DNA of 64,000 bases from Hyphomonadaceae bacterium (GTDB taxonomy: Bacteria; Pseudomonadota; Alphaproteobacteria; Caulobacterales; Hyphomonadaceae): positions 62,001 through 126,000 of the forward strand of contig JALHLU010000002.1 of the NCBI GenBank assembly GCA_022844345.1, given 5' to 3'. Position numbers and translations under genes: made by a program. Positions 1 through 64,000 of this stretch are shown piece after piece. Position 1 is the stretch's first letter. Every line of letters begins with the position of its first letter. The notes below the pieces were generated by a model that saw only the letters and a program-made list of their open reading frames with translations, searched no databases and had not been told where the DNA came from.

Positions 1-689
1 CTCAGGTGCTGGCGGCCGAGGGCGCGAAGGTGATCGTTGCGGCGCGGCGGAAGGAGCGGCTGGATGATCTCGTGAAGGAGATCGGCGGCAATGCGTTTGC
101 GGTTCAGTGCGATGTGACGGACGAAGCGCAGGTTGTCGCCATGTTCGATGCGGCCGAGGCGAAGTTCGGGCTGGTTGACACGGTGATCAACAATGCGGGC
201 ATGACGCACGCGAACAATGCGGTGACGCAGGACATCACGGAGTTCCGGAAGATCATGGACCTCAACGTGACGTCGGTGTGGTGCGTGGCGCGGGAGGCGG
301 CGCGGCGGTTGATCCATGCCGGGCCGGAGAAGTCGGCGCATGGGCGGATCGTAAACATCGCCTCGATGGCGGGGCGGATCGTGATCCCGAATGTGACGGC
401 GTACAACACGTCGAAGGCGGCGTGCGCGCATCTCTCGCGCTCCTTGGCGCGAGAGTGGGCCCGGTATGGGATCAATGTGAATGCGCTGTCGCCCGGCTAT
501 GTCGCGACGGAGCTGACGGAAGAATGGCTCAATGGAGAGGGCGGCGCCAAGACAATCGGCAAGAGCCCGCGCCGGCGGATCATGGATGAAACGTCCCTGG
601 ACGAGGCGCTGCTGTTCCTGTGCTCGGACGCCGCGAAGTATGTGACGGGGACGGATGTGCTGGTGGATGACGCGCAGAGCATGGGCTAG
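1..689 (+). CDS. SDR family NAD(P)-dependent oxidoreductase, 5' end cut by window
   Basis: Short-chain dehydrogenase/reductase; the reading frame is already open at the window edge (full codons from base 3), so the start and the N-terminal Gly-rich dinucleotide motif lie outside. Visible: a beta2 region with two Arg after IVAA, which in this family often favours NADP(H); the NNAG motif; a Ser in IASM; the catalytic YxxxK as YNTSK (Tyr codon at 402, Lys at 414); and PGYVATEL after it. The C-terminus has the usual SDR layout ending in a GTDVLVDD-like segment. The substrate cannot be told from sequence. It converges on the next gene with an 18-base gap. Confidence 0.9.
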   Translation, partial: QVLAAEGAKVIVAARRKERLDDLVKEIGGNAFAVQCDVTDEAQVVAMFDAAEAKFGLVDTVINNAGMTHANNAVTQDITEFRKIMDLNVTSVWCVAREAARRLIHAGPEKSAHGRIVNIASMAGRIVIPNVTAYNTSKAACAHLSRSLAREWARYGINVNALSPGYVATELTEEWLNGEGGAKTIGKSPRRRIMDETSLDEALLFLCSDAAKYVTGTDVLVDDAQSMG

Positions 690-707
690 GCGCGCACCGG
701 CCCCGCC

Positions 708-1478
708 TTACATCGGACCTGGCGGCGGTGGCGGAAACGCCAATCCATCCGTGCCTGCCATGCCCGTGCCCGCAGTCACGGCGGCGTAAACAGCCTCCCC
801 GATTGGCGAGAAGCCGATCACGCGCGCCAACAGTGTGACAACCAAAAGTACGCCGATCCCCCAGAACCATGCCGGGTGAGGGCGGCCATGCACCCGCCAA
901 TCGCGGATAATGCCGAAGACCGGAAAAATGAGCGCGACGAGGCACGCGGTCTCGAAGGCATAGGGCGGCAGGAATGGCATCGGCAACAGTCGGCCAAAGC
1001 CAGGCCCCATCAGCAGAACGAACGCGCCGACGTGGAGGCGTGCGTGCCAGTCGGACCGACGCCGCAGGACGATGGCGGCGAAGAACAAGCCCGCGAAGCC
1101 GATCAGCGTCAGCGGATTGGCGATCAGGAAGTGCTGCGGCTGGAAGAAGAAGGGCGTGCGCGCCGTCTGTATCGTGGCGATGGTAACCAGCGGGCCAAGG
1201 ATCAGCAGGCCGATTGACCAGACGACCGCGAGCTGCCCCAGCTTCCGGTGGGTCGCGACATTTCCTGCGGCCACAAGCCAGCTCTGTGCGAGCGTGATTG
1301 CCACCCATCCCATGAAGACGATGGCGTGGGCGTGTACAATGGTTGGTGCAGAGAAGCTCGATCGTCCCAGCGCAAACTGGGCCACGAACCCGGCCACCAG
1401 GACGACGGCCATCACAGAAATCAGGTTGCGCAAGAACCGGCGGTCATCGGCCACCGGCGTAATCAATGTCGCGTCCAT
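708..1478 (-). CDS. Polytopic membrane protein with conserved-looking His residues, function unknown
   Basis: A 256-residue hydrophobic protein with about seven predicted membrane segments and a Pro-rich C-terminus (FPPPPPGPM). I chose the ATG at 1478 because GGAG lies seven bases upstream; a GTG six codons earlier is possible but has no such site. His residues sit at helix edges (HAHA near residue 50, THRKLG near 78, DWHARLH near 147), a layout like DUF2306-type or haem-binding four- to seven-helix proteins, but I do not recognise the family. It stands alone, converging with the SDR gene. Confidence 0.75.
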   Translation of the reverse strand: MDATLITPVADDRRFLRNLISVMAVVLVAGFVAQFALGRSSFSAPTIVHAHAIVFMGWVAITLAQSWLVAAGNVATHRKLGQLAVVWSIGLLILGPLVTIATIQTARTPFFFQPQHFLIANPLTLIGFAGLFFAAIVLRRRSDWHARLHVGAFVLLMGPGFGRLLPMPFLPPYAFETACLVALIFPVFGIIRDWRVHGRPHPAWFWGIGVLLVVTLLARVIGFSPIGEAVYAAVTAGTGMAGTDGLAFPPPPPGPM

Positions 1479-1575
1479 TCCCGAACTCCCGCCCACTACA
1501 GCAGTAATCTAGCTGCCAATGCCGGCGCACGTCCACCACGCGCAAGGTACAAGGGAGCGAATGTTCAAGACAGTG

Positions 1576-1956
1576 TCAGGAAGGCGCGCGTAGCACCTTT
1601 TCCATCGGCCGGCCCTTTGCGAGTTCATCGATGAGTTTGTCGAGGTACCTGATGTCCTGCATCAGGGGCTCCTCGATCTCCTCGACGCGGACGCCGCAGA
1701 TGACGCCGGTGATCTGCTTGCGGGCGGGATTGGGTTTGGGCGCCTTGGTGAAGAAGGCTTCGAAGCTGGTCTTCTTCGCGAGGTGTGCGTCGAGGGCTTT
1801 CTGCGTGTAGCCGGTGAGCCAGCGGATCACCTGGTCGACCTCGGCTTTCGTACGGGACTTCTTCTCCGCCTTGGCGATGTACATGGCATAGACGCTCGCG
1901 AAGCTCATCGCGTAGAGGCGCTGCCAGTTTGCTTCGGTCTTGGGCGTTGTCTTCAT
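1576..1956 (-). CDS. DUF2200 family protein
   Basis: A 126-residue soluble protein of the DUF2200 family. Recognisable blocks: [11 protein letters not shown] near the N-terminus, a Lys-rich KAEKKSRTK segment followed by [11 protein letters not shown], the FEAFFTKAP block, [14 protein letters not shown], and a C-terminal [15 protein letters not shown]. The start at 1956 is supported by GGAG nine bases upstream; the frame stays open 15 codons further without a better site. The family's biochemical role is not known to me. It is divergent from the CoA-transferase gene across 170 bases. Confidence 0.9.
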
Positions 1957-2064
1957 CGATGCCTTCTCCGCCTCCGGCTCGCGGCAGGAAGATGCGGGCA
2001 ACTTGCCGCGCGATCAATCGCACATGGATCGCTCTCATTGCCGCCACGACACGCTTGACGCGTC

Positions 2065-2083
2065 CGGAAAGCCTCGCTTTCCG
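2065..2083. promoter_or_regulatory. Perfect inverted repeat, candidate operator
   Basis: Arms CGGAAAGC and GCTTTCCG (8 bp) separated by CTC. It lies in the divergent gap between the DUF2200 gene and the CoA-transferase gene, 44 bases before the latter's start. A TTGACGC at 2055-2061 stands just upstream, so the repeat would overlap the spacer and -10 of a possible promoter. The -10 match (GCTTTCCG) is poor. No T-run follows, so it is not a terminator. Confidence 0.35.
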
Positions 2084-2126
2084 TCAGGGCTGCCGGGAAT
2101 GCGTCCGGCGGTCCTGGAGACGTGTG

Positions 2127-3266
2127 ATGGCATCTGGCCCGCTGGTTGGTGTGAAGATCGTGGAGTTCGCGGGGATCGGGCCCGGGCCGTTCTGCGGGAT
2201 GTTGCTGGCGGACATGGGCGCGGACGTGGTGCGCATCGATCGCGCCGAGAGCGCGGGGCGCGGGCATCCGGATCTTGCCAATCGCGGCAAGCGATCCGTC
2301 GCGATTGATCTCAAGAAACCTGAGGGCGTCGAGGCGGCGCTGAGTCTGATGGACAAGGCGGATGGGCTGATCGAGGGATTTCGGCCGGGCGTGATGGAGC
2401 GGCTGGGCGTTGGGCCGGATGTTGCGCTGAAGAGGAATCCCAAGCTGGTCTATGGGCGCATGACCGGGTGGGGCCAGACGGGGCCGTGGTCGAGCATGGC
2501 GGGGCACGACATCGACTACATCGCGCTGACGGGCGCTCTCCACACGATGGGGCGGAAGGGAGAGCCGCCAGCGCCGCCGCTGAACCTCGTGGGCGATTTT
2601 GGCGGTGGAGCGCTTTACCTCGCGATGGGATTGCTGGCGGGCGTGATCGAGGCGCGGACGTCGGGCAAGGGTCAGGTGATCGACTGCGCGATGATCGACG
2701 GGGCGGCGTCGCTGATGACGATGTTCTTCAACATGAAGACGGTGGGAATGTGGACGCCGGAGCGGGATTCAAATCTGCTGGATGGTGGGGCGCATTTCTA
2801 TGACACGTATGAATGCGCAGACGGGAAGTGGCTAGCGGTTGGCGCGATCGAGCCGCAGTTTCATGCCGAGCTGGTGAAGGGGCTGGGCCTACCGGCGGAT
2901 GTGTTCGGCATGTACATGGATCGCGCGAAGTGGCCGGAATACTCGTTGCGCGTGGCGGAGGTCGTGAAGACCAGTGCGCGCGATGAGTGGATGAAGGTGT
3001 TCGATGGGACGGATGCGTGTGTTGCGCCAGTTCTGAGCATGGATGAGGCGCCCAAGCATCCGCACAATGCACAGCGCTCGACTTTCGTGGAGGCGTTTGG
3101 CGTGACCCAGCCGGGGCCCGCGCCGCGTTTTTCGCGTACTGCCGGAGCGGTAAACGGGGCGCCGCCGGTTGCGGGCAGGCAGTCGAAGGACGTGCTGGAA
3201 AGCTGGGGGATCGAGGCTGAACGGGCCGCCGCGTTCGTGGCCGCAGGGGCCGTGGTGCAGGCTTGA
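2127..3266 (+). CDS. CaiB/BaiF CoA-transferase family, alpha-methylacyl-CoA racemase-like
   Basis: 379-residue class III CoA-transferase-fold protein, most like alpha-methylacyl-CoA racemase, which epimerises 2-methyl branched acyl-CoA thioesters before beta-oxidation. The racemase catalytic positions known from the mycobacterial enzyme appear conserved: His127 in GHDIDY, Asp157 in GDFGGG, and Glu242 in GAIEPQF. The N-terminal block GPGPFCGMLLADMGADVVRI is typical. The start at ATG 2127 follows GGAGA seven bases upstream; the frame runs open about 66 codons further back but that part does not resemble the family. It could instead be a CoA-transferase with another substrate, though the residues favour racemase. 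Confidence 0.9.
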   Translation: MASGPLVGVKIVEFAGIGPGPFCGMLLADMGADVVRIDRAESAGRGHPDLANRGKRSVAIDLKKPEGVEAALSLMDKADGLIEGFRPGVMERLGVGPDVALKRNPKLVYGRMTGWGQTGPWSSMAGHDIDYIALTGALHTMGRKGEPPAPPLNLVGDFGGGALYLAMGLLAGVIEARTSGKGQVIDCAMIDGAASLMTMFFNMKTVGMWTPERDSNLLDGGAHFYDTYECADGKWLAVGAIEPQFHAELVKGLGLPADVFGMYMDRAKWPEYSLRVAEVVKTSARDEWMKVFDGTDACVAPVLSMDEAPKHPHNAQRSTFVEAFGVTQPGPAPRFSRTAGAVNGAPPVAGRQSKDVLESWGIEAERAAAFVAAGAVVQA

Positions 3267-3291
3267 GGGGGGGGCGGTTAGCGTTCGATTC

Positions 3292-3495
3292 AGTCTGAAA
3301 TACGGCGTTAAACCAGTGGCTTGCCGGTATTTGTTTCGCCTGAATAACGGACAACGGCCGCCTCAATCGGCGTTCAGACTCACTCACCTATACCAAGCAC
3401 ATACCGCCGGGACGCCTTGATGTCCCTCGATGGTTCCCGACGGTTCTGTTCCTGTGCAACTGGGCCGGCTCCCAAAGAGCCGGCCCTTTCCTTTT
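3292..3495 (+). ncRNA. Candidate structured intergenic RNA (or long 3' UTR)
   Basis: The only gene-free stretch over 300 bases is 3267-3601. It contains several possible helices: AGTCTGAA (3292-3299) with TTCAGACT (3373-3380), enclosing an ATAC-GGC/GCC-GTAT stem with a bulge and a CGCC/GGCG hairpin; GGGAC/GTCCC (3409-3413, 3422-3426) with an eight-base loop; then a strong terminator. This could be a small RNA of up to about 200 nt or simply the 3' UTR of the CoA-transferase gene. I find no convincing promoter for it and recognise no known RNA family. Confidence 0.3.
3462..3495 (+). terminator. Rho-independent terminator
   Basis: Perfect 10-bp GC-rich stem GGGCCGGCTC / GAGCCGGCCC with loop CCAAA, followed by TTTCCTTTTC. 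It ends the transcript of the CoA-transferase gene or of a small RNA located before it. Confidence 0.85.
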
Positions 3496-3544
3496 CAGGC
3501 GAAGCGAGCGGCAAAGTTTCGCGCTTGATTGTTACATCATCACA

Positions 3545-3572
3545 GTGACATTTCATCGATAATCGCTAAGAC
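3545..3572 (+). promoter_or_regulatory. Candidate housekeeping promoter of the M1 peptidase gene
   Basis: GTGACAT (3545-3551), 13 bases, then GCTAAGAC (3565-3572), close to the Caulobacter-type consensus TTGACGS-N10-14-GCTANAWC. The start point would be near 3579, giving a leader of about 23 bases. It lies between the upstream terminator and the ATG at 3602. Confidence 0.5.
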
Positions 3573-3601
3573 CGAGGCAAGAATTCCTGGAGCGTGAGAC
3601 G

Positions 3602-6055
3602 ATGCGGGTTTGGTTTGCTGTGATTCTGGCAGCTTTTGTGATGACCGCTCCGGCGGGCGCTGAGGATGCGAACCGTCAGACCAAGGGCAATTGGGACGAC
3701 AAGTTCAGGCAGCTCGAGGTCGATCTTCCGACGCCCAACACCTATCGGACAGCGTCGGGCGCGCCAGGCGAATCATACTGGCAGCAGCAGGCCGACTATG
3801 TGATCAGCGCGGCGCTCGACGAGAACGCCAAGCGCATCACGGCGACGGGCACAATTACCTATCGCAACAACTCGCCCCACGCGCTGAATTATCTCTGGCT
3901 GCAGCTCGACCAGAACATCTTCAAGCAGGACTCGGCGGCGCGGCGGACGCAGCGCACGGCGAGCCCGGGTGTGGACGCGCTCGGCATTGGCACGCTGCGG
4001 CAGCTGCAGTCCTATACGGAGACGCCGCACGGATTCGAGATTCAGTCAGTGACAGATGGCTCCGGACGGGCGCTGCCCTTTACGATCAACGACACGATGA
4101 TGCGCATCGATATGCCAAGGGCGATTGAGCCCCGGGCGGCCGTGACCATGAAGATCAACTGGGCGTTCAACATCGTGGACAACGGCCTGTTCGGCGGCCG
4201 CGCGGGCTATGAGCATTTCCGAGACAACGACACGTTCCTGTTCTTCCAGGCGCAGTGGTTTCCGCGGCTGGTCGCGTATACGGACTACACGGGCTGGCAG
4301 CACAAGCAGTTCCTGGGCTCGGGCGAGTTCACGCTGGAGTTCGGCAACTACGACGTTTCGATCACCGTGCCGTCGGATCACATCCTGACGGCGACGGGCG
4401 TACTGCAGAACCCCAACGATGTGCTGACCTCTGAACAACGCAGCAGGTTGGCGCAGGCGCGGCGGGAATACGACAAGCCAATGTACATCGTGACGCCGGA
4501 AGAAGCGCTGGCGAACGAGAAGGAAGGCGTTTCCACAACCAAGACATGGCGCTGGAAGGCGCAGAATGTGCGGGATTTCGCGTGGGCGTCGTCGCGCAAG
4601 TTCATCTGGGATGCAATGGCCGTGGATCAGCCCGATGGGGATGATGTGTTGGCCCAGTCCTTCTTCCCGACCGAGGCTGACCCGCTGTGGTCGCTTTATT
4701 CGACACGGGCGGTGGCGCACACAATTGATGTCTATTCGGAGTTTTCGTTTCCCTATCCCTATCCGACAGCGATCTCGGTCAACACATGGCTGGGCGGGGG
4801 GATGGAGTATCCGATGATCTCCTTCAACGGCTATCGGCCGGTGAAGGACGACAAGGGCGTGAAGACCTATACGCGGCAGGCGCGCAACGGCCTCATCGGC
4901 GTCGTGATCCACGAGGTGGGCCACAACTATTTCCCGATGATCGTGAACTCGGACGAGCGCCAGTGGACGTGGATGGACGAGGGCATCAACTCGTTCCTTG
5001 AGTGGATGGCCGAGCTGCGCTGGGACGAAAAGTTTCCGGTGCTGGGCGCGAACCCCAACGCGCTTGATGAGATTGGCGCATACATGATGTCGGAGGATCA
5101 GGTTCCGATCATGACACAATCGGATTCGGTCCTGCAGTTCGGCAACAACGCCTATAACAAGCCAGCGTCCGCGCTGATCGTGCTGCGCGAGACGGTGATG
5201 GGGCGCGAGCTGTTTGACTTTGCGTTCCGGGAGTATTCGCGGCGCTGGAAGTACAAGCGGCCGACGCCATCGGATTTTTTCCGCACGATGGAAGATGCTT
5301 CCGGAGTTGATCTCGACTGGTTCTGGCGTGGTTGGTTCTACACCACGGACCATGTCGATATCGCGCTGAAGGATGTACGCGAGTACCGGCTTTCCACGAA
5401 GAACCCGGAAGTCGAGAGCGACCTCCAACGCGAACGGCGCGACGAGACGCGTCCGGAGCCGGTGACGGTTCAGGAGAATCGCGACCAGGGCCTCAAGACC
5501 TATATGGACGGGCATCCCGACGCGCGGGACTTCTACAGCGAGAACGACGAGTTCGAGCCCAACAACAAGGACCGCAACGACTACCAGTCGTTCCTGTCCG
5601 GGTTAAAGGAGCCGGACAAGTCGGCGTTCGAGCGGGCGCTTCGGGAGAACCCGTACATCTACTTTGTCGATTTCGAGAATGTGGGAGGGTTAGTCTCGCC
5701 CCTGCCGCTGCGCTTCACATTTGAAGACGGTACGACAAAGGATACCATGATCCCGGCCGAGATCTGGCGCTACAACAGCCAGAAGGTGAGCAAGGTGTTC
5801 GTGGAAGCCAAGCGCGTGGTCTCTGTGGAGCTGGACGCGCGTCATCAGACGGCAGATGCGGTCCGTACGAACAACGCGTTTCCGCAGCAAAATGCGCCCA
5901 ACCGCATCGATGTCTTCCGCGGCGGCGGCTTTGGCGGCGGTCGTAACCAGATGGCGGACGCCATGGTTGAGCTACGCGCCAAGGAGCCGCAGCCGGCAAG
6001 CACGGCTGCACCGCTGGCGCCCACGGCGACGCCCGCACCGGCTGCTGCGCAGTGA
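3602..6055 (+). CDS. Secreted M1-family zinc metallopeptidase
   Basis: 817-residue gluzincin peptidase. An N-terminal signal peptide ends near APAGA/ED (residue 20), so the enzyme acts outside the cytoplasm. The zinc site is HEVGH (His437, Glu438, His441) with the third ligand Glu460 in WMDEG, the HExxH-x18-E layout of M1 aminopeptidases. An MEYP sequence upstream fits the family substrate-binding region, though the exact GAMEN motif is replaced by GGMEYP. The C-terminal 100 residues include a Gly-rich patch and an Ala/Pro-rich tail. The downstream DUF6702 gene overlaps its stop by four bases, so the two are coupled. Confidence 0.93.
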   Translation: MRVWFAVILAAFVMTAPAGAEDANRQTKGNWDDKFRQLEVDLPTPNTYRTASGAPGESYWQQQADYVISAALDENAKRITATGTITYRNNSPHALNYLWLQLDQNIFKQDSAARRTQRTASPGVDALGIGTLRQLQSYTETPHGFEIQSVTDGSGRALPFTINDTMMRIDMPRAIEPRAAVTMKINWAFNIVDNGLFGGRAGYEHFRDNDTFLFFQAQWFPRLVAYTDYTGWQHKQFLGSGEFTLEFGNYDVSITVPSDHILTATGVLQNPNDVLTSEQRSRLAQARREYDKPMYIVTPEEALANEKEGVSTTKTWRWKAQNVRDFAWASSRKFIWDAMAVDQPDGDDVLAQSFFPTEADPLWSLYSTRAVAHTIDVYSEFSFPYPYPTAISVNTWLGGGMEYPMISFNGYRPVKDDKGVKTYTRQARNGLIGVVIHEVGHNYFPMIVNSDERQWTWMDEGINSFLEWMAELRWDEKFPVLGANPNALDEIGAYMMSEDQVPIMTQSDSVLQFGNNAYNKPASALIVLRETVMGRELFDFAFREYSRRWKYKRPTPSDFFRTMEDASGVDLDWFWRGWFYTTDHVDIALKDVREYRLSTKNPEVESDLQRERRDETRPEPVTVQENRDQGLKTYMDGHPDARDFYSENDEFEPNNKDRNDYQSFLSGLKEPDKSAFERALRENPYIYFVDFENVGGLVSPLPLRFTFEDGTTKDTMIPAEIWRYNSQKVSKVFVEAKRVVSVELDARHQTADAVRTNNAFPQQNAPNRIDVFRGGGFGGGRNQMADAMVELRAKEPQPASTAAPLAPTATPAPAAAQ

Positions 6056-6582
6056 GGCGGCAGCGCGCCAGCACAACGCGTCGTACAGTCCTTATGGCTG
6101 GCGGCGCGCTTGGCGCGGGGCTGCTCTGGGCGCCGCCGGCGCTTGCGCACAGGGCGCAGACCGTGTTGTCGACGGTGATGTGGAATGCCGGCGGGTCGAC
6201 CTTGGACGTGATGCACCGACTTCATGCGCACGACGCTGAAGTCTGTCTCGCAATCAAGACAGGCGTAGCGCAAACCGACATGAGCGAACTGCGCACACAG
6301 GCGCAGCTGATGCTTTACGTCGAAGAGACATTCGGCCTCACGGATGCGGGCAAGCCGATCGCGCTTTCACCGCTGGGGGCTGAGATACAAGGCGAGGCGG
6401 TGCTACTCTATCAGGAGTGCAGGCTCGCGGCGGCGCCGCAGAACCTCGCGATCGAGAACCGTATCCTGCGCGACGTGTTCGAGAACCAGACGAACCTTGT
6501 GAACGTGAAGTTGTCGCAGCGGACGCGCACGCTTTTGTTTTCTGGAAGCGACGGGGTGAAGAAGGCTGAGGGCCTGCTGTAA
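6052..6582 (+). CDS. DUF6702 family exported protein
   Basis: 176 residues, starting at a GTG that overlaps the M1 peptidase stop (GTGA). The N-terminus has TTRRTVLM followed by a hydrophobic stretch and APPALA, a signal peptide with a possible twin-arginine motif (Arg10-Arg11). The mature part begins HRAQTVLSTVMWN, resembling DUF6702, whose members begin with a short HR-containing segment and form a small beta-rich domain. As I recall, this family often follows an M1 peptidase gene, which supports a shared extracytoplasmic job. The biochemical role is unknown. Confidence 0.7.
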   Translation: MRRQRASTTRRTVLMAGGALGAGLLWAPPALAHRAQTVLSTVMWNAGGSTLDVMHRLHAHDAEVCLAIKTGVAQTDMSELRTQAQLMLYVEETFGLTDAGKPIALSPLGAEIQGEAVLLYQECRLAAAPQNLAIENRILRDVFENQTNLVNVKLSQRTRTLLFSGSDGVKKAEGLL

Positions 6583-6652
6583 GCCGCTCGGCCTGCTCCG
6601 AGTTGAGTCGATGACATCGCCCTGACAGGTTGGGGGCAGAGGAGCGAGAGGC

Positions 6653-7510
6653 ATGTTCAGACGTTTGGCCGCTGCGGCGGTCCTGTTGCTCGCCGCGTGT
6701 GGATCGGCGCCAGCGCCCAGCAATTCGGCCGAGGGCCCGAAAGATTCGAAGGTCATTGAGGTGATGATCCTGGGCACTTATCATATGGGCAATCCTGGCG
6801 CTGATCTGAGCAACGCGAAGATTGATCCGGTGACTGTGCCGGAGAAGCAGGCGGAGCTTGAGGTGCTGGCCGCTTCGCTCGCGCGATTTGCGCCAACGGC
6901 CATTGCGGTCGAGCGTGTCGCCATCGATCAGGCGACGATGCTCGACCACCGTTACCCGGAGTTCAAGCCTGAGGATCTGACAAGCAACACCGACGAGCGC
7001 GTGCAGATCGGCTATCGCCTTGCAAACACGCTGGGCATAGAACGTGTCTACGGCATCGACGAGCAGGACCGGCCCGGCGAAATGTCGTACTTTCCTTTTG
7101 AACTCGTCTTGGGTTGGGCGGAGGCGAACGGTCGCTCCGGTGATCTGGAGGCCGCGATCGCTGTCGCGCAGGCGATGACCGCCGATCTGGAAGTCCGCCA
7201 GAAGACCGAGACGGTGAGCCAGCTGCTCGCCGACTTCAATCGAAGCGATAGCGTCATGGGCGCCGGCGGTCATGCGTTCTACATGGACCTACTTTCGTAC
7301 GGGGCTGGACCGGATCAACCGGGCGCGGTGCTCAACGGCCGCTGGTACACCCGCAATGCGGTGATCTTCGCAAAGCTCCGGCAGGTCGCGAGGCCGGGCG
7401 ACCGCATCATCGTGATCTACGGCGCGGGACACAGCTACTGGCTTCGCCAACTGGTCGAGACAACGCCGGGATACCGATTGGTCGAAGCGACTGACTACCT
7501 GGGAGAATAG
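6653..7510 (+). CDS. DUF5694 family lipoprotein
   Basis: 285 residues with a lipoprotein signal (LLLAAC, Cys16), so probably anchored to a membrane facing the periplasm. The body matches the DUF5694 type: GTYHM at 41-45, AIAVER, and near the C-terminus an NAVIFAKL block followed by IIVIYGAGH and YWLRQ. The family resembles TraB/EreA-like folds with conserved His and Glu, suggesting a hydrolase-like site, but no substrate is known. The ATG is preceded by GGAG. It stands 70 bases after the DUF6702 gene. Confidence 0.8.
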   Translation: MFRRLAAAAVLLLAACGSAPAPSNSAEGPKDSKVIEVMILGTYHMGNPGADLSNAKIDPVTVPEKQAELEVLAASLARFAPTAIAVERVAIDQATMLDHRYPEFKPEDLTSNTDERVQIGYRLANTLGIERVYGIDEQDRPGEMSYFPFELVLGWAEANGRSGDLEAAIAVAQAMTADLEVRQKTETVSQLLADFNRSDSVMGAGGHAFYMDLLSYGAGPDQPGAVLNGRWYTRNAVIFAKLRQVARPGDRIIVIYGAGHSYWLRQLVETTPGYRLVEATDYLGE

Positions 7511-7648
7511 GGCGAGCAACGCCGCGCGCGCCGTCCGACTGCGAATTTCCGGCTTGCCTTGACATCGCTGCTGCAAGTCCATGCTGGCTAACGAGCTCTC
7601 CCGCGAGTTAAAAGCCAGGTTCGGGATGCGGATGCCCAGGGGACAAAC

Positions 7649-8395
7649 ATGTTGCGCATCGTGATTGTTGCCGTGCTGGGCGTCGTCGCCCTCGTCGGCG
7701 GCGCTGTGGCCTTCTTTCCTATGTCGATGGCGGCGGATCTGGCCTCCCGGCAGATGCCCGGCTTCAAGTATTCCGAGGCGTCCGGAAGCGTCTGGGACGG
7801 GAAGCTGACCAACGTTTCCTTTTCAGAGCAGCAGATCGGCGACCTGTCCGTAAAGGCGAACCTGTTCGCCCTGCTCACAGGCAAGGCCACGGGCGTGCTT
7901 GGCCTCGTGCGGGAAGGGTTTGCGGGGCAGGCGGACCTCGCCTACGGCCTCAGCGACGGCGCGCTCGACATCAAGGACCTGAAGATCGACGGCAGCACGG
8001 GGATGGTGCCCGGAATGCCCGCGACCGTGGCGCAGGCCGACGGCAAGTTTACGCTGCAGATCAAGGAGCTGAAATTCAACAAGGCGTTGTGCGAGACTGC
8101 GTCGGGCGAGGTGTGGACCGACGCGCTGACCCGGGTGAACGTTCGCGGATGGGTGGGGCCGGAACTGCGCGGACCGGTTTCCTGCCATGACGGCAAGCTG
8201 CAGATGCAGGCTGCTGGCAAGGCCACGACAGGGGAGGATGTGCTCGCCAACCTCGACGTATCCTCGAACCTCGACATGAACCTCACGGCAACGGTGAGCA
8301 ACGCCAGCCCGGCGGCGGTGGAGGCTCTGACGCAGTTGGGTTTCGTGGCCGAAGGGAGCACGCTGACCCTTCGCCAGGGCCTGGGGTCTCAATAG
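7649..8395 (+). CDS. gspN: Type II secretion system protein N-like (GspN)
   Basis: 248 residues with one N-terminal membrane segment (residues 3-23) and a periplasmic domain. Family signs are SGSVWDG near residue 45, SGEVWTD near 152, a WVGPELRGPVSC block, and two Cys (148, 179) that may form a disulphide, as typical for GspN/PulN. AGGGGA six bases upstream supports the ATG. GspN is an accessory inner-membrane protein of type II secretion; no other gsp gene lies in this window, so it is either an orphan or the main cluster is elsewhere. Confidence 0.8.
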   Translation: MLRIVIVAVLGVVALVGGAVAFFPMSMAADLASRQMPGFKYSEASGSVWDGKLTNVSFSEQQIGDLSVKANLFALLTGKATGVLGLVREGFAGQADLAYGLSDGALDIKDLKIDGSTGMVPGMPATVAQADGKFTLQIKELKFNKALCETASGEVWTDALTRVNVRGWVGPELRGPVSCHDGKLQMQAAGKATTGEDVLANLDVSSNLDMNLTATVSNASPAAVEALTQLGFVAEGSTLTLRQGLGSQ

Positions 8396-8420
8396 CGTTC
8401 GCAATAGACAGGTTTGCTGC

Positions 8421-8448
8421 TTGACCCCGGGAGCGAGCCCGCATAAAC
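8421..8448 (+). promoter_or_regulatory. Promoter of tRNA-Asp
   Basis: TTGACCC (8421-8427), 13 bases, then GCATAAAC (8441-8448), a good match to the alphaproteobacterial housekeeping pattern. Start of transcription would be near 8455, about 18 bases before the mature tRNA 5' end. Confidence 0.6.
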
Positions 8449-8473
8449 GCTCCATCCTTCGACACCGGCGGAT

Positions 8474-8550
8474 GCGGGTGTAGCTCAGTTGGTTAGAGTG
8501 CCGGCCTGTCACGCCGGAGGTCGCGGGTTCGAGCCCCGTCACTCGCGCCA
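8474..8550 (+). tRNA. tRNA-Asp (anticodon GTC)
   Basis: 77 nt with encoded CCA (8548-8550). Acceptor stem GCGGGTG pairs with CACTCGC with one G-U. D-arm contains AGCTCAGTTGGTTAGAG; anticodon stem CCGGC/GCCGG with loop CTGTCAC, anticodon GTC at 8508-8510; T-loop GTTCGAG. No integrase or direct-repeat att site is seen near its 3' end. Confidence 0.98.
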
Positions 8551-8577
8551 GGTGTCGAATGTCGCGGGCGGCCGCAA

Positions 8578-9530
8578 ATGGGCGCTAACCCTACGTTTCC
8601 AAACGAATTTATGGCAGCGGCGCCGGACACGAAAGTGTCCGCCGCGACCGCCGTTCTTGTTGGCGGGGAGGGGCGGCCCAGCGATCCCGTGCGGGCAATC
8701 CCGATGCTGCTCTCGGCCATGGCTGGCGGATCGGGGGCGGCGGCAGAGCGACTCGCCGTTCTGGCCGCAATGGGGGTGGCGAGGCCGTCCAACTGGGTGG
8801 AAGCCATCAATCTGCTGGTGAAGGCAGCTGAACTTGGCCACCGGCCTGCCCAGGGCCAACTGGCAGTCCTGGCGGGCGAGGGGCCAGTGATAGCGGGAGA
8901 GGCCAGTCCCGACCTGTGGAAAACTCTTGCTCGGCGAATCGACCTCAAGGGCCACCTTAAGGCGCTCAGGTTGGTGCAGGAGCGCGCAGAGCCCGCGATT
9001 GCCATGCTGACGGGCCTTGCGACCCCCGCGATGTGCCAGTGGCTGATCGCGAAGGGGCGGTCGAAGGTGGCGCGGGCCAAAGTGGGTGATTACCAGAGCG
9101 GCGGATGGGTCGAAGACCCGATTCGAACCGGGGAAGCGGCTGGATTCGGCCTCGCAGACACCGACCTGATTCTCGCGCTGACGCAGAAGCGGCTGGAGCT
9201 GGCCTCCGGCCTGCACGTGCTCCAGCAGGAGGCGCCGCACGTGCTGAGCTATCAGCGGGGGCAAGAATACAAGGCGCACTTCGACTTCCTAGTGCCCGGC
9301 GAACCGGCCTTCCAGCACCTGCTCGCGACCATGGGGCAGCGTGTGGCGACTTGCCTTACATGGCTGAACGATGATTTTGAGGGAGGGGAGACGCCATGCT
9401 TTTCCTCAACGTCCGCACGTCTGACCGCAAGCCTGACCCCATGACACTTCACGTCGGCCTGCCGGTTTCCAGCCGGCGCAAATGGCTGTTGTCGCAGTGG
9501 GTGCGCGACCGGGTGCAGCCCATCGTGTGA
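8578..9530 (+). pseudogene. 2OG-Fe(II) oxygenase (prolyl 4-hydroxylase-like), broken by internal deletion and frameshift
   Basis: The first frame (8578-9444) encodes an N-terminal helical repeat region (Sel1/TPR-like, AAELGHRPAQGQL) and then the oxygenase core: SYQRGQEYKAHFDF with the iron ligands His234 and Asp236, and the LNDDFEGGET strand. After GGET the frame runs into unrelated codons and stops. The rest of the domain resumes in another frame at about 9388-9530 (AMLFLNV, MTLHVGLPV with the distal His, and SSRRKWLLSQWVRD), ending at 9530. About 16 residues expected between GGET and LFLNV are absent. All catalytic residues are still encoded but cannot be joined. An assembly error is the main alternative. 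Confidence 0.8.
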
Positions 9531-9708
9531 ATGCTTCGTTTCGCTGGGGCTTGCGAGCTTCCATCGCAGCTCTTTGCCTACTCTTCACGCCTTTGATTGA
9601 GGCCGGAAAGTCATCGGTCAGCCAAGTTTGGGGACAGCGGCGGGAGGCTCTATTGCCTCTCGCGTCAAAGCGGACTAGGCCAGCGCAAAAATATGACCGA
9701 GGGTTCAT

Positions 9709-10083
9709 ATGGAAGGCGTACAGACGCTGGTCGTCGAGTATCTGCCGGTCGTGATCTTCCTTGCGATCGCCATCGTGCTGAGCTGTCTCTTTCTGGTTGC
9801 GTCGTCGCTGCTGGCGCCGCGCAAGCCGGATGCAGAGAAGCTGTCCGCGTATGAGTGCGGGTTCAACGCCTTTGATGATGCACGCATGAAGTTCGACGTG
9901 CGATTCTATCTCGTCTCCATCCTTTTCATCATCTTCGACCTGGAAGTGGCCTTCCTGTTCCCGTGGGTATTCCAGGTGGCGCAGGGAGAGATCGTGGCCT
10001 TCTGGTCGATGATGGCCTTCCTCGGCGTGCTGACGATCGGCTTCGTCTATGAGTGGCGCCGTGGCGCCCTGGAGTGGCAGTGA
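9709..10083 (+). CDS. nuoA: NADH-quinone oxidoreductase subunit A
   Basis: 124-residue membrane subunit of complex I, three membrane helices. Family signs: [13 protein letters not shown] with the conserved Cys at the quinone-site loop, and [20 protein letters not shown]. First gene of a 15-kb nuoA-N operon. GAGG lies about eight bases before the ATG. It overlaps nuoB by one base (TGATG). Confidence 0.97.
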
Positions 10084-10652
10084 TGGCTGAGCCCAAAATT
10101 GCTGCTGGATCGGCGGGCCGGGTTCTGCGTCCCGAGGGCGGGGCCATCGTTCGCGCCGATGACCCGTTCTTCAAGGGGCTTTCGGACGAGCTGGCCGACA
10201 AGGGCTTCATCGTCGCGGCGGCTGACGACCTGATCACGTGGGCGCGCACGGGCTCACTGATGTGGATGACGTTCGGCCTGGCTTGCTGCGCGGTCGAGAT
10301 GATGCAGGCGTCGATGCCGCGGTATGATCTCGAGCGGTTCGGCGCCGCGCCGCGCGGTTCGCCGCGCCAGAGTGATGTGATGATCGTCGCCGGCACGCTC
10401 ACCAACAAGATGGCTCCCGCGCTGCGCAAGGTCTACGACCAGATGCCGGAGCCGCGTTACGTGATCTCGATGGGATCGTGCGCCAATGGCGGCGGGTACT
10501 ATCACTATTCGTACGCGGTCGTGCGCGGGTGTGATCGGATCGTGCCGGTGGACATCTATGTTCCTGGCTGCCCGCCGACAGCTGAAGCGCTGATCTATGG
10601 CCTTCTGCAGCTGCAGAAGAAGATCCGTCGCGAGGGGAGCATCGAAAGATGA
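10083..10652 (+). CDS. nuoB: NADH-quinone oxidoreductase subunit B
   Basis: 189 residues; carries iron-sulphur cluster N2, the last electron carrier before quinone. Ligands Cys68-Cys69 (tandem), Cys133 (GSCANGGG) and Cys163 (VPGCPP) are all present. I set the start at ATG 10083, overlapping the nuoA stop; an in-frame extension of ten codons upstream falls inside nuoA and is unlikely. The nuoC ATG overlaps its stop (ATGA). Confidence 0.97.
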
Positions 10653-11275
10653 GCGTGATCCCCTCGAAAGACACGATGGTCGCGGAGCTGAAACTCCACC
10701 TGGAGGCTACGCTCAAGCCGGTGAAGTCGGCGAAGGTGTCTGCCGGTGAGCTAACGCTTACGGTTGAGCGGGACAGCATTGTGAAAGTGCTGGAATTCCT
10801 GCGCGAGGACAGCCAGTGCCGCTTCGAGACTCTGGTGGACCTGTGCGGCGCCGACTATCCCACAGAGCCCGAGCGGTTCGAGGTGGTTTATCACATGCTG
10901 TCGATGCGGCTGAACCAGCGCATCCGACTGAAGGTGCGCACCGACGAGATGACGCCGGTTCCCAGCGCCACCGCCGTCTTTCCTGTCGCCAACTGGTACG
11001 AGCGCGAGGCGTTCGACATGTATGGCATCATCTTCTCGGGCCATCCCGACCTGCGCCGGATCCTCACTGACTATGGCTTCGAGGGCTATCCGCTGCGTAA
11101 GGACTTCCCGCTCTCGGGCCGCGTGCAGGTGCGCTACGACGAAGAACAGAAGCGTGTCGTCAACGAACCAGTGAAGCTGGTTCAGGAATACCGCAACTTC
11201 GACTTCCTTTCTCCTTGGGAAGGCATGCAGGCGGTTATCCCGGGCGATGAAAAAGCCGGCGAGGCGAAGAAATAG
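10649..11275 (+). CDS. nuoC: NADH-quinone oxidoreductase subunit C
   Basis: 208-residue 30-kDa subunit of the peripheral arm of complex I. The family signature is clear near residues 112-150: [25 protein letters not shown] and [10 protein letters not shown]. It is separate from nuoD, unlike the fused nuoCD of E. coli. Start ATG overlaps the nuoB stop by four bases. Confidence 0.97.
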
Positions 11276-11277
11276 CC

Positions 11278-12486
11278 ATGGCCGACGACATCAATCACAA
11301 ATCTGCCGACCTCGATCTCGACGATCGCAAGTTCACCATCAACTTCGGGCCTCAACACCCGGCCGCGCACGGCGTGTTGCGTCTCGTGCTCGATCTCGAC
11401 GGTGAGATCGTGGATCGCGTCGACCCGCATATCGGGCTGCTGCATCGCGGCACCGAGAAGCTGATCGAGTACAAGACATTCCTTCAGGCGCTGCCCTACT
11501 TCGATCGGCTCGACTATGTCGCCCCGATGAACCAGGAGCACGCCTACTGCCTCGCCATCGAGAAGTTGGCGGGCATCGAGGTTCCGCGCCGGGCGCAGTT
11601 CATCCGCGTGATCTATTCGGAGATCGGCCGTATCCTGTCGCACCTGCTGAACGTGACGACGCAGGCGCTTGACGTCGGCGCGCTGACCCCGCCGCTCTGG
11701 GGGTTCGAGCCGCGCGAGGAGTTGATGGGCTTCTATGAGCGCGCTTCCGGCTCGCGCATGCACGCTGCCTATTTCCGTCCGGGCGGCGTTCACCAGGATC
11801 TTCCGCCGGAACTGGTGGAAGACATTCACAAGTTCTGCGACCCATTCCTGAAGACGCTGGACGATATCGAAACGCTGGTCACCGAAAACCGGATATTCAA
11901 GCAGCGCAACGTCGACATCGGCGTGGTGTCCGTGCAGGAAGCGCTCGACTGGGGTTTCTCTGGCGTGATGGTGCGCGGGTCGGGGCTTGCCTGGGACCTG
12001 CGTCGCGCCGAGCCTTATGAAGTCTACTCAGAGCTCGCTTTTCAGATTCCGATCGGCAAGAACGGGGACTGCTGGGACCGCTATCTCTGCCGCATTGAGG
12101 AGATGCGCGAGAGCATCAAGATCATGAAGCAGTGCATCGACAAGATGCCGGTCGGCCCCGTGCTGCCCGAGCATTCTAAGTTCGTGCCGCCGCGCCGCGG
12201 CGAGATGAAGACATCGATGGAAGCGCTGATCCATCACTTCAAGCTCTACACCGAAGGCTTCCACGTGCCTGCTGGCGAAACTTACGCCTGCGTGGAAGCG
12301 CCTAAGGGCGAGTTCGGCGTCTACCTCGTGACGGATGGCGGCAACAAGCCCTATCGCCTCAAGGTCAAGGCGCCAGGATTTGCTCACCTTCACGCCATGG
12401 ACCACATCTGCCGGGGCCACATGTTGGCTGACGTGTCGGCCATCCTTGGGTCGCTCGACATCGTGTTCGGGGAGATCGACCGTTGA
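11278..12486 (+). CDS. nuoD: NADH-quinone oxidoreductase subunit D
   Basis: 402-residue 49-kDa subunit, which with NuoB forms the quinone-binding cavity. Visible: [13 protein letters not shown] near the N-terminus (the quinone-site His), [10 protein letters not shown], and the C-terminal DIVFGEIDR. Length is normal. The nuoE start codon TTG overlaps its stop (TTGA). Confidence 0.97.
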
Positions 12487-13160
12487 GTCACCGTCGTTTC
12501 CATCATCCCGAACACCACGAGCCGTTCGCCTTCACGAAGGAAAGCGAAGAGACCATCGCATGGTGGGAGAAGAAGTACCCCGCCGAGCGCCGCGCCTCGA
12601 CAGTGATCCCCGCGCTGTGGATCACGCAGAAGCAGAACAATGGCTGGCTGTCGGAGCCAGCGTTGCGAGCGGTCGCTGATCGCCTAGGCATGACGTATAT
12701 TCGCGTCTACGAGATCGCGACGTTCTACACGATGTTCAACATGGAGCCGGTGGGCAAGTACCACTTCCAGGTTTGCGGCACGACGCCGTGCATGCTGCGT
12801 GGCGCCGAGCGCCTGAAGGAATTCTGCGAGCGCAAGATCGGGCCCAAGGGGCACGTTTCGGGCGGCGGGAAATTCTCGTGGGTCGAAGTGGAATGCTTGG
12901 GCGCGTGCGTCAATGCGCCGATGATCCAGATCAACGATTACTATTACGAAGACCTGTCGGTTGAAGCGCTCGAGAACATCATCGACGACTTCGCTGCGGG
13001 CAAGGAGCCGGCGCCGGGGCCGTATGTGAAGCGGCAGACCAGTGCGCCCGAAGGCCCGCCGACATCGCTGACGGACGAGGCGCTGTACGATGGGTCAAAG
13101 GCCAAGCCGCTCGCCAGCATTCCCAACGCTCCCAAACCGCCGGAGCCGGCGCAGACATGA
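12483..13160 (+). CDS. nuoE: NADH-quinone oxidoreductase subunit E
   Basis: 225-residue 24-kDa subunit with a thioredoxin-like [2Fe-2S] domain (cluster N1a). Ligands: Cys98 and Cys103 (VCGTTPCM), Cys138 and Cys142 (CLGAC). I read the start as TTG at 12483, overlapping the nuoD stop, because MSHRRF begins at the domain's normal distance; no ATG occurs until residue 70. A Pro-rich tail of about 60 residues follows the core. Confidence 0.95.
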
Positions 13161-13384
13161 GAAGCGTGATGGCGGAGTTCAAACCCAGCAAGAAGATGAA
13201 GGCTGAGCTGATACGCGCGGCGCTGCTGGAACTCGGCTGCTGGGCGGCAGGCGGGATTGCGTTCTATGCGACGGGCAACTGGGTTTGGATGGCTTGCGGG
13301 ATACTGGGCGGCATGGGCTTCAGCCTGCCGGCGATCATCAAGCTGGTGAGAGAAGCAAAGGATAACGATCGTGCTTCTCGATAA
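13157..13384 (+). CDS. Small two-TM protein encoded between nuoE and nuoF
   Basis: A 75-residue frame whose ATG overlaps the nuoE stop (ATGA) and whose end overlaps the nuoF start by 14 bases. This tight packing, and its hydrophobic composition, support a real gene. Charged N-terminus (KPSKKMKAE), two predicted membrane helices (about 22-39 and 43-63), and a basic-acidic C-terminus. I do not recognise a family. Placement suggests a complex I accessory or assembly factor, but that is inference only. An internal ATG at codon 5 is an alternative start. Confidence 0.65.
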
Positions 13385-14681
13385 GGATCGCATCTTCACC
13401 AACCTGTACGGCCGTCACGACTGGCGCCTCGAAGAGGCGAAGAAGCGTGGCGCGTGGAATTCCACCCGGGAGTTGATGCAGTTCGGCCCGGAGTGGATCT
13501 GCGACCAGATCAAGGCGTCGGGACTTCGCGGCCGTGGCGGCGCGGGCTTCCCAACCGGCCTCAAATGGACCTTCATGCCGAAAGTGGTGAAAGACCGTCC
13601 ACACTATCTCGTCGTCAACGCGGATGAATCCGAGCCCGGCACCTGCAAGGACCGGGATATCATGCGTCACGATCCACATCTGCTGATCGAGGGCTGCCTG
13701 ATCGCGTCTTTCGCGATGCGCGCCAACAAGTGCTACATCTACCTGCGCGGTGAATACATCTTCGAGCGCGAGACGCTGGAGAAGGCGGTTGCCGAGGCCT
13801 ATCAGGCCGGGCTCGTCGGCAAGAATGCGTGCGGGTCTGGCTTCGACTTCGACATCTACATCCACCACGGCGCCGGCGCTTACATCTGCGGCGAAGAGAC
13901 TGCGCTGCTCGAAAGCCTGGAAGGCAAGAAAGGCCAGCCGCGCCTGAAGCCGCCATTCCCGGCGAATGCCGGCCTCTATGGCTGCCCCACGACTGTGAAC
14001 AATGTGGAGTCGATCGCCGTTGCGCCGACGATCCTGCGCCGTGGCGCGGGCTGGTTTGCCGGTTTTGGCCGACCGAACAACACGGGCACGAAGGTGTTCT
14101 GCATCTCCGGTCACGTCGAGCGGCCGTGCAACATCGAAGAAGAGATGTCGATCCCGCTGAAGACGCTTATCGAAGAGCATTGTGGCGGCGTGCGCGGCGG
14201 CTGGGGTAACCTGAAGGCGATCATTCCGGGCGGCTCGTCCGTGCCGATGATTCCGAAGGATATCTGCGACACGGTGCTGATGGATTTCGACGCGCTGCGC
14301 GATGTGAAGTCGGGGCTCGGCACGGCGGCTGTCATCGTGATGGACAAGTCCACCGACCTGATCCGCGCGATTGCGCGCCTTGCCTACTTCTACAAGCACG
14401 AGAGCTGCGGCCAGTGCACGCCGTGCCGCGAAGGCACCGGCTGGATGTGGCGCGTGCTGGAGCGGATGGTGAAGGGCGAGAGCGAAACGTCGGAGATCGA
14501 CACGCTGCTGGATGTGGCGTCCCAGGTTGAGGGTCACACGATCTGCGCGCTTGGCGATGCCGCTGCGTGGCCAATTCAGGGGCTGATCCGTCACTTCCGT
14601 CAGGAAATCGAAGACCGCATCACGAACTATCGGCAGGGTCGCCCGCACGTTCAGGGCGTAACACTGACGGCGGCGGAGTAG
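13371..14681 (+). CDS. nuoF: NADH-quinone oxidoreductase subunit F (NADH- and FMN-binding)
   Basis: 436-residue 51-kDa subunit where NADH reduces FMN. The FMN/NADH region has [13 protein letters not shown]; cluster N3 ligands are Cys346, Cys349, Cys352 ([11 protein letters not shown]) and Cys392 (TICALGD). Start codon is GTG at 13371 with AAGGA about nine bases upstream, giving MLLDKDRIF, a typical beginning. It lies 14 bases inside the upstream small membrane-protein gene. Confidence 0.96.
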
Positions 14682-14685
14682 GGAC

Positions 14686-16797
14686 ATGACCGACACCGTC
14701 AAACTTGTTGTCGATGGCGTCTCGGTGGATGCGCCGAAGAGCTACACGCTACTGCAGGCTTGCGAGCTGGCGGGGGCCGAGATCCCGCGCTTCTGCTATC
14801 ACGAGCGGCTGTCGATCGCCGGCAACTGCCGCATGTGTCTTGTCGACTGGGTTGGCGCGCCGAAGCCGATAGCGTCGTGCGCCCAAACTGTGGGCGACAT
14901 GGCGCCCAAGAAGGACGGCACGCCTCACGAAATCTCGACCCGCAGCCCGCGCGCCATCAAGGCGCGCGCCGGTGTGATGGAATTCCTGCTGATCAACCAC
15001 CCGCTGGATTGCCCGATCTGCGACCAGGGGGGCGAGTGCGACCTTCAGGACCAGGCCATGGGCTATGGCCGCGCCGCCTCGCGCTATCAGGAGAACAAGC
15101 GCGCGGTCGACGACAAGAACATGGGCCCACTGGTCAAGACGATCATGACCCGTTGTATCCAGTGCACCCGCTGCGTGCGCTTTGCGGCCGAGGTTGCCGG
15201 CGTGGACGAAATCGGTCTCGCCAATCGCGGCGAGGATGCCGAGATCACGACGTATCTCGAGAAGTCGCTGACGTCCGAGCTGTCGGGAAATGTGATCGAC
15301 CTGTGCCCGGTGGGCGCGCTGACGTCGAAACCCTACGCGTTCAATGCGCGTCCGTGGGAGCTGCGCAAGACCGAGAGCATCGATGTGATGGATGCGATGG
15401 GCGCCGCGATCCGCGTGGATGCGCGTGGGCCGACCGTGATGCGCATCCTTCCCCGCGTGAGCGAGGAAATCAACGAAGAGTGGATTTCGGACAAGACGCG
15501 CTTTGTATGGGATGGCCTTGGCCGCCAGCGTCTCGACAAGCCGTATGTGCGCACTAATGGAGCGCTGGCTGCTGTGACCTGGGACGAGGCGCTGAAGCAG
15601 GCGGCGGAATTCCTGAAAGTCTCAGGCGACCAGATCGGTGTGATCGCCGGTGACCTGGCGGACGCCGAGAGCATGAAGGCCGCGCTGGATATGGCGACGT
15701 CGCTTGGCGTCAAGTCGATCGACTGCCGGCAGGATGGCGTGAAGCTGGGGCTGGCCGCAGACGGAACGAAGCTGCCGCGCGAAAGCTATCTGTTCAATTC
15801 GACCATCATGGGCATCGACGAGGCGGACGCGATCCTGCTCGTCGGGGTGAATCCGCGCAAGGAAGCGGCCGTTCTGAACGCTCGCATCCGCAAGGCCTGG
15901 CTGCGCATGGTTCCGATTGCAGTGATCGGCGAGCGCGTCGACCTGACATACGACTACAAATATCTGGGCGCTGGTCCTGACTCGCTGGGCGAGCTGAAGG
16001 CCGGCCACCCGGCGTTCGACGAACTGGCGAACGCGAAGCGTCCTCTGATCATCGTCGGGCAGGGCGCGCTGACGCGTGGCGATGGCGCGGCTGTGCTGAA
16101 TGCGGTCTCGGCGCTCGCGGCGAATGTTGGCGCGTTTGTGGACGGCTGGAACGGCTTCAGCGTGTTGCACACGGCCGCGGCGCGTGTGGGTGGGCTCGAT
16201 CTTGGTTTCCTGCCGGCGGCCGGCGGCAAGGATGTGGCGAGCATCATGGCGGGCGCGCAGTCCGGCGAGATCAAGACCGTGCTGCTGCTGGGCGCGGACG
16301 AGATCGATACGTCCAGGCTCGGCGCGGCGAAGGTGATCTACATCGGCAGCCATGGCGACAATGGCGCCCACCGCGCCGACGTTATCCTGCCGGCGGCGGC
16401 GTACACCGAGAAGTCGGCGACGTATGTGAACACCGAGGGCCGCGTTCAGCGGACGCAGCGCGCCGTGGCGCCAAAGGGCGACGCGCGCGAGGACTGGGCG
16501 ATCATTCGTGCGCTGTCGGCCTATCTCGGCAAGACGCTTCCTTACGACAGCCTCACGCAACTGCGCGAGACGATGGGCAAGGACCATCCGACTTTCCTCG
16601 GGCTGGATTTCGCGCCGGGCCGCCATGGGGGCAGCATGGCTCCGCCCTATGGATCCCCCGGAGCGATCCAGTCTGCGCCGTTCCGGAATGCGGTCACCAC
16701 GTTCCACCTGACCAACCCGATCGCCCGCGCCTCGCGCACCATGGCCGAATGTGCCGAACTCGCTGCGGGGCATAACCCCGCCGTGGCTGCGGAATAG
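14686..16797 (+). CDS. nuoG: NADH-quinone oxidoreductase subunit G
   Basis: 703-residue 75-kDa subunit with the peripheral-arm cluster chain. [2Fe-2S] N1b: Cys37, Cys48, Cys51, Cys65. His-ligated N5: His105, Cys109, Cys112, Cys118 (DCPICDQGGEC). [4Fe-4S] N4: Cys157, Cys160, Cys163, Cys207. The remainder is the molybdopterin-oxidoreductase-like domain that has lost its cofactor role in complex I. Length is normal for alphaproteobacteria. Confidence 0.97.
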   Translation: MTDTVKLVVDGVSVDAPKSYTLLQACELAGAEIPRFCYHERLSIAGNCRMCLVDWVGAPKPIASCAQTVGDMAPKKDGTPHEISTRSPRAIKARAGVMEFLLINHPLDCPICDQGGECDLQDQAMGYGRAASRYQENKRAVDDKNMGPLVKTIMTRCIQCTRCVRFAAEVAGVDEIGLANRGEDAEITTYLEKSLTSELSGNVIDLCPVGALTSKPYAFNARPWELRKTESIDVMDAMGAAIRVDARGPTVMRILPRVSEEINEEWISDKTRFVWDGLGRQRLDKPYVRTNGALAAVTWDEALKQAAEFLKVSGDQIGVIAGDLADAESMKAALDMATSLGVKSIDCRQDGVKLGLAADGTKLPRESYLFNSTIMGIDEADAILLVGVNPRKEAAVLNARIRKAWLRMVPIAVIGERVDLTYDYKYLGAGPDSLGELKAGHPAFDELANAKRPLIIVGQGALTRGDGAAVLNAVSALAANVGAFVDGWNGFSVLHTAAARVGGLDLGFLPAAGGKDVASIMAGAQSGEIKTVLLLGADEIDTSRLGAAKVIYIGSHGDNGAHRADVILPAAAYTEKSATYVNTEGRVQRTQRAVAPKGDAREDWAIIRALSAYLGKTLPYDSLTQLRETMGKDHPTFLGLDFAPGRHGGSMAPPYGSPGAIQSAPFRNAVTTFHLTNPIARASRTMAECAELAAGHNPAVAAE

Positions 16798-16806
16798 GAG
16801 GGCGCA

Positions 16807-18021
16807 ATGGAGAACCTCTTCACTTGGGGCGGCGGGATGTGGGGCGGTATCGGCCTCGCCGTGCTGCAGATCCTGGCGCTCGTTGTCATCCTGCTGGTGT
16901 GCATCGCCTTCCTGCTGCTGTTCGACCGCAAGGTCTGGGCGGCGGTGATGATGCGCAAGGGCCCGAACGTGGTGGGGCCGTTCGGTCTGCTGCAGTCGTT
17001 CGCCGACCTCATAAAGTTTGTGCTTAAGGAAGTGATCGTTCCGGCTGGCGCCAACAAGACAGTGTTCCTGATGGCGCCGATCATTACGCTGACGCTGGCG
17101 CTGGTCGGCTGGGCGGTTATCCCGGTTGCGCCGGGCTGGGTGGTGGCCGACCTCAATGTCGGCATTCTTTATCTCTTCGCGATCTCGTCGCTTGGCGTCT
17201 ACGGCATCATTATGGGTGGCTGGGCGTCGAACTCGAAGTATCCATTCCTTGGCGGCCTGCGGTCTGCGGCGCAGATGGTGTCCTACGAAGTCTCGATTGG
17301 CTTCGTGATCGTGACCGTGCTGCTGCTGGTAGGCTCGCTCAATATCTCTGATGTCGTGCACAATCAGGAAGGCGGTTTCTGGAACTGGCACGCGTTTGCG
17401 TTCCCGACGATCTTCGTCATGTTCCCGATGTTCGTGATCTTCTTCATCTCGGCGCTGGCGGAGACCAACCGCCCCCCATTCGACCTGCCGGAAGCGGAAT
17501 CCGAACTCGTGGCCGGCTATCAGGTCGAGTACTCGTCCTCGCCGTACCTCATGTTCATGATCGGCGAGTACGTCTCGATCGTGCTGATGTGCGCGATGCT
17601 GTCGATCCTGTTCTTCGGGGGCTGGCACATGCCGGTGCCGATCCCGGGCGTTGACGGCCTGCCCTCGTGGTTGCTGAGCCTTGGCGGGTTGCTCGTCTTC
17701 ATGGTCAAGGTGACCTTCTTCTTCTTTCTGTTCGCGATGGTGAAGGCGATCGTGCCGCGTTATCGCTACGACCAGCTGATGCGGCTGGGCTGGAAGATAT
17801 TCCTGCCGACCTCGCTCGCAGCGGTGGTTCTTGTGGCGGCTTACGCAACCTTCACGAATGCGCAGATGCGTCCGGGCTTCGAAGAGCTTGATGCAAACAG
17901 CAGTGGGGCGCTGGAGGCATCCGAACTGATTGCTGTGACGCTGCCGGCGGGCATGGACCGCGACAAGGACGGCGTCATCAGCTGGAACGAGTATCGCCGC
18001 AACGCTGGCGCGGTGAATTAG
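16807..18021 (+). CDS. nuoH: NADH-quinone oxidoreductase subunit H with C-terminal EF-hand pair
   Basis: 404 residues. Residues 1-350 are an ordinary NuoH (ND1-like), the membrane subunit that closes the quinone chamber: [20 protein letters not shown], the [21 protein letters not shown] loop and [20 protein letters not shown]. After the last helix (about 335-350) comes an added tail with two perfect 12-residue EF-hand loops: [12 protein letters not shown] (362-373) and [12 protein letters not shown] (384-395). Oxygen ligands at loop positions 1, 3, 5 and 12 and Gly at 6 are present in both. NuoH normally ends soon after the last helix, so this is an unusual fusion. Both termini of NuoH are thought to face the periplasm. 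Confidence 0.96.
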
Positions 18022-18029
18022 GAGACGTC

Positions 18030-18515
18030 ATGTCGATCGGCCAGGCCATTCGGGGAGCGATGCTGACGGACTTCCTCGGCGCGTTTTTTCTGTCGATGAA
18101 GAAGTTCTTCAGCCGCAAATACACGATCAACTACCCGTTCGAGAAAGGGCTGCTGAGCCCGCGCTTCCGCGGCGAACACGCCCTGCGTCGCTATGCCAAT
18201 GGCGAGGAGCGCTGCATCGCGTGCAAATTGTGCGAGGCGATCTGCCCGGCGCAGGCCATCACCATCGAGGCCGAGCCGCGCGAGGACGGCTCGCGCCGCA
18301 CGACGCGATACGACATCGACATGGTGAAGTGCATCTATTGCGGCTTTTGCCAGGAAGCCTGCCCGGTGGACGCCATCGTGGAAGGCCCGAATTTCGAGTT
18401 CGCCACGGAAACGCGGGAAGAACTCTACTACGACAAGGAGCGGCTTCTGGAGAATGGCGACCGCTGGGAACGCGAGATCGCACGCAATCTGGAACTTGAC
18501 GCGCGCTACAGATAG
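18030..18515 (+). CDS. nuoI: NADH-quinone oxidoreductase subunit I
   Basis: 161-residue 23-kDa subunit with two [4Fe-4S] clusters (N6a, N6b). Ligand sets: Cys62, 65, 68 with Cys111, and Cys101, 104, 107 with Cys72, in two CxxCxxCxxxCP motifs. It relays electrons from NuoG to NuoB. A 97-base gap to nuoJ follows, the longest inside the operon, holding only a short GCCCC/GGGGC hairpin at 18566-18579 and no T-run. Confidence 0.97.
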
Positions 18516-18612
18516 AAGGGCGCGGCTTGCGGGGGCGAGTCGGGCACGGCACTAGACTTTCAACGGCCCCGTCCGGGGCGATCTGGACCAAAGGAAGAGG
18601 GAGGCTGGAGCT

Positions 18613-19209
18613 ATGACGCTGATCGCTTTCTACATCCTCTCGAGCATCGTGGTCGCATCGGCGCTGTTTGTCGTCGCGGCGCGCAATCCGGTGCATTCCG
18701 TGCTGTGGCTGATCCTGACCTTCTTCACGTCGGCGGGCCTGCTGGTGCTGATCGGGGCCGAGTTCCTCGCGATGCTGCTGGTCGTGGTCTACGTCGGCGC
18801 AGTCGCCGTGCTGTTCCTGTTTGTCGTCATGATGCTGGACATCGATTTTGTGGCGCTGAAGCAGGGCTTCCAGAATTACCTGGTGATCGGGATTTTGCTG
18901 GCGCTGACGCTGCTGGCTGAGATCGGCATCGTGGTGGCGGCGGCGACCTTTGGCGGCGGGACGACGTTCGATCCGAACCCGGGCGGCGTCACAAACGCCG
19001 AGGCGCTCTCAAACGTGCTTTATGACGACTACCTGCTTCTGTTCCAGATGTGCGGGATCGTCCTCCTGGTCGCCATGATCGGCGCCATCGTGCTGACGCT
19101 GCGCTCGCGGCCGTCGGTCAAACGCCAGAACATCGCCCAGCAGACCGGGCGCAAGCGCAAGGACGCCGTCGAACTCAAGGACGTGCGGCCTGGACAGGGG
19201 ATCCCGTAA
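18613..19209 (+). CDS. nuoJ: NADH-quinone oxidoreductase subunit J
   Basis: 198-residue membrane subunit (ND6-like), about five helices. Typical blocks: [36 protein letters not shown] with the pi-bulge helix. A GAGGGAGG stretch lies before the ATG. It ends in TAATG, overlapping nuoK by one base. Confidence 0.95.
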
Positions 19210-19526
19210 TGGCTGGAGCGGAACTCGGTCTGGGCCACTACATGGCCGTGTCAGCGGCGCTGTTCACTATCGGCGTGTTCGGCATCTTCGTGAACCGGAA
19301 GAACATCATCGTCATCTTGATGTCGATCGAGCTGATCCTGCTCTCGGTGAACATCAACATGGTGGCGTTCTCCGTTTTCAACGGCACGATCATGGGCCAG
19401 GTTTTCGCGATGCTGGTCCTGACGGTCGCGGCGGCGGAGGCAGCAGTGGGCCTTGCCATCCTGGTCGTCTACTTCCGAAACCGCGGCGAGATCGCCGTGG
19501 AAGACGTCAACGTGCTGCGCGGCTAG
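19209..19526 (+). CDS. nuoK: NADH-quinone oxidoreductase subunit K
   Basis: 105-residue three-helix subunit (ND4L-like). Two buried Glu of the proton path are seen in the segments [11 protein letters not shown] and [11 protein letters not shown]. The ATG overlaps the nuoJ stop by one base. Length matches the family. Confidence 0.96.
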
Positions 19527-19539
19527 GGGAGCAAGGCAT

Positions 19540-21816
19540 TTGACCTTCCAGGAAGTCGCCGCAATCTTGATCGTGCTGTCGCCGGGCATCGCCGCGGTGG
19601 TGGCCGGGCTCGGCCAGCGCGTGCTGGGCGACAGGGGCGCGATGGCGGTGACGACCGCCATTGTCGTGACGGCTGCAGCGCTCGCGGCATGGCAGTTCTT
19701 CGCATGGTCGCTGGGCGGCCAGGCGGGAGGGGCGCAGACCATCGTGCTTTCGCGCTGGTTCAACGTCGATACGTTCATCGCCGACTGGGCGATCCGGATC
19801 GATGCGCTGTCGGTGACCATGATGTTCGTGGTGACCAGCGTCTCGGCGCTCGTGCACATCTATTCCATCGGGTACATGGCCGAGGATCCTCACCGCGCGC
19901 GCTTCTTCGCCTACCTGTCGTTGTTCACCTTCGCGATGCTGATGCTGGTGACGGCGGACAACTTCATCCAGCTGTTCTTCGGCTGGGAAGGCGTGGGGCT
20001 CGCGTCCTACCTGCTGATTGGGTTCTGGTACAAGAAGCCGTCGGCCAATGACGCTGCGATCAAGGCGTTCGTCGTCAACCGCGTTGGCGATTTCGGATTC
20101 GCACTCGGCATCATGGCGCTGGTGTTCATGATCCAGCCGGTCGCGGGCGTGGACTATGCCCAGTACGGCATCAAGGAATTCTCCTCTATCCAGTTCGACA
20201 CCGTGTTCGCGGTTATCGCGAACAACGCGCCGGTCGACATGGTGGGCGCAGCTGGCGCCATGCCGATCAAGGAAGTCACGTTCGACTTCCTCGGTGTACA
20301 TGTGTGGGGCCTCGAGATCGCGGGCATCCTGCTGTTCATCGGCGCGATGGGTAAGTCGGCCCAGTTCTTCCTGCACACATGGTTGCCGGACGCGATGGAA
20401 GGGCCGACGCCGGTCTCCGCGCTGATCCACGCAGCGACCATGGTGACAGCGGGCGTGTTCCTCGTTTGCCGCGCTTCGCCCCTTTATGCGGAGGCCGAGG
20501 TCGCGTCGAACGTGATCACGGTGGTCGGCGCGGTGACCTGCCTGTTCGCCGCAACGGTCGGTCTCGTGCAGAACGACATCAAGCGCGTGGTTGCGTATTC
20601 GACCTGTTCGCAGCTGGGCTACATGTTCTTCGCCGCTGGCCTTGGCGCTTACGGCGCGGCGATGTTCCACCTGTTCACGCATGCCTTCTTCAAGGCGCTG
20701 CTGTTCCTTGGCGCGGGCTCGGTGATCCACGGGATGCACCACGAGCAGGACATGCGCTTCATGGGCGGTGTCCGTCCCAACATGATGTTCACTTGGGCGA
20801 TGATGTTGATCGGCACGCTGGCTCTCATCGGATTCGGCATTCCGGGAACGGATATTGGCTTTGCTGGCTTCTTCTCGAAGGACGCAATCATCGAGAGCGC
20901 GTTCGCATCTGACTCCGCGTTCGGGCCGTTCGCCTTCTGGTGCTCCATCGCGGCGGCGCTGCTGACGAGCTTCTATTCGTGGCGCCTGATGTTCATGACG
21001 TTCGAGGGCAAGTTCCGCCCCAACCCGCATGCGCATCATGACGATCACGGCCATGGCCATGATCATGCACACGCCAAGCCGAAGGACGGCCGCGCGCCGG
21101 CCCATGAATCGCCGATCGTGATGCTCGTTCCTCTGCTGCTTCTGGCGGCAGGCGCAGTGTTCGCAGGCCTGCTGTTCAAACCGGAATTCTTGACGAAGAA
21201 CGCCGATGGCTTCTGGCAGGGCGCAATCGTGCGCGAAGCCGATCCGCTTTATGGCCCGTGTGGCGTGCACCCCTATGGCGATGCTGCGCATTGCGCGGCA
21301 GATGGGGCGCATACGCCTGCGCCGTCGAACGCTGCAGCTTCAGCGGCGGAAGAGTCTCACGGTGTTGTCGCTGCTGAGGAGCATGCAGCTCCCGATGCGG
21401 CTCATGCGGGTGAGCATCATGAACTGCCGGCATGGGTGATCTGGGCGCCTTTCGTGGTGACGGTGACGGGCTTCCTTGGCGCTGTGATTTTCTACTTGAT
21501 GGCCCCGGGCGTACCGCGACGGATGGCGGCGAATGGCGGGCCGATGCACTCCTTCCTGTCCCACAAATGGTATTTCGACGAAATCTACCACTTCGTGTTC
21601 GTAAAGGGCACGGCCGCCTTGGGCGATCTGTTCTGGAAGGTCGGCGACAAGAAGATCATCGACGGCCTTGGTCCCGACGGCGTGACTGGTATCGCGAAGG
21701 CAGGTGCGGGTGGGCTCTCGAAGCTGCATACCGGCTATATCTTCCACTATGCGCTCGTGATCCTCGTGTCGGCCGTGATTTTCGTGGCCTTCGTTCTGGC
21801 CGGGCAGGGACGCTGA
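19540..21816 (+). CDS. nuoL: NADH-quinone oxidoreductase subunit L, with His-rich insertions
   Basis: 758-residue antiporter-like proton-pumping subunit (ND5), about 100 residues longer than usual. I set the start at TTG 19540 with GGAG eight bases upstream; the frame continues back into nuoK but without family similarity. Core motifs are present: FFGWEGVGLASYLLIGFWY, LPDAMEGPTPVSALIHAATMV. Two extras: a His/Asp segment at residues 497-511 with eight His in 15 positions, and an Ala/His/Glu-rich loop at about 572-628 inserted before the helix starting PAWVIWAPF. Short His-rich loops occur in related NuoL; the second loop is less usual. Confidence 0.95.
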   Translation: MTFQEVAAILIVLSPGIAAVVAGLGQRVLGDRGAMAVTTAIVVTAAALAAWQFFAWSLGGQAGGAQTIVLSRWFNVDTFIADWAIRIDALSVTMMFVVTSVSALVHIYSIGYMAEDPHRARFFAYLSLFTFAMLMLVTADNFIQLFFGWEGVGLASYLLIGFWYKKPSANDAAIKAFVVNRVGDFGFALGIMALVFMIQPVAGVDYAQYGIKEFSSIQFDTVFAVIANNAPVDMVGAAGAMPIKEVTFDFLGVHVWGLEIAGILLFIGAMGKSAQFFLHTWLPDAMEGPTPVSALIHAATMVTAGVFLVCRASPLYAEAEVASNVITVVGAVTCLFAATVGLVQNDIKRVVAYSTCSQLGYMFFAAGLGAYGAAMFHLFTHAFFKALLFLGAGSVIHGMHHEQDMRFMGGVRPNMMFTWAMMLIGTLALIGFGIPGTDIGFAGFFSKDAIIESAFASDSAFGPFAFWCSIAAALLTSFYSWRLMFMTFEGKFRPNPHAHHDDHGHGHDHAHAKPKDGRAPAHESPIVMLVPLLLLAAGAVFAGLLFKPEFLTKNADGFWQGAIVREADPLYGPCGVHPYGDAAHCAADGAHTPAPSNAAASAAEESHGVVAAEEHAAPDAAHAGEHHELPAWVIWAPFVVTVTGFLGAVIFYLMAPGVPRRMAANGGPMHSFLSHKWYFDEIYHFVFVKGTAALGDLFWKVGDKKIIDGLGPDGVTGIAKAGAGGLSKLHTGYIFHYALVILVSAVIFVAFVLAGQGR

Positions 21817-21819
21817 CGC

Positions 21820-23328
21820 ATGACCGGCCCGCTTATTCTCACCCTGACGACCTTCCTGCCGCTGGCAGGCGCGCTGGTCATTCTGGCGCTGCGCATTGTT
21901 GGCGGCCCGGTGATGGCGGGCAGTGCATCGAAGGGCATCGCCCTGCTGACCTCGCTGGTGACGCTGGGCGTCTCGCTGATGGCTCTGGCGCAATTCGATC
22001 CGGCGCAGGCCGGATACCAGCTGGTTGATCACGCCCCATGGTTTGGCGGCTCGTCCTACAAGATGGGCGTTGACGGCATGGCCATTGCGCTGGTCGTTCT
22101 CACGACTGCGTTGACGCCGCTTTGCATCCTGCAGTCGATGAAGTCGATCGAGGACCGGCTGGCCGAGTACATGATCTGCTTCCTCGTGCTCGAGGCGCTG
22201 ATGATCGGCGTGTTCTGCGCGATGGACCTGATCCTGTTCTACGTCTTCTTCGAAGGCGGACTGATCCCGATGTTCCTGATCATCGGGGTGTGGGGCGGCA
22301 AGAACCGGCTTTATGCGGCATTCAAGTTCTTCCTCTACACGCTGCTTGGCTCCCTGCTTCTGCTGGCGGCGGTGATCTACATGTCGGTCGTGGCCGGTAC
22401 GACGGATGTGCCGACGCTGCAGGAGGGGCTCCATCCAGTCACGGGCGCGCTGCTGTTCCCGCCGGAGGTCCAGACCTGGCTTTGGCTGGCGTTCTTCGCT
22501 TCGTTCGCAGTGAAGCTGCCAATGTTCCCGGTCCACACTTGGCTACCGGACGCGCACGTCGAGGCGCCGACGGCGGGCTCGGTGGTGCTGGCGGCGGTGC
22601 TGTTGAAGATGGGTGGCTACGGCTTCCTGCGGTTCTCCTTGCCGATGTTCCCTGACGCATCGCTGCTGTTCCAGCCGTTGATGTTTGCGCTGTCGGTCAT
22701 CGCGATCGTCTACGCTTCGCTGGTCGCGTTCCGGCAGACGGACATCAAGAAGCTTGTGGCCTATTCGTCGGTTGCCCACATGGGCTTCGTGACGCTCGGC
22801 ATTTTTGCGTTCAATGAGGCGGGCATCCAGGGCGCCATCTTCCAGATGATCAGCCACGGCATTATCTCGGGCGCGCTCTTCTTTTGCGTCGGCGTGATCT
22901 ATGACCGGATGCACACGCGCGAAATCGCCTTCTATGGCGGCCTCGTGCATCGCATGCCGGTCTATGCAGCGCTGTTCATGCTGTTCTCGATGGCCAATGT
23001 CGGCTTGCCGGGCACCAGCGGTTTCGTCGGCGAGATCCTGACGATGGTCGGCGGCTTCCAGGCGTCAACCTGGGCGGCGGCGGGCGCTGCCCTCGGCGTG
23101 ATCTTCTCGGCCGTCTACATGCTCACGCTCTACCGCCGCGTCGTGTTCGGCGAGATGACCAATGAGAAGCTCATGGACATCAAGGACGTGACGCTGCTCG
23201 AATTCTTCATCCTTGGACTGCTGGCGGTCAGTGCGCTTGGCTTCGGCGTCTTCCCGGGTCTGGTCTTTGACCTGACCGAGGGAACGACGAACGAAGTGCT
23301 GCGGATGATCGGCCAGGCAGGCCAGTAG
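21820..23328 (+). CDS. nuoM: NADH-quinone oxidoreductase subunit M
   Basis: 502-residue antiporter-like proton pump subunit (ND4). Typical: [34 protein letters not shown] with the key Glu, [17 protein letters not shown], and the discontinuous-helix Lys/His region. Three-base gap after nuoL and nine-base gap to nuoN. Confidence 0.97.
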
Positions 23329-23337
23329 GAAGGCGCC

Positions 23338-24783
23338 ATGGATTTCCTCGCCGACATCTCAAACGCCGCCCCGGAAGCTATACTCGCCGGGTTCGGACTT
23401 GCGGGCCTGCTGATCGGCGCCATTGGCGGAGATCGGATCTCCGGCCTGTTGCGCTTCCTCGCCGTCATCGCGCTCGCCGCGGCTGCGGCTGCTGCTGTCG
23501 TTCAGTTTGGCCGCGGCGAGTCCATTTCAGCATTCGCCAGCGATCCCTTGGCCCCCGACGGTCTCTACAAGGCGACGATGTTCACAATCTTCGCGAAGGT
23601 GGTCGCGTATGGCATGGCGGCTGCGGCGCTGCTCATGTCTGGCGGGTCCCTGAAAACCGCGCAGATGGAGCGGTACGAGTATCCGCTGCTGGTGGTGTTC
23701 GCCTCCCTCGGCGCCGGCATGATGCTGTCGGCCAACGATCTGATGACGCTCTACGTTGGCATCGAGACGCTGAGCCTGTCGTCTTACGTGCTGGCTGCGT
23801 TCCGGCGTGACAGCGTGAAGTCCGCGGAAGCGGGGCTCAAATACTTCGTACTGGGCGCGCTGGCGTCTGGCTTGCTGCTTTACGGTTCTTCGCTGGTCTA
23901 CGGCTTCACCGGCGGCACCGGATACGCTGCGATCGCCGCCGCGCCGGAGTCCATCGGGCTGACCTTCGGCCTCGTATTCGTGATTTGCGGGCTGGCGTTC
24001 AAGGCGTCGGCTGCTCCCTTCCACATCTGGACGCCAGACGTCTATGAGGGGGCGCCCACGCCGGTGGTGGCCTTCTTCGCCACAGCGCCGAAGATCGCGG
24101 CGGTTGGTGTGCTCGCACACATCCTGTTCTCGGCATTCGGGACGCATGCTGCTTCCTGGCAGCAGATCCTTGCGATCATCGCCGCTCTGTCGATGCTTAT
24201 CGGCGCATTCGGCGCACTGATGCAGAACAGCATCAAGCGCATTCTCGCCTATTCCTCGATCTCTAACGTTGGCTTTGCGCTGATCGGCGTCGCGGCGGGC
24301 GTTGAGGATGGCGCGTCGTCTGTGCTGGTTTACATGACGCTCTACGTGGTTGCGACTCTCGGCATGTTCGGCGGCATCCTGGCGCTGCGCCGGGGCGGCA
24401 AGGCGGTCGACCAGGTCTCGGACCTCAACGGTCTCGTGAAGTCGAAGCCCGGCATCGCGCTTGGCCTCATGGTGCTGATCTTCTCGGTGGCGGGCATTCC
24501 TCCGGCCGCCGGTTTTTGGGGTAAGCTGCAGGTCTTCACGGCCGGCATTTCGGCTGACCTCCTGTGGCTGGTGCTGGTTGGCGCCCTCGCGAGCGTTGTG
24601 TCGCTCGGCTACTATCTGCGGATTGTCTGGGCGATGTTCATGAAACCCCCGGGCGAAGCGCTTGATCGCACGGAAGTTTCAGTCGGCCTGATCGTTGCTC
24701 TGACCAGCCTCGCGATGTTCCCTGTGCTGACGATCTTCATACAGCTGCTGCTGGATGCAGCTGCGCGCGCTGCAGGCGGCTAG
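23338..24783 (+). CDS. nuoN: NADH-quinone oxidoreductase subunit N
   Basis: 481-residue antiporter-like subunit (ND2), last gene of the nuo operon. Typical: NDLMTLYVGIETLSLSSYVL and FHIWTPDVYEGAPTPVVAFF. The birA ATG follows the stop codon with no gap, so birA and probably coaX-rnj are read from the same mRNA. Confidence 0.97.
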   Translation: MDFLADISNAAPEAILAGFGLAGLLIGAIGGDRISGLLRFLAVIALAAAAAAAVVQFGRGESISAFASDPLAPDGLYKATMFTIFAKVVAYGMAAAALLMSGGSLKTAQMERYEYPLLVVFASLGAGMMLSANDLMTLYVGIETLSLSSYVLAAFRRDSVKSAEAGLKYFVLGALASGLLLYGSSLVYGFTGGTGYAAIAAAPESIGLTFGLVFVICGLAFKASAAPFHIWTPDVYEGAPTPVVAFFATAPKIAAVGVLAHILFSAFGTHAASWQQILAIIAALSMLIGAFGALMQNSIKRILAYSSISNVGFALIGVAAGVEDGASSVLVYMTLYVVATLGMFGGILALRRGGKAVDQVSDLNGLVKSKPGIALGLMVLIFSVAGIPPAAGFWGKLQVFTAGISADLLWLVLVGALASVVSLGYYLRIVWAMFMKPPGEALDRTEVSVGLIVALTSLAMFPVLTIFIQLLLDAAARAAGG

Positions 24784-25536
24784 ATGGTCGTCGAACTGCT
24801 CTCGCAGGCCTGGCCCATCACAAGGTTCGGCGAGATCGACTCCACCAACGAGGAAGCGAGACGCCGCACGTCCGAAGGGGACGCGGGGCCGCGCTGGCTG
24901 GTCACCGAGATGCAGACGGCGGGGCGTGGCCGGCTGGGCCGCGCCTGGTCTTCGCCGAAGGGCAATCTGTTTGCGACCGCGCTGCTCCCGTATCCGCGGC
25001 CGCCGGCCGAAGCGGTGCTGGCGTGCTTTGCGGCGGGGCTCTCCGTTCTGGATGCAGCAAAAAGTGCGGGCGTTGATGTCAATGCGGCCAAGCTGAAATG
25101 GCCGAACGACATATTGGTAGGACCCGCGAAACTTTGCGGCATCCTGATCGAGACGGGACAGATCCATGGGCAGCTATGGATGGCGGCAGGCTTTGGCGTG
25201 AACGTGGAAGTTGCGCCTGAGCGGCCCGATCGGCCGACGACGTGCCTCGCCAATCTTCCGGGCGGGGCAGGTCTGACGGCGGAGGGTGTTCTAACGACGC
25301 TGGACATGGCGTTCCGCGCGCGCCTTCGGAGTCTGCTGGTGGAGGGATTCGAGCCCACGCGTACAGCCTGGTTGGAACGGGCGGCCCACCTGGGACAGCG
25401 GGTGGAACTGACGCCGGCCAGTGGCCGCATCGAGGGCGTCATGACCGGCCTTGGGCCTGACGGGGCGCTGGTCCTGCGCAGGGCCGATGGGGCCGAAACC
25501 CATGTTCGGGCGGGCGAAATTTCGCTATTGGGTTAG
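24784..25536 (+). CDS. birA: Biotin-[acetyl-CoA-carboxylase] ligase
   Basis: 250-residue biotin protein ligase, attaching biotin to the carrier protein of biotin-dependent carboxylases. Biotinyl-AMP loop GRGRLGR at 47-53, KWPND at 105-109 and the catalytic Lys117 in KLCGILIE. It lacks the N-terminal helix-turn-helix of E. coli BirA, so it is a class I ligase without repressor function. Location straight after nuoN is common in alphaproteobacteria. Confidence 0.95.
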   Translation: MVVELLSQAWPITRFGEIDSTNEEARRRTSEGDAGPRWLVTEMQTAGRGRLGRAWSSPKGNLFATALLPYPRPPAEAVLACFAAGLSVLDAAKSAGVDVNAAKLKWPNDILVGPAKLCGILIETGQIHGQLWMAAGFGVNVEVAPERPDRPTTCLANLPGGAGLTAEGVLTTLDMAFRARLRSLLVEGFEPTRTAWLERAAHLGQRVELTPASGRIEGVMTGLGPDGALVLRRADGAETHVRAGEISLLG

Positions 25537-25572
25537 GTAATTGAGTTAGCCAAGGGGCAAAGGGAGCCGCCG

Positions 25573-26361
25573 ATGCTGTTGGCGATCGACACGGGCAACA
25601 CCAACACGCTGTTCGCCGTCCATGACGGGAGCGAGTGGCGTGCACAGTGGCGCTCGTCGACCGATATGACCAAGACTGCGGACGATTATGCCGTCTGGCT
25701 TTCGACGTTGATGGAAATCAACGGGCTGAGTCTCAGCCAGATCGACGACTGCATCATTTCGACTGTAGTGCCGCAATCGCTGTTCAACCAACGGAACTTT
25801 GCAAGGCGCTATCTCAACGTCGAACCTTTTGTGGTCGGCGAGAACGTGGAACTGGGCGTCGCCGTCCACATCACCAAGCCAAGCGAGGTCGGCGCGGACC
25901 GCCTTGTGAACGCGGTTGGCGCCCATGGGAGCTATGAAGGCGCACTGATCGTGATCGACTCCGGCACGGCGACGACCTTCGATATTGTCGGCGAGGATGG
26001 TTCGTTCGAGGGCGGCATCATCGCACCGGGGATCAACCTGTCGATGAAGGCGCTGCACGAGGCGGCGGCCAAGCTGCCGCGCGTGGCGATCCAGAAGCCA
26101 GACCAGGTGATCGGCAAGGATACAGTGGCGGCGATGCAGTCTGGCGTGTTCTGGGGGTATATCGACCTGATTGATGGGCTGGTCGAACGCATCAAGGACG
26201 AGTACGGGAAACCCATGACCGTAATTGCAACCGGTGGCGTTGCGTCCCTGTTCGAGGGCGCAGCGCGACGGATCGACCATTTCGACAGCGATATCACCAT
26301 CAAGGGTTTGCGTATCCTCTATGACCGCAACATCACTCAGGCGGCCAAAGAGCTGAAATGA
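25573..26361 (+). CDS. coaX: Type III pantothenate kinase
   Basis: 262 residues; first step of coenzyme A synthesis, phosphorylating pantothenate. ASKHA-fold phosphate motifs: AIDTGNTNT (Asp6), the [11 protein letters not shown] substrate loop, and [10 protein letters not shown]. CoaX enzymes need a monovalent cation and are not inhibited by CoA. AAGGGAG lies before the ATG. The rnj ATG overlaps its stop by four bases. Confidence 0.96.
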
Positions 26362-28019
26362 GCAAAGCCGAACTTGTCTTCGCGCCGCTGGGCGGATGCC
26401 GCGAAATTGGTATGAACCTCAACGCTTATGGCTATGGTCCGCCCGATGCCCGGCGCTGGATCGTGGTCGATGTCGGCGTGACGTTCGGCGATGACACCAC
26501 GCCAGGCGTTGACCTGATCATGCCCGACCCGGTTTATCTTGAGGGTCTTGCCGAGGATATCGAGGCCATCATCCTGACGCACGCGCACGAGGACCATATC
26601 GGCGCAATCGGATGGCTGTGGCCCAAGCTGCGCGCACCGATTTATGCGACGCCGTTCACGGCCTATCTCGTGGCCGAGAAGCTGCGCGAACGCGGTCTGA
26701 CGGACGAAGCCGAGCTTCACGTCATGCAGTTGCGCGAGAAGCGGACCTTCGGTCCGTTCGAAGTCGAGATGGTGACGCTGACGCACTCAATCCCGGAACC
26801 GAATGGTCTGGCGATCCGTACGCCGCTGGGCATGGTGCTTCATACCGGCGACTGGAAGATCGATCCCGATCCGATCATCGGCGAGGACTTCGACCAGGCG
26901 AAGATCGAGGAGTTGGGCCGCGAAGGCATCCTCGCGATGGTTTGCGATTCCACGAACGTGTTTGAGGAGGGCGAGGCTGGTTCCGAAAGCCTCGCGCGAG
27001 AAGCGTTGAAGCGCGCTGTTGCCGAGCAGACGGGACGGGTCGCCATCACGGCATTCGCATCAAACGTCGCGCGCGTGCACTCGGCTTGCGAAGCGGCGCG
27101 GGCGAACGACCGGTCGATCTGCCTGCTGGGCCGCTCGATGATCCGGATCGCGGGCGCTGCCCAATCAGTGGGGCTGCTCAAGGAGTTCACTTTCCTTGAG
27201 CCAGAAGCGGCGGCGGCCCTGCCGCCGCAGCATGTGCTGTATCTCTGCACCGGCAGTCAGGGCGAGCCGAATGCGGCGCTGGCGCGCGTGGCGCGGGGCG
27301 ATCACCCCTCCGTGCGGCTCGGTGCGGACGATACCGTGATCTTCTCTTCCCGCGTCATTCCAGGGAATGAACGCGCCATCGCCGAAATCCAGAACATGCT
27401 GGCCGAGCGCAACATCAAGCTGGTGACTGACAGGCAATTTGACATCCACGTTTCCGGTCACCCCTGTCGTGATGAGCTGCGCAGGATGTACCTGTGGGCC
27501 AAACCGCGCATCGCCGTGCCGGTTCATGGCGAGCGGCGGCACATCATGGAACACGCGCGTTATGCCCGCTCGCTGCAGGTGCCCGAAGCGATCACGCCAG
27601 ACAATGGCGATGTCATCCGCCTGGCGCCCGGGCCGGTTGTCGTGATCGACCAGGTCCCAGCCGGGCGGCTGCATGTCGATGGCGAGGTGCTGACCTCCGA
27701 CAAGGCTGGCGGGATGTGGGAACGCAAGAAGATGGCGTATAACGGCCACGTCACCGTCAGCGTCGTGATCGCAAAGGGCAAGATCGAGGACGGCCCGACG
27801 ATTGTTGCGCGCGGGTTCTCCGAGCCGGATGGACGACCAGCGGACGAGTCGCTGGAGCCGCTGGACGAAGCAGCGGACGCCGCGATGGCCGGCATGAAGC
27901 GCGCCGACCTCGGAGACGACGACAAGATCGGGAAGATACTGACCAAGGCCGTGCGGCGGGCTTCTGAAGTCCAGTTCGGCAAGCGGCCGCTGGTCGATGT
28001 GACGGTACACAGACTCTAA
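26358..28019 (+). CDS. rnj: Ribonuclease J
   Basis: 553-residue metallo-beta-lactamase/beta-CASP RNase with endo- and 5' exonuclease roles in RNA processing. Metal motif HAHEDH at residues 75-80; beta-CASP part with CDSTN, a GRSMIR-like motif and [13 protein letters not shown]; a C-terminal domain follows. Many alphaproteobacteria have both RNase J and RNase E. Coupled to coaX (ATGA overlap). Confidence 0.95.
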
Positions 28020-28031
28020 CGGAGAGATGCG

Positions 28032-28451
28032 ATGACGATCGGACGCCTTAATCACATCGGGATCGCCGTGCCCTCGATCGAGAAGGCGTTCGAGACCTAT
28101 CGCACGCTCTACGGCGCAACCGAGTTCGTGCAGCCGTTCGACATGCCGGCGCAGGGCGTGCGTGTTGGTTTCGTGAACCTTCCAAACACCCAGCTGGAGA
28201 TCATCGAGCCCCTGGGCGAGAAGTCGCCGATCATCAACTTCCTCGAGAAGAACCCCAAGGGCGGACAGCATCATGTCTGCTTCGAGGTACCCGATATCCA
28301 CGATGCCAAGGCGGATATGGAGAAGAAGGGGGCCAAGGTTCTGGGCGAGCCGCGGATTGGCGCGCATGGGACTCTGGTGATCTTCATCCACCCGAAGGAT
28401 TCGGACGGTGTGCTGATCGAACTCATGGAAACGCCTAAAGGTCACCACTAG
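28032..28451 (+). CDS. mce: Methylmalonyl-CoA epimerase
   Basis: 139-residue VOC-fold enzyme interconverting (R)- and (S)-methylmalonyl-CoA in propionate catabolism. Likely metal ligands: His8 (NHIGIAV), Gln54, His81 (GQHHVCFEV) and Glu130 (VLIELME). Length is typical. The mutase genes are not in this window. Confidence 0.92.
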   Translation: MTIGRLNHIGIAVPSIEKAFETYRTLYGATEFVQPFDMPAQGVRVGFVNLPNTQLEIIEPLGEKSPIINFLEKNPKGGQHHVCFEVPDIHDAKADMEKKGAKVLGEPRIGAHGTLVIFIHPKDSDGVLIELMETPKGHH

Positions 28452-28460
28452 GTTCGCAGA

Positions 28461-28712
28461 ATGGGTATTTTCGAGGCGATCGTCGTCTACACCGGCGCGT
28501 GGTGGTTGATTTTCCTGCCGACCTTGTCGGCTGGGCAGACCAGCCAGCGCCAGTCGGGGACAGTTGTTCCCGGTTCGGAAGGCGGCGCGCCAGAGCGCGT
28601 GCCCTGGCTCGGCAAGTTATTGGTACCCACCGTGGGCGCAGCCCTTGTCACCTTCCTGCTCTGGCTCGCGCTCCATATGCGCTGGCTGGACTTCATGATT
28701 GCAAGGATTTAG
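28461..28712 (+). CDS. DUF1467 family small membrane protein
   Basis: 83 residues, two predicted membrane helices (about 5-22 and 53-75) joined by a polar loop. The N-terminal YTGAWWLIFLPTLSAG and the C-terminal WLDFMI are as in alphaproteobacterial DUF1467 proteins, which usually lie between mce and proS. Function unknown. It begins nine bases after mce. Confidence 0.85.
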   Translation: MGIFEAIVVYTGAWWLIFLPTLSAGQTSQRQSGTVVPGSEGGAPERVPWLGKLLVPTVGAALVTFLLWLALHMRWLDFMIARI

Positions 28713-28789
28713 CCCCGTTTCGGCCGCATTGCGTGGGCGTCATTGGGCGGCTATCAGCCTGACTAGACTGCCGCTTTCCAGGACCCCCA

Positions 28790-30118
28790 ATGCGCCTTTC
28801 CCGCTATTTCCTTCCTGCGCTCAAGGAAGCGCCTGCCGATGCGCAGATCATTTCGCACCAGCTCATGCTGCGTGCCGGGATGATCCGCCAGGAGGCGGCG
28901 GGCATCTATGCGTGGCTGCCGCTGGGCTTTCGCGTGCTCAAGAAGGTCGAGAAGATCGTCCGCGAGGAGATGGATCGTGCTGGCGCGATCGAGCTATTGA
29001 TGCCGACGCTGCAGCTCGCTGATCTGTGGCGCGAGTCCGGGCGCTATGACGCCTATGGGCCTGAGATGCTGCGCATCACGGACCGACATGAGCGCGAGCT
29101 GCTGTACGGGCCCACGAACGAGGAAATGATCACGGAGATCTTCCGCGCTTACGTGAAGAGCTACAAGGACCTGCCGCTCAACCTCTATCACCAGCAGTGG
29201 AAGTTCAGGGACGAACGTCGTCCGCGTTTCGGCGTGATGCGCGGTCGCGAGTTCCTGATGAAGGACGCCTATTCGTTCGATCTTGACGAGGCGGGCGCGC
29301 GGCGGGCCTACAACCGGATGTTCGTGGCTTACCTCAACCTGTTTGCGCGCATGGGCCTCAAGGCTGTGCCGATGCGTGCGGACACGGGCCCGATAGGCGG
29401 AGATCTCAGCCACGAGTTCATCGTACTGGCTGAGACGGGCGAGAGTCAGGTGTTCTGTCACCGGGATCTTGTCGAGATGGGCGCGCCGGGTCCGGACGTG
29501 GACTGGTATGGCGACCTGCAGCCGCATGTGGATGCGCGCACGTCGCTCTACGCCGCGACAGAAGAGATGCACGATGCGGCCGCTTACGATGCGCTGCCCG
29601 AGGACAAGAAGCTGTCTGCTCGCGGCATCGAGGTGGGTCACATCTTCTATTTCGGCACGAAGTATTCCGCGCCGATGAATGCGATGATCACAGGCCCGGA
29701 TGGCAAGCAGGTTCCGGCCCAAATGGGCTCCTATGGCGTTGGCGTGTCACGGCTGGTCGGCGCAATCATCGAGGCGAGCCATGACGAGAAGGGCGTGATC
29801 TGGCCGGCGGCCGTCGCGCCGTTCGAGGTCGCTGTGGTCAGCCTGCGGGCGGACGATGCAGATGTCTCCGCTGCTTGCGAGACTGCCTATGGCCAGTTGA
29901 TGAAGGCGGGTCTCGACGCGCTTTATGATGATACGGGCGAGCGCCCCGGCGCCAAGTTCTCGACGATGGAACTGATCGGCGTACCGGAGCTGATTGTGAT
30001 TGGGCCCAAGGGCCTGAAGTCGGGGCTGGTCGAACTGCGCAACCGCAAATCGGGCGTGACCGAAGAGATGTCGCTCGAGGCGGCGATCAATCGCTGCGCC
30101 GCCGGCAGGAAGGCCTAG
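28790..30118 (+). CDS. proS: Proline-tRNA ligase (short alphaproteobacterial form)
   Basis: 442-residue class II aminoacyl-tRNA synthetase. Motif 2 region [21 protein letters not shown] and TNEEMITE are clear. The editing (INS/YbaK-like) insertion found in the 570-residue E. coli enzyme is missing, as is normal for this clade, so mischarged Ala-tRNA-Pro must be cleared by a separate protein. The ATG is four bases before lolC's on the other end: its stop is at 30118 and lolC starts at 30123. Confidence 0.96.
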
Positions 30119-30122
30119 ATCG

Positions 30123-31466
30123 ATGGCGGCGTCAGCAGACAAGCGCGTGACAGAGCGGCCTTTCGGGCCCTTCGAACGCATGCTGGCGATGCGCTATCTC
30201 GGCGCCAAGCGTGAGCACGGCGGTCTCGCATTTATCTCGGTCGTATCGGTGATCGGCATCACGCTGGGCGTCTGGGCGCTCATCCTCACCATGTCGATCA
30301 TGAACGGGTTCAGGCTCGAATTGATCTCGAAGATCGTGGGCTTCGAACCGCATGTGTTCATAGATACGCGGGGAGCTCCGGCCCCTACCATTGAGACTTT
30401 GATGGCTGATCTGCGCAGCCGGCCCGGGGTCGAAGCCGTCGAGCCGATCCACGAGGGTTTTGGCCTTGCCTCGGCGTATGGACGCAGTCAGGGCATCGAG
30501 ATCCGCGGCGTGCGGCCGGAAGATCTTCGGACAAACAAGCTGGTGGCCGGTAGCATTGCCGATGGCCAACGCGCGATGGCTAATCCAAACGAGCCATGGC
30601 CTCGGACACCTGTAGGGCAGGGCTCACTCGACCGGTTTGGCGATGAAGGCGCGTTGTCTAAGGACATCGTTCTTGGAAGTTCTTTCGCCTACTCGCTGGG
30701 TGTTGGCGTCGGCGACAGGGTCAAGGTTACCCAGCCGGACGGGCCAAGCACGCCGGCTGGCCGCTCGCCTCGCAGCATCACTTATACGGTGAGCGCGATC
30801 TATCACGCGGGCAACGACCGATATGACCGGCTGATGGGTTTCCTGCCGATCGAGGCGTCAAAGAACCTCTTCGGATATAATGATGGCTATCCGATCGTGG
30901 GGGTGCGGCTGGCCAATCCCAATGCGGCCAATGACTTTGCAGAGAGTATCGCGGGCAACGTGCCCTATCGGGTCCAGAGCTGGATCCAGCGTAGCTCCAC
31001 TTATGTCACGGCGCTTGAAGTCGAACGAAATGTCATGCGGCTGATCCTGTTCATCGTGGTTGTGATCACGGCGCTGAACATCATCACCGGCGTGTTGATG
31101 CTCGTGAAGAACAAGGCGCGGGATATCGCCATCCTGCGCACCATCGGCGCGACGCGCGCGGGCGTGGTGCGCATCTTCATGATGACGGGTACGGTGCTTG
31201 GCATGGTGGGCGTCGGCACCGGCGTCCTACTCGGCGTGCTGTGTGCGATCTACATCGCGCCGATCCAGCATTTCCTCGAATGGCTGTTCAACGTCGAGTT
31301 GTTCCCGGCGGATATCTACCAACTCGATTCGCTACCGGCGAAGCTGGAGTGGGGCGAGGTTGCATGGGTTGGAAGCATGGCGTTCGTCGTGACGCTATTC
31401 ATGTCGATCATCCCCTCGATGTGGGCGGCGCGCCTGAACCCGGTTGAAGCGCTGAGGTTCGAGTAA
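30123..31466 (+). CDS. lolC: Lipoprotein-releasing ABC transporter permease
   Basis: 447-residue LolC/LolE-type permease that extracts lipoproteins from the inner membrane and hands them to LolA. One N-terminal helix (about 38-62), a large periplasmic domain, then three C-terminal FtsX-type helices; LRTIGATRAGVVRIFM is the coupling-helix region. Only one permease gene is present, as in many alphaproteobacteria. TAATG overlap with lolD. Confidence 0.93.
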   Translation: MAASADKRVTERPFGPFERMLAMRYLGAKREHGGLAFISVVSVIGITLGVWALILTMSIMNGFRLELISKIVGFEPHVFIDTRGAPAPTIETLMADLRSRPGVEAVEPIHEGFGLASAYGRSQGIEIRGVRPEDLRTNKLVAGSIADGQRAMANPNEPWPRTPVGQGSLDRFGDEGALSKDIVLGSSFAYSLGVGVGDRVKVTQPDGPSTPAGRSPRSITYTVSAIYHAGNDRYDRLMGFLPIEASKNLFGYNDGYPIVGVRLANPNAANDFAESIAGNVPYRVQSWIQRSSTYVTALEVERNVMRLILFIVVVITALNIITGVLMLVKNKARDIAILRTIGATRAGVVRIFMMTGTVLGMVGVGTGVLLGVLCAIYIAPIQHFLEWLFNVELFPADIYQLDSLPAKLEWGEVAWVGSMAFVVTLFMSIIPSMWAARLNPVEALRFE

Positions 31467-32194
31467 TGACGGACGCAGGCGCTGAAATGAGGAAGCCCGT
31501 GCTCTCCCTTCGCGGGGTGGAGCGGCGGTACAAGTCGGGCGACAAGACCCTGCATGTTCTGCGGGGCGTTGATCTCGATCTTTTTCCGGGCGAGATGGCG
31601 GGACTGATTGGCCCCTCCGGCTCGGGCAAGTCATCGTTGCTTCACGTCGCGGGACTGCTCGAAAAGCCTGATGCGGGCGCCGTGATGTTCAACGGACAGG
31701 ACGCGCTCTCGATGTCGGACTCGGCTCGCACCATGGCGCGGCGGCTGGAACTGGGTTTCGTCTACCAGTTCCATCATCTGCTGCCAGAACTGAACGCGGT
31801 CGATAACGTGGCGGCGCCGCTGATGATCAACGGCATCTCGCGCACGCGGGCCCGCAAGCGTGCGCAGGAATTGCTGCACATGATGGGTCTCAGGGACCGC
31901 GATCACCACCGCCCCGGCCAGCTTTCTGGCGGGGAACAGCAGCGAGTGGCGATTGCCCGCTCGCTGGCCAACAAGCCGAAAGTCCTGATCGCAGACGAGC
32001 CCACGGGTAACCTCGACCCCACAACATCTCGCGTGGTTTTCCAGAACCTTTTCGACATCGCGAAGCAGGAAGGGGTGGCTGTTCTCGTCGCGACCCATAA
32101 CGTTGAGCTCACGAGCTACATGGACCGCGTCCTTGCCCTGAACGAAGGACGTCTTGAGGCGGCGCCCCAACGGGCAAGTGCCGACTCGGTCTAA
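31466..32194 (+). CDS. lolD: Lipoprotein-releasing ABC transporter ATPase
   Basis: 242-residue ATPase partner of LolC. Walker A GPSGSGKS (49-56), signature LSGGEQQR (153-160), Walker B ending in Asp177-Glu178, and a [13 protein letters not shown] stretch common in LolD. The ATG overlaps the lolC stop by one base. Its stop codon lies inside a hairpin that reaches to the dnaE ribosome-binding site. Confidence 0.95.
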
Positions 32195-32210
32195 GCTCGG
32201 CAAGACCGAG
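32185..32210 (+). promoter_or_regulatory. Hairpin covering the lolD stop and dnaE Shine-Dalgarno
   Basis: Perfect 8-bp stem CTCGGTCT (32185-32192) / AGACCGAG (32203-32210) with a 10-base loop. The 3' arm contains GAG of the GAGG that precedes the dnaE ATG at 32215. There is no T-run. A ribosome finishing lolD would melt the stem and free the dnaE site, consistent with translational coupling (inference). Confidence 0.45.
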
Positions 32211-32214
32211 GCTG

Positions 32215-35200
32215 ATGGCGGAGACCGGCGTGACGACACCTGAGGCACCGCGATTCATCCATCTGCGCGTCCGTACGGCGTTGTCGCTCCTGCAGAGCAT
32301 GATCCGGCCGAAGGATCTCGCCAAATGGGCCGGCAACAACGGCGTGCCGGCTGTCGGCGTCACGGATGACAACCTGTTTGCGGCGCTGGAGCTGGCCGAG
32401 GGGCTGACCGAGGCCGGCGTTCAGTCGATCACGGGTCTGACGCTTGAAATCCTCGAACCCGGCGTGACGGGCGAGCGTGGCAAAATTGCCCTGCTGGCTC
32501 AGAACGAGGCCGGCTATCGCAATCTCATGAAGCTCTCGACGGCGTCGTTCCTGACGCCAGCAGGGGCTGGTCGCGAAGTTGCCTTCGCGACCTTGCTGGA
32601 ACATGCCGATGGCCTGATCTGCCTGACCGGTGGCGCTGATGGCTTGCTGAGCCGGCGCGCAGCGACGGGGCGCGTGGAGGAGGTTCGCGCGCGGTTGAAG
32701 GACCTGCAGGGCGTGTTTGGCGGCCGGTTGTATGTGGAGCTGCAGCGCCATGGCCGGCCGGAGGAGGCCGCCGCAGAGGGCGTGCTGGTGGACCTCGCCT
32801 ATGAGCTTGCGCTGCCGCTGGTTGCGACCAACGACGTGCGCTTCCAGAAGCAGGACCAGCATCCTGTGCACGACGTTCTGATGTGCATCGCGAACTCGGC
32901 CTATGTCAGCCAGGCGGACCGCCCACGCGCTTCGCCACAGCAATACCTGAAGTCGCCCGCCGAGATGGCGGCGACATTTGCAGACCTCCCCGAGGCGCTG
33001 GCCTCAACCGTGGAGATCGCACGGCGCTGCGCCTTCCGGCCTCGCAAGCACAAGCCGATCCTGCCGCCCTTCGACACCAAGCGCGGCCGCAATGAGTCGA
33101 CCGAGCTCAAGGCACAGGCGGAAGCGGGTCTCAAGGAGCGCCTCAAGATCGTCCAGCCGGCGGCTGAGTTGTCCGTCTACAGGGAGCGTCTGGAGTACGA
33201 GATCGGCATCATCGAACGGATGGGCTTTCCCGGCTACTTCCTGATCGTGTCGGACTTCATCAAGTGGGCCAAGGCGAACGGCATTCCGGTGGGGCCGGGA
33301 CGGGGCTCGGGCGCTGGTTCGCTGGTAGCGTGGGTGCTCACGATCACCGACCTTGATCCCATCCGTTTCGGCCTTTTGTTCGAGCGCTTCCTCAATCCCG
33401 AACGCGTCTCGATGCCGGACTTCGACGTCGACTTCTGCCAGGAACGGCGCGGAGAAGTGATCGACTATGTGCGCGAAAAGTATGGAGCCGATCGCGTCTC
33501 GCAGATCATCACGTTTGGCACGCTGCAGGCGCGCGCCGTGTTGCGCGATGTTGGCCGCGTTCTACAGCTGCCCTTCCATCAGGTCGACAAGCTCGCAAAG
33601 CTGGTGCCGTTCAATCCCGCCAAGCCGCCCACGCTGGCGGAGGCGCGGGAGATGGAGCCCAAGCTCGACGAGGCGATAGAGGCGGAGGAAGAGGTGGCGG
33701 ACCTCTTCAATACCGCCCAGCAGCTTGAGGGGCTTTACCGCAACGCATCGACGCACGCGGCCGGTATCGTCATCGGGGATCGCCCTCTGGTCGATCTGGT
33801 TGCGCTCTATCGCGACCCGAAATCGGACATTCCCGCTAGCCAGTTCAACATGAAGTGGGCCGAAGCAGGCGGCCTTGTGAAGTTCGACTTCCTCGGCCTC
33901 AAGACGCTTACGGTGATCGACCGGGCGATCAAGATGATCGCGGACAAGGGCGAGACCGTGGATCTTGCCCGCCTGCCGCTGGATGACGTCAAGACGTATG
34001 AGATGCTGCAGAAGGGCGACGTTATTGGCGTGTTCCAGGTCGAAAGCCAGGGCATGCGGCGCGCGCTCGTGGACATGGTGCCTGACCGCTTCGAGGATCT
34101 GATCGTGCTGGTCGCGCTCTATCGCCCGGGCCCGATGGCGAATATCCCAGTCTATTGCAGCCGCAAAAAAGGACTGGAAGAGACGAACTATTACACCGAC
34201 GCGTTGACGCCGTGGCTAAAGCCGATCCTGGAGCCGACTTTCGGCATCATTACCTACCAGGAACAGGTGATGCAGATCGCTCGCGACATGGCCGGGTATT
34301 CGTTCGGCGAGGCCGACATGCTCCGCCGCGCCATGGGCAAGAAGATCCGCGCCGAGATGGACAAGCAGCGCGCGCGCTTCATGGAGGGCGCGCTTGCGAA
34401 CGGGATTTCGCAAGCCGACGCAGACCTGACATTCGAAGCCTGCGCCAAGTTCGCGGACTACGGCTTCAACAAATCCCACTCAGCTCCATACGCACTGCTG
34501 ACCTACCAGACGGCGTGGCTGAAGGCTAATCACCCGGTGGAGTTCCTTGCCGCATCGATGAGTCTCGACATGGGCAATACGGATAAGCTGGCAGTGTTCT
34601 TCCAGGAAGCACGCCGGATGGGGATTGAGGTTCGCCTACCGGATATCAATCACTCCGGAGCAGACTTTACCGTGGAAGAGGGCGCCGTCCGCTACGCCCT
34701 TGGCGCCATCAAGGGCGTCGGCAAGCCAGCGATGCTTTCTGTGGAAGATGCACGGGCCAAGGGCGGACCGTTCAATGACCTGCAGGACTTTGCCGAGCGT
34801 GTTGACGCGCGGCTGGTCAACCGGCGCTGCTTCGAGGCGCTGGCGAAGGGTGGGGCATTCCAATCTGTAGAGCCGAACCGCGCGAAGGCGTTTGTTTCTG
34901 CGGCCACGCTCTCTGCGCTGGCGGCGTCGGCTGAGGAACAGCGCAACTCCAACCAGGTAAGCCTGTTCGCGGATGAACCTCCCCAGAGGCTGCGCCTTCC
35001 AGAAGCGGCGGCGTGGGGCGAGTCAGAACGGCTCGACAACGAGCTTGCCAGTGTTGGCTTCTTCCTCAGCGGTCACCCGCTCGATGACCTGCTGATGGGA
35101 AGCCTCCGTTCACAGATCACCCTGGCGGCCGAGCGCGAGACTGCGGGCCAGGACCGGCAGATGATCCAGATGATCGGCGTCGTGCGCGCGCGTGTGGAAA

Positions 35201-35661
35201 AGCCGGCGAAGGCGGGCGGCAAGTTCGCGATCGTTACACTATCGGACCCTTCGGGTGAGTACGAACTCTTCGTCAACGACGAGTTGCTGCAGAGCTCGCG
35301 CGACACGCTTGAGGTCGGGCAGCGCGTGATCTGCAAAGTGCGCGTGCGGAAGGTAGATGAGGAGCTTCGCTTCTCGATGGATAGCGTGAAGGAATTGAGC
35401 AAGGCATCGATCGGCCATCACGAGACTCTGCTTGTCCGGTTGAGTGCTGATGCGCCGCTGGACCGGATCGCACAGGTCGCGGCCGCACTGCAGAACGGGC
35501 CCGCCCAGGGCGCACGCGGGTTGATACGGCTCGAGATTCCGGTGGAGGGCGACCGGGTGGTTACTGTTGAGCTTGAGGGCCGCTTCCCCGTGGATTTCGG
35601 AGCTATGCAGGCATTCAAGTCCGTACCGGGCGTCAATCAGGTCCGGCCGGCGGCTGCCTGA
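32215..35661 (+). CDS. dnaE: DNA polymerase III subunit alpha
   Basis: 1148-residue replicative polymerase subunit, C-family. N-terminal PHP domain (from FIHLRVRTALSLL), palm with the catalytic pair Asp402 and Asp404 in PDFDVDFC, the GPGRGSGAGSLVAW finger region, and GLEETNYYTDAL plus RAMGKKIRAEMDKQ later. The C-terminal part has the OB fold. Length is normal for DnaE1. Its stop overlaps the next ATG (TGATG). Confidence 0.97.
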   Translation: MAETGVTTPEAPRFIHLRVRTALSLLQSMIRPKDLAKWAGNNGVPAVGVTDDNLFAALELAEGLTEAGVQSITGLTLEILEPGVTGERGKIALLAQNEAGYRNLMKLSTASFLTPAGAGREVAFATLLEHADGLICLTGGADGLLSRRAATGRVEEVRARLKDLQGVFGGRLYVELQRHGRPEEAAAEGVLVDLAYELALPLVATNDVRFQKQDQHPVHDVLMCIANSAYVSQADRPRASPQQYLKSPAEMAATFADLPEALASTVEIARRCAFRPRKHKPILPPFDTKRGRNESTELKAQAEAGLKERLKIVQPAAELSVYRERLEYEIGIIERMGFPGYFLIVSDFIKWAKANGIPVGPGRGSGAGSLVAWVLTITDLDPIRFGLLFERFLNPERVSMPDFDVDFCQERRGEVIDYVREKYGADRVSQIITFGTLQARAVLRDVGRVLQLPFHQVDKLAKLVPFNPAKPPTLAEAREMEPKLDEAIEAEEEVADLFNTAQQLEGLYRNASTHAAGIVIGDRPLVDLVALYRDPKSDIPASQFNMKWAEAGGLVKFDFLGLKTLTVIDRAIKMIADKGETVDLARLPLDDVKTYEMLQKGDVIGVFQVESQGMRRALVDMVPDRFEDLIVLVALYRPGPMANIPVYCSRKKGLEETNYYTDALTPWLKPILEPTFGIITYQEQVMQIARDMAGYSFGEADMLRRAMGKKIRAEMDKQRARFMEGALANGISQADADLTFEACAKFADYGFNKSHSAPYALLTYQTAWLKANHPVEFLAASMSLDMGNTDKLAVFFQEARRMGIEVRLPDINHSGADFTVEEGAVRYALGAIKGVGKPAMLSVEDARAKGGPFNDLQDFAERVDARLVNRRCFEALAKGGAFQSVEPNRAKAFVSAATLSALAASAEEQRNSNQVSLFADEPPQRLRLPEAAAWGESERLDNELASVGFFLSGHPLDDLLMGSLRSQITLAAERETAGQDRQMIQMIGVVRARVEKPAKAGGKFAIVTLSDPSGEYELFVNDELLQSSRDTLEVGQRVICKVRVRKVDEELRFSMDSVKELSKASIGHHETLLVRLSADAPLDRIAQVAAALQNGPAQGARGLIRLEIPVEGDRVVTVELEGRFPVDFGAMQAFKSVPGVNQVRPAAA

Positions 35662-36266
35662 TGTTTGGCTGGGGGAAGAAGCCTTTCGATCCGTCCCGCT
35701 TCGATGCAGCTTGGGAGCGTTATCTCGCCGCCATCGAGAAGGCCTATCCGGCTTTTCGCGGCCTGTTTGCTGCGGGGGCGGACGCTCACGAGATTGATCA
35801 GGCAGAGCGTGAGGTTGCCGCCAAACTGCCGGCGGACCTTCGTCACCTGCTGGGCAAGCATGCCTGGAGCCTGGGTGGGCAACCGGTGCTACCGGGGTGG
35901 GAGCTGTTTTCGCCCGCGCGGATCGTCGATGAGTGGCGGATCTGGGAAGAACTACGCCGGACCGAGTTCGTGCCGGACGCAATCGGCTGCCAGCCCGAAG
36001 GGCCGATCAAGCCCGATGAATGGTGGCGGCTGGGCTGGATTCCCTTCTGCGGTGATGGCGGCGGAAACCACCTTTGCGTGGACATCGATCCCGCGTGGGG
36101 TGGAGCCCCGGGCCAGGTGATCAGTATGTGGCATGACGAGGCCACACGGGCGCTGGTGGCTCGCAGTCTCACTGATTTTGTTGAGATTCTTGCTCGTGAC
36201 GCTGAATCGGGCGCAATTGCCTGGGATGCGGAGTGGGGCGGGGTCCAGGTCGCGCCTGACCGCTGA
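35661..36266 (+). CDS. SMI1/KNR4-like family protein
   Basis: 201 residues with no signal peptide. The domain runs from about residue 35 ([23 protein letters not shown]-type start) through [16 protein letters not shown] and [17 protein letters not shown] to VISMWHDEA and SLTDFVEIL, the pattern of SMI1/KNR4 (SUKH) proteins. In bacteria this superfamily often serves as immunity proteins of toxin systems, but no toxin gene is adjacent here, and stand-alone copies occur. It overlaps the dnaE stop by one base. Confidence 0.85.
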
Positions 36267-36288
36267 CCCCGATTTCGGGGGCATTTTC
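36267..36288 (+). terminator. Candidate intrinsic terminator after the SMI1/KNR4 gene
   Basis: Stem CCCCG (36267-36271) / CGGGG (36276-36280) with loop ATTT, followed by GCATTTT. The stem is short, so termination may be partial. It starts right after the stop codon and precedes the rpsB promoter. Confidence 0.5.
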
Positions 36289-36296
36289 CGGGCGTC

Positions 36297-36325
36297 TTGC
36301 CTCAAATCCAGAACGCGCCTATACG
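36297..36325 (+). promoter_or_regulatory. Promoter of rpsB
   Basis: TTGCCT (36297-36302), a 17-base spacer, and TATACG (36320-36325). Transcription would start near 36332, giving a leader of about 78 bases before the rpsB ATG, room for ribosomal-protein autoregulation. This promoter probably drives rpsB and, through readthrough, tsf and beyond. Confidence 0.6.
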
Positions 36326-36409
36326 GCCGGTCATTCCGACACGCGGACCCATTCCGGTGCGGGCGCAAGCCTGTTCTGTCCGCGGCGGCCAACCGGATCA
36401 GGAGACTAC

Positions 36410-37189
36410 ATGGCACTGCCCGACTTCTCTATGCGCCAATTGCTTGAAGCAGGCGCCCACTTCGGACACCAGGTTCACCGTTGGAACCCCAAGATGAAAC
36501 CCTTCATCTTCGGCGCGCGTTCCGGCATCCACATTCTCGACCTTTCACAGACCGTCCCGCTGCTGCACCAGGCTCTGGTGAAGGTGCGCGAGACTGCCGC
36601 CAAGGGCGGCCGCGTCCTGTTCGTCGGGACGAAGCGCCAGGCTGCTGAGTCGATCGCCGAGGCCGCTGGCCGTTGCGCGCAGTACTACATGAACGATCGC
36701 TGGCTCGGCGGCACGCTGACCAACTGGGCGACCGTGTCCAACTCAATCAAACGCTTGCGTGAACTCGACGAGACGCTGCAAGCGGGCGGCGAGACGGGTC
36801 TCACGAAGAAGGAACTTCTCGGCCGTCAGCGTGAGCAGCAGAAGCTGCAGCGTGTTCTCGGCGGTATCCGCAACATGGGCGGCCTGCCTGACCTGATGTT
36901 CGTGATCGACACCAACAAGGAAGCGATCGCCGTCAAGGAAGCCCGCAAGCTGGGCATCCCGGTTGTCGCGATCATCGACACGAACTGCGACCCGCAGGAA
37001 GTCGACTTCCCGATCCCGGGCAATGATGACGCGCAACGCGCCATCCAGCTGTACTGCAACCTGATTGCCGACGCTGTGCTCGATGGTCTTTCGGAATCCT
37101 CGATGGCGGCGGGCGAAGATCCGGGTGCTTCGGCGGTGGTCAACGAGCCGGCGCTGGCCGCAACGGCGGAAGCCGAAGTCCAGGCCTGA
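36410..37189 (+). CDS. rpsB: 30S ribosomal protein S2
   Basis: 259 residues. Typical S2 segments: [29 protein letters not shown], and [11 protein letters not shown] with PGNDDA. A short acidic, Ala-rich C-terminal tail follows the fold. AGGAG lies six bases before the ATG. Paired with tsf, the classic bacterial arrangement. Confidence 0.98.
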
Positions 37190-37205
37190 GGCGATATTGC
37201 AGGAA

Positions 37206-37231
37206 CGCCGGCAGGATCCCATCTGTCGGCG
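37206..37231 (+). other. mRNA hairpin after rpsB
   Basis: Nine-bp stem CGCCGGCAG / CTGTCGGCG with one G-U and an 8-base loop, 16 bases after the rpsB stop. No T-run follows, so it may protect the rpsB mRNA 3' end rather than terminate. Confidence 0.4.
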
Positions 37232-37287
37232 GTTCGGCCCCGGTCTGCCTTAGTGGCCCGGGAATCTGTTACAACCGGCCCGTAATG

Positions 37288-37318
37288 GCGCCTGGAACAC
37301 CGGTTCCGGGCGCTTTCG
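37288..37318 (+). terminator. Strong stem-loop between rpsB and tsf, attenuator or weak terminator
   Basis: Eleven-bp stem GCGCCTGGAAC / GTTCCGGGCGC with one G-U pair and loop ACCG, followed by only TTT. The short U-tract suggests partial termination that would set the rpsB to tsf ratio. The tsf ribosome-binding site AGGAGG starts about 20 bases later. Confidence 0.5.
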
Positions 37319-37345
37319 GGCTGATCTGAAGTCCAGGAGGATACA

Positions 37346-38278
37346 ATGGCCGAGATTACCGCCGCGCTGGTTAAGCAGCTTCGCGACAAGACTGGCGCGG
37401 GCATGATGGACGCCAAGAAGGCGCTCGTCGAGAATGCCGGCGATATCGAGGCGTCGGCCGATTGGCTGCGCGAGAAGGGCATCCTCAAGGCTGCCAAGAA
37501 GGCTGACCGCATCGCGGCCGAGGGCCTGATCGGCGTTGTTTCCAACGGCTCCGCCGCCGCGCTCGTTGAGGTGAACTCCGAGACGGACTTTGTCGCCCGT
37601 AACGAAAGCTTCCAGAACGCTGTCCGCACGATCGCCGGGATCGCCTTGGCGAACGGTGGAGATGTCGTCAAGGTTGCGCATGCGGATGCGCCCGATGGTT
37701 CGGGAACGGTCAACCAGATGCTGCAGAGCCTTGTGGCCACTATCGGCGAGAACATGACGCTGCGCCGCGCAGCCGCGATTTCGGTCGGCGAAGGCGTGGT
37801 CGCGACTTACATCCACAATCAGGCCTCGGACGGCCTGGGCAAGATCGGCGTGCTTGTCGCTCTGGAATCGCCTGGCGACGCTTCGCGCCTGAACGACCTT
37901 GGCCGCAAGGTGGCGATGCACGTCGCCTCGATGAAGCCGCTGGCCGCGACCACTGCGGAACTTGATCCCGCTGTGGTGGAAAAGGAGCGCCAGATCCAGA
38001 CGGCGTTGGCATCTGAGTCGGGCAAACCGGCCAACGTCATCGAGAAGATGGTGGAGGGCCGTATCCGGAAATTCTACCAGGAGTCCGTCCTGGTGGAGCA
38101 GGCATTCGTGATGGACCCGGACGTCACCGTCGGCAAGTTCATCGAAAACGCCGCGAAGAACATGGGCGCGCCCGTCAAACTGAAGGGTTTCCTCAAGTTC
38201 GAGGTTGGTGAAGGCATCGAAAAGGCCGCCAGCGATTTTGCTGCTGAAGTGGCGGCCTTCGCACAGCCCAAACAGTAA
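37346..38278 (+). CDS. tsf: Translation elongation factor Ts
   Basis: 310 residues; nucleotide exchange factor for EF-Tu. N-terminal LRDKTGAGMMDAKKAL (UBA domain and the TGAGMMDCK-type motif), ETDFVARN, and the C-terminal coiled-coil/domain region with VEGRIRKFYQESVLVEQ. AGGAGG six bases before the ATG. Length is normal for alphaproteobacteria. Confidence 0.98.
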   Translation: MAEITAALVKQLRDKTGAGMMDAKKALVENAGDIEASADWLREKGILKAAKKADRIAAEGLIGVVSNGSAAALVEVNSETDFVARNESFQNAVRTIAGIALANGGDVVKVAHADAPDGSGTVNQMLQSLVATIGENMTLRRAAAISVGEGVVATYIHNQASDGLGKIGVLVALESPGDASRLNDLGRKVAMHVASMKPLAATTAELDPAVVEKERQIQTALASESGKPANVIEKMVEGRIRKFYQESVLVEQAFVMDPDVTVGKFIENAAKNMGAPVKLKGFLKFEVGEGIEKAASDFAAEVAAFAQPKQ

Positions 38279-38318
38279 AGCCTTTGCGGAATCCGCGAAT
38301 TAGCGGGTAGAATTTGGC

Positions 38319-38343
38319 GGCCCGGCGTTTCCTGCGCCGGGCC
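38319..38343 (+). other. GC-rich hairpin between tsf and pyrH
   Basis: Perfect 9-bp stem GGCCCGGCG / CGCCGGGCC with loop TTTCCTG. No T-run follows (GTCCCCGC), so it is not a clear terminator; it may be an mRNA-stabilising element or a Rho-linked site in the tsf-pyrH gap. Confidence 0.4.
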
Positions 38344-38377
38344 GTCCCCGCAAGGGAGCAGTCGAAAAGGGTGCACG

Positions 38378-39112
38378 ATGGCGGATGCGGCCAGCCTTCC
38401 CTATAAGCGCGTTCTCCTGAAGATTTCAGGCGAAGCCCTCATGGGTGATCAGGGCTATGGGATCGACGTTCCCGCCGTCACCAAATACGCAGAAGAGATC
38501 AAGTCCGCGATCGCGCTGGGCGTTCAGATCTGTCTCGTCATTGGCGGGGGTAATATCTGGCGCGGCAAGTGGGGCGTCGATGCCGGCATGGAGCGCGCCC
38601 AGGCCGACCATATGGGCATGCTCGCCACCGTGATGAACGCGCTGGTGATGCAGAACGCACTCGAGAATGTCGGCGTACCGACGCGGGTGCAGTCCGGCAT
38701 ATCCATGATGTCGATCTGCGAACCTTTCATCCGCCGCCGCGCCATCCGCCACATGGAGAAGAACCGCGTCGTTATCTTTGCGGCAGGCACTGGCAACCCA
38801 TTCTTCACGACGGATACCGGCGCCGCCTTGCGCGCGGCCGAGATGAATTGCGACGCCATGCTGAAGGGCACGCAGGTCGATGGCGTGTACACTTCCGATC
38901 CGCGCGTCGATGCCGACGCCGTGCGCTTTGACACGCTCGACTACATGGAAGTGCTTTCGAAGGAGCTGAAGGTGATGGACGCCACCGCCGTCAGCCTTCT
39001 CAAGGAAAACATGATACCGATCGTGGTGTTCCGCATCCGCGACAAGGGCGGCCTTGCCAATGTGCTGACGGGGCAGGGCATCTCGACGGTTATTGGCGGC
39101 AAGAAAAAGTAG
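38378..39112 (+). CDS. pyrH: Uridylate kinase
   Basis: 244-residue UMP kinase of the amino-acid-kinase fold, forming UDP for nucleic acid and cell-envelope precursors. Typical: [22 protein letters not shown] and [16 protein letters not shown]. It lies in the widely conserved rpsB-tsf-pyrH-frr order. AGGAG within the next gene's leader overlaps its stop. Confidence 0.97.
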
Positions 39113-39123
39113 GAGTGGCGGCC

Positions 39124-39684
39124 ATGGCAGAGACATTCGACATCAAGGCCCTCGAAAAACGCATGGACGGCGCGATCGCGTCGTTGAAGACGGAGTTCTC
39201 CGGGCTGCGAACGGGCCGCGCTTCGATCCATCTGCTCGATTCTATCACGGTGATGGCCTATGGCGCCCCGACGCCGCTGAACCAGGTGGCCTCGGTGACG
39301 GCGTCCGACGCGCGCATGCTGAGCGTCAGCGTGTGGGACAAGTCGGTGGTCGGCGCGACTGACCGCGCCATTCGCGAGGCCCCATTGGGTCTCAACCCGA
39401 TCATGGACGGTCAGACCCTGCGCATCCCTATCCCGCCGCTAAGTGAGGAGCGCCGCAGAGATCTGCAGAAGCTGGCCGGCCAGTTCGCCGAAAGCGCGCG
39501 GGTGGCGGTCCGCAATATTCGCCGTGATGGGATGGACCAGTTGAAGCGCATGGAGAAGGCTGGCGAGCTGAGCGAGGATCAGGTCAAGGGCCGCTCGAAC
39601 GAGGTCCAGAAGGCGACCGACAAGCACATCACGCTGATCGACGAAGCGCTCAAGCACAAGGCCGAAGAGATCATGCAGGTGTGA
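39124..39684 (+). CDS. frr: Ribosome recycling factor
   Basis: 186 residues; with EF-G it splits post-termination ribosomes. Typical: LKTEFSGLRTGRAS, PLGLNPIMDGQTLRIPIPPL and the C-terminal helix with KATDKHITLIDEALKHKAEEI-type sequence. I chose ATG 39124 because AGGAG lies eight bases upstream and the length then fits the family; a GTG three codons earlier is too close to that site. Confidence 0.97.
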   Translation: MAETFDIKALEKRMDGAIASLKTEFSGLRTGRASIHLLDSITVMAYGAPTPLNQVASVTASDARMLSVSVWDKSVVGATDRAIREAPLGLNPIMDGQTLRIPIPPLSEERRRDLQKLAGQFAESARVAVRNIRRDGMDQLKRMEKAGELSEDQVKGRSNEVQKATDKHITLIDEALKHKAEEIMQV

Positions 39685-40457
39685 GCGAGCCCAAATCCAC
39701 CTCTCCAGCCCTGCCTGGCGCAGCCACGACCCCCGGCGACGTTGCGACGCTGCGCGCGCCTCCGCGCCATGTCGCGATCATCATGGATGGCAATGGCCGC
39801 TGGGCAAAGGCGAGAGGGCTGCCGCGCGCGCTCGGCCACAAGGAAGGCGTTGAGGCCCTGCGTCGCGCCGTAGAGGCCAGCCGCGAGCTCGGGCTTACGC
39901 ATCTCAGCGTCTATGCCTTCTCGACCGAAAACTGGAACCGCCCACCGGCCGAGATCGACGCGCTGTTCGACCTGCTGCGCATGTTCGTGCGGCGCGATCT
40001 GGCGCGGCTTCATCGCGACGGGGTGTGCATCCGCATCATCGGCTCGCGCGAGGGGCTGAGTGAGGAAATTCTCGGGCTCATCGACGAGGCGATGGAGAGG
40101 ACGCGGGACAATACGCGCCTCACGCTCAACATCGCATTCAACTATGGCGGCAGGGGCGAGATCGTCTCGGCCATGCAGGCCATCGCAAGGGACGTTGAGG
40201 CGGGCCGGCTCAAGGCTTCGGACGTGAACGAAGCCCTTGTCAGCAGCACGCTTTGGACGGCTGAATCCCCTGACCCTGACCTTGTCATCAGAACCAGCGG
40301 CGAACTCCGCCTCAGCAACTTTCTGCTGTGGAGCGGCGCTTACGCCGAACTCATGTTCATGGATATCTGGTGGCCCGATTTTACCCGCGAAAGCCTCGAG
40401 AAGGCGATAGATGCGTTCCGACGCCGTGACAGACGATTTGGCGGCCTCAGCGCCTGA
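39681..40457 (+). CDS. uppS: Isoprenyl transferase (undecaprenyl diphosphate synthase)
   Basis: 258 residues; condenses isopentenyl diphosphate onto farnesyl diphosphate to make the C55 lipid carrier for peptidoglycan. Catalytic Asp36 in IIMDGNGRWA, and RTSGELRLSNFLLWS near the C-terminus. Start is GTG overlapping the frr stop (GTGA); the first 28 residues are a low-complexity Pro/Ala extension. It overlaps cdsA by 47 bases. Confidence 0.95.
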   Translation: MSEPKSTSPALPGAATTPGDVATLRAPPRHVAIIMDGNGRWAKARGLPRALGHKEGVEALRRAVEASRELGLTHLSVYAFSTENWNRPPAEIDALFDLLRMFVRRDLARLHRDGVCIRIIGSREGLSEEILGLIDEAMERTRDNTRLTLNIAFNYGGRGEIVSAMQAIARDVEAGRLKASDVNEALVSSTLWTAESPDPDLVIRTSGELRLSNFLLWSGAYAELMFMDIWWPDFTRESLEKAIDAFRRRDRRFGGLSA

Positions 40458-41301
40458 GGCGGCGCGCCGTCAGCGCGGGCGGAGGGAAATCCTCCTCCGC
40501 GTTGCGTCGGCCGTCATTCTTGCGCCGCTGGGCCTATGGGCGGTCTTCACCGGCGGCCTTGCGCTTGCGCTGGCCACTGCGGCCTGCGGAGTCCTCGCGG
40601 CGTTCGAATGGACGCGCATGGCGTCGCAATCAAAGCAGCTGTGGGTCAATGCGACGCTTGTAGCGGTGATGGGGACGTCAGCGGCAACGGCGGTGTTTCT
40701 TGCGCCTGGCGGCCTTGAGATCGTTGCGATGGTCGCGCTGACCGGTTGTGCGGCGGCTTGCGTGGTTGCCGCCATCGGGAAGGCATCGGTGAGTTCTGTA
40801 GCCTTTGGCGCCATCTACACCTGCCTGCCGTTTGGCTGCTTTATCTGGATCCGCGAGGCGCCGCCCAACGGGCAGCTATTCCTGCTGGCGGTGCTGGCCA
40901 TCGTCTGGACAACGGATGTGGCGGCCTACTTTGCGGGGCGCGGCTTTGGCGGACCGCTCCTCAGCCCACGCGACAGCCCGAACAAGACCTGGACGGGAGC
41001 AATCGGGGCCGTGGTGTGCGCGGGCCTGGCGGGAGCTGCAGTCGCGCGCAGCAGCGGCGGCGACTTCTTCCACTGGCTGTTGTTCGGCGTCGGCGTATCT
41101 ATCATCGGACAGTGTGGCGACCTCATCGAGTCCCGCTTCAAGCGACTTTATGGCGTCAAGGACACGTCAGGCTTTGTTCCCGGCCATGGCGGCATTCTCG
41201 ATCGGCTCGACGGGTTGATGGCGGCTGCCGTCGCGGTGGCGCTCGTCCTGCGATACCTGCCACAGCTGGCGCCGGGATTTGGCGGGGCGGCGGCAGGATG
41301 A
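40411..41301 (+). CDS. cdsA: Phosphatidate cytidylyltransferase
   Basis: 296 residues; makes CDP-diacylglycerol for phospholipids. Multi-pass membrane protein with the family signatures SPRDSPNKTWTGAIG and DLIESRFKRLYGVKDTSGF followed by PGHGGILDRLDGL. The ATG at 40411 lies inside uppS; a GTG five codons later is an alternative. The N-terminus is basic (RRQRGRR). It overlaps dxr by four bases. Confidence 0.94.
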   Translation: MRSDAVTDDLAASAPEAARRQRGRREILLRVASAVILAPLGLWAVFTGGLALALATAACGVLAAFEWTRMASQSKQLWVNATLVAVMGTSAATAVFLAPGGLEIVAMVALTGCAAACVVAAIGKASVSSVAFGAIYTCLPFGCFIWIREAPPNGQLFLLAVLAIVWTTDVAAYFAGRGFGGPLLSPRDSPNKTWTGAIGAVVCAGLAGAAVARSSGGDFFHWLLFGVGVSIIGQCGDLIESRFKRLYGVKDTSGFVPGHGGILDRLDGLMAAAVAVALVLRYLPQLAPGFGGAAAG

Positions 41302-42482
41302 GCGGCCAGACACGGGTCTCAATCCTGGGCGCAACCGGATCGGTCGGTGAATCCGCTCTGTCCGTGATCGCCTCCGGCGGGCCGGATGCGCCGGAGTTCC
41401 AGGTTGTCGCGCTGACGGCAAACACAAACGTCGAGGCCCTGGCTGCGGCCGCGATCGCAACACGCGCCGAAGTTGCCGTCATAGCCGACGAGAGCAGGTA
41501 TGGCGTGCTCAAGTCACTGCTCGCCGGGACCGGTATCGAGGCGGCAGCCGGACAGGAGGCGGTCAGCGCCAGCGCCTCGCGCCCTGCCGACGTGGTGGTG
41601 GCAGGGATTGTCGGGATTGCCGGCCTGCCGCCGACGCTGCAAGCTGTCCGCCAGGGCGCAAGGGTGGCGCTGGCGAACAAGGAGAGCATGGTCTGTGCGG
41701 GACCGCTCCTGCGCGCCGAGGCGACACGCTCAGGCGCGATCTTCCTGCCCATCGATTCAGAACATAACGCCATCTTCCAGGTGCTGGATCGCCCCGCCCG
41801 GGTGGAGAAGTTGATCCTGACGTCGTCTGGCGGCCCCTTCCGCTCGGCCAGTCTTGCCGAAATGGCTGCTGTTACGCCGGAGCGCGCAGTCGCCCATCCC
41901 AATTTCGCCATGGGCGCCAAGATCTCCATCGACAGCGCAACGATGATGAACAAGGGGCTGGAGCTGATCGAGGCGGCCTACCTGTTCGACACGCCCGTTG
42001 AACGGATCGAAGTGCTGATCCATCCCCAGCAGATCATCCATAGTCTGGTGGCCTACGACGATGGTTCCGTGCTTGCCCAGCTGGGCCTGCCGGACATGCG
42101 GACGCCCATCTCCTATGCCCTGGCGTGGCCCGACCGGATGCCCCTGCCAGGTATGGAGCGCCTTGATCTGGCCAAGATCGGCAGGCTGGATTTCGCTCCG
42201 CCAGATACTGACCGTTTTCCGGCGTTAAGGTTGGCGCGGACGGCGGTTTCCGCAGGTGGTGGCGGGCCAATCGTGCTGAACGGCGCCAACGAGATTGCAG
42301 TGGCGGCCTTCTTGCAGCGGCGTATTGGATTCTTGACCATAGCGCAGGTGGCCGGCGAAGTGCTTGACGAGTTCCTTGGAGGCGCCTCGGCAGCCTGTGT
42401 TCCCGCGTCATTCGACGACGTCTACGAAACTGACCGGTGGGCGCGCCGCCGAACGATCGAAAAACTTAGGCTTGCAGCCTAG
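41298..42482 (+). CDS. dxr: 1-deoxy-D-xylulose-5-phosphate reductoisomerase
   Basis: 394 residues; second step of the MEP isoprenoid pathway. NADPH motif GATGSVG (11-17), metal ligands Asp153 and Glu155 (PIDSEHNAIFQ) and Glu222 (MNKGLELIEA). Start at ATG 41298 overlaps the cdsA stop (ATGA); the longer frame upstream lies inside cdsA and is rejected. Together with uppS it links isoprenoid supply and use. Confidence 0.96.
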   Translation: MSGQTRVSILGATGSVGESALSVIASGGPDAPEFQVVALTANTNVEALAAAAIATRAEVAVIADESRYGVLKSLLAGTGIEAAAGQEAVSASASRPADVVVAGIVGIAGLPPTLQAVRQGARVALANKESMVCAGPLLRAEATRSGAIFLPIDSEHNAIFQVLDRPARVEKLILTSSGGPFRSASLAEMAAVTPERAVAHPNFAMGAKISIDSATMMNKGLELIEAAYLFDTPVERIEVLIHPQQIIHSLVAYDDGSVLAQLGLPDMRTPISYALAWPDRMPLPGMERLDLAKIGRLDFAPPDTDRFPALRLARTAVSAGGGGPIVLNGANEIAVAAFLQRRIGFLTIAQVAGEVLDEFLGGASAACVPASFDDVYETDRWARRRTIEKLRLAA

Positions 42483-42518
42483 CGCGACCGGTTAAGACGA
42501 GTTGAGAGGCCACCACAC

Positions 42519-43733
42519 ATGAACGACCTGATCTCGATGCTCTTCTGGCCAATTTCCGGCCTGGTGCTGATCTCGATCGTGATCACCGTTCACGAACTCG
42601 GCCACTATTGGGTTGGCCGCATGTTTGGAGCGGCGGTGGAGTCGTTCTCCATCGGGTTCGGCAAGTCGATGGTCGAACGCACAGACAGGCGCGGCACGCG
42701 CTGGCGCATCAACTGGTTGCCGCTCGGCGGTTTCGTGAAGTTCGTTGGCGAGATGCAGGCGCCGACCGACACACGCGATGATCTTGCCACGGAACCGGAG
42801 ACAGTCGTCGCCCGGAAAGACAACGCAAAGCCTGCGCATCCGGTGGGCCGTCCCTACACCGCGCTCAATCCCTGGAAGCGGCTTGCGGTGTCGCTGGGTG
42901 GGCCGGCCGCCAACTTCATCTTCGCCATCTGCGTGTTCGCCGGGATCAGCATGACGCTGGGCGTGCCGCAGGCGAAGGAAGTTTCCGTGCTGGCGGTGGT
43001 GACAGACAGTCCCGCCGCCCGCGCCGGGTTCCAGCCGGGTGACATCGTCGTCGAGGCTGGAGGCCGAAGGGTCGTCACCAGCTATGACGTTACCCAGGCC
43101 ACGATCCTGAGTGCAGGGGAGGCGGTTACCTACCGGGTCCAGCGGGGCGACGAATTCGTGAGGCTGACGGCCACCCCCAAGGAAGAAGTCGTCCGCAACG
43201 AAGGCCTTCAGGTTACGGAAAAGTTGGGCCGCGTCGGCCTGCAACTCGGCCAGCGCGATGTCTCGGTCCGCCAGTACAACCCGATCGAAGCTGTCGGATA
43301 TGGTTTTTCGGCAACGGGTGACGCCATTGGCGCCACGGTCAACGTACTGCGGCGCCTTGTCACTGGCATGGACGGCCTCGACAAGCTCAGCGGGCCGGTG
43401 GGCATCTTCAGCCTGGCCGACAAGGTTACGGACCTGCACATGAAGCAGGAGAATGTGAGCATTGTGCAAAAGATCACCGATCTTTTGATCAGCGGCATTC
43501 AGCTGGCCGCGCTTCTCTCCATTGGGGTTGGCTTCTTCAACCTGCTGCCGATTCCTGTCCTGGATGGTGGCGCCGCCGTCATGTGCGTCGCGGAGGGCGT
43601 CACTGGACGTGAAATCCCTGAAAATGTGCAGCGGATCGGACTGACAATCGGACTTGCCTGTCTCGCCAGCTTTGCTCTGCTGGTCACCGGACAGGACCTG
43701 ATCAAGCTATTCGGCTGGTCGGCAGGGTCTTAG
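42519..43733 (+). CDS. rseP: RIP metalloprotease RseP
   Basis: 404-residue site-2 intramembrane protease that cleaves anti-sigma factors and leftover signal peptides. Zinc motif HELGH (25-29) in the first helix, a PDZ domain at about 130-200 (containing SPAARAGFQPGDIVVEAGG), and the second active-site motif VLDGG with Asp349. Followed by bamA, the usual alphaproteobacterial order. Confidence 0.96.
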   Translation: MNDLISMLFWPISGLVLISIVITVHELGHYWVGRMFGAAVESFSIGFGKSMVERTDRRGTRWRINWLPLGGFVKFVGEMQAPTDTRDDLATEPETVVARKDNAKPAHPVGRPYTALNPWKRLAVSLGGPAANFIFAICVFAGISMTLGVPQAKEVSVLAVVTDSPAARAGFQPGDIVVEAGGRRVVTSYDVTQATILSAGEAVTYRVQRGDEFVRLTATPKEEVVRNEGLQVTEKLGRVGLQLGQRDVSVRQYNPIEAVGYGFSATGDAIGATVNVLRRLVTGMDGLDKLSGPVGIFSLADKVTDLHMKQENVSIVQKITDLLISGIQLAALLSIGVGFFNLLPIPVLDGGAAVMCVAEGVTGREIPENVQRIGLTIGLACLASFALLVTGQDLIKLFGWSAGS

Positions 43734-43833
43734 CCCTAAAAAAGCCCGGTGCTTGAGCTTTTGAGCGTCATGTTGTCTTAAGACGGCCGAGCAGGCCGCG
43801 CCATGCGGTTCGTAGTGTGTGAGGGGTAGGTTG

Positions 43834-46395
43834 ATGCGGTCTTGGTTCGCGAGCGCCCTGGCGCTGACTGCGTCGGCCGGCGCGATTGCCGCCGCCCAGG
43901 ACCTTAGCCCGTTTGGCAAGGCATGGGGGCAGCAGCCCCAGCAACCCCAGATCATCGGGCGTATCCTCGTCGAGGGTAACCAGCGGATCGAGGCGCGGAC
44001 CGTCCTCTCCTACCTTCTGGTGCGCCCGGGCGATGCGTTCGACGAGGAGCGGATCGGCCTCTCGGTTCGCGCGCTTGGCGAAACGGGGCTGTTCGCGGAC
44101 ATCCAGATGGAGACCCGCGGCAGCGACCTGATCGTCCGCGTGCTCGAGAACCCCATCATCAACCGGATCATCTTCGAGGGTAACAACGCGGTCACGACAG
44201 AGCGTCTCGAGGAAGAGACCGAAGCCGAACCGCGTCAGACTTTCACCCTCTCGCGCGTCGAGCAGGACGTGCAGCGCATCCTGGAAGTCTATCGCCGCGC
44301 CGGCCGCTTCGCTGCGACGGTGACTCCGCAGTACAAGGTTCTGCCGCAGAACCGCGCCGACCTGATCTTCTCGATCGATGAGGGTCCCACAACCGGCATC
44401 CGGTCGATCAACTTCATCGGCAACGGCGCGTTCACGGACGATCGCCTGCGTGAAGCGATTACCACGCGTGAATCGCGCTGGTGGCGCTTCTTCGAACAGG
44501 CTGACAACTACAACCCGGGTCAGGTCGAGTACGACCGTTCGCAGCTGACCGAGTTCTACACCAATGAAGGTTACGCAGACTTCCGCGTGATCGCATCGGT
44601 CGCCGAGCTGACGCCGGATCGTCGCGACTTCTACCTGACGTTCACGATCGACGAGGGAGAGAAGTACACCTTCGGCGATCTGTCGGTGGATACTGAACTC
44701 GAGAAACTGTCAGGCGAACGGCTGGCGCTGTTCCTGCCCATGAAGGCGGGCGACCAGTTCCGCTCCGAGAGCATCCAGGACGCAATCGATACGCTCACAT
44801 TTGCGGCCGGCATCGCCGGCTACGCCAACGTGCAGATCCGTCCGCGCGAGGTTCGCGACCCCGTGGCCAAGACGATCGGCATCACGTTTGACGTGGATGA
44901 AGGCGCGCGCGTCTACATCGAGCGCATCGACATTGAGGGCAATACGCAGACCCTGGACCGGGTCGTCCGCCGCGAAATCCGTCTGGCCGAAGGCGACCAG
45001 TACAACCCGGCCTCGCTCGACCAGGCGCGCAACCGGATCCGCTCGCTGGGCTTCTTCAATCCCGACAATGTGGAAATAACGGACGAGCCAGGATCAACTG
45101 GCGACCGGACTGTCGTAAAAGTAAAGGTTGAGGAAGAGGCGACAGGCGAGCTCGCTTTCTCGGCGGGCTTCTCTTCGCAGGACGCCTTCCTGTTCAGCGT
45201 CAGCGCCCAGCAACGCAACTTCCGTGGCCGCGGGCAGTACCTGTCGGCGCGAATCCAGACGACGGCGCGCCAGCAGGACGTGGAGTTCCGTTTCACCGAG
45301 CCGAAATTCCAGGACCGCAACCTCGCGGCTGGGCTCGACGTGTTCATGACGCAGTCGGACTTCTTCGACATCGCGGGCTTCCAGAACTCGATTATCGGAT
45401 TCGGCGGACGGCTTCAGTTCCCACTATCTGACAGCGACGGAATGAACCTGCGCTACCGCTTGCGCCGCGACGACCTGCAGATCGATGACGATCCTCTCTC
45501 CGTCACCTACACGGACTGCACCGCGACAGGGTTTGTGCGCCTCTCTCTGTGTGACCAGCAGGGCGACCGGATTACCTCTTCGTTCGGCTACTCGCTGACG
45601 ATGAACCGCACGAACGACTATCTTGAGCCGACGCGCGGCTTCAATCTGAACTTCAGTCAGGACATCGCCGGCCTCGGCGGCGACGTGAATTACCTGCGCA
45701 ATGAGTTCGAAGGCTCGATCTATCATGGCTTCGCGCCGGGCTGGCGCCTGCGGGCTCGCCTTGAAGCGGGCTACATTGAAAGCTGGGGCGATGAAGGCAT
45801 CCGCATCAACGACCGCTTCTTCAAGGGCGGCAACTCGTTCCGCGGCTTCGACGTAGCCGGCCTTGGCCCGCGCGAGATTCGCTACTTCTATGAAACAGAG
45901 TCCCTGGCGCTTGATGTGGGCGTCGCCCCCCCGAGCTTTACCATCCCGCAGCTCAACCAGGACGGGACCCAGGTGGTGAACGAAGCGGGCCAGCTTCTTT
46001 ACCAGACGGCCCTGCGAGACGATGTAACCGGGGAGCTGTTGCCCATACAAGTGCAGCCTTTCAACGCTCTCGGCGGCAAGGCATATGCAATCGGGTCCTT
46101 GGAATTGTCCTTCCCCTTGCCGTATGTTCCCGAAGAGTTCGGGCTTGATGGAGCATTCTTTTTCGAAGCCGGTACGCTGGGCCTTCTCGACGAGGTTGAT
46201 AGGGACCGGAAACTGGACACCACGTTCGAGTCCTATCGCGTCGATGACAGCGCCAGCCTTCGGGCAAGCGCGGGCATCAGCATCGGGTGGGACTCGCCAT
46301 TCGGCCCGATCCGCTTCGATTTCTCGAAGATTCTGGCCTCAGAAGAGTATGACCGGACGGAATCGTTCCGGTTTGCAACCAACACAAGGTTCTAG
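43834..46395 (+). CDS. bamA: Outer membrane protein assembly factor BamA
   Basis: 853 residues. Signal peptide (MRSWFASALALTASAGAIAAA), five POTRA domains (first: IIGRILVEGNQRIEARTVLSYL) and a C-terminal 16-strand barrel; the barrel fold-6 motif appears as FRGFDVAG-type and the final residues FATNTRF end in Phe as expected. I chose the ATG at 43834; a GTG five codons upstream is possible. The 100-base leader holds the 10-base palindrome GTCTTAAGAC (43775-43784) and a small CGGCC/GGCCG hairpin. Confidence 0.96.
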   Translation: MRSWFASALALTASAGAIAAAQDLSPFGKAWGQQPQQPQIIGRILVEGNQRIEARTVLSYLLVRPGDAFDEERIGLSVRALGETGLFADIQMETRGSDLIVRVLENPIINRIIFEGNNAVTTERLEEETEAEPRQTFTLSRVEQDVQRILEVYRRAGRFAATVTPQYKVLPQNRADLIFSIDEGPTTGIRSINFIGNGAFTDDRLREAITTRESRWWRFFEQADNYNPGQVEYDRSQLTEFYTNEGYADFRVIASVAELTPDRRDFYLTFTIDEGEKYTFGDLSVDTELEKLSGERLALFLPMKAGDQFRSESIQDAIDTLTFAAGIAGYANVQIRPREVRDPVAKTIGITFDVDEGARVYIERIDIEGNTQTLDRVVRREIRLAEGDQYNPASLDQARNRIRSLGFFNPDNVEITDEPGSTGDRTVVKVKVEEEATGELAFSAGFSSQDAFLFSVSAQQRNFRGRGQYLSARIQTTARQQDVEFRFTEPKFQDRNLAAGLDVFMTQSDFFDIAGFQNSIIGFGGRLQFPLSDSDGMNLRYRLRRDDLQIDDDPLSVTYTDCTATGFVRLSLCDQQGDRITSSFGYSLTMNRTNDYLEPTRGFNLNFSQDIAGLGGDVNYLRNEFEGSIYHGFAPGWRLRARLEAGYIESWGDEGIRINDRFFKGGNSFRGFDVAGLGPREIRYFYETESLALDVGVAPPSFTIPQLNQDGTQVVNEAGQLLYQTALRDDVTGELLPIQVQPFNALGGKAYAIGSLELSFPLPYVPEEFGLDGAFFFEAGTLGLLDEVDRDRKLDTTFESYRVDDSASLRASAGISIGWDSPFGPIRFDFSKILASEEYDRTESFRFATNTRF

Positions 46396-46398
46396 CGT

Positions 46399-47010
46399 AT
46401 GAAGTTCCGGAAACTTGCCCTTGCAGCGGCCCTCTTCGTCGGTCTGACGAACATGGCCGGCGCCGCCTTCGCCCAGACGAAGGTCTTCATCATCGATGAG
46501 CAGTTGATCCGCCAGCAGAGCAAGATCGGCAAGGAGCTGGACGTCGCGCTCGACAACTTCGCAGCTGCCGGCGTGGACCAGCTTGGCCTGAAGTCCTTGA
46601 AGACCGAGCTCGACACGGAAGGCGCGGCGCTGAAGCCCCAGATCGAGTCGCTCACGCCTGAAGCCATCGCGGCTAACCCGACGCTCAAAGCCCGCGTTGA
46701 AGGCCTCAACCGCAAGGCTGCCGACTTCATGCAGAAGCAGAACGCCTTGAGCCAGAATCTGGAGCAGCGCGACAGCAGCTACAACATGGCCTTCCTGCAG
46801 GTGCTCGGCCCAGCCATTGAAGCTGTCGCCAAGGAAGCCGGCGCCGATGTCGTACTCAGCGTGTCCTCAACCTGGTATGTGAAGGCGGCTATCGATCTGA
46901 CGCCGAAGGTCGTTCAGCGTCTGGATGCGACCGTGCCGAACATTGCCGCCTTGCAGGCCGCCCTCCCGCAACCCCCGGCCGCGCCGGCCCCTGCTCCGGG
47001 CGGCGGCTGA
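46399..47010 (+). CDS. skp: OmpH/Skp-family periplasmic chaperone
   Basis: 203 residues with a signal peptide ending AGAAFA/QTK. The mature protein starts with KVFIIDEQLIRQQS and is helical through the middle (about 60-140), as in Skp, which holds unfolded outer-membrane proteins for BamA. The C-terminus ends in a Pro/Ala/Gly tail. The ATG is three bases after the bamA stop. Confidence 0.88.
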   Translation: MKFRKLALAAALFVGLTNMAGAAFAQTKVFIIDEQLIRQQSKIGKELDVALDNFAAAGVDQLGLKSLKTELDTEGAALKPQIESLTPEAIAANPTLKARVEGLNRKAADFMQKQNALSQNLEQRDSSYNMAFLQVLGPAIEAVAKEAGADVVLSVSSTWYVKAAIDLTPKVVQRLDATVPNIAALQAALPQPPAAPAPAPGGG

Positions 47011-47038
47011 TAGCCGGAACTAGACAAAGGCTGGGACT

Positions 47039-48055
47039 GTGATCGATCCGAGGTTTTACACGCTCTCCGGCCCGTTGAGCGCCTCGGACATCGCCATCCT
47101 CACCGGGGGCACAGTTGTGCGTGGCGAGCCAGCCCACACGGTCTCGTCGCTTGCACCGGCCGGTCGGGCGGGACCACAGGATCTCAGCTTCCTCGAAGAG
47201 GCGGCCCCCCTGGAGGTGGACGTTTCACGCGCTGGCATCGTACTGGCTCACACGGCGGTGGCCGGGCGTATCGCTGGGGGCTCTGCCGTCATTGAAGCGC
47301 GGCACCCGCGTTCGGCGTTTGCCAAGGCGGCTGACCGGCTCATCAGACTCCGTACGCTTGAGCCCGGCCAACCGGCGGTTCACTCCTCGTCGCGCGTGCA
47401 CCCCACAGCCAAGCTGCAGCCCGGCGTTGTGATCGGGCCAGACGCCGCCATAGGCGCGGAGGTCGAGATCGGAGCGAACGCCGTGATCGGCCCGGGCGTG
47501 CAGATCGGCGCCCATAGCATGATCGGTCCGGGCGCTGTCCTTCGATGCGCCCTGATTGGCGACGGGGTTCGGCTCTATCCCGGCGTCGTCGTTGGCGAGG
47601 CAGGGTTCGGCCTGGCCGCAGGCAGCGCCGGCGCGACCCTGACGCCACACTTTGGGCGGGTCATCATTCAGAATGGCGTCTCTATCGGCGCCAATTCCTG
47701 CGTTGATCGGGGGCTACTCGACGACACCATCATCGGCGAGGGAACGCATATCGATAACCTCTGCCATATTGGTCACAACTGCCGGATTGGCGCGCATGTC
47801 GTGATGGCGGCCTTTGCTGGCGTATCCGGCTCCAGCCGGGTGGAGGACGGCGCCCAGTTCGGCGGCCGGGTTGGCATCAAGGATCACGTCACGGTAGGCG
47901 CCGGCGCCCGCATCGCGGCAGGGGCTGCGGTGCTCGGGGATGTGCCGGCGGGCGAGGTCTGGGCAGGCTATCCCGCCAAACCTATCCGGTCGTGGCTGCG
48001 CGAGCTTGCATGGCTGGCCCGGTCAGCGCAAAAGCGTTCCACCAGAAACGACTAG
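47039..48055 (+). CDS. lpxD: UDP-3-O-(3-hydroxyacyl)glucosamine N-acyltransferase
   Basis: 338 residues; third step of lipid A synthesis. N-terminal uridine-binding domain, then left-handed beta-helix hexapeptide repeats, with the likely catalytic His246 in HIGHNCRIG. Start is GTG at 47039 preceded by AAAGG. The gene is followed by lpxA without the usual fabZ between. Confidence 0.96.
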   Translation: MIDPRFYTLSGPLSASDIAILTGGTVVRGEPAHTVSSLAPAGRAGPQDLSFLEEAAPLEVDVSRAGIVLAHTAVAGRIAGGSAVIEARHPRSAFAKAADRLIRLRTLEPGQPAVHSSSRVHPTAKLQPGVVIGPDAAIGAEVEIGANAVIGPGVQIGAHSMIGPGAVLRCALIGDGVRLYPGVVVGEAGFGLAAGSAGATLTPHFGRVIIQNGVSIGANSCVDRGLLDDTIIGEGTHIDNLCHIGHNCRIGAHVVMAAFAGVSGSSRVEDGAQFGGRVGIKDHVTVGAGARIAAGAAVLGDVPAGEVWAGYPAKPIRSWLRELAWLARSAQKRSTRND

Positions 48056-48084
48056 CCGGCTGGCCGGCAGAGGCGCCGGAGCAC

Positions 48085-48876
48085 ATGGCCGTCACGATAC
48101 ATCCCACTGCGATCGTTGAACGTGGCGCTGAGCTCGCCGATGGCGTTGAGGTCGGCCCTTTCTGCACGGTGTCGGCCCGTGCGCAGCTCGGCCAGGGCGT
48201 CCGCCTCGTTTCCCACGTTTCGGTTGCGGGCTCCACGATGATCGGAGAGCGGACGGTCGTCTACCCGTTCGCGGCGCTCGGCCATCCTCCGCAGGACACC
48301 AAGTACAAGGGCGAGCACACAAAGCTCATCGTCGGCGTCGACAACCTGATCCGTGAGGGTGCGGTTCTGCACATTGGCACGGTGCAGGGGCGGGGACAGA
48401 CTGTGGTCGGCGACAGATGCATGCTGATGAACGGTTGCCACGTCGGCCATGACGGCATCGTCGGGAATGGCGTCATATTCTCCACGCACGCCGTCACCGG
48501 CGGCATGGCTGTGATCGAGGACTCGGTGATCATCGGCGGCAACGCCGCCATCCACCAGCTGGGCCGCGTCGGCTTTGGCGCATTCATTGGCGGATGCGCG
48601 CCCGTTGTCGGCGATGTAATTCCCTACGGCATGGTCGGCAATGACGGCAATCTCAACGGTCTGAACATTGTCGGCCTCAAGCGCCGCGGCGCATCGCGAG
48701 AGACAATTCATATCCTGCGTGGCGTGTATCGCGACCTGTTCCAGGGCGAAGGGTATTTTGAGGATCGCCTAGAAGCGGTCGACCGGCATCACGGCGCCTT
48801 GCCTGAAGTGGCCCGCATCGTCGCCTTCGTTCGCGGAGGCGACAAGCGGCCGCTATGCAATCCGAGGTCTGCGTAA
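48085..48876 (+). CDS. lpxA: Acyl-ACP-UDP-N-acetylglucosamine O-acyltransferase
   Basis: 263 residues; first step of lipid A synthesis. Hexapeptide repeats throughout and the catalytic His122 in CHVGHDGIVG. I set the start at MAVTIHPTAIV (ATG 48085), giving the normal family length; an upstream in-frame ATG at 47992 lies inside lpxD. TAATG overlap with lpxI. Confidence 0.96.
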   Translation: MAVTIHPTAIVERGAELADGVEVGPFCTVSARAQLGQGVRLVSHVSVAGSTMIGERTVVYPFAALGHPPQDTKYKGEHTKLIVGVDNLIREGAVLHIGTVQGRGQTVVGDRCMLMNGCHVGHDGIVGNGVIFSTHAVTGGMAVIEDSVIIGGNAAIHQLGRVGFGAFIGGCAPVVGDVIPYGMVGNDGNLNGLNIVGLKRRGASRETIHILRGVYRDLFQGEGYFEDRLEAVDRHHGALPEVARIVAFVRGGDKRPLCNPRSA

Positions 48877-49727
48877 TGGCGCCGGCGCGGCTGGCGATCG
48901 TGGCCGGCGGTGGCGACCTGCCGCGCCGCGTGGCGGAGCAGGCCCGTGCTTCGGACAGAAGGCCCTTTGTGGTCGGACTTGCCGGCTTTGCCGATGCGGC
49001 ACTGGTCACAGAGTATGGCGGCGTCCAGCTTTCGGTTGGCCAGCTGGGAAAGCTGATTCAACTGATGCGCAAGGAAGGCTGCGAGGAGATGGTCTTCGCA
49101 GGCTCGCTAAAGCGGCCGGATTTCAGCACGCTGAAGCTGGACCTCAAGGGCATCCAATCACTGCCGCGTATCCTTGCCGCCGCCAAGAAGGGCGATGATG
49201 CGTTGCTGCGCGCCGTGATGGACGTGTTTGCCGAGGCCGGTTTTCGTATTATCGGCGCGGATGATGTGCTTGACGATCTGCGCGTCAGCGCCGGGCCATT
49301 GGGGCGGGTCGCGCCCGGAGCAGAGCACTGGCCCGACATCCGGCGCGCGGCTGAAGTCGCATCGGTTTCCGGCTCACTGGAGATCGGCCAGGGTGCGATT
49401 TCCTGTGATGGTTTGATCCTCGCTGTTGAGGCGCAGGAAGGCACGGACCGGATGCTGGCGCGGATTCCCGATCTGACGCCCGAGATTCGGGGTACGCCTG
49501 AGACGCGTCGCGGTGTTCTGGTGAAACGCCCGAAGCCGCAGCAGGAGCGGCGCATCGACCTGCCGACGATCGGTGTTCGCACCGTGGAAGGGGCCGCCGC
49601 CGCCGGCCTTGCAGGTATTGCGGTTGAAGCCGGCGCGGCGCTCGTCGTCGACCGTCAGGCCGTTGCCCGTGCTGCCGACGCGGCCGGGATATTCATCTAC
49701 GGTTTCACGCTGGCGGAGCTCGCGTGA
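48876..49727 (+). CDS. lpxI: UDP-2,3-diacylglucosamine pyrophosphatase LpxI
   Basis: 283 residues of the LpxI (DUF1009) family, which forms lipid X in organisms lacking LpxH; first characterised in Caulobacter. N-terminal LAIVAGGGDLPRRVAE, then GKLIQLMRKEGCEEMVFAGSL-type block and IGADDVLDDL. I chose ATG 48876, with GAGG eight bases upstream and one-base overlap with lpxA; another ATG seven codons earlier lacks a site. Confidence 0.95.
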   Translation: MAPARLAIVAGGGDLPRRVAEQARASDRRPFVVGLAGFADAALVTEYGGVQLSVGQLGKLIQLMRKEGCEEMVFAGSLKRPDFSTLKLDLKGIQSLPRILAAAKKGDDALLRAVMDVFAEAGFRIIGADDVLDDLRVSAGPLGRVAPGAEHWPDIRRAAEVASVSGSLEIGQGAISCDGLILAVEAQEGTDRMLARIPDLTPEIRGTPETRRGVLVKRPKPQQERRIDLPTIGVRTVEGAAAAGLAGIAVEAGAALVVDRQAVARAADAAGIFIYGFTLAELA

Positions 49728-50866
49728 CGCACGTCTTCCTCGTCGCGGCAGAAGACTCTGGCGACGCTATTGGCGCTGACGTCATCGACGTCCTGCGGGC
49801 GCGATCCCCTGATATCGAGATTTCCGGCATTGGCGGCGAGCGGATGAGGGCGCGGGGCGCCCATTCGGACGTGGATATGTCCGGGCTGGCCGTCCTAGGA
49901 CTGATCGAAGGGCTCAAGGCCTATGGTCGCGTGAAGCAGGCGGTGGAGGATGTCGCTGCCATCATCGCGGCGGCTGATCCTGACAGCGTCGTGCTTATCG
50001 ACAGTTGGGGCTTCATGTGGCGCGTGGCGCGGGCGCTGAAGCTGCGCGGGGTTCGGGCAAAACGCATCAAACTGATTGGGCCGCAGGTGTGGGCGACGCG
50101 ACCGGGCAGGGCGCGCGTGCTGGCCCAGTGGGTGGATCACCTCCTCTGCATCCACCCCTTCGAGCAGCCCTTTTATGTCAGGTGGGGTCTGCCAACGACC
50201 GTGATCGGGAACCCGGCGCTGCACCGTCTGCCGAAGGGCGACGGACAGGCGTTTCGCGTCAGGCACGGGTTGGATCTGGCAGCTCCGATCATTGGCCTAC
50301 TGCCCGGCAGCCGAAAATCCGAGATGCGGCGCGTGGCGCCGACATTGATGGAGGCGACCCGAATCGTGCGCGACCGGGACCCCCTACGCCAGGTGGTATG
50401 CATGGTGTCTCCGAGTGTCGTTGAAGAGGTCCGTGCCTTGGCCGCCAGCCAGGCGTTTCCGATCACGCTCGTCATGGACGACGCCGAGAAGGCCGACGCC
50501 TACGCGGCCATGACGGTCGCCATCGCATGTTCTGGGACGGTGACAACCGAACTCGCAGCGCAGGGCGCCGCCGTGGTCACGGGCTACAAGCTCGGCTGGA
50601 TAACATGGGCTTTGCTGCGCTTCTTCATGTTCAAGTCGAAATACTCGGCCCTCGTCAACGTCGCAGCCAACGCCGAAGTCATCCCCGAATTCATCCAGAC
50701 CCGCTTCAACGCCCACAAGATCGCCGACGCGGCGGAGCGCAGGTTTTCTGATCCCGCGGTGCTAGAATCGCAGAGAGCAGCCCAGCGCGACGCCATAAGG
50801 ATCATGTCGGGCGCAGGCCGCTCAGCCGCAGACATATCCGCCGAGACAATCCTCAAGCTCAGTTAG
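49724..50866 (+). CDS. lpxB: Lipid-A-disaccharide synthase
   Basis: 380-residue GT19 glycosyltransferase joining lipid X and UDP-2,3-diacylglucosamine. Typical: VAAEDSGDAIGADV near the N-terminus (usually VAGE-S-D), LIDSWGFMWRVA, LLPGSRKSEMRRV and an ACSGTVTTELA motif for nucleotide binding. GTG start overlaps the lpxI stop (GTGA). Last gene of the long plus-strand run. Confidence 0.95.
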   Translation: MTHVFLVAAEDSGDAIGADVIDVLRARSPDIEISGIGGERMRARGAHSDVDMSGLAVLGLIEGLKAYGRVKQAVEDVAAIIAAADPDSVVLIDSWGFMWRVARALKLRGVRAKRIKLIGPQVWATRPGRARVLAQWVDHLLCIHPFEQPFYVRWGLPTTVIGNPALHRLPKGDGQAFRVRHGLDLAAPIIGLLPGSRKSEMRRVAPTLMEATRIVRDRDPLRQVVCMVSPSVVEEVRALAASQAFPITLVMDDAEKADAYAAMTVAIACSGTVTTELAAQGAAVVTGYKLGWITWALLRFFMFKSKYSALVNVAANAEVIPEFIQTRFNAHKIADAAERRFSDPAVLESQRAAQRDAIRIMSGAGRSAADISAETILKLS

Positions 50867-50880
50867 CCTGAAGCCCGGTC

Positions 50881-50914
50881 AGAACGAAGAAAGGCGGCCC
50901 CCGAGGACCGCCTT
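50881..50914 (-). terminator. Intrinsic terminator of gltA
   Basis: Stem AAGGCGG (50891-50897) / CCGCCTT (50908-50914). Read on the minus strand the stem is followed by TCTTCGTTCT, a T-rich tail, so it serves gltA. On the plus strand no T-run follows, so its use for lpxB is doubtful. Confidence 0.7.
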
Positions 50915-50940
50915 CCGATCGTACTGAATGACGCTCCGGC

Positions 50941-52245
50941 CTACTTGCGCTGGCCCATCGGCACGTAGTCGCGTTGCGCGGCGCCGGTATAGATCTGGCG
51001 CGGCCGGCCGATGCGCTGCGTCTTGTCGGTGGTCATTTCTTCCCACTGAGCGATCCAGCCGACGGTGCGCGCCAGCGCAAACAGCACAGTGAACATGGAG
51101 ACCGGGAACCCCATCGCTTTCAGCGTGATGCCCGAATAGAAATCGACGTTTGGATAGAGTTTCTTCTCGATGAAATACTCGTCCGAAAGCGCAATCTGCT
51201 CGAGCTCCATCGCCACTTCGAGAAGCGGGTCGTTGACGCCGACTTCTTTCAGGACTTCGCGGCAGGTCTGTTGCATGACCTTGGCGCGCGGATCGTAGTT
51301 CTTGTAGACGCGGTGGCCGAAGCCCATGAGACGGACGCCGTCGACCTTATTCTTCACCTTGTCGACGTGCTTCTTCACATTCTCGACCGTGCCGATTTCC
51401 TGCAGCATCTGGAGCGCGGCTTCGTTGGCGCCGCCATGCGCGGGCCCCCACAGGCAGGCGATGCCCGCCGCGATGCATGCGAACGGGTTGGCTCCGGAAG
51501 AACCAGCAAGGCGGACGGTCGATGTCGATGCGTTCTGTTCGTGATCTGCGTGCAGGATGAAGATGCGGTCCATCGCGCGCGCGAGGATCGGGTTCACCAG
51601 GTAGTCTTCGGCCGGCACAGCAAATGACATGCGCAGGAAGTTCGACGCATAGTCGAGTTCATTGCGCGGGCTCACGAAGGGTTGGCCCGCGTGATACTTG
51701 AACGCGCGCGCCGCGATCGTCGGCATTTTGGCGATCATGCGATGCTGGGCGACCTTACGTTGCATCGGATCGTCCACGTTCGTGGAGTCGTGATAGAATG
51801 CGGACAGGGCGCCGACAGCGCCGCACATGATCGCCATCGGGTGCGCATCGCGGCGGAAGCCCTCGAAGAAGCGATCGAACTGCGCATGCAGCATCGTGTG
51901 CCGCGTGATCGTGCGATCGAACTCGGCGTACTCGTCCGGAGAAGGCAGTTCGCCATGCAGGAGGAGGTAGCAGACTTCGAGAAAGCTCGATTTCTCGGCG
52001 AGTTGTTCGATCGGGTAGCCGCGGTGCAGCAAGATGCCCTGGTCGCCATCAATATAGGTGATCTGGCTCTCGCAGCTGGCGGTGGAGGTAAAGCCAGGGT
52101 CCAGCGTGAACATGCCGGTCTGTGCGTACAGCTTGCCGATGTCGATCACGTCCGGTCCTACCGTTCCGGCATAGACTGGTAGCTCTACTGTCTTCCCGTT
52201 GGCCGTGACGCTGGCCTTACCGTTAGGTTTCACCTTGTTCTGCAT
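50941..52245 (-). CDS. gltA: Citrate synthase
   Basis: 434-residue type II citrate synthase of the TCA cycle. Catalytic His in HADHEQNAS-type and [10 protein letters not shown] blocks, [14 protein letters not shown], and Asp in VDFYSG. The N-terminal domain typical of NADH-regulated hexameric enzymes is present. AGGAG is found about ten bases before the ATG. Lies 37 bases after gltX. Confidence 0.97.
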
Positions 52246-52266
52246 CGGTGCAGTCTCCTAAATTCC

Positions 52267-52283
52267 ACCGGCTTGAAGCCGGT
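52267..52283 (-). other. Hairpin at the gltX-gltA junction
   Basis: Perfect 7-bp stem ACCGGCT / AGCCGGT with a three-base loop, touching the gltX stop codon. Read on the minus strand it is followed by GGAATTTAGG and then the gltA ribosome-binding site; the T-run is weak, so it may modulate readthrough rather than stop it. Confidence 0.4.
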
Positions 52284-53740
52284 CAGGCCCCAGAGCCAGC
52301 ATAATCGCTCATGCGCGCGAAAGCTTCATTACGGCCTAGCAACGCCAGCACAAGAGCAATATCGGGGGCGGGCGCCCCTCCGGTAAGTACGGCCCTCAAA
52401 ACAGGACCGATTTTGCCCATGCTGATGCCGTTTTGGTCGCAAAAGGTCGAGAGCGCAGCCTTGATGACCGGCTCGGACCAGTCCTCGACCCCTTGCAGAG
52501 CCGCAAGCACGGCCGAAAGCCGCGCCCGGGCCTCCTGATTGACCAAGGCGGCGGACTTTCCTTCCAGGCGTATGGGCCGAATATTGGTGAGGAATCGCGC
52601 CTGCTCCGAGAGCTGGACCAGATTCGTGGCCCGGGTCTTCAGGGCTGGCATGGCGGCTCGGATGCGAGCGGCTTCTGGAGCCGACAGATTCTGCGCGTCG
52701 GGCCGGGCGCTCCAAAGGCCAAACAGGCGCTCGTCGTCGGCCAGCGCCATGTAGTGTTTGTTGACTGAGTCCAGCTTGGCGAAATCCAGGCGGGCCGGGG
52801 CCTTGTTGAGGCCATCGAGCCCGAACCACTCGATCGCCTTGTCGTCCGGGATTATCTCGTCATCGCCGTGGGACCAGCCGAGTCGTAGCAGGTAGTTGCG
52901 CATGGCCTCGGGCAGGTAGCCGAGCGCATCGCGATATTCGTCCACCGCCGTGGCGCCATGACGTTTGGACAGCTTCTTGCCGTCGGGCCCGTGGATAAGG
53001 GGGACGTGCGCATACTCGGGCGTCGGCCAGCCCATGCCGAGATAGATGGGCAGCTGCCGGAATGTGTTCAGGAAGTGATCGTCGCCGCGAATGACGTGGG
53101 TGACGCCCATGTCGTGATCGTCGACAACGACGGCCAGCATGTAGGTCGGCGACCCGTCCGAGCGCAGCAGGATCAGTTCATCAAGGTCGGCAAAGGCGCG
53201 TGAGACCGTGCCCTGCACATGATCGCTCACGGTAAGTTCGCCTGTATCCGGCATGCGCAGGCGCACGACAGTTGGCGCACCGGCAGGCAGCGGTTTGCCC
53301 GTGTCGCGCCAGGGCGACCGGAAAGGCTTCAGCAGCTCTTCCATGCGGGACTGGTCGGCTGCAGACAAGGAGCCTTCCGCCGATCGCGTCTTCTGAAGAG
53401 CTTCGGCTTCGTCGCGCCGTGCCTGAAGCTCTTCGGCCGTGACCGGGCAGTGATAGGCGGCGCCACGTTTCACCAGCTCGTGCGCGACCTCGGCATGGCG
53501 CGCTGCGCGGGTCGATTGCAGGACCGGCGGTTCGTCCCCGCCAAGCCCCATCCAGGTCAGGCCATCCAGGATCGCGTCGATGGCGGCCTGGGTCGACCGC
53601 TCCTTGTCCGTGTCTTCGATGCGAAGGAGGAACTTGCCGCCCTTCGCCCGCGCATATAGCCAACAGAACAGGGCAGTCCGGGCGCCTCCGATATGGAGGT
53701 AGCCGGTGGGTGAGGGGGCGAAGCGGGTGATGACCGTCAT
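52283..53740 (-). CDS. gltX: Glutamate-tRNA ligase
   Basis: 485-residue class I synthetase. HIGH-type motif HIGG at 16-19 in APSPTGYLHIGGARTA, and KLSKRHG before the anticodon-binding domain. I set the start at MTVITRFAPS (ATG 53740); the frame stays open more than 900 bases upstream but that part is antisense to comEC. The start is only 21 bases from the divergent comEC start, so promoters must overlap coding sequence. Confidence 0.96.
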   Translation of the reverse strand: MTVITRFAPSPTGYLHIGGARTALFCWLYARAKGGKFLLRIEDTDKERSTQAAIDAILDGLTWMGLGGDEPPVLQSTRAARHAEVAHELVKRGAAYHCPVTAEELQARRDEAEALQKTRSAEGSLSAADQSRMEELLKPFRSPWRDTGKPLPAGAPTVVRLRMPDTGELTVSDHVQGTVSRAFADLDELILLRSDGSPTYMLAVVVDDHDMGVTHVIRGDDHFLNTFRQLPIYLGMGWPTPEYAHVPLIHGPDGKKLSKRHGATAVDEYRDALGYLPEAMRNYLLRLGWSHGDDEIIPDDKAIEWFGLDGLNKAPARLDFAKLDSVNKHYMALADDERLFGLWSARPDAQNLSAPEAARIRAAMPALKTRATNLVQLSEQARFLTNIRPIRLEGKSAALVNQEARARLSAVLAALQGVEDWSEPVIKAALSTFCDQNGISMGKIGPVLRAVLTGGAPAPDIALVLALLGRNEAFARMSDYAGSGA

Positions 53741-53761
53741 CAGGTTCCAGCGCAACTTGTT

Positions 53762-55897
53762 GTGCGGCCCAGCTGTGGAGCGCGGGCCCTGAAGACCACA
53801 TCCCCCCCTCGGCAAGCAAGGGCCGCCGGGCCGCAGGGCGCCGGCGGCCTGCTGGCCGGGTTGGGGCGCTTTCTGAAGGGCGCGTACGAGGACCAGGTGC
53901 TGCGATGGCCGCTGTTCCTGCCGCTGGGAATGGCCGCAGGAGCGGCGCTTTACATGACGGCCGCTTTCGAGCCGCATTGGGGCCTGGCGTCGGCCGCCCT
54001 GCTTGTGGGGTTGGCCGGCTGGCTCGCATTGAGCCGGCGCGGGGCGGGTATGCCAGCGTTTCTGCTGGCCTTCCTGGCGGCAGTGGGCGTGGGGACGCTG
54101 GCCGCCCAGGTGCGGACGCACCTGGTCGCGGCGCCGGTGCTGCGCGAAGAAATCGGTCCGGTTCGCATCGAAGGTATCATCGCGGAGATCGATGCCAGCG
54201 AGCGCAGCCGCCGGGTGCGCATCGACGTGCGCGCGATCGAGCGGTTGACCGCAGACGCAACCCCCGACTTTGTTCGCTTCAGCTTTCGGGGCGAGTTGGG
54301 ATTCGATCCTGGCCGCGCGGTTGCCTGCCGGGCCATCCTGTCGCCCCCGCCGCGGCCCGTGGTGCCCGGCGACTATGCCTTCCATCGCGACGCTTGGTTT
54401 CAGCAGCTGGGTGCGGTCGGGTTCGCGACAGGCCAATGCGAGCCGCTGCCAATTCGGCCGCCGACCGGGGCGACCGACGCGGCCTTCCAGTGGCTGGGCG
54501 CCGTGCGGCGCGCCATCGCGTTGCACGTCTACGCGGCAGCCGGGGAGAAAAGTGGGGGCGTGGCTGCCGCGATTGTTTCGGGTGACCGCAGCTTCATTAC
54601 GCCAGAGGACAATGAGGCCTTGCGCCTGTCGGGGCTGGCGCATCTGCTTTCCATATCCGGCGTGCACATGGTGCTGGTCGGCGGCGTCGTGTTCTTCCTT
54701 GTCCGATTATTCTGGCCGTTTCTCGAGCCGCTAGCCCTGCGGATGCCAGCAGTTCGAGTGGCGGCATTCGTGGCAATCATCGCCTGCACGCTATACTTCG
54801 CGATCTCGGGAATGGAGGTGGCGACCCAGCGGGCCTACATCATCGCGTTGATCGGATTTGGCGCGAAGTTGTTCGACAGGCCCGCGATCTCGCTGCGCTC
54901 GCTCGCCATATCGATGGGCGTCGTGGTCCTGTTTCAGCCGGAATCAGTTGTAACGCCGGGCTTCCAGATGTCGTTCGCGGCCTCTGGCGCGCTGATTGCG
55001 TTATATGAAATTTGGCCGCGCATGGACCGTCCAGATCGCGCCGGCATTCTCCGCCGCATCGGAGCGTGGCTCATCGCCGCGTCGGCAACCTCGCTGACGG
55101 CGTCATTGGCGACTCTGCCTTTCGCGCTACACCATTTCGACCGAGCGGCGCTGTTCAGCGTGTTTGCCAACATCGCCTCGACGCCCGTGATCACACTTTG
55201 GACCACGCCGGCCGCAGCGCTAGCTGCGGTTGCCGCGACAGTCGGCCTCGACGAACCATTGTTGTGGCTGATGGGCCAGAGCCTCGAAGTTGTCATGGCC
55301 ATTGCGCACTTTGCCGCCGAGACGTCTCCGGACGTCGACGTCCCAAGACTCGATGGGGTCGGCATGGGACTGGCAGCCACGGCCATCGTGTTGTTCTGCA
55401 TCCTGGCAAGACGCGGGCGCTGGTTTGCGGTCATTCCAGCCTCGGCGGCGGTGGTGGTTTGGCTCGCGACCCCGCAGGCGGTGGGGTATGTGGCGGACGA
55501 CGGCGCGGTCTTTCTCGAGCAGGAGGCGAGTTGGATCGAGCTTACGGACTGGCGCAGGGAGAACGGGTTGGATCCGCTGATCATTGGCGACGCGAAGGAG
55601 AAGTCGCCATGCGCGGGGAAGGGGCAGGCGTGCGAGATCAAACTGCCGATTGGCGTTGCCGAGGTGGCGCCGGTTGATGCGCCAGCGCCGCTCGACTGCC
55701 CGGCTGCGGCACGCCTAATCCTGGCGCCGGGCGAGGGCCAGCCAGCGATAACGCTCGATCCTTGCATTTATGCAGGCAAGGGAGGCGCGGCGATTATATT
55801 CGACGGACGGGGGTTCAGCGTGCAGCCAGCGCGCCCCTCGCAAGGCCGTGCGTGGGAACAGCCGCTCTACCGCAAGCGGCCGCCGGACGAGAAGTAA
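53762..55897 (+). CDS. comEC: ComEC/Rec2-family competence membrane protein
   Basis: 711 residues. N-terminal helices, a soluble OB-like DUF4131 domain (about 130-210), then the competence domain with GVAAAIVSGDRSFIT and LSGLAHLLSISGVHMVL. In transformable bacteria it forms the inner-membrane DNA channel. The C-terminus (after about 560) is short and lacks the HxHxDH metallo-beta-lactamase part, a common form in alphaproteobacteria. The GTG start at 53762 has no clear ribosome-binding site and is uncertain. Confidence 0.88.
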   Translation: MRPSCGARALKTTSPPRQARAAGPQGAGGLLAGLGRFLKGAYEDQVLRWPLFLPLGMAAGAALYMTAAFEPHWGLASAALLVGLAGWLALSRRGAGMPAFLLAFLAAVGVGTLAAQVRTHLVAAPVLREEIGPVRIEGIIAEIDASERSRRVRIDVRAIERLTADATPDFVRFSFRGELGFDPGRAVACRAILSPPPRPVVPGDYAFHRDAWFQQLGAVGFATGQCEPLPIRPPTGATDAAFQWLGAVRRAIALHVYAAAGEKSGGVAAAIVSGDRSFITPEDNEALRLSGLAHLLSISGVHMVLVGGVVFFLVRLFWPFLEPLALRMPAVRVAAFVAIIACTLYFAISGMEVATQRAYIIALIGFGAKLFDRPAISLRSLAISMGVVVLFQPESVVTPGFQMSFAASGALIALYEIWPRMDRPDRAGILRRIGAWLIAASATSLTASLATLPFALHHFDRAALFSVFANIASTPVITLWTTPAAALAAVAATVGLDEPLLWLMGQSLEVVMAIAHFAAETSPDVDVPRLDGVGMGLAATAIVLFCILARRGRWFAVIPASAAVVVWLATPQAVGYVADDGAVFLEQEASWIELTDWRRENGLDPLIIGDAKEKSPCAGKGQACEIKLPIGVAEVAPVDAPAPLDCPAAARLILAPGEGQPAITLDPCIYAGKGGAAIIFDGRGFSVQPARPSQGRAWEQPLYRKRPPDEK

Positions 55898-55904
55898 GAC
55901 GCCG

Positions 55905-56588
55905 TCAGTGATAGCGGCGGACGAGCGCCACCAGCTTGCCCTGAATCCGCACGCGGTCCGGACCGAAAATCTGAGTGCCGAACGCCGGGTTCGCTGCTTC
56001 GAGCGCTATCGAGCCACCCTTCTTGCGGAAACGCTTCAGCGTGGCGGTTTCTTCATTGATCAGCGCAACGACGATGTCGCCGGACGCAGCATGGTCGGTC
56101 TTCTTGAGGATCACGGTATCGCCGTCGAGAATGCCCGCGTTGATCATGCTCTCGCCCTGGACTTCCAGCGCGAAATGCGTATCGGGATCGAGTTCCTCGT
56201 CGGGGGCCGCCACGCGATGAGTTTCGTGTTCGATGGCCTCAATCGATGTACCCGCAGCAATGCGGCCCATGACCGGGATCATGCTGGGGCGGGCGGTGGT
56301 CTTGCGGGCGCTGCCTGCGCCTTCAACGACGCTCGGTCGGAAGGGCGCGCGGCCCGGGGCTTGGGGAACCGCGCTTTCGGGCAGTTTGAGGACCTCCAGC
56401 GCGCGAGCCCGGTGAGCCAGGCGGCGAAGGAAGCCGCGCTCCTCGAGGGCCGTGATCAGGCGGTGAATCCCCGACTTCGACGCCAGGTCCAGAGCTTCCT
56501 TCATTTCATCGAACGAAGGGGAGACGCCGGTCTCCTTGATCCTGTCGTTGATGAACAGCAGGAGTTCGCGCTGTTTCTTGGTCAACAT
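55905..56588 (-). CDS. lexA: LexA repressor
   Basis: 227-residue SOS repressor. N-terminal winged helix ([14 protein letters not shown]..., recognition helix around residues 28-45), self-cleavage bond Ala112-Gly113 in RIAAGTS, catalytic Ser147 (GESM) and Lys185 (TATLKRF). An SOS box overlaps its own promoter, so it is autoregulated. It follows trpC and converges with comEC, seven bases apart. Confidence 0.97.
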
Positions 56589-56626
56589 GGCTGTCCACGA
56601 CCTTCAAAGCTTCTGAGTCGCAGATA

Positions 56627-56655
56627 GTTCTACTATCGTTCACGTTATGGGTCAA
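56627..56655 (-). promoter_or_regulatory. lexA promoter with overlapping SOS box
   Basis: On the minus strand: TTGACC (56650-56655), 17-base spacer, TAGAAC (56627-56632). The spacer and -10 contain GAAC-GATAGTA-GAAC (56627-56641), an exact match to the alphaproteobacterial LexA box GAAC-N7-GAAC. LexA bound here would block its own transcription. Confidence 0.88.
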
Positions 56656-56672
56656 TTCCGCATGGACGGTAT

Positions 56673-57476
56673 CTAGCGGGCGGAGACCAGCGACCGGACG
56701 GATTCCATTGGGTTTCCGGACCGCATGAGGCTTTCGCCGACGAGGAAACCCCTGGCCCCGCACGCCCGCAGGCGCGAGATGTCGGCGGGCTCGCGAACAC
56801 CGCTTTCCGAGATCAGCAGCCGTCCGGCGGGCATCAGGTCGGCAAGGCGTTCGGTCACGGCAAGGTCGGTCGCCATGCGCCTGAGGTCACGGTTGTTGAC
56901 GCCCATCAGCGGGGAGGGGAGGCCGAGTGCGCGCACCATCTCGGCTTCGTCATGCGCTTCCAGCAGGACCGACATGCCGAGATCGTCGGCGGCTGCATGC
57001 AGCTCGCGCGCGAGGGCGTCGTCGACGGCCGCCATGATGATCAGGATGGCGTCTGCGCCGTGGGCGCGGGCCTCCACAACCTGGATCGGATCAATCATGA
57101 AATCCTTGCGCAGCACCGGCATCGCGACGGCGTCGCGGACGGCCACCATGTCAGCCAGCGAGCCGCCAAAGCTTGGCCCATCAGTCAGGACGGACATGCA
57201 GGCCGCGCCGCCGGCTTCGTAGGCGCGTGCAACCTCGAGCGGATCGCGGCCGGGACTGATGTCGCCGGCAGACGGGCTCTTGCGCTTCATCTCGCATATC
57301 AGGGCGTTGCCATCCGCAGCAGCTATCCTTAGCAGCGCGTCGGCGAAACCGCGCGGCCTCGATGCACTCTTTGCATCGACCAGGAGCGACTCCATCGAAC
57401 GCTCGCGGCGAAGGGCGGCGACTTCGTCGACCTTGTAGTCGAGGATGGCTTTCAGCCGGTCAGGCAGCTCAGCCAT
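56673..57476 (-). CDS. trpC: Indole-3-glycerol phosphate synthase
   Basis: 267-residue TIM-barrel enzyme, fourth step of tryptophan synthesis. Typical: CEMKRKSPSAGDI (Glu62, Lys64), VLTDGPSFGGS, PVLRKDFMID and the phosphate site near ISESGVREPAD. Not fused to trpF. It overlaps trpD by eight bases and is the last trp gene before lexA. Confidence 0.96.
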   Translation of the reverse strand: MAELPDRLKAILDYKVDEVAALRRERSMESLLVDAKSASRPRGFADALLRIAAADGNALICEMKRKSPSAGDISPGRDPLEVARAYEAGGAACMSVLTDGPSFGGSLADMVAVRDAVAMPVLRKDFMIDPIQVVEARAHGADAILIIMAAVDDALARELHAAADDLGMSVLLEAHDEAEMVRALGLPSPLMGVNNRDLRRMATDLAVTERLADLMPAGRLLISESGVREPADISRLRACGARGFLVGESLMRSGNPMESVRSLVSAR

Positions 57477-58482
57477 TTGACGCAGCCTTCAAGGCTTCGA
57501 GGGATGCCAATGCGCTGCCATCCGCCATGCTCTTGCGGGCGAGTGCCGCGCCTTCAGTGATGTCGCCAGCCAGCCCGGCCACCATGATAGCGGCGCCGGC
57601 ATTGACCGCGACGAGATCAGCGAAGGGGCCGGGAGCGCCGGCGAGGATCTGCTTCAGCGCTTCAGCATTCTCCGCAGCAGTGCCGCCGCGCAACTGATCG
57701 AGCGAGGCTTTCGGTACGCCAAGGAATTCAGGTGTAAGCTCCATGGTGCGCATGGATCCGTCCTTGAGTTCGGTGACGCGCGTTGGCCCCGACGTCGAAA
57801 TCTCGTCCATGCCGTCGAGGCCGTGAACAACAAGCGCATGCTCTGCACCGAGCGCGGCGAGGGCGCGGGCGAATGGTTCAACCCATTCGGCGCCGAAGAC
57901 ACCCAGCACCTGGCGCTTCACGCCGGCCGGATTGGCGAGCGGGCCCATCATGTTGAACACGGTGCGGATACCCAGCGCGGCGCGGACCGGCGCCACATGC
58001 CTCATCGCGGCGTGGTGAGCGGGTGCAAACATGAAGGCGAGGCCGGCGTCGCGGAAGCTCGCTGCGATCTGTTCGTCAGTCGGATTGAGATTGACGCCGA
58101 GCGCCTCCAGCACGTCGGCCGAGCCCGCCTTGCTCTTCGAGCGGTTGCCGTGTTTGGCCACCTTCGCGCCGGCGCCCGCAGCTACCAGAGCCACGGCCGT
58201 CGAGGTGTTCAGCGACGTCCAGCCCAGCCCGCCCGTGCCGCATGTGTCGATGGCGCCTTCGGGAGCCTTAACCGTTCGCGCATTCGCACGCAGCACGCGC
58301 GCGCCAGCCACGATATCGGATGCGGTCTCGCCGCGAACGCGCAGGGCCACGAGGAAAGCCGAGATCAGGACCGGATCAGCCTGGCCGCCGAGGATAGCCT
58401 CAAACGCCGCGCTCATGTCCGCAGGAGACGGACGGTCGCCTTCGGCGAGCATTGCGGCTGCGCTGCGGACGGCCTCGCTCAC
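57469..58482 (-). CDS. trpD: Anthranilate phosphoribosyltransferase
   Basis: 337 residues; second step of tryptophan synthesis. PRPP motif DTCGTGG and NTST, KHGNRS, and the late GPTRVTEL/DGSMRTMEL region. GTG start overlaps the trpG stop by four bases (GTGA). Separate from trpG, unlike the fused E. coli gene. Confidence 0.96.
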   Translation of the reverse strand: MSEAVRSAAAMLAEGDRPSPADMSAAFEAILGGQADPVLISAFLVALRVRGETASDIVAGARVLRANARTVKAPEGAIDTCGTGGLGWTSLNTSTAVALVAAGAGAKVAKHGNRSKSKAGSADVLEALGVNLNPTDEQIAASFRDAGLAFMFAPAHHAAMRHVAPVRAALGIRTVFNMMGPLANPAGVKRQVLGVFGAEWVEPFARALAALGAEHALVVHGLDGMDEISTSGPTRVTELKDGSMRTMELTPEFLGVPKASLDQLRGGTAAENAEALKQILAGAPGPFADLVAVNAGAAIMVAGLAGDITEGAALARKSMADGSALASLEALKAASNG

Positions 58483-59078
58483 TTGAGACCCGCCTTCTTC
58501 AGGAAGTTGGCGAGCATGGTCCTGCCGTGCTGCGAGCCGATGGATTCGGGGTGGAACTGTACGCCGAAGACAGGGCGCGTGGCATGACTGACAGCCATCA
58601 CTTCGCCATCAGCGGTTTCGGCGTCGACCGTCAGGACGTTCGGCATGCCGTTCCTTCGGATGGCGAGCGAGTGATAGCGCACGACGTCGACATGTTCGGG
58701 CACGCCGGCGAACAGTTCTCCGCCAAGCACCTTCACATCCCACACCTTGCCGTGGACGATTTCCTTGGCGCCTTCGACAATCCCGCCCATCGCCTGACCG
58801 ATGGCCTGATGGCCGAGACAGACGCCGAGGATCGGCATGTCGTCGGGCGCCAGCTTGATCAGGTCCATGCAGATACCCGCTTCGTCCGGCGTGCAGGGTC
58901 CAGGGGAGAGCACGACGGCGTCTGCGCCCTTGGCGAGCGCTTCCTCCACCGTGAGGGCGTCGTTGCGGACGACTTCGACTTCGACGTCCGGGCTCACGTC
59001 CTGGAGGTAGTGGACGAGGTTGTAGGTGAAGCTGTCATAGTTATCGATCAGGAGGACTTTGAAAGGGGAGCCTGGCAT
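58479..59078 (-). CDS. trpG: Anthranilate synthase component II (glutamine amidotransferase)
   Basis: 199 residues; supplies ammonia to TrpE. Class I amidotransferase triad: Cys87 (GVCLGHQ), His176 and Glu178 (FHPES). Oxyanion-type LSPGPCTPDEAG is present. ATG overlaps the trpE stop by one base. Confidence 0.97.
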   Translation of the reverse strand: MPGSPFKVLLIDNYDSFTYNLVHYLQDVSPDVEVEVVRNDALTVEEALAKGADAVVLSPGPCTPDEAGICMDLIKLAPDDMPILGVCLGHQAIGQAMGGIVEGAKEIVHGKVWDVKVLGGELFAGVPEHVDVVRYHSLAIRRNGMPNVLTVDAETADGEVMAVSHATRPVFGVQFHPESIGSQHGRTMLANFLKKAGLK

Positions 59079-60514
59079 CAGCGGTTCCCCCGATCATACC
59101 TGGCGGCTTCCTCGGCGGCGCGGAAGAGCGCGCTGGCCTTGTGAACCGTCTCCTGGAATTCGCTTTCGGGGTTGGAGTCGTAGACGACCCCGCCGCCGGC
59201 CTGCACGTGGATCTTGCCGTCCTTGAAGACGGCGGTGCGCAGGGCGATGCAGGTGTCCATGTCGCCGCCGGCGCCGAAATAGCCGACGCCGCCCGCGTAG
59301 ACGCCGCGCGCGTGGGGTTCGAGTTCGGTGATGATTTCCATGGCGCGGATCTTCGGCGCACCTGATGTTGTGCCAGCGGGAAAGCCTGCGGCGAGGGCGG
59401 AGACCATGTCCTCGCCATCCTTCAGCACGCCCTGCACGTTCGAGACGATGTGCATGACGTGGGAATAGCGCTCGATGGTGAAGCTCTCGGTGACCTTTAC
59501 GCTACCACGCGCAGCGACGCGGCCGACATCGTTGCGTCCGAGGTCGAGCAGCATCAGGTGTTCGGCGCGTTCCTTGGGATCGGCGATCAGGCGCTCCGCA
59601 TTGGCTTGGTCAGCCTCGGGCGTGGCGCCGCGCGGCAGCGTTCCCGCGATCGGGCGGACGGTGACCACGCGGTCGCGGACGCGGACGAGGATCTCCGGGC
59701 TCGAGCCGGAAATCTGGAAGCCGCCGAAGTTCACGTAGAACATGAAGGGCGAGGGGTTCAGGCGGCGCAGAGCGCGATAGAAGGCAAACGGTGAGCGCTC
59801 AAACGGAGCGGTGAAGCGCTGGCTGGGCACGACCTGGAAGATGTCGCCGGCGCGGATATAGCCCTTGGCGGTTTCGACCATCTCAAGATAGCGGGCCTTG
59901 GTGGTGTTGGAGGCGAAGTCGATTTTTTCGACCGGCGCCTCGCTCGGGCGCGAGGGCGGCATAGGCTGGTCGAGGATTTCCTCGATGGCGTCGATGCGCG
60001 CCTGCGCGGGCTTTGCGCCGCCGCGTTCGGGGGCGGCGAGGATGATCTCCTGCCTGACGCCATCGAAGATCATGACGACGCCGGGGCGCATCAGCATCGC
60101 CTCGGGCACGCCATTGGGGTCGGCCTTCGGCTCGGGCAGGCGCTCGACATAGCGGACCATGTCATAGCCGAGATAGCCGAACGCGCCGGCGGCCATGGGG
60201 GGCAGGCCGTCGAGACCATCAACCTTGCAGGCGTCGATGAAGGCGCGCAGTGATCCCATGACGTCGGTCGAGGTGGAAAGCACTTCGCGGAAATCGCTTG
60301 TGAGCGATGTTTCCGCCTTGCCGTTCCGCACGCGCCACCAGAGGTCGGGGGCGAGGCCGATGAACGAGTAGCGGCCGCGCGTTTCGCCGCCGACGACGCT
60401 TTCGAAAAGCACCAGCCCATCCGAGTTCGGATTGAGCTTCAGCATCGCCGAGACCGGCGATTCCGTGTCGTCGACCCGGCGCCTGACAAGAAGCCGGGGC
60501 AAGCCCGTCGTCAT
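59078..60514 (-). CDS. trpE: Anthranilate synthase component I
   Basis: 478-residue chorismate-using enzyme, first step of tryptophan synthesis. N-terminal LFESVVGGETRGRYSFIG region corresponds to the tryptophan feedback site; the C-terminal catalytic part has RPIAGTLPRGATP, LDLGRNDVGRV and ARGVYAGGVGYF. The ATG overlaps the ppiD stop (ATGA). No leader peptide or trp attenuator is seen before it. Confidence 0.96.
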   Translation of the reverse strand: MTTGLPRLLVRRRVDDTESPVSAMLKLNPNSDGLVLFESVVGGETRGRYSFIGLAPDLWWRVRNGKAETSLTSDFREVLSTSTDVMGSLRAFIDACKVDGLDGLPPMAAGAFGYLGYDMVRYVERLPEPKADPNGVPEAMLMRPGVVMIFDGVRQEIILAAPERGGAKPAQARIDAIEEILDQPMPPSRPSEAPVEKIDFASNTTKARYLEMVETAKGYIRAGDIFQVVPSQRFTAPFERSPFAFYRALRRLNPSPFMFYVNFGGFQISGSSPEILVRVRDRVVTVRPIAGTLPRGATPEADQANAERLIADPKERAEHLMLLDLGRNDVGRVAARGSVKVTESFTIERYSHVMHIVSNVQGVLKDGEDMVSALAAGFPAGTTSGAPKIRAMEIITELEPHARGVYAGGVGYFGAGGDMDTCIALRTAVFKDGKIHVQAGGGVVYDSNPESEFQETVHKASALFRAAEEAARYDRGNR

Positions 60515-62415
60515 TGCGCCGTATCCCGCGGCCGCATACTCTGGAAGAAGGCCTGGATCGCCTGCTCGTCGCGCTGGAACGGGACTTCCTTCTGAAGGCC
60601 GCGCTGGAACACTTCGGCAAGGTCCTGCTGCAGCGACTCGCTGATCTGACCGCCCATCTGAAGCCGCAGCATGGCCGTCGATTCCGGCGTGGCGGGCGTC
60701 ACGACATCAACGCGAGCAACCCAGGCTTCGCCCCGCGATCCGCGCACCAGGCCGACTTCGCCCGCCTTGAGTTCGAAGGAGCCCGTGACCAGGGCCGGGT
60801 CAATCTGCTGGTTGCCTTCGCGCGTCACAGTGATTGGCGGAAGCGCTTCCAGCTTGCTCGCCGCGGCCGCCTGCGGAAATGCGCCGCCGGCTTTGACAGC
60901 CGCCACCATGGCGGTGGCTGCGGCGTCCATGGCCGCGATCTGCCGCTCGGCCAGCACTGCCTGCCTCACTGTATCCTTCACCTCAGTGAAGGGCGGGGTG
61001 ATGGGCGCGACGATCTCGTCGAGGCGGAACATCGAGCGCTTGTTCTCTTCCTCAAACACCGTCGTCATCTGGCCGGGCGTCAGCGTGAACAGGTCGATCA
61101 TCGCATCGCGGTTGCCGACGAGAAGTTGCGCCGTGTCGCCGTTTGCGGTGCGGCCCTGCGCGTCTATGGCGGCAAGGTTGAAGACCGGGATGCCGAACTG
61201 GGTTCCGATGTCCTCCAGCGGCTGGCCGCCAGCGGCGTCACGGAAGGGCTCGGCCGACTCCTCGAACAGTCGCGTTGCCTCCGGCAGCGCCATGTCGCGG
61301 CGCACGCGCTCGGCAGCCTGCTCGAAGGGCGTAGGCGTGCCGGGGGTCGCTGACTTCACCATCACGCTGAAATAGGGCTCGCCCTCGGCCAGCTGGAGCG
61401 CACGTCCGTCAAGCTTGCCGGGCGCCATCTGGAACAGGAGCTGGCGATAGTCCTCTTGCTCGATCTGTTCGGGCTGCACGCTGCGTTCGACAACCTCGAT
61501 CCCGGGGGACTGGGCCAGCGCCTCTTCGATCGGAACGCCCTGCGCCGCAAGGTCAACGAAGGCCTGGACCACGTTGCGGTCAGCCGACGTGTACTCGACG
61601 ATCACGCGCGTTTCCGGTGTGGAATAATCCCGGATCCGCGCGTCGTACTCGGCGCGGACCTGTTCGTCGGTGAACGCGGCGCGGTCCATGAAGTCTTCGG
61701 GCGTATAGACAAGGGCGGACACGCGGCGGCGTTCGGGCTGGGCGAACCGGTCCTTGTTGCGGTCATACCAGGCTTGAAGTTCCGCGTCCGTTGGTTGCGC
61801 AAAGCCATCGATGGCGGCAGGCGTCGGCCGCGCAAGCGATAGCGTCCGCGTTTCGCCGAAATACTTGATGAAGGGCTCAGACAGCACTTCGGGCATGTTG
61901 ACCGCGCTGAAGGCTGCGATCTCGACATAGCGCTGGGTGAGGAAGTCCTGCAGGAAGGCCTCGAAGTCCCGGGGCGACATGCCGCGTTCCTGGGCCTCGG
62001 CGAGGAGAGACGTGCGATCGACCTTGCCGAAGGCGTTGGTGAGAACCTGGTTGCGCTCCAGATAAGGCTTCAGGGCTTCGGCGCTGGCGCGGATGCCCAA
62101 CTTGTCGGCGAAGGCCAACAGCGTGTTCTGATACTCCAGAGACAGGAACTCGCGCTCGGCCATGCCGTTGCTGGCGGCTTCCTCGAGGCTGATCACCTCG
62201 TTCTGCTCGACGAGGACCCGGCGGATGGCGCGGTCGACTTCGCGGCGGACCTCGGCCCCCTTGATTTCGCGGTCGCCGACCTTGGTGAGCGTGCCGCCCG
62301 ACAGACCGCCGCCGAACGTGTCGGGCAGGGTAACCGCAAGCGCGATGACCAGCGGGATGAAAAGCAGGACGAGCGCCCACTTCGATCTCGCAAACTTGCG
62401 CATTCCGCCGATCAT
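60511..62415 (-). CDS. ppiD: PpiD/SurA-like peptidylprolyl isomerase-type chaperone
   Basis: 634 residues; inner-membrane-anchored periplasmic folding factor. One helix at about 12-31 after MIGGMRKFARSKWALV, a SurA-N-like domain (to about 250), and a central parvulin-like region that appears degenerate: I do not see a clear parvulin active-site motif. I chose ATG 62415 with GGGAG nine bases upstream; the frame remains open about 60 codons further. Directly upstream of trpE with a four-base overlap. Confidence 0.88.
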   Translation of the reverse strand: MIGGMRKFARSKWALVLLFIPLVIALAVTLPDTFGGGLSGGTLTKVGDREIKGAEVRREVDRAIRRVLVEQNEVISLEEAASNGMAEREFLSLEYQNTLLAFADKLGIRASAEALKPYLERNQVLTNAFGKVDRTSLLAEAQERGMSPRDFEAFLQDFLTQRYVEIAAFSAVNMPEVLSEPFIKYFGETRTLSLARPTPAAIDGFAQPTDAELQAWYDRNKDRFAQPERRRVSALVYTPEDFMDRAAFTDEQVRAEYDARIRDYSTPETRVIVEYTSADRNVVQAFVDLAAQGVPIEEALAQSPGIEVVERSVQPEQIEQEDYRQLLFQMAPGKLDGRALQLAEGEPYFSVMVKSATPGTPTPFEQAAERVRRDMALPEATRLFEESAEPFRDAAGGQPLEDIGTQFGIPVFNLAAIDAQGRTANGDTAQLLVGNRDAMIDLFTLTPGQMTTVFEEENKRSMFRLDEIVAPITPPFTEVKDTVRQAVLAERQIAAMDAAATAMVAAVKAGGAFPQAAAASKLEALPPITVTREGNQQIDPALVTGSFELKAGEVGLVRGSRGEAWVARVDVVTPATPESTAMLRLQMGGQISESLQQDLAEVFQRGLQKEVPFQRDEQAIQAFFQSMRPRDTAQ

Positions 62416-62454
62416 GCGGCGTAACTCCCTGAAAAGTGGCGGCGACCGGTCTGG

Positions 62455-62483
62455 TTGTCCGCTGGAACACGGCTTGCTAGAGC
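62455..62483 (+). promoter_or_regulatory. Candidate promoter of tpiA
   Basis: TTGTCCG (62455-62461), 14 bases, then GCTAGAGC (62476-62483), which fits the -10 pattern GCTANAWC in all but one position. Start of transcription would be near 62490, giving a leader of about 120 bases. It lies in the divergent ppiD-tpiA gap. Confidence 0.45.
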
Positions 62484-62526
62484 ATTTTGCGGCGGAGGGG
62501 AAACCCGGTTCGCCGCTGGAAAATGC
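62482..62526. repeat. Long inverted repeat in the ppiD-tpiA gap
   Basis: Left arm GCATTTTGCGGCG (62482-62494); right arm CGCCGC (62511-62516), TGG, AAAATGC (62520-62526). Thirteen matched pairs with a three-base asymmetry, and an inner GGG-AAA-CCC. It overlaps the expected tpiA start point. It could be an operator or an RNA hairpin. Confidence 0.5.
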
Positions 62527-62609
62527 GACATTGCGGCAAGAGACGGCCGCCGGGCCTGCCATAGCACGCCCCGGCAAGGGTCTGATCACGCAGGACGGGG
62601 CCACAATAG

Positions 62610-63359
62610 ATGACAGCGCACAGAAAACTCGTCGCCGGCAACTGGAAGATGAATGGGCTCCAGGCGGCCCTTTCCGAGGTCCGGGCGATGGTTGAGGGCG
62701 CGGCGTCGATTCCCGGCGTCGATCTTGCGATTTGTCCTCCGGCGACGTTGGTTAATGCCGTGAAGGCTGAGCTTGGGTCCTCGGCCATCGGGCTGGGCGG
62801 GCAGGACTGCCATGCCGAAAAGTCAGGCGCGTACACTGGAGATATCAGCGCCGAGATGCTGGCGGATGCCGGGGCTGGCTACGTCATCGTTGGCCATTCC
62901 GAGCGCCGGGCGGGACATGCCGAGACCGACGCTGTCGTGGCCGCGAAGGCGTCCGCCGCCTACCGAGCCGGGCTGATCCCCATCATTTGTGTCGGCGAAA
63001 GCCTGGAACAGCGCGACCGGGGCGAGACCCTGGCCGTTATCGCCGCCCAGCTGGCCGGTTCGGTCCCGGACCAGGCGGCTGATCGCACCACGGTCATAGC
63101 CTATGAGCCGATCTGGGCGATCGGCACGGGCCGTACGCCCACCACCGCGCAGGTCGCCGAGGTCCACCAGGCCATGGTCGAGACCCTTTCCTCGCGTTTC
63201 GGAGGCGCAGCAAAGGGCATTCGCCTGCTCTATGGCGGCTCTGTTAAGCCTGAAAACGCTCACGAACTGATGCATGTCGAGGGCGTCGACGGGGCGCTGG
63301 TAGGGGGGGCCAGCCTCATGGCGGCGGATTTTCTGAGGATCGCCGCAGCCTGTGCATAG
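62610..63359 (+). CDS. tpiA: Triosephosphate isomerase
   Basis: 249-residue TIM barrel interconverting glyceraldehyde-3-phosphate and dihydroxyacetone phosphate. Active-site residues: Asn11 and Lys13 (AGNWKMNG), His96 (VGHSERR) and Glu166 ([11 protein letters not shown]). Divergent from ppiD; secG follows, the usual tpiA-secG order. Confidence 0.97.
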
Positions 63360-63395
63360 CGGCGCTCGGGCGTCGCACCCATGTGAAAAGGAACA

Positions 63396-63420
63396 GGGAG
63401 GGGCTTGGCCGCACCCTCCC
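63396..63420 (+). terminator. Candidate weak terminator between tpiA and secG
   Basis: Stem GGGAGGG (63396-63402) / CCCTCCC (63414-63420) with an 11-base loop. No proper T-run follows on the plus strand (GACGTGCTTTG), so termination is doubtful. Confidence 0.3.
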
Positions 63421-63465
63421 GACGTGCTTTGACCCGGTCCAATTGGCCAATCAGCGTACCCATCC

Positions 63466-63981
63466 ATGCAGAACGTGCTTCTCACCATTCACATCATCGC
63501 CTGCATTGCGCTGGTGATCGCGATCATGCTCCAGAGGTCTGAGGGCGGCGCCCTCGGAATGAGCGGCGGCGGCACAGGCGGGGTCATCTCGGGCCGTGGT
63601 GCGGCTGGAATGCTCGTGAAGGTGACGATGGGGCTGGCCCTCGTGTTCTTCATCACCAGCATTTCGATGACCTATCTCAACAACCAGGCGAACTCTGGTC
63701 CGACCACGCTGGAGCGTCAGATCCAGCAGGAAGGCGCGACAAACCCGCTTGGAAATGGCGGCCTGTCCGGCGCGCCGGCGCCTGCGCCCGCCAACACGCC
63801 CGCCCCGGCGCCGGCGATCGATCCGCTGGCCCCGGCCGCCCCTCCGGCGACTTCGCCCTCGACCGCGCCGCCTATTGGCGCAGCGGCACCCGCTCCTGCG
63901 CCTGCCGCACCTTCAACCACCCCCACCCCGGACCCGGTTCCCGCCCCGGCCCCCGCCGAAAACGGTGGATCGAACAACTAG
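63466..63981 (+). CDS. secG: Preprotein translocase subunit SecG
   Basis: 171 residues. Two membrane helices (about 3-22 and 52-72) flanking the conserved LQRSEGGALGMSGGG loop, the SecG signature; it assists SecYE translocation. The C-terminal half is a long Ala/Pro-rich low-complexity tail, common in alphaproteobacterial SecG. A TTGACC occurs at 63429-63434, but no good -10 follows, so it may be co-transcribed with tpiA. The window ends 19 bases after its stop. Confidence 0.93.
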   Translation: MQNVLLTIHIIACIALVIAIMLQRSEGGALGMSGGGTGGVISGRGAAGMLVKVTMGLALVFFITSISMTYLNNQANSGPTTLERQIQQEGATNPLGNGGLSGAPAPAPANTPAPAPAIDPLAPAAPPATSPSTAPPIGAAAPAPAPAAPSTTPTPDPVPAPAPAENGGSNN

Positions 63982-64000
63982 TCGGGTTGCCTGCGGCCTG

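Follow-up and report, generated by a model that had tools for sequence, protein, structure and literature searches.

The nuoH gene in the 64,000-nucleotide stretch of Hyphomonadaceae DNA analysed here (the window) encodes a complex I subunit that continues past its last membrane helix into two EF-hand loops. Core complex I subunits seldom change their domain content. Here two well-known families are truly combined in one protein, which in this analysis occurs only within a single subclade of one genus, where the tail was gained once within our sample and the fusion is kept by selection. We tentatively propose, at somewhat under an even chance, that an EF-hand module fused once to NuoH would act as a calcium-filled structural cap. 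Such a single-origin, selected fusion on the quinone-chamber subunit, with close relatives that carry the tail and others that lack it, amounts to a natural experiment on whether complex I can be influenced by calcium from outside.

The gene lies at 16807..18021 on the forward strand, a single unbroken frame in the ORF list from the ATG at 16807 to the stop at 18019-18021, and encodes 404 residues including the C-terminal extension. On the whole protein PF00146 (NADHdh) gives 400.5 bits over residues 21-344 in the Pfam scan (cut-off 27), and the NCBIfam NuoH model NF004745 gives 545.8 bits (cut-off 450). It is the single NuoH match in the window genome at E<=0.001. In the nuo operon it is placed between two forward-strand ORFs which we take to be nuoG (14686..16797, 703 aa) and nuoI (18030..18515, 161 aa, starting 8 bases past the nuoH stop), the names being given by operon position and the usual make-up of the operon's families. 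Queries made from both neighbours match beside the nuoH of the relatives, in loci long enough to include them. Downstream of the last transmembrane segment defined by hydropathy (residues 331-349, 17797..17853), the alignment shows a short linker with the entering segment of loop 1 (residues 350-361, 17854..17889), followed by loop 1 (residues 362-373, 17890..17925) and loop 2 (residues 384-395, 17956..17991), all on the forward strand, the two loops being located by Pfam scan, alignment and ligand conservation. Hence the ORF and the Pfam scan agree with the first-pass annotation, made from the window sequence, that the frame runs unbroken from the last NuoH helix into two 12-residue loops.

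In total, 55 residues follow the last membrane segment, so that the usual early end is not found in the window protein. Indeed, NuoH had been said to end ordinarily soon after its eighth helix, and in 35 tail-less near relatives it stops 4-9 residues past the segment aligned to helix 8, as it does 0-7 residues past that segment in 21 tail-less distant relatives; in this comparison 4 loci were unparsed and a few loci represent one genome taken twice. The closest solved NuoH/ND1 chain, 8qby_H (345 aa), presumably from Paracoccus denitrificans, aligns with its residues 15-331 to window residues 18-349 and has 14 residues beyond the match, compared with 55 residues and two EF-hand loops in the window protein. 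Two further solved chains are also extended past the matched core, namely 8e9g_H (408 aa, match ending at 341) and 4he8_H (365 aa, match ending at 325), which we assume to be mycobacterial and from Thermus respectively; their matches to the window NuoH stop before the tail.

The possibility of a separate small gene starting at the in-frame ATG at 17866 (Met354), from which the first-pass annotation had its feature begin, was rejected, since this methionine is not conserved: across the alignment of nine genes, window included, its column contains M,T,I,A,A,V,G,G,G, which makes a separate start unlikely. A sequencing or assembly artefact, and with it the out-of-frame tail that had been named as one finding that would refute the fusion, is excluded as explanation by the recurrence of the tail in 10 of the 15 genomes of the genus with many synonymous differences. 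The base composition of the tail bears no clear mark of foreign origin relative to the core (GC of 0.62-0.65 versus 0.59-0.61, and a lower GC3 of 0.70-0.78 versus 0.83-0.90).

In both window loops position 1 is Asp, position 3 Asn or Asp, position 5 Ser or Asp, position 6 Gly, position 8 Leu or Ile and position 12 Glu, a composition that, apart from position 8, had been read correctly beforehand and that conforms to the EF-hand loop consensus (D at 1, D/N/S at 3 and 5, G at 6, a hydrophobic residue at 8, E at 12). In the Pfam scan, EF-hand_5 reaches 28.9 bits on the whole NuoH, above its cut-off of 25.9, and 36.6 bits on the 53-residue tail piece, with E=2.5e-9 for the tail alone, whereas EF-hand_1, 6, 7 and 8 are under their cut-offs on the whole protein; of the two models that had been suggested for a search of the C-terminus, EF-hand_5 thus passes on the whole protein and EF-hand_7 does not. 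The description of the tail as a pair of EF-hand loops holds for the loops, which are canonical, while the hands are possibly incomplete. In all 8 tail rows of the loop-pair survey 10 residues separate the NuoH loops; the 23 other loop pairs in EF-hand loci of the genus lie 12 to 31 residues apart. According to an excerpt of PMC10232371, about 25 residues between loops is typical of calcium-responsive EF-hand proteins, and 12-13 residues are found in lanmodulins. Given a spacing of 10, which falls short of that typical value, the NuoH tail is not a standard EF-hand pair and normal two-site binding is not assured. Furthermore, so short an inter-loop stretch, which in the window protein includes Pro and Gly, would probably leave the second hand without a full entering helix.

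The hydropathy profile of NuoH displays eight strong segments and one weaker segment (55-73), which in the NuoH family is not a membrane helix. In the window protein, loops 38-54, 137-161 and 313-330 hold 4, 2 and 5 Lys/Arg residues respectively, and loops 106-117, 181-195 and 271-293 are free of these residues; loop 215-251, with one basic and six acidic residues, is uninformative on topology. This charge pattern puts the C-terminus outside, in agreement with the periplasmic side claimed for it earlier and with the NuoH family, whose termini face the periplasm. A periplasmic location of the C-terminal tail is thus supported by the charge pattern.

Among the 15 genomes of the genus, the tail is present in 10, an ordinary NuoH end in four (G002, G009, G011 and G014), and the remaining genome, G005, yielded no match for NuoH. 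Nine of the tail-bearing genomes have a single NuoH frame; in the other one, G007, core (L010) and tail (L086) are split over two contigs and were treated apart. A set of named genomes yielded 49 loci, 8 with the tail, labelled as Hyphomonadaceae or Alphaproteobacteria metagenome bins, and one truncated by a contig end, all nine being the same assemblies as the genus genomes and adding no evidence. For the family, order, class and phylum, whose samples overlap, a profile of the last helix plus tail (A1) was used. In the family, 98 of 105 genomes match at E<=0.001, including 10 where a NuoH match spans the tail, and 7 have no match. In the order, 4 of 348 genomes match at E<=1e-19, all in the same genus, and both in the class (385 genomes, 4 at E<=1e-15) and in the phylum (398 genomes, 70 at E<=1e-11) the tail is spanned in our own genome only. 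No tail-spanning NuoH was therefore found outside the genus in these four samples, where for order, class and phylum part of the first-look candidates was scored (e.g. 15 of 29 in our own genome), at E-value limits under which a fusion whose tail differs strongly could escape. Six further family matches to the profile are not NuoH, and three of these were read. The matches of G126 (profile residues 7-83) and G016 are single-helix EF-hand proteins and not NuoH fusions, and the non-NuoH match of G009 is the monooxygenase-like L159. In the Latescibacterota loci L063 and L067, with matches to residue 385, the NuoH frame stops at the last helix and there is no tail.

The tail was mapped on a tree, as the first-pass annotation had suggested. 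When NuoH cores alone are compared (30 rows, tail left out), all 10 tail-bearing rows form one clade with a support of 100/100. The nuoG tree also groups the tail-bearing genomes and gives the same split, with an SH-aLRT of 95 (29 rows, 9 with tail, quick method; L005 was omitted for a matched stretch of <90 residues and L086 is without nuoG). The nuoI tree (30 rows) does not contain the split and implies 5 changes; nuoI is very conserved.

The purifying selection that acts on the tail is seen in the nine full-length tail-bearing genes, in which dN/dS is 0.235 for the tail, 0.156 for the two loops and 0.075 for the core, with a tail dS of 1.16. The tail thus exceeds the core about threefold in dN/dS, and about sixfold in dN. 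In three pairs on separate tree branches, the tail shows 55.2 synonymous differences in 105.2 sites versus 41.8 nonsynonymous differences in 344.8, which corresponds to a pN/pS of 0.23 (Fisher p=2e-16, a test that treats sites as independent). Moreover, every residue in the eight side-chain ligand columns is D, N, S or E throughout the 10 tails, their variation being a D/N exchange at position 3. Columns with oxygen-donor residues alone make up 8 of the 8 ligand columns versus 3 of the 41 other tail columns, and strict invariance, found in 6 of 8 and 12 of 41 respectively, is weakly above the rest (Fisher p=0.039). At position 6 of loop 1, one of the 10 tails (G010) has Asp instead of Gly. Together, the conserved ligands and the purifying selection support a function that would depend on metal-type loops.

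As a possible source of the tail, the EF-hand proteins of the genus were considered. In our own genome, EF-hand_5 gives 32 matches at E<=10, spread over 16 ORFs, NuoH included, and of the 15 other ORFs 14 were read, C2:27180 being the remaining one. Six of the 14 are one family with a CxxCH motif, L131 is a large repeat protein, and the match in the nuclease-like protein L144 looks like chance; several of the small ORFs whose start is in view begin with what looks like a signal peptide. Six further genomes of the genus, tail-bearing and tail-less, have 9 to 33 matches each at E<=0.05, and of 14 control genomes 5 are positive in the same search. Another ten EF-hand ORFs, from relatives, picked by frame length and some of them cut by contig ends, have 0 to 2 hydrophobic segments each, and none looks polytopic. 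The best six non-NuoH matches to the tail profile are C-terminal EF-hands of the family to which the six CxxCH proteins belong, called monooxygenase-like here, the top one, at 32.6 bits, coming from the tail-less G009. The tail module thus probably derives from the lineage's own stock of EF-hand proteins, a source that the profile matches suggest and do not prove, since EF-hands resemble one another.

A second inner-membrane protein of our own genome, a sodium:dicarboxylate symporter (L186:418-1887 (-), first part at G000:C3:236616-237002; PF00375 at 347.7 bits), bears two EF-hand-like loops inserted between helices 1 and 2, a region that faces outward in the symporter family; its insert gives 22.5 bits with EF-hand_5, under the cut-off of 25.9. 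With the N-terminal part of the symporter as a query, 13 of the 105 family genomes match at E<=1e-15, 11 of them over full length, and these 11 are the 10 NuoH-tail genomes and G005, for which there are no NuoH data. The insert is found at L187-L191 and L194-L198 besides L186, and is absent from L192 and L193 of the tail-less G002 and G014, where a short loop takes its place. G009, G011 and the other 90 family genomes show no symporter match at E<=1e-15, an insert-free symporter being possible there, and among 289 class genomes our own was the sole match at E<=1e-20. Positions 1, 3, 5 and 12 of both symporter loops are D, N, S or E in 11 of 11 rows, and Gly occupies position 6 of loop 1 in 9 of 11; at position 8 of loop 2, 8 of 11 rows have Ala in place of the usual hydrophobic residue, which is non-canonical. 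The loops are 15 or 17 residues apart, compared with 10 in the NuoH tail. Given that the genomes share ancestry, these are not eleven independent cases, and the data are consistent with two gains, NuoH tail and symporter insert, on or near one branch. We are doubtful that this lineage has built periplasmic calcium into its inner-membrane energy coupling, with respiration and uptake sharing a calcium signal or partner; if it were so, complex I, through NuoH, and the symporter would both have gained EF-hand loops on the periplasmic face in the same genomes. The parallel insert makes the NuoH fusion more interesting and suggests a wider pattern, worth a systematic search. An EF-hand in a symporter was not found in a search of open-licence literature, which is a weak absence.

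According to the structural reading that we prefer, an extension some 50 residues long that bears the two EF-hand loops, gained once in one subclade of the genus and probably taken from the lineage's EF-hand proteins, would exit the last helix on the periplasmic side and there most likely bind calcium. The calcium-filled cap, held on a short linker, would pack on the periplasmic face of the complex I heel and rigidify or protect the NuoH end. This is favoured by a periplasm open to external calcium and by the short linker of the tail; furthermore, periplasmic calcium may keep canonical loops filled, so that a structural role would fit better than a switch, which is not needed to explain the data. 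Counting against the cap, the approximately threefold dN/dS and sixfold dN of the tail relative to the core would also fit a weakly used appendage. The raised dN/dS can indeed be taken one step further, to an EF-hand protein fragment tolerated at the end of the protein with selection acting only against misfolding, and the genus does have EF-hand modules at the ends of other proteins; however, the eight ligand positions keep their oxygen donors in every tail despite a tail dS of 1.16, and we hold such a passenger to be rather improbable.

Calcium regulation of complex I via the tail, and recruitment of a partner by it, both raised in the first-pass annotation, are possible roles that would go beyond the supported fusion and periplasmic side. 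As a sensor, the tail would respond to periplasmic calcium by shifting the last helix, thereby tuning the quinone chamber or the proton path and complex I activity. On the outer side it is attached straight to the final helix of this quinone-chamber subunit, and in an excerpt of PMC13171946 a periplasmic EF-hand protein of Caulobacter, an alphaproteobacterium, is described as a calcium sensor. However, canonical EF-hands may be saturated in the periplasm, and in the samples searched the tail occurs in one subclade only, with four members of the genus having a tail-less NuoH, and we regard a sensor as unlikely. A comparably low likelihood is given to a docking tag, in which the calcium-loaded tail would recruit a partner in the periplasm or membrane, which the dicarboxylate symporter might share: two unrelated inner-membrane proteins do carry EF-hand loops in the same genomes (10 tails and 11 inserts), but the two kinds of loops differ in spacing and sequence, and loop 2 of the symporter is without the usual hydrophobic position 8 in most rows. 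Binding of a lanthanide, manganese or magnesium instead of calcium, in the manner of lanmodulin, appears very improbable. Over both loops, the tail profile matches the lanmodulin-type chains 8fns and 6mi5 (E of 1.5e-5 and 2.1e-5), and the spacing of 10 resembles the short inter-loop distance of 12-13 residues given for lanmodulin in the excerpt of PMC10232371; many calmodulin-type chains, however, score equal or better against the same profile, and the NCBIfam model for lanmodulin, whose cut-off is 135 bits, reaches 15.2. Moreover, lanmodulin is a free protein, with four hands and, in at least one of them, a proline at loop position 2 according to that excerpt, whereas the NuoH tail has two loops, 10 residues apart, and no proline at position 2.

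The earlier statement that no calcium-responsive bacterial complex I has been described proved too strong. In E. coli complex I, a Ca ion is assigned to NuoG, and both activity and stability are known to increase with divalent ions, as given in an excerpt of PMC8357420. Since this site is on the peripheral arm, where it is formed by scattered NuoG side chains and waters and not by an EF-hand loop, it is a different site from the NuoH tail. An EF-hand in NuoH or in any bacterial complex I subunit was not found among the open-licence papers listed, again a weak absence. In Gram-negative bacteria, the Caulobacter protein CaBP is periplasmic and has EF-hand loops like the NuoH tail (PMC13171946), but is described there as a 133-residue protein with three EF-hands, the window loops being instead part of a respiratory subunit. 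The EfhP of Pseudomonas is likewise described as a Gram-negative protein with two EF-hands.

Several other EF-hand proteins were observed along the way. The CxxCH family is present in several copies per genome (L118, L119, L125, L126, L129 and L137 in our own, L159-L169 in relatives) and has a C-terminal EF-hand pair, the CxxCH motif being seen in our own six. L118, the one member scanned, displays sub-threshold matches to Cu2_monoox_C and Cytochrome_CBB3, from which the family would be monooxygenase-like. L199 (G011:C14), which we take to resemble an S41-type peptidase, ends in an EF-hand pair and is another case of an appended EF-hand in the genus. In L170, L174, L176 and L208 from the genus and L209 and L210 from the family, an N-terminal segment is followed by a hydrophobic stretch, computed for L208 and seen by eye in the other five, and then by EF-hands. 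The N-terminal segment presumably resembles a ribbon-helix-helix DNA-binding domain, and in a scan of two such proteins ParG matches one of them, at 15 bits and hence under its cut-off of 21.4; these proteins are candidate membrane-bound calcium-responsive regulators. Their relative in the window genome, L178 / L121 (G000:C9 near 172862-173182 (-)), keeps the EF-hand part, while the DNA-binding-like part is not seen upstream in the open frame, and it may be disrupted or differently arranged.
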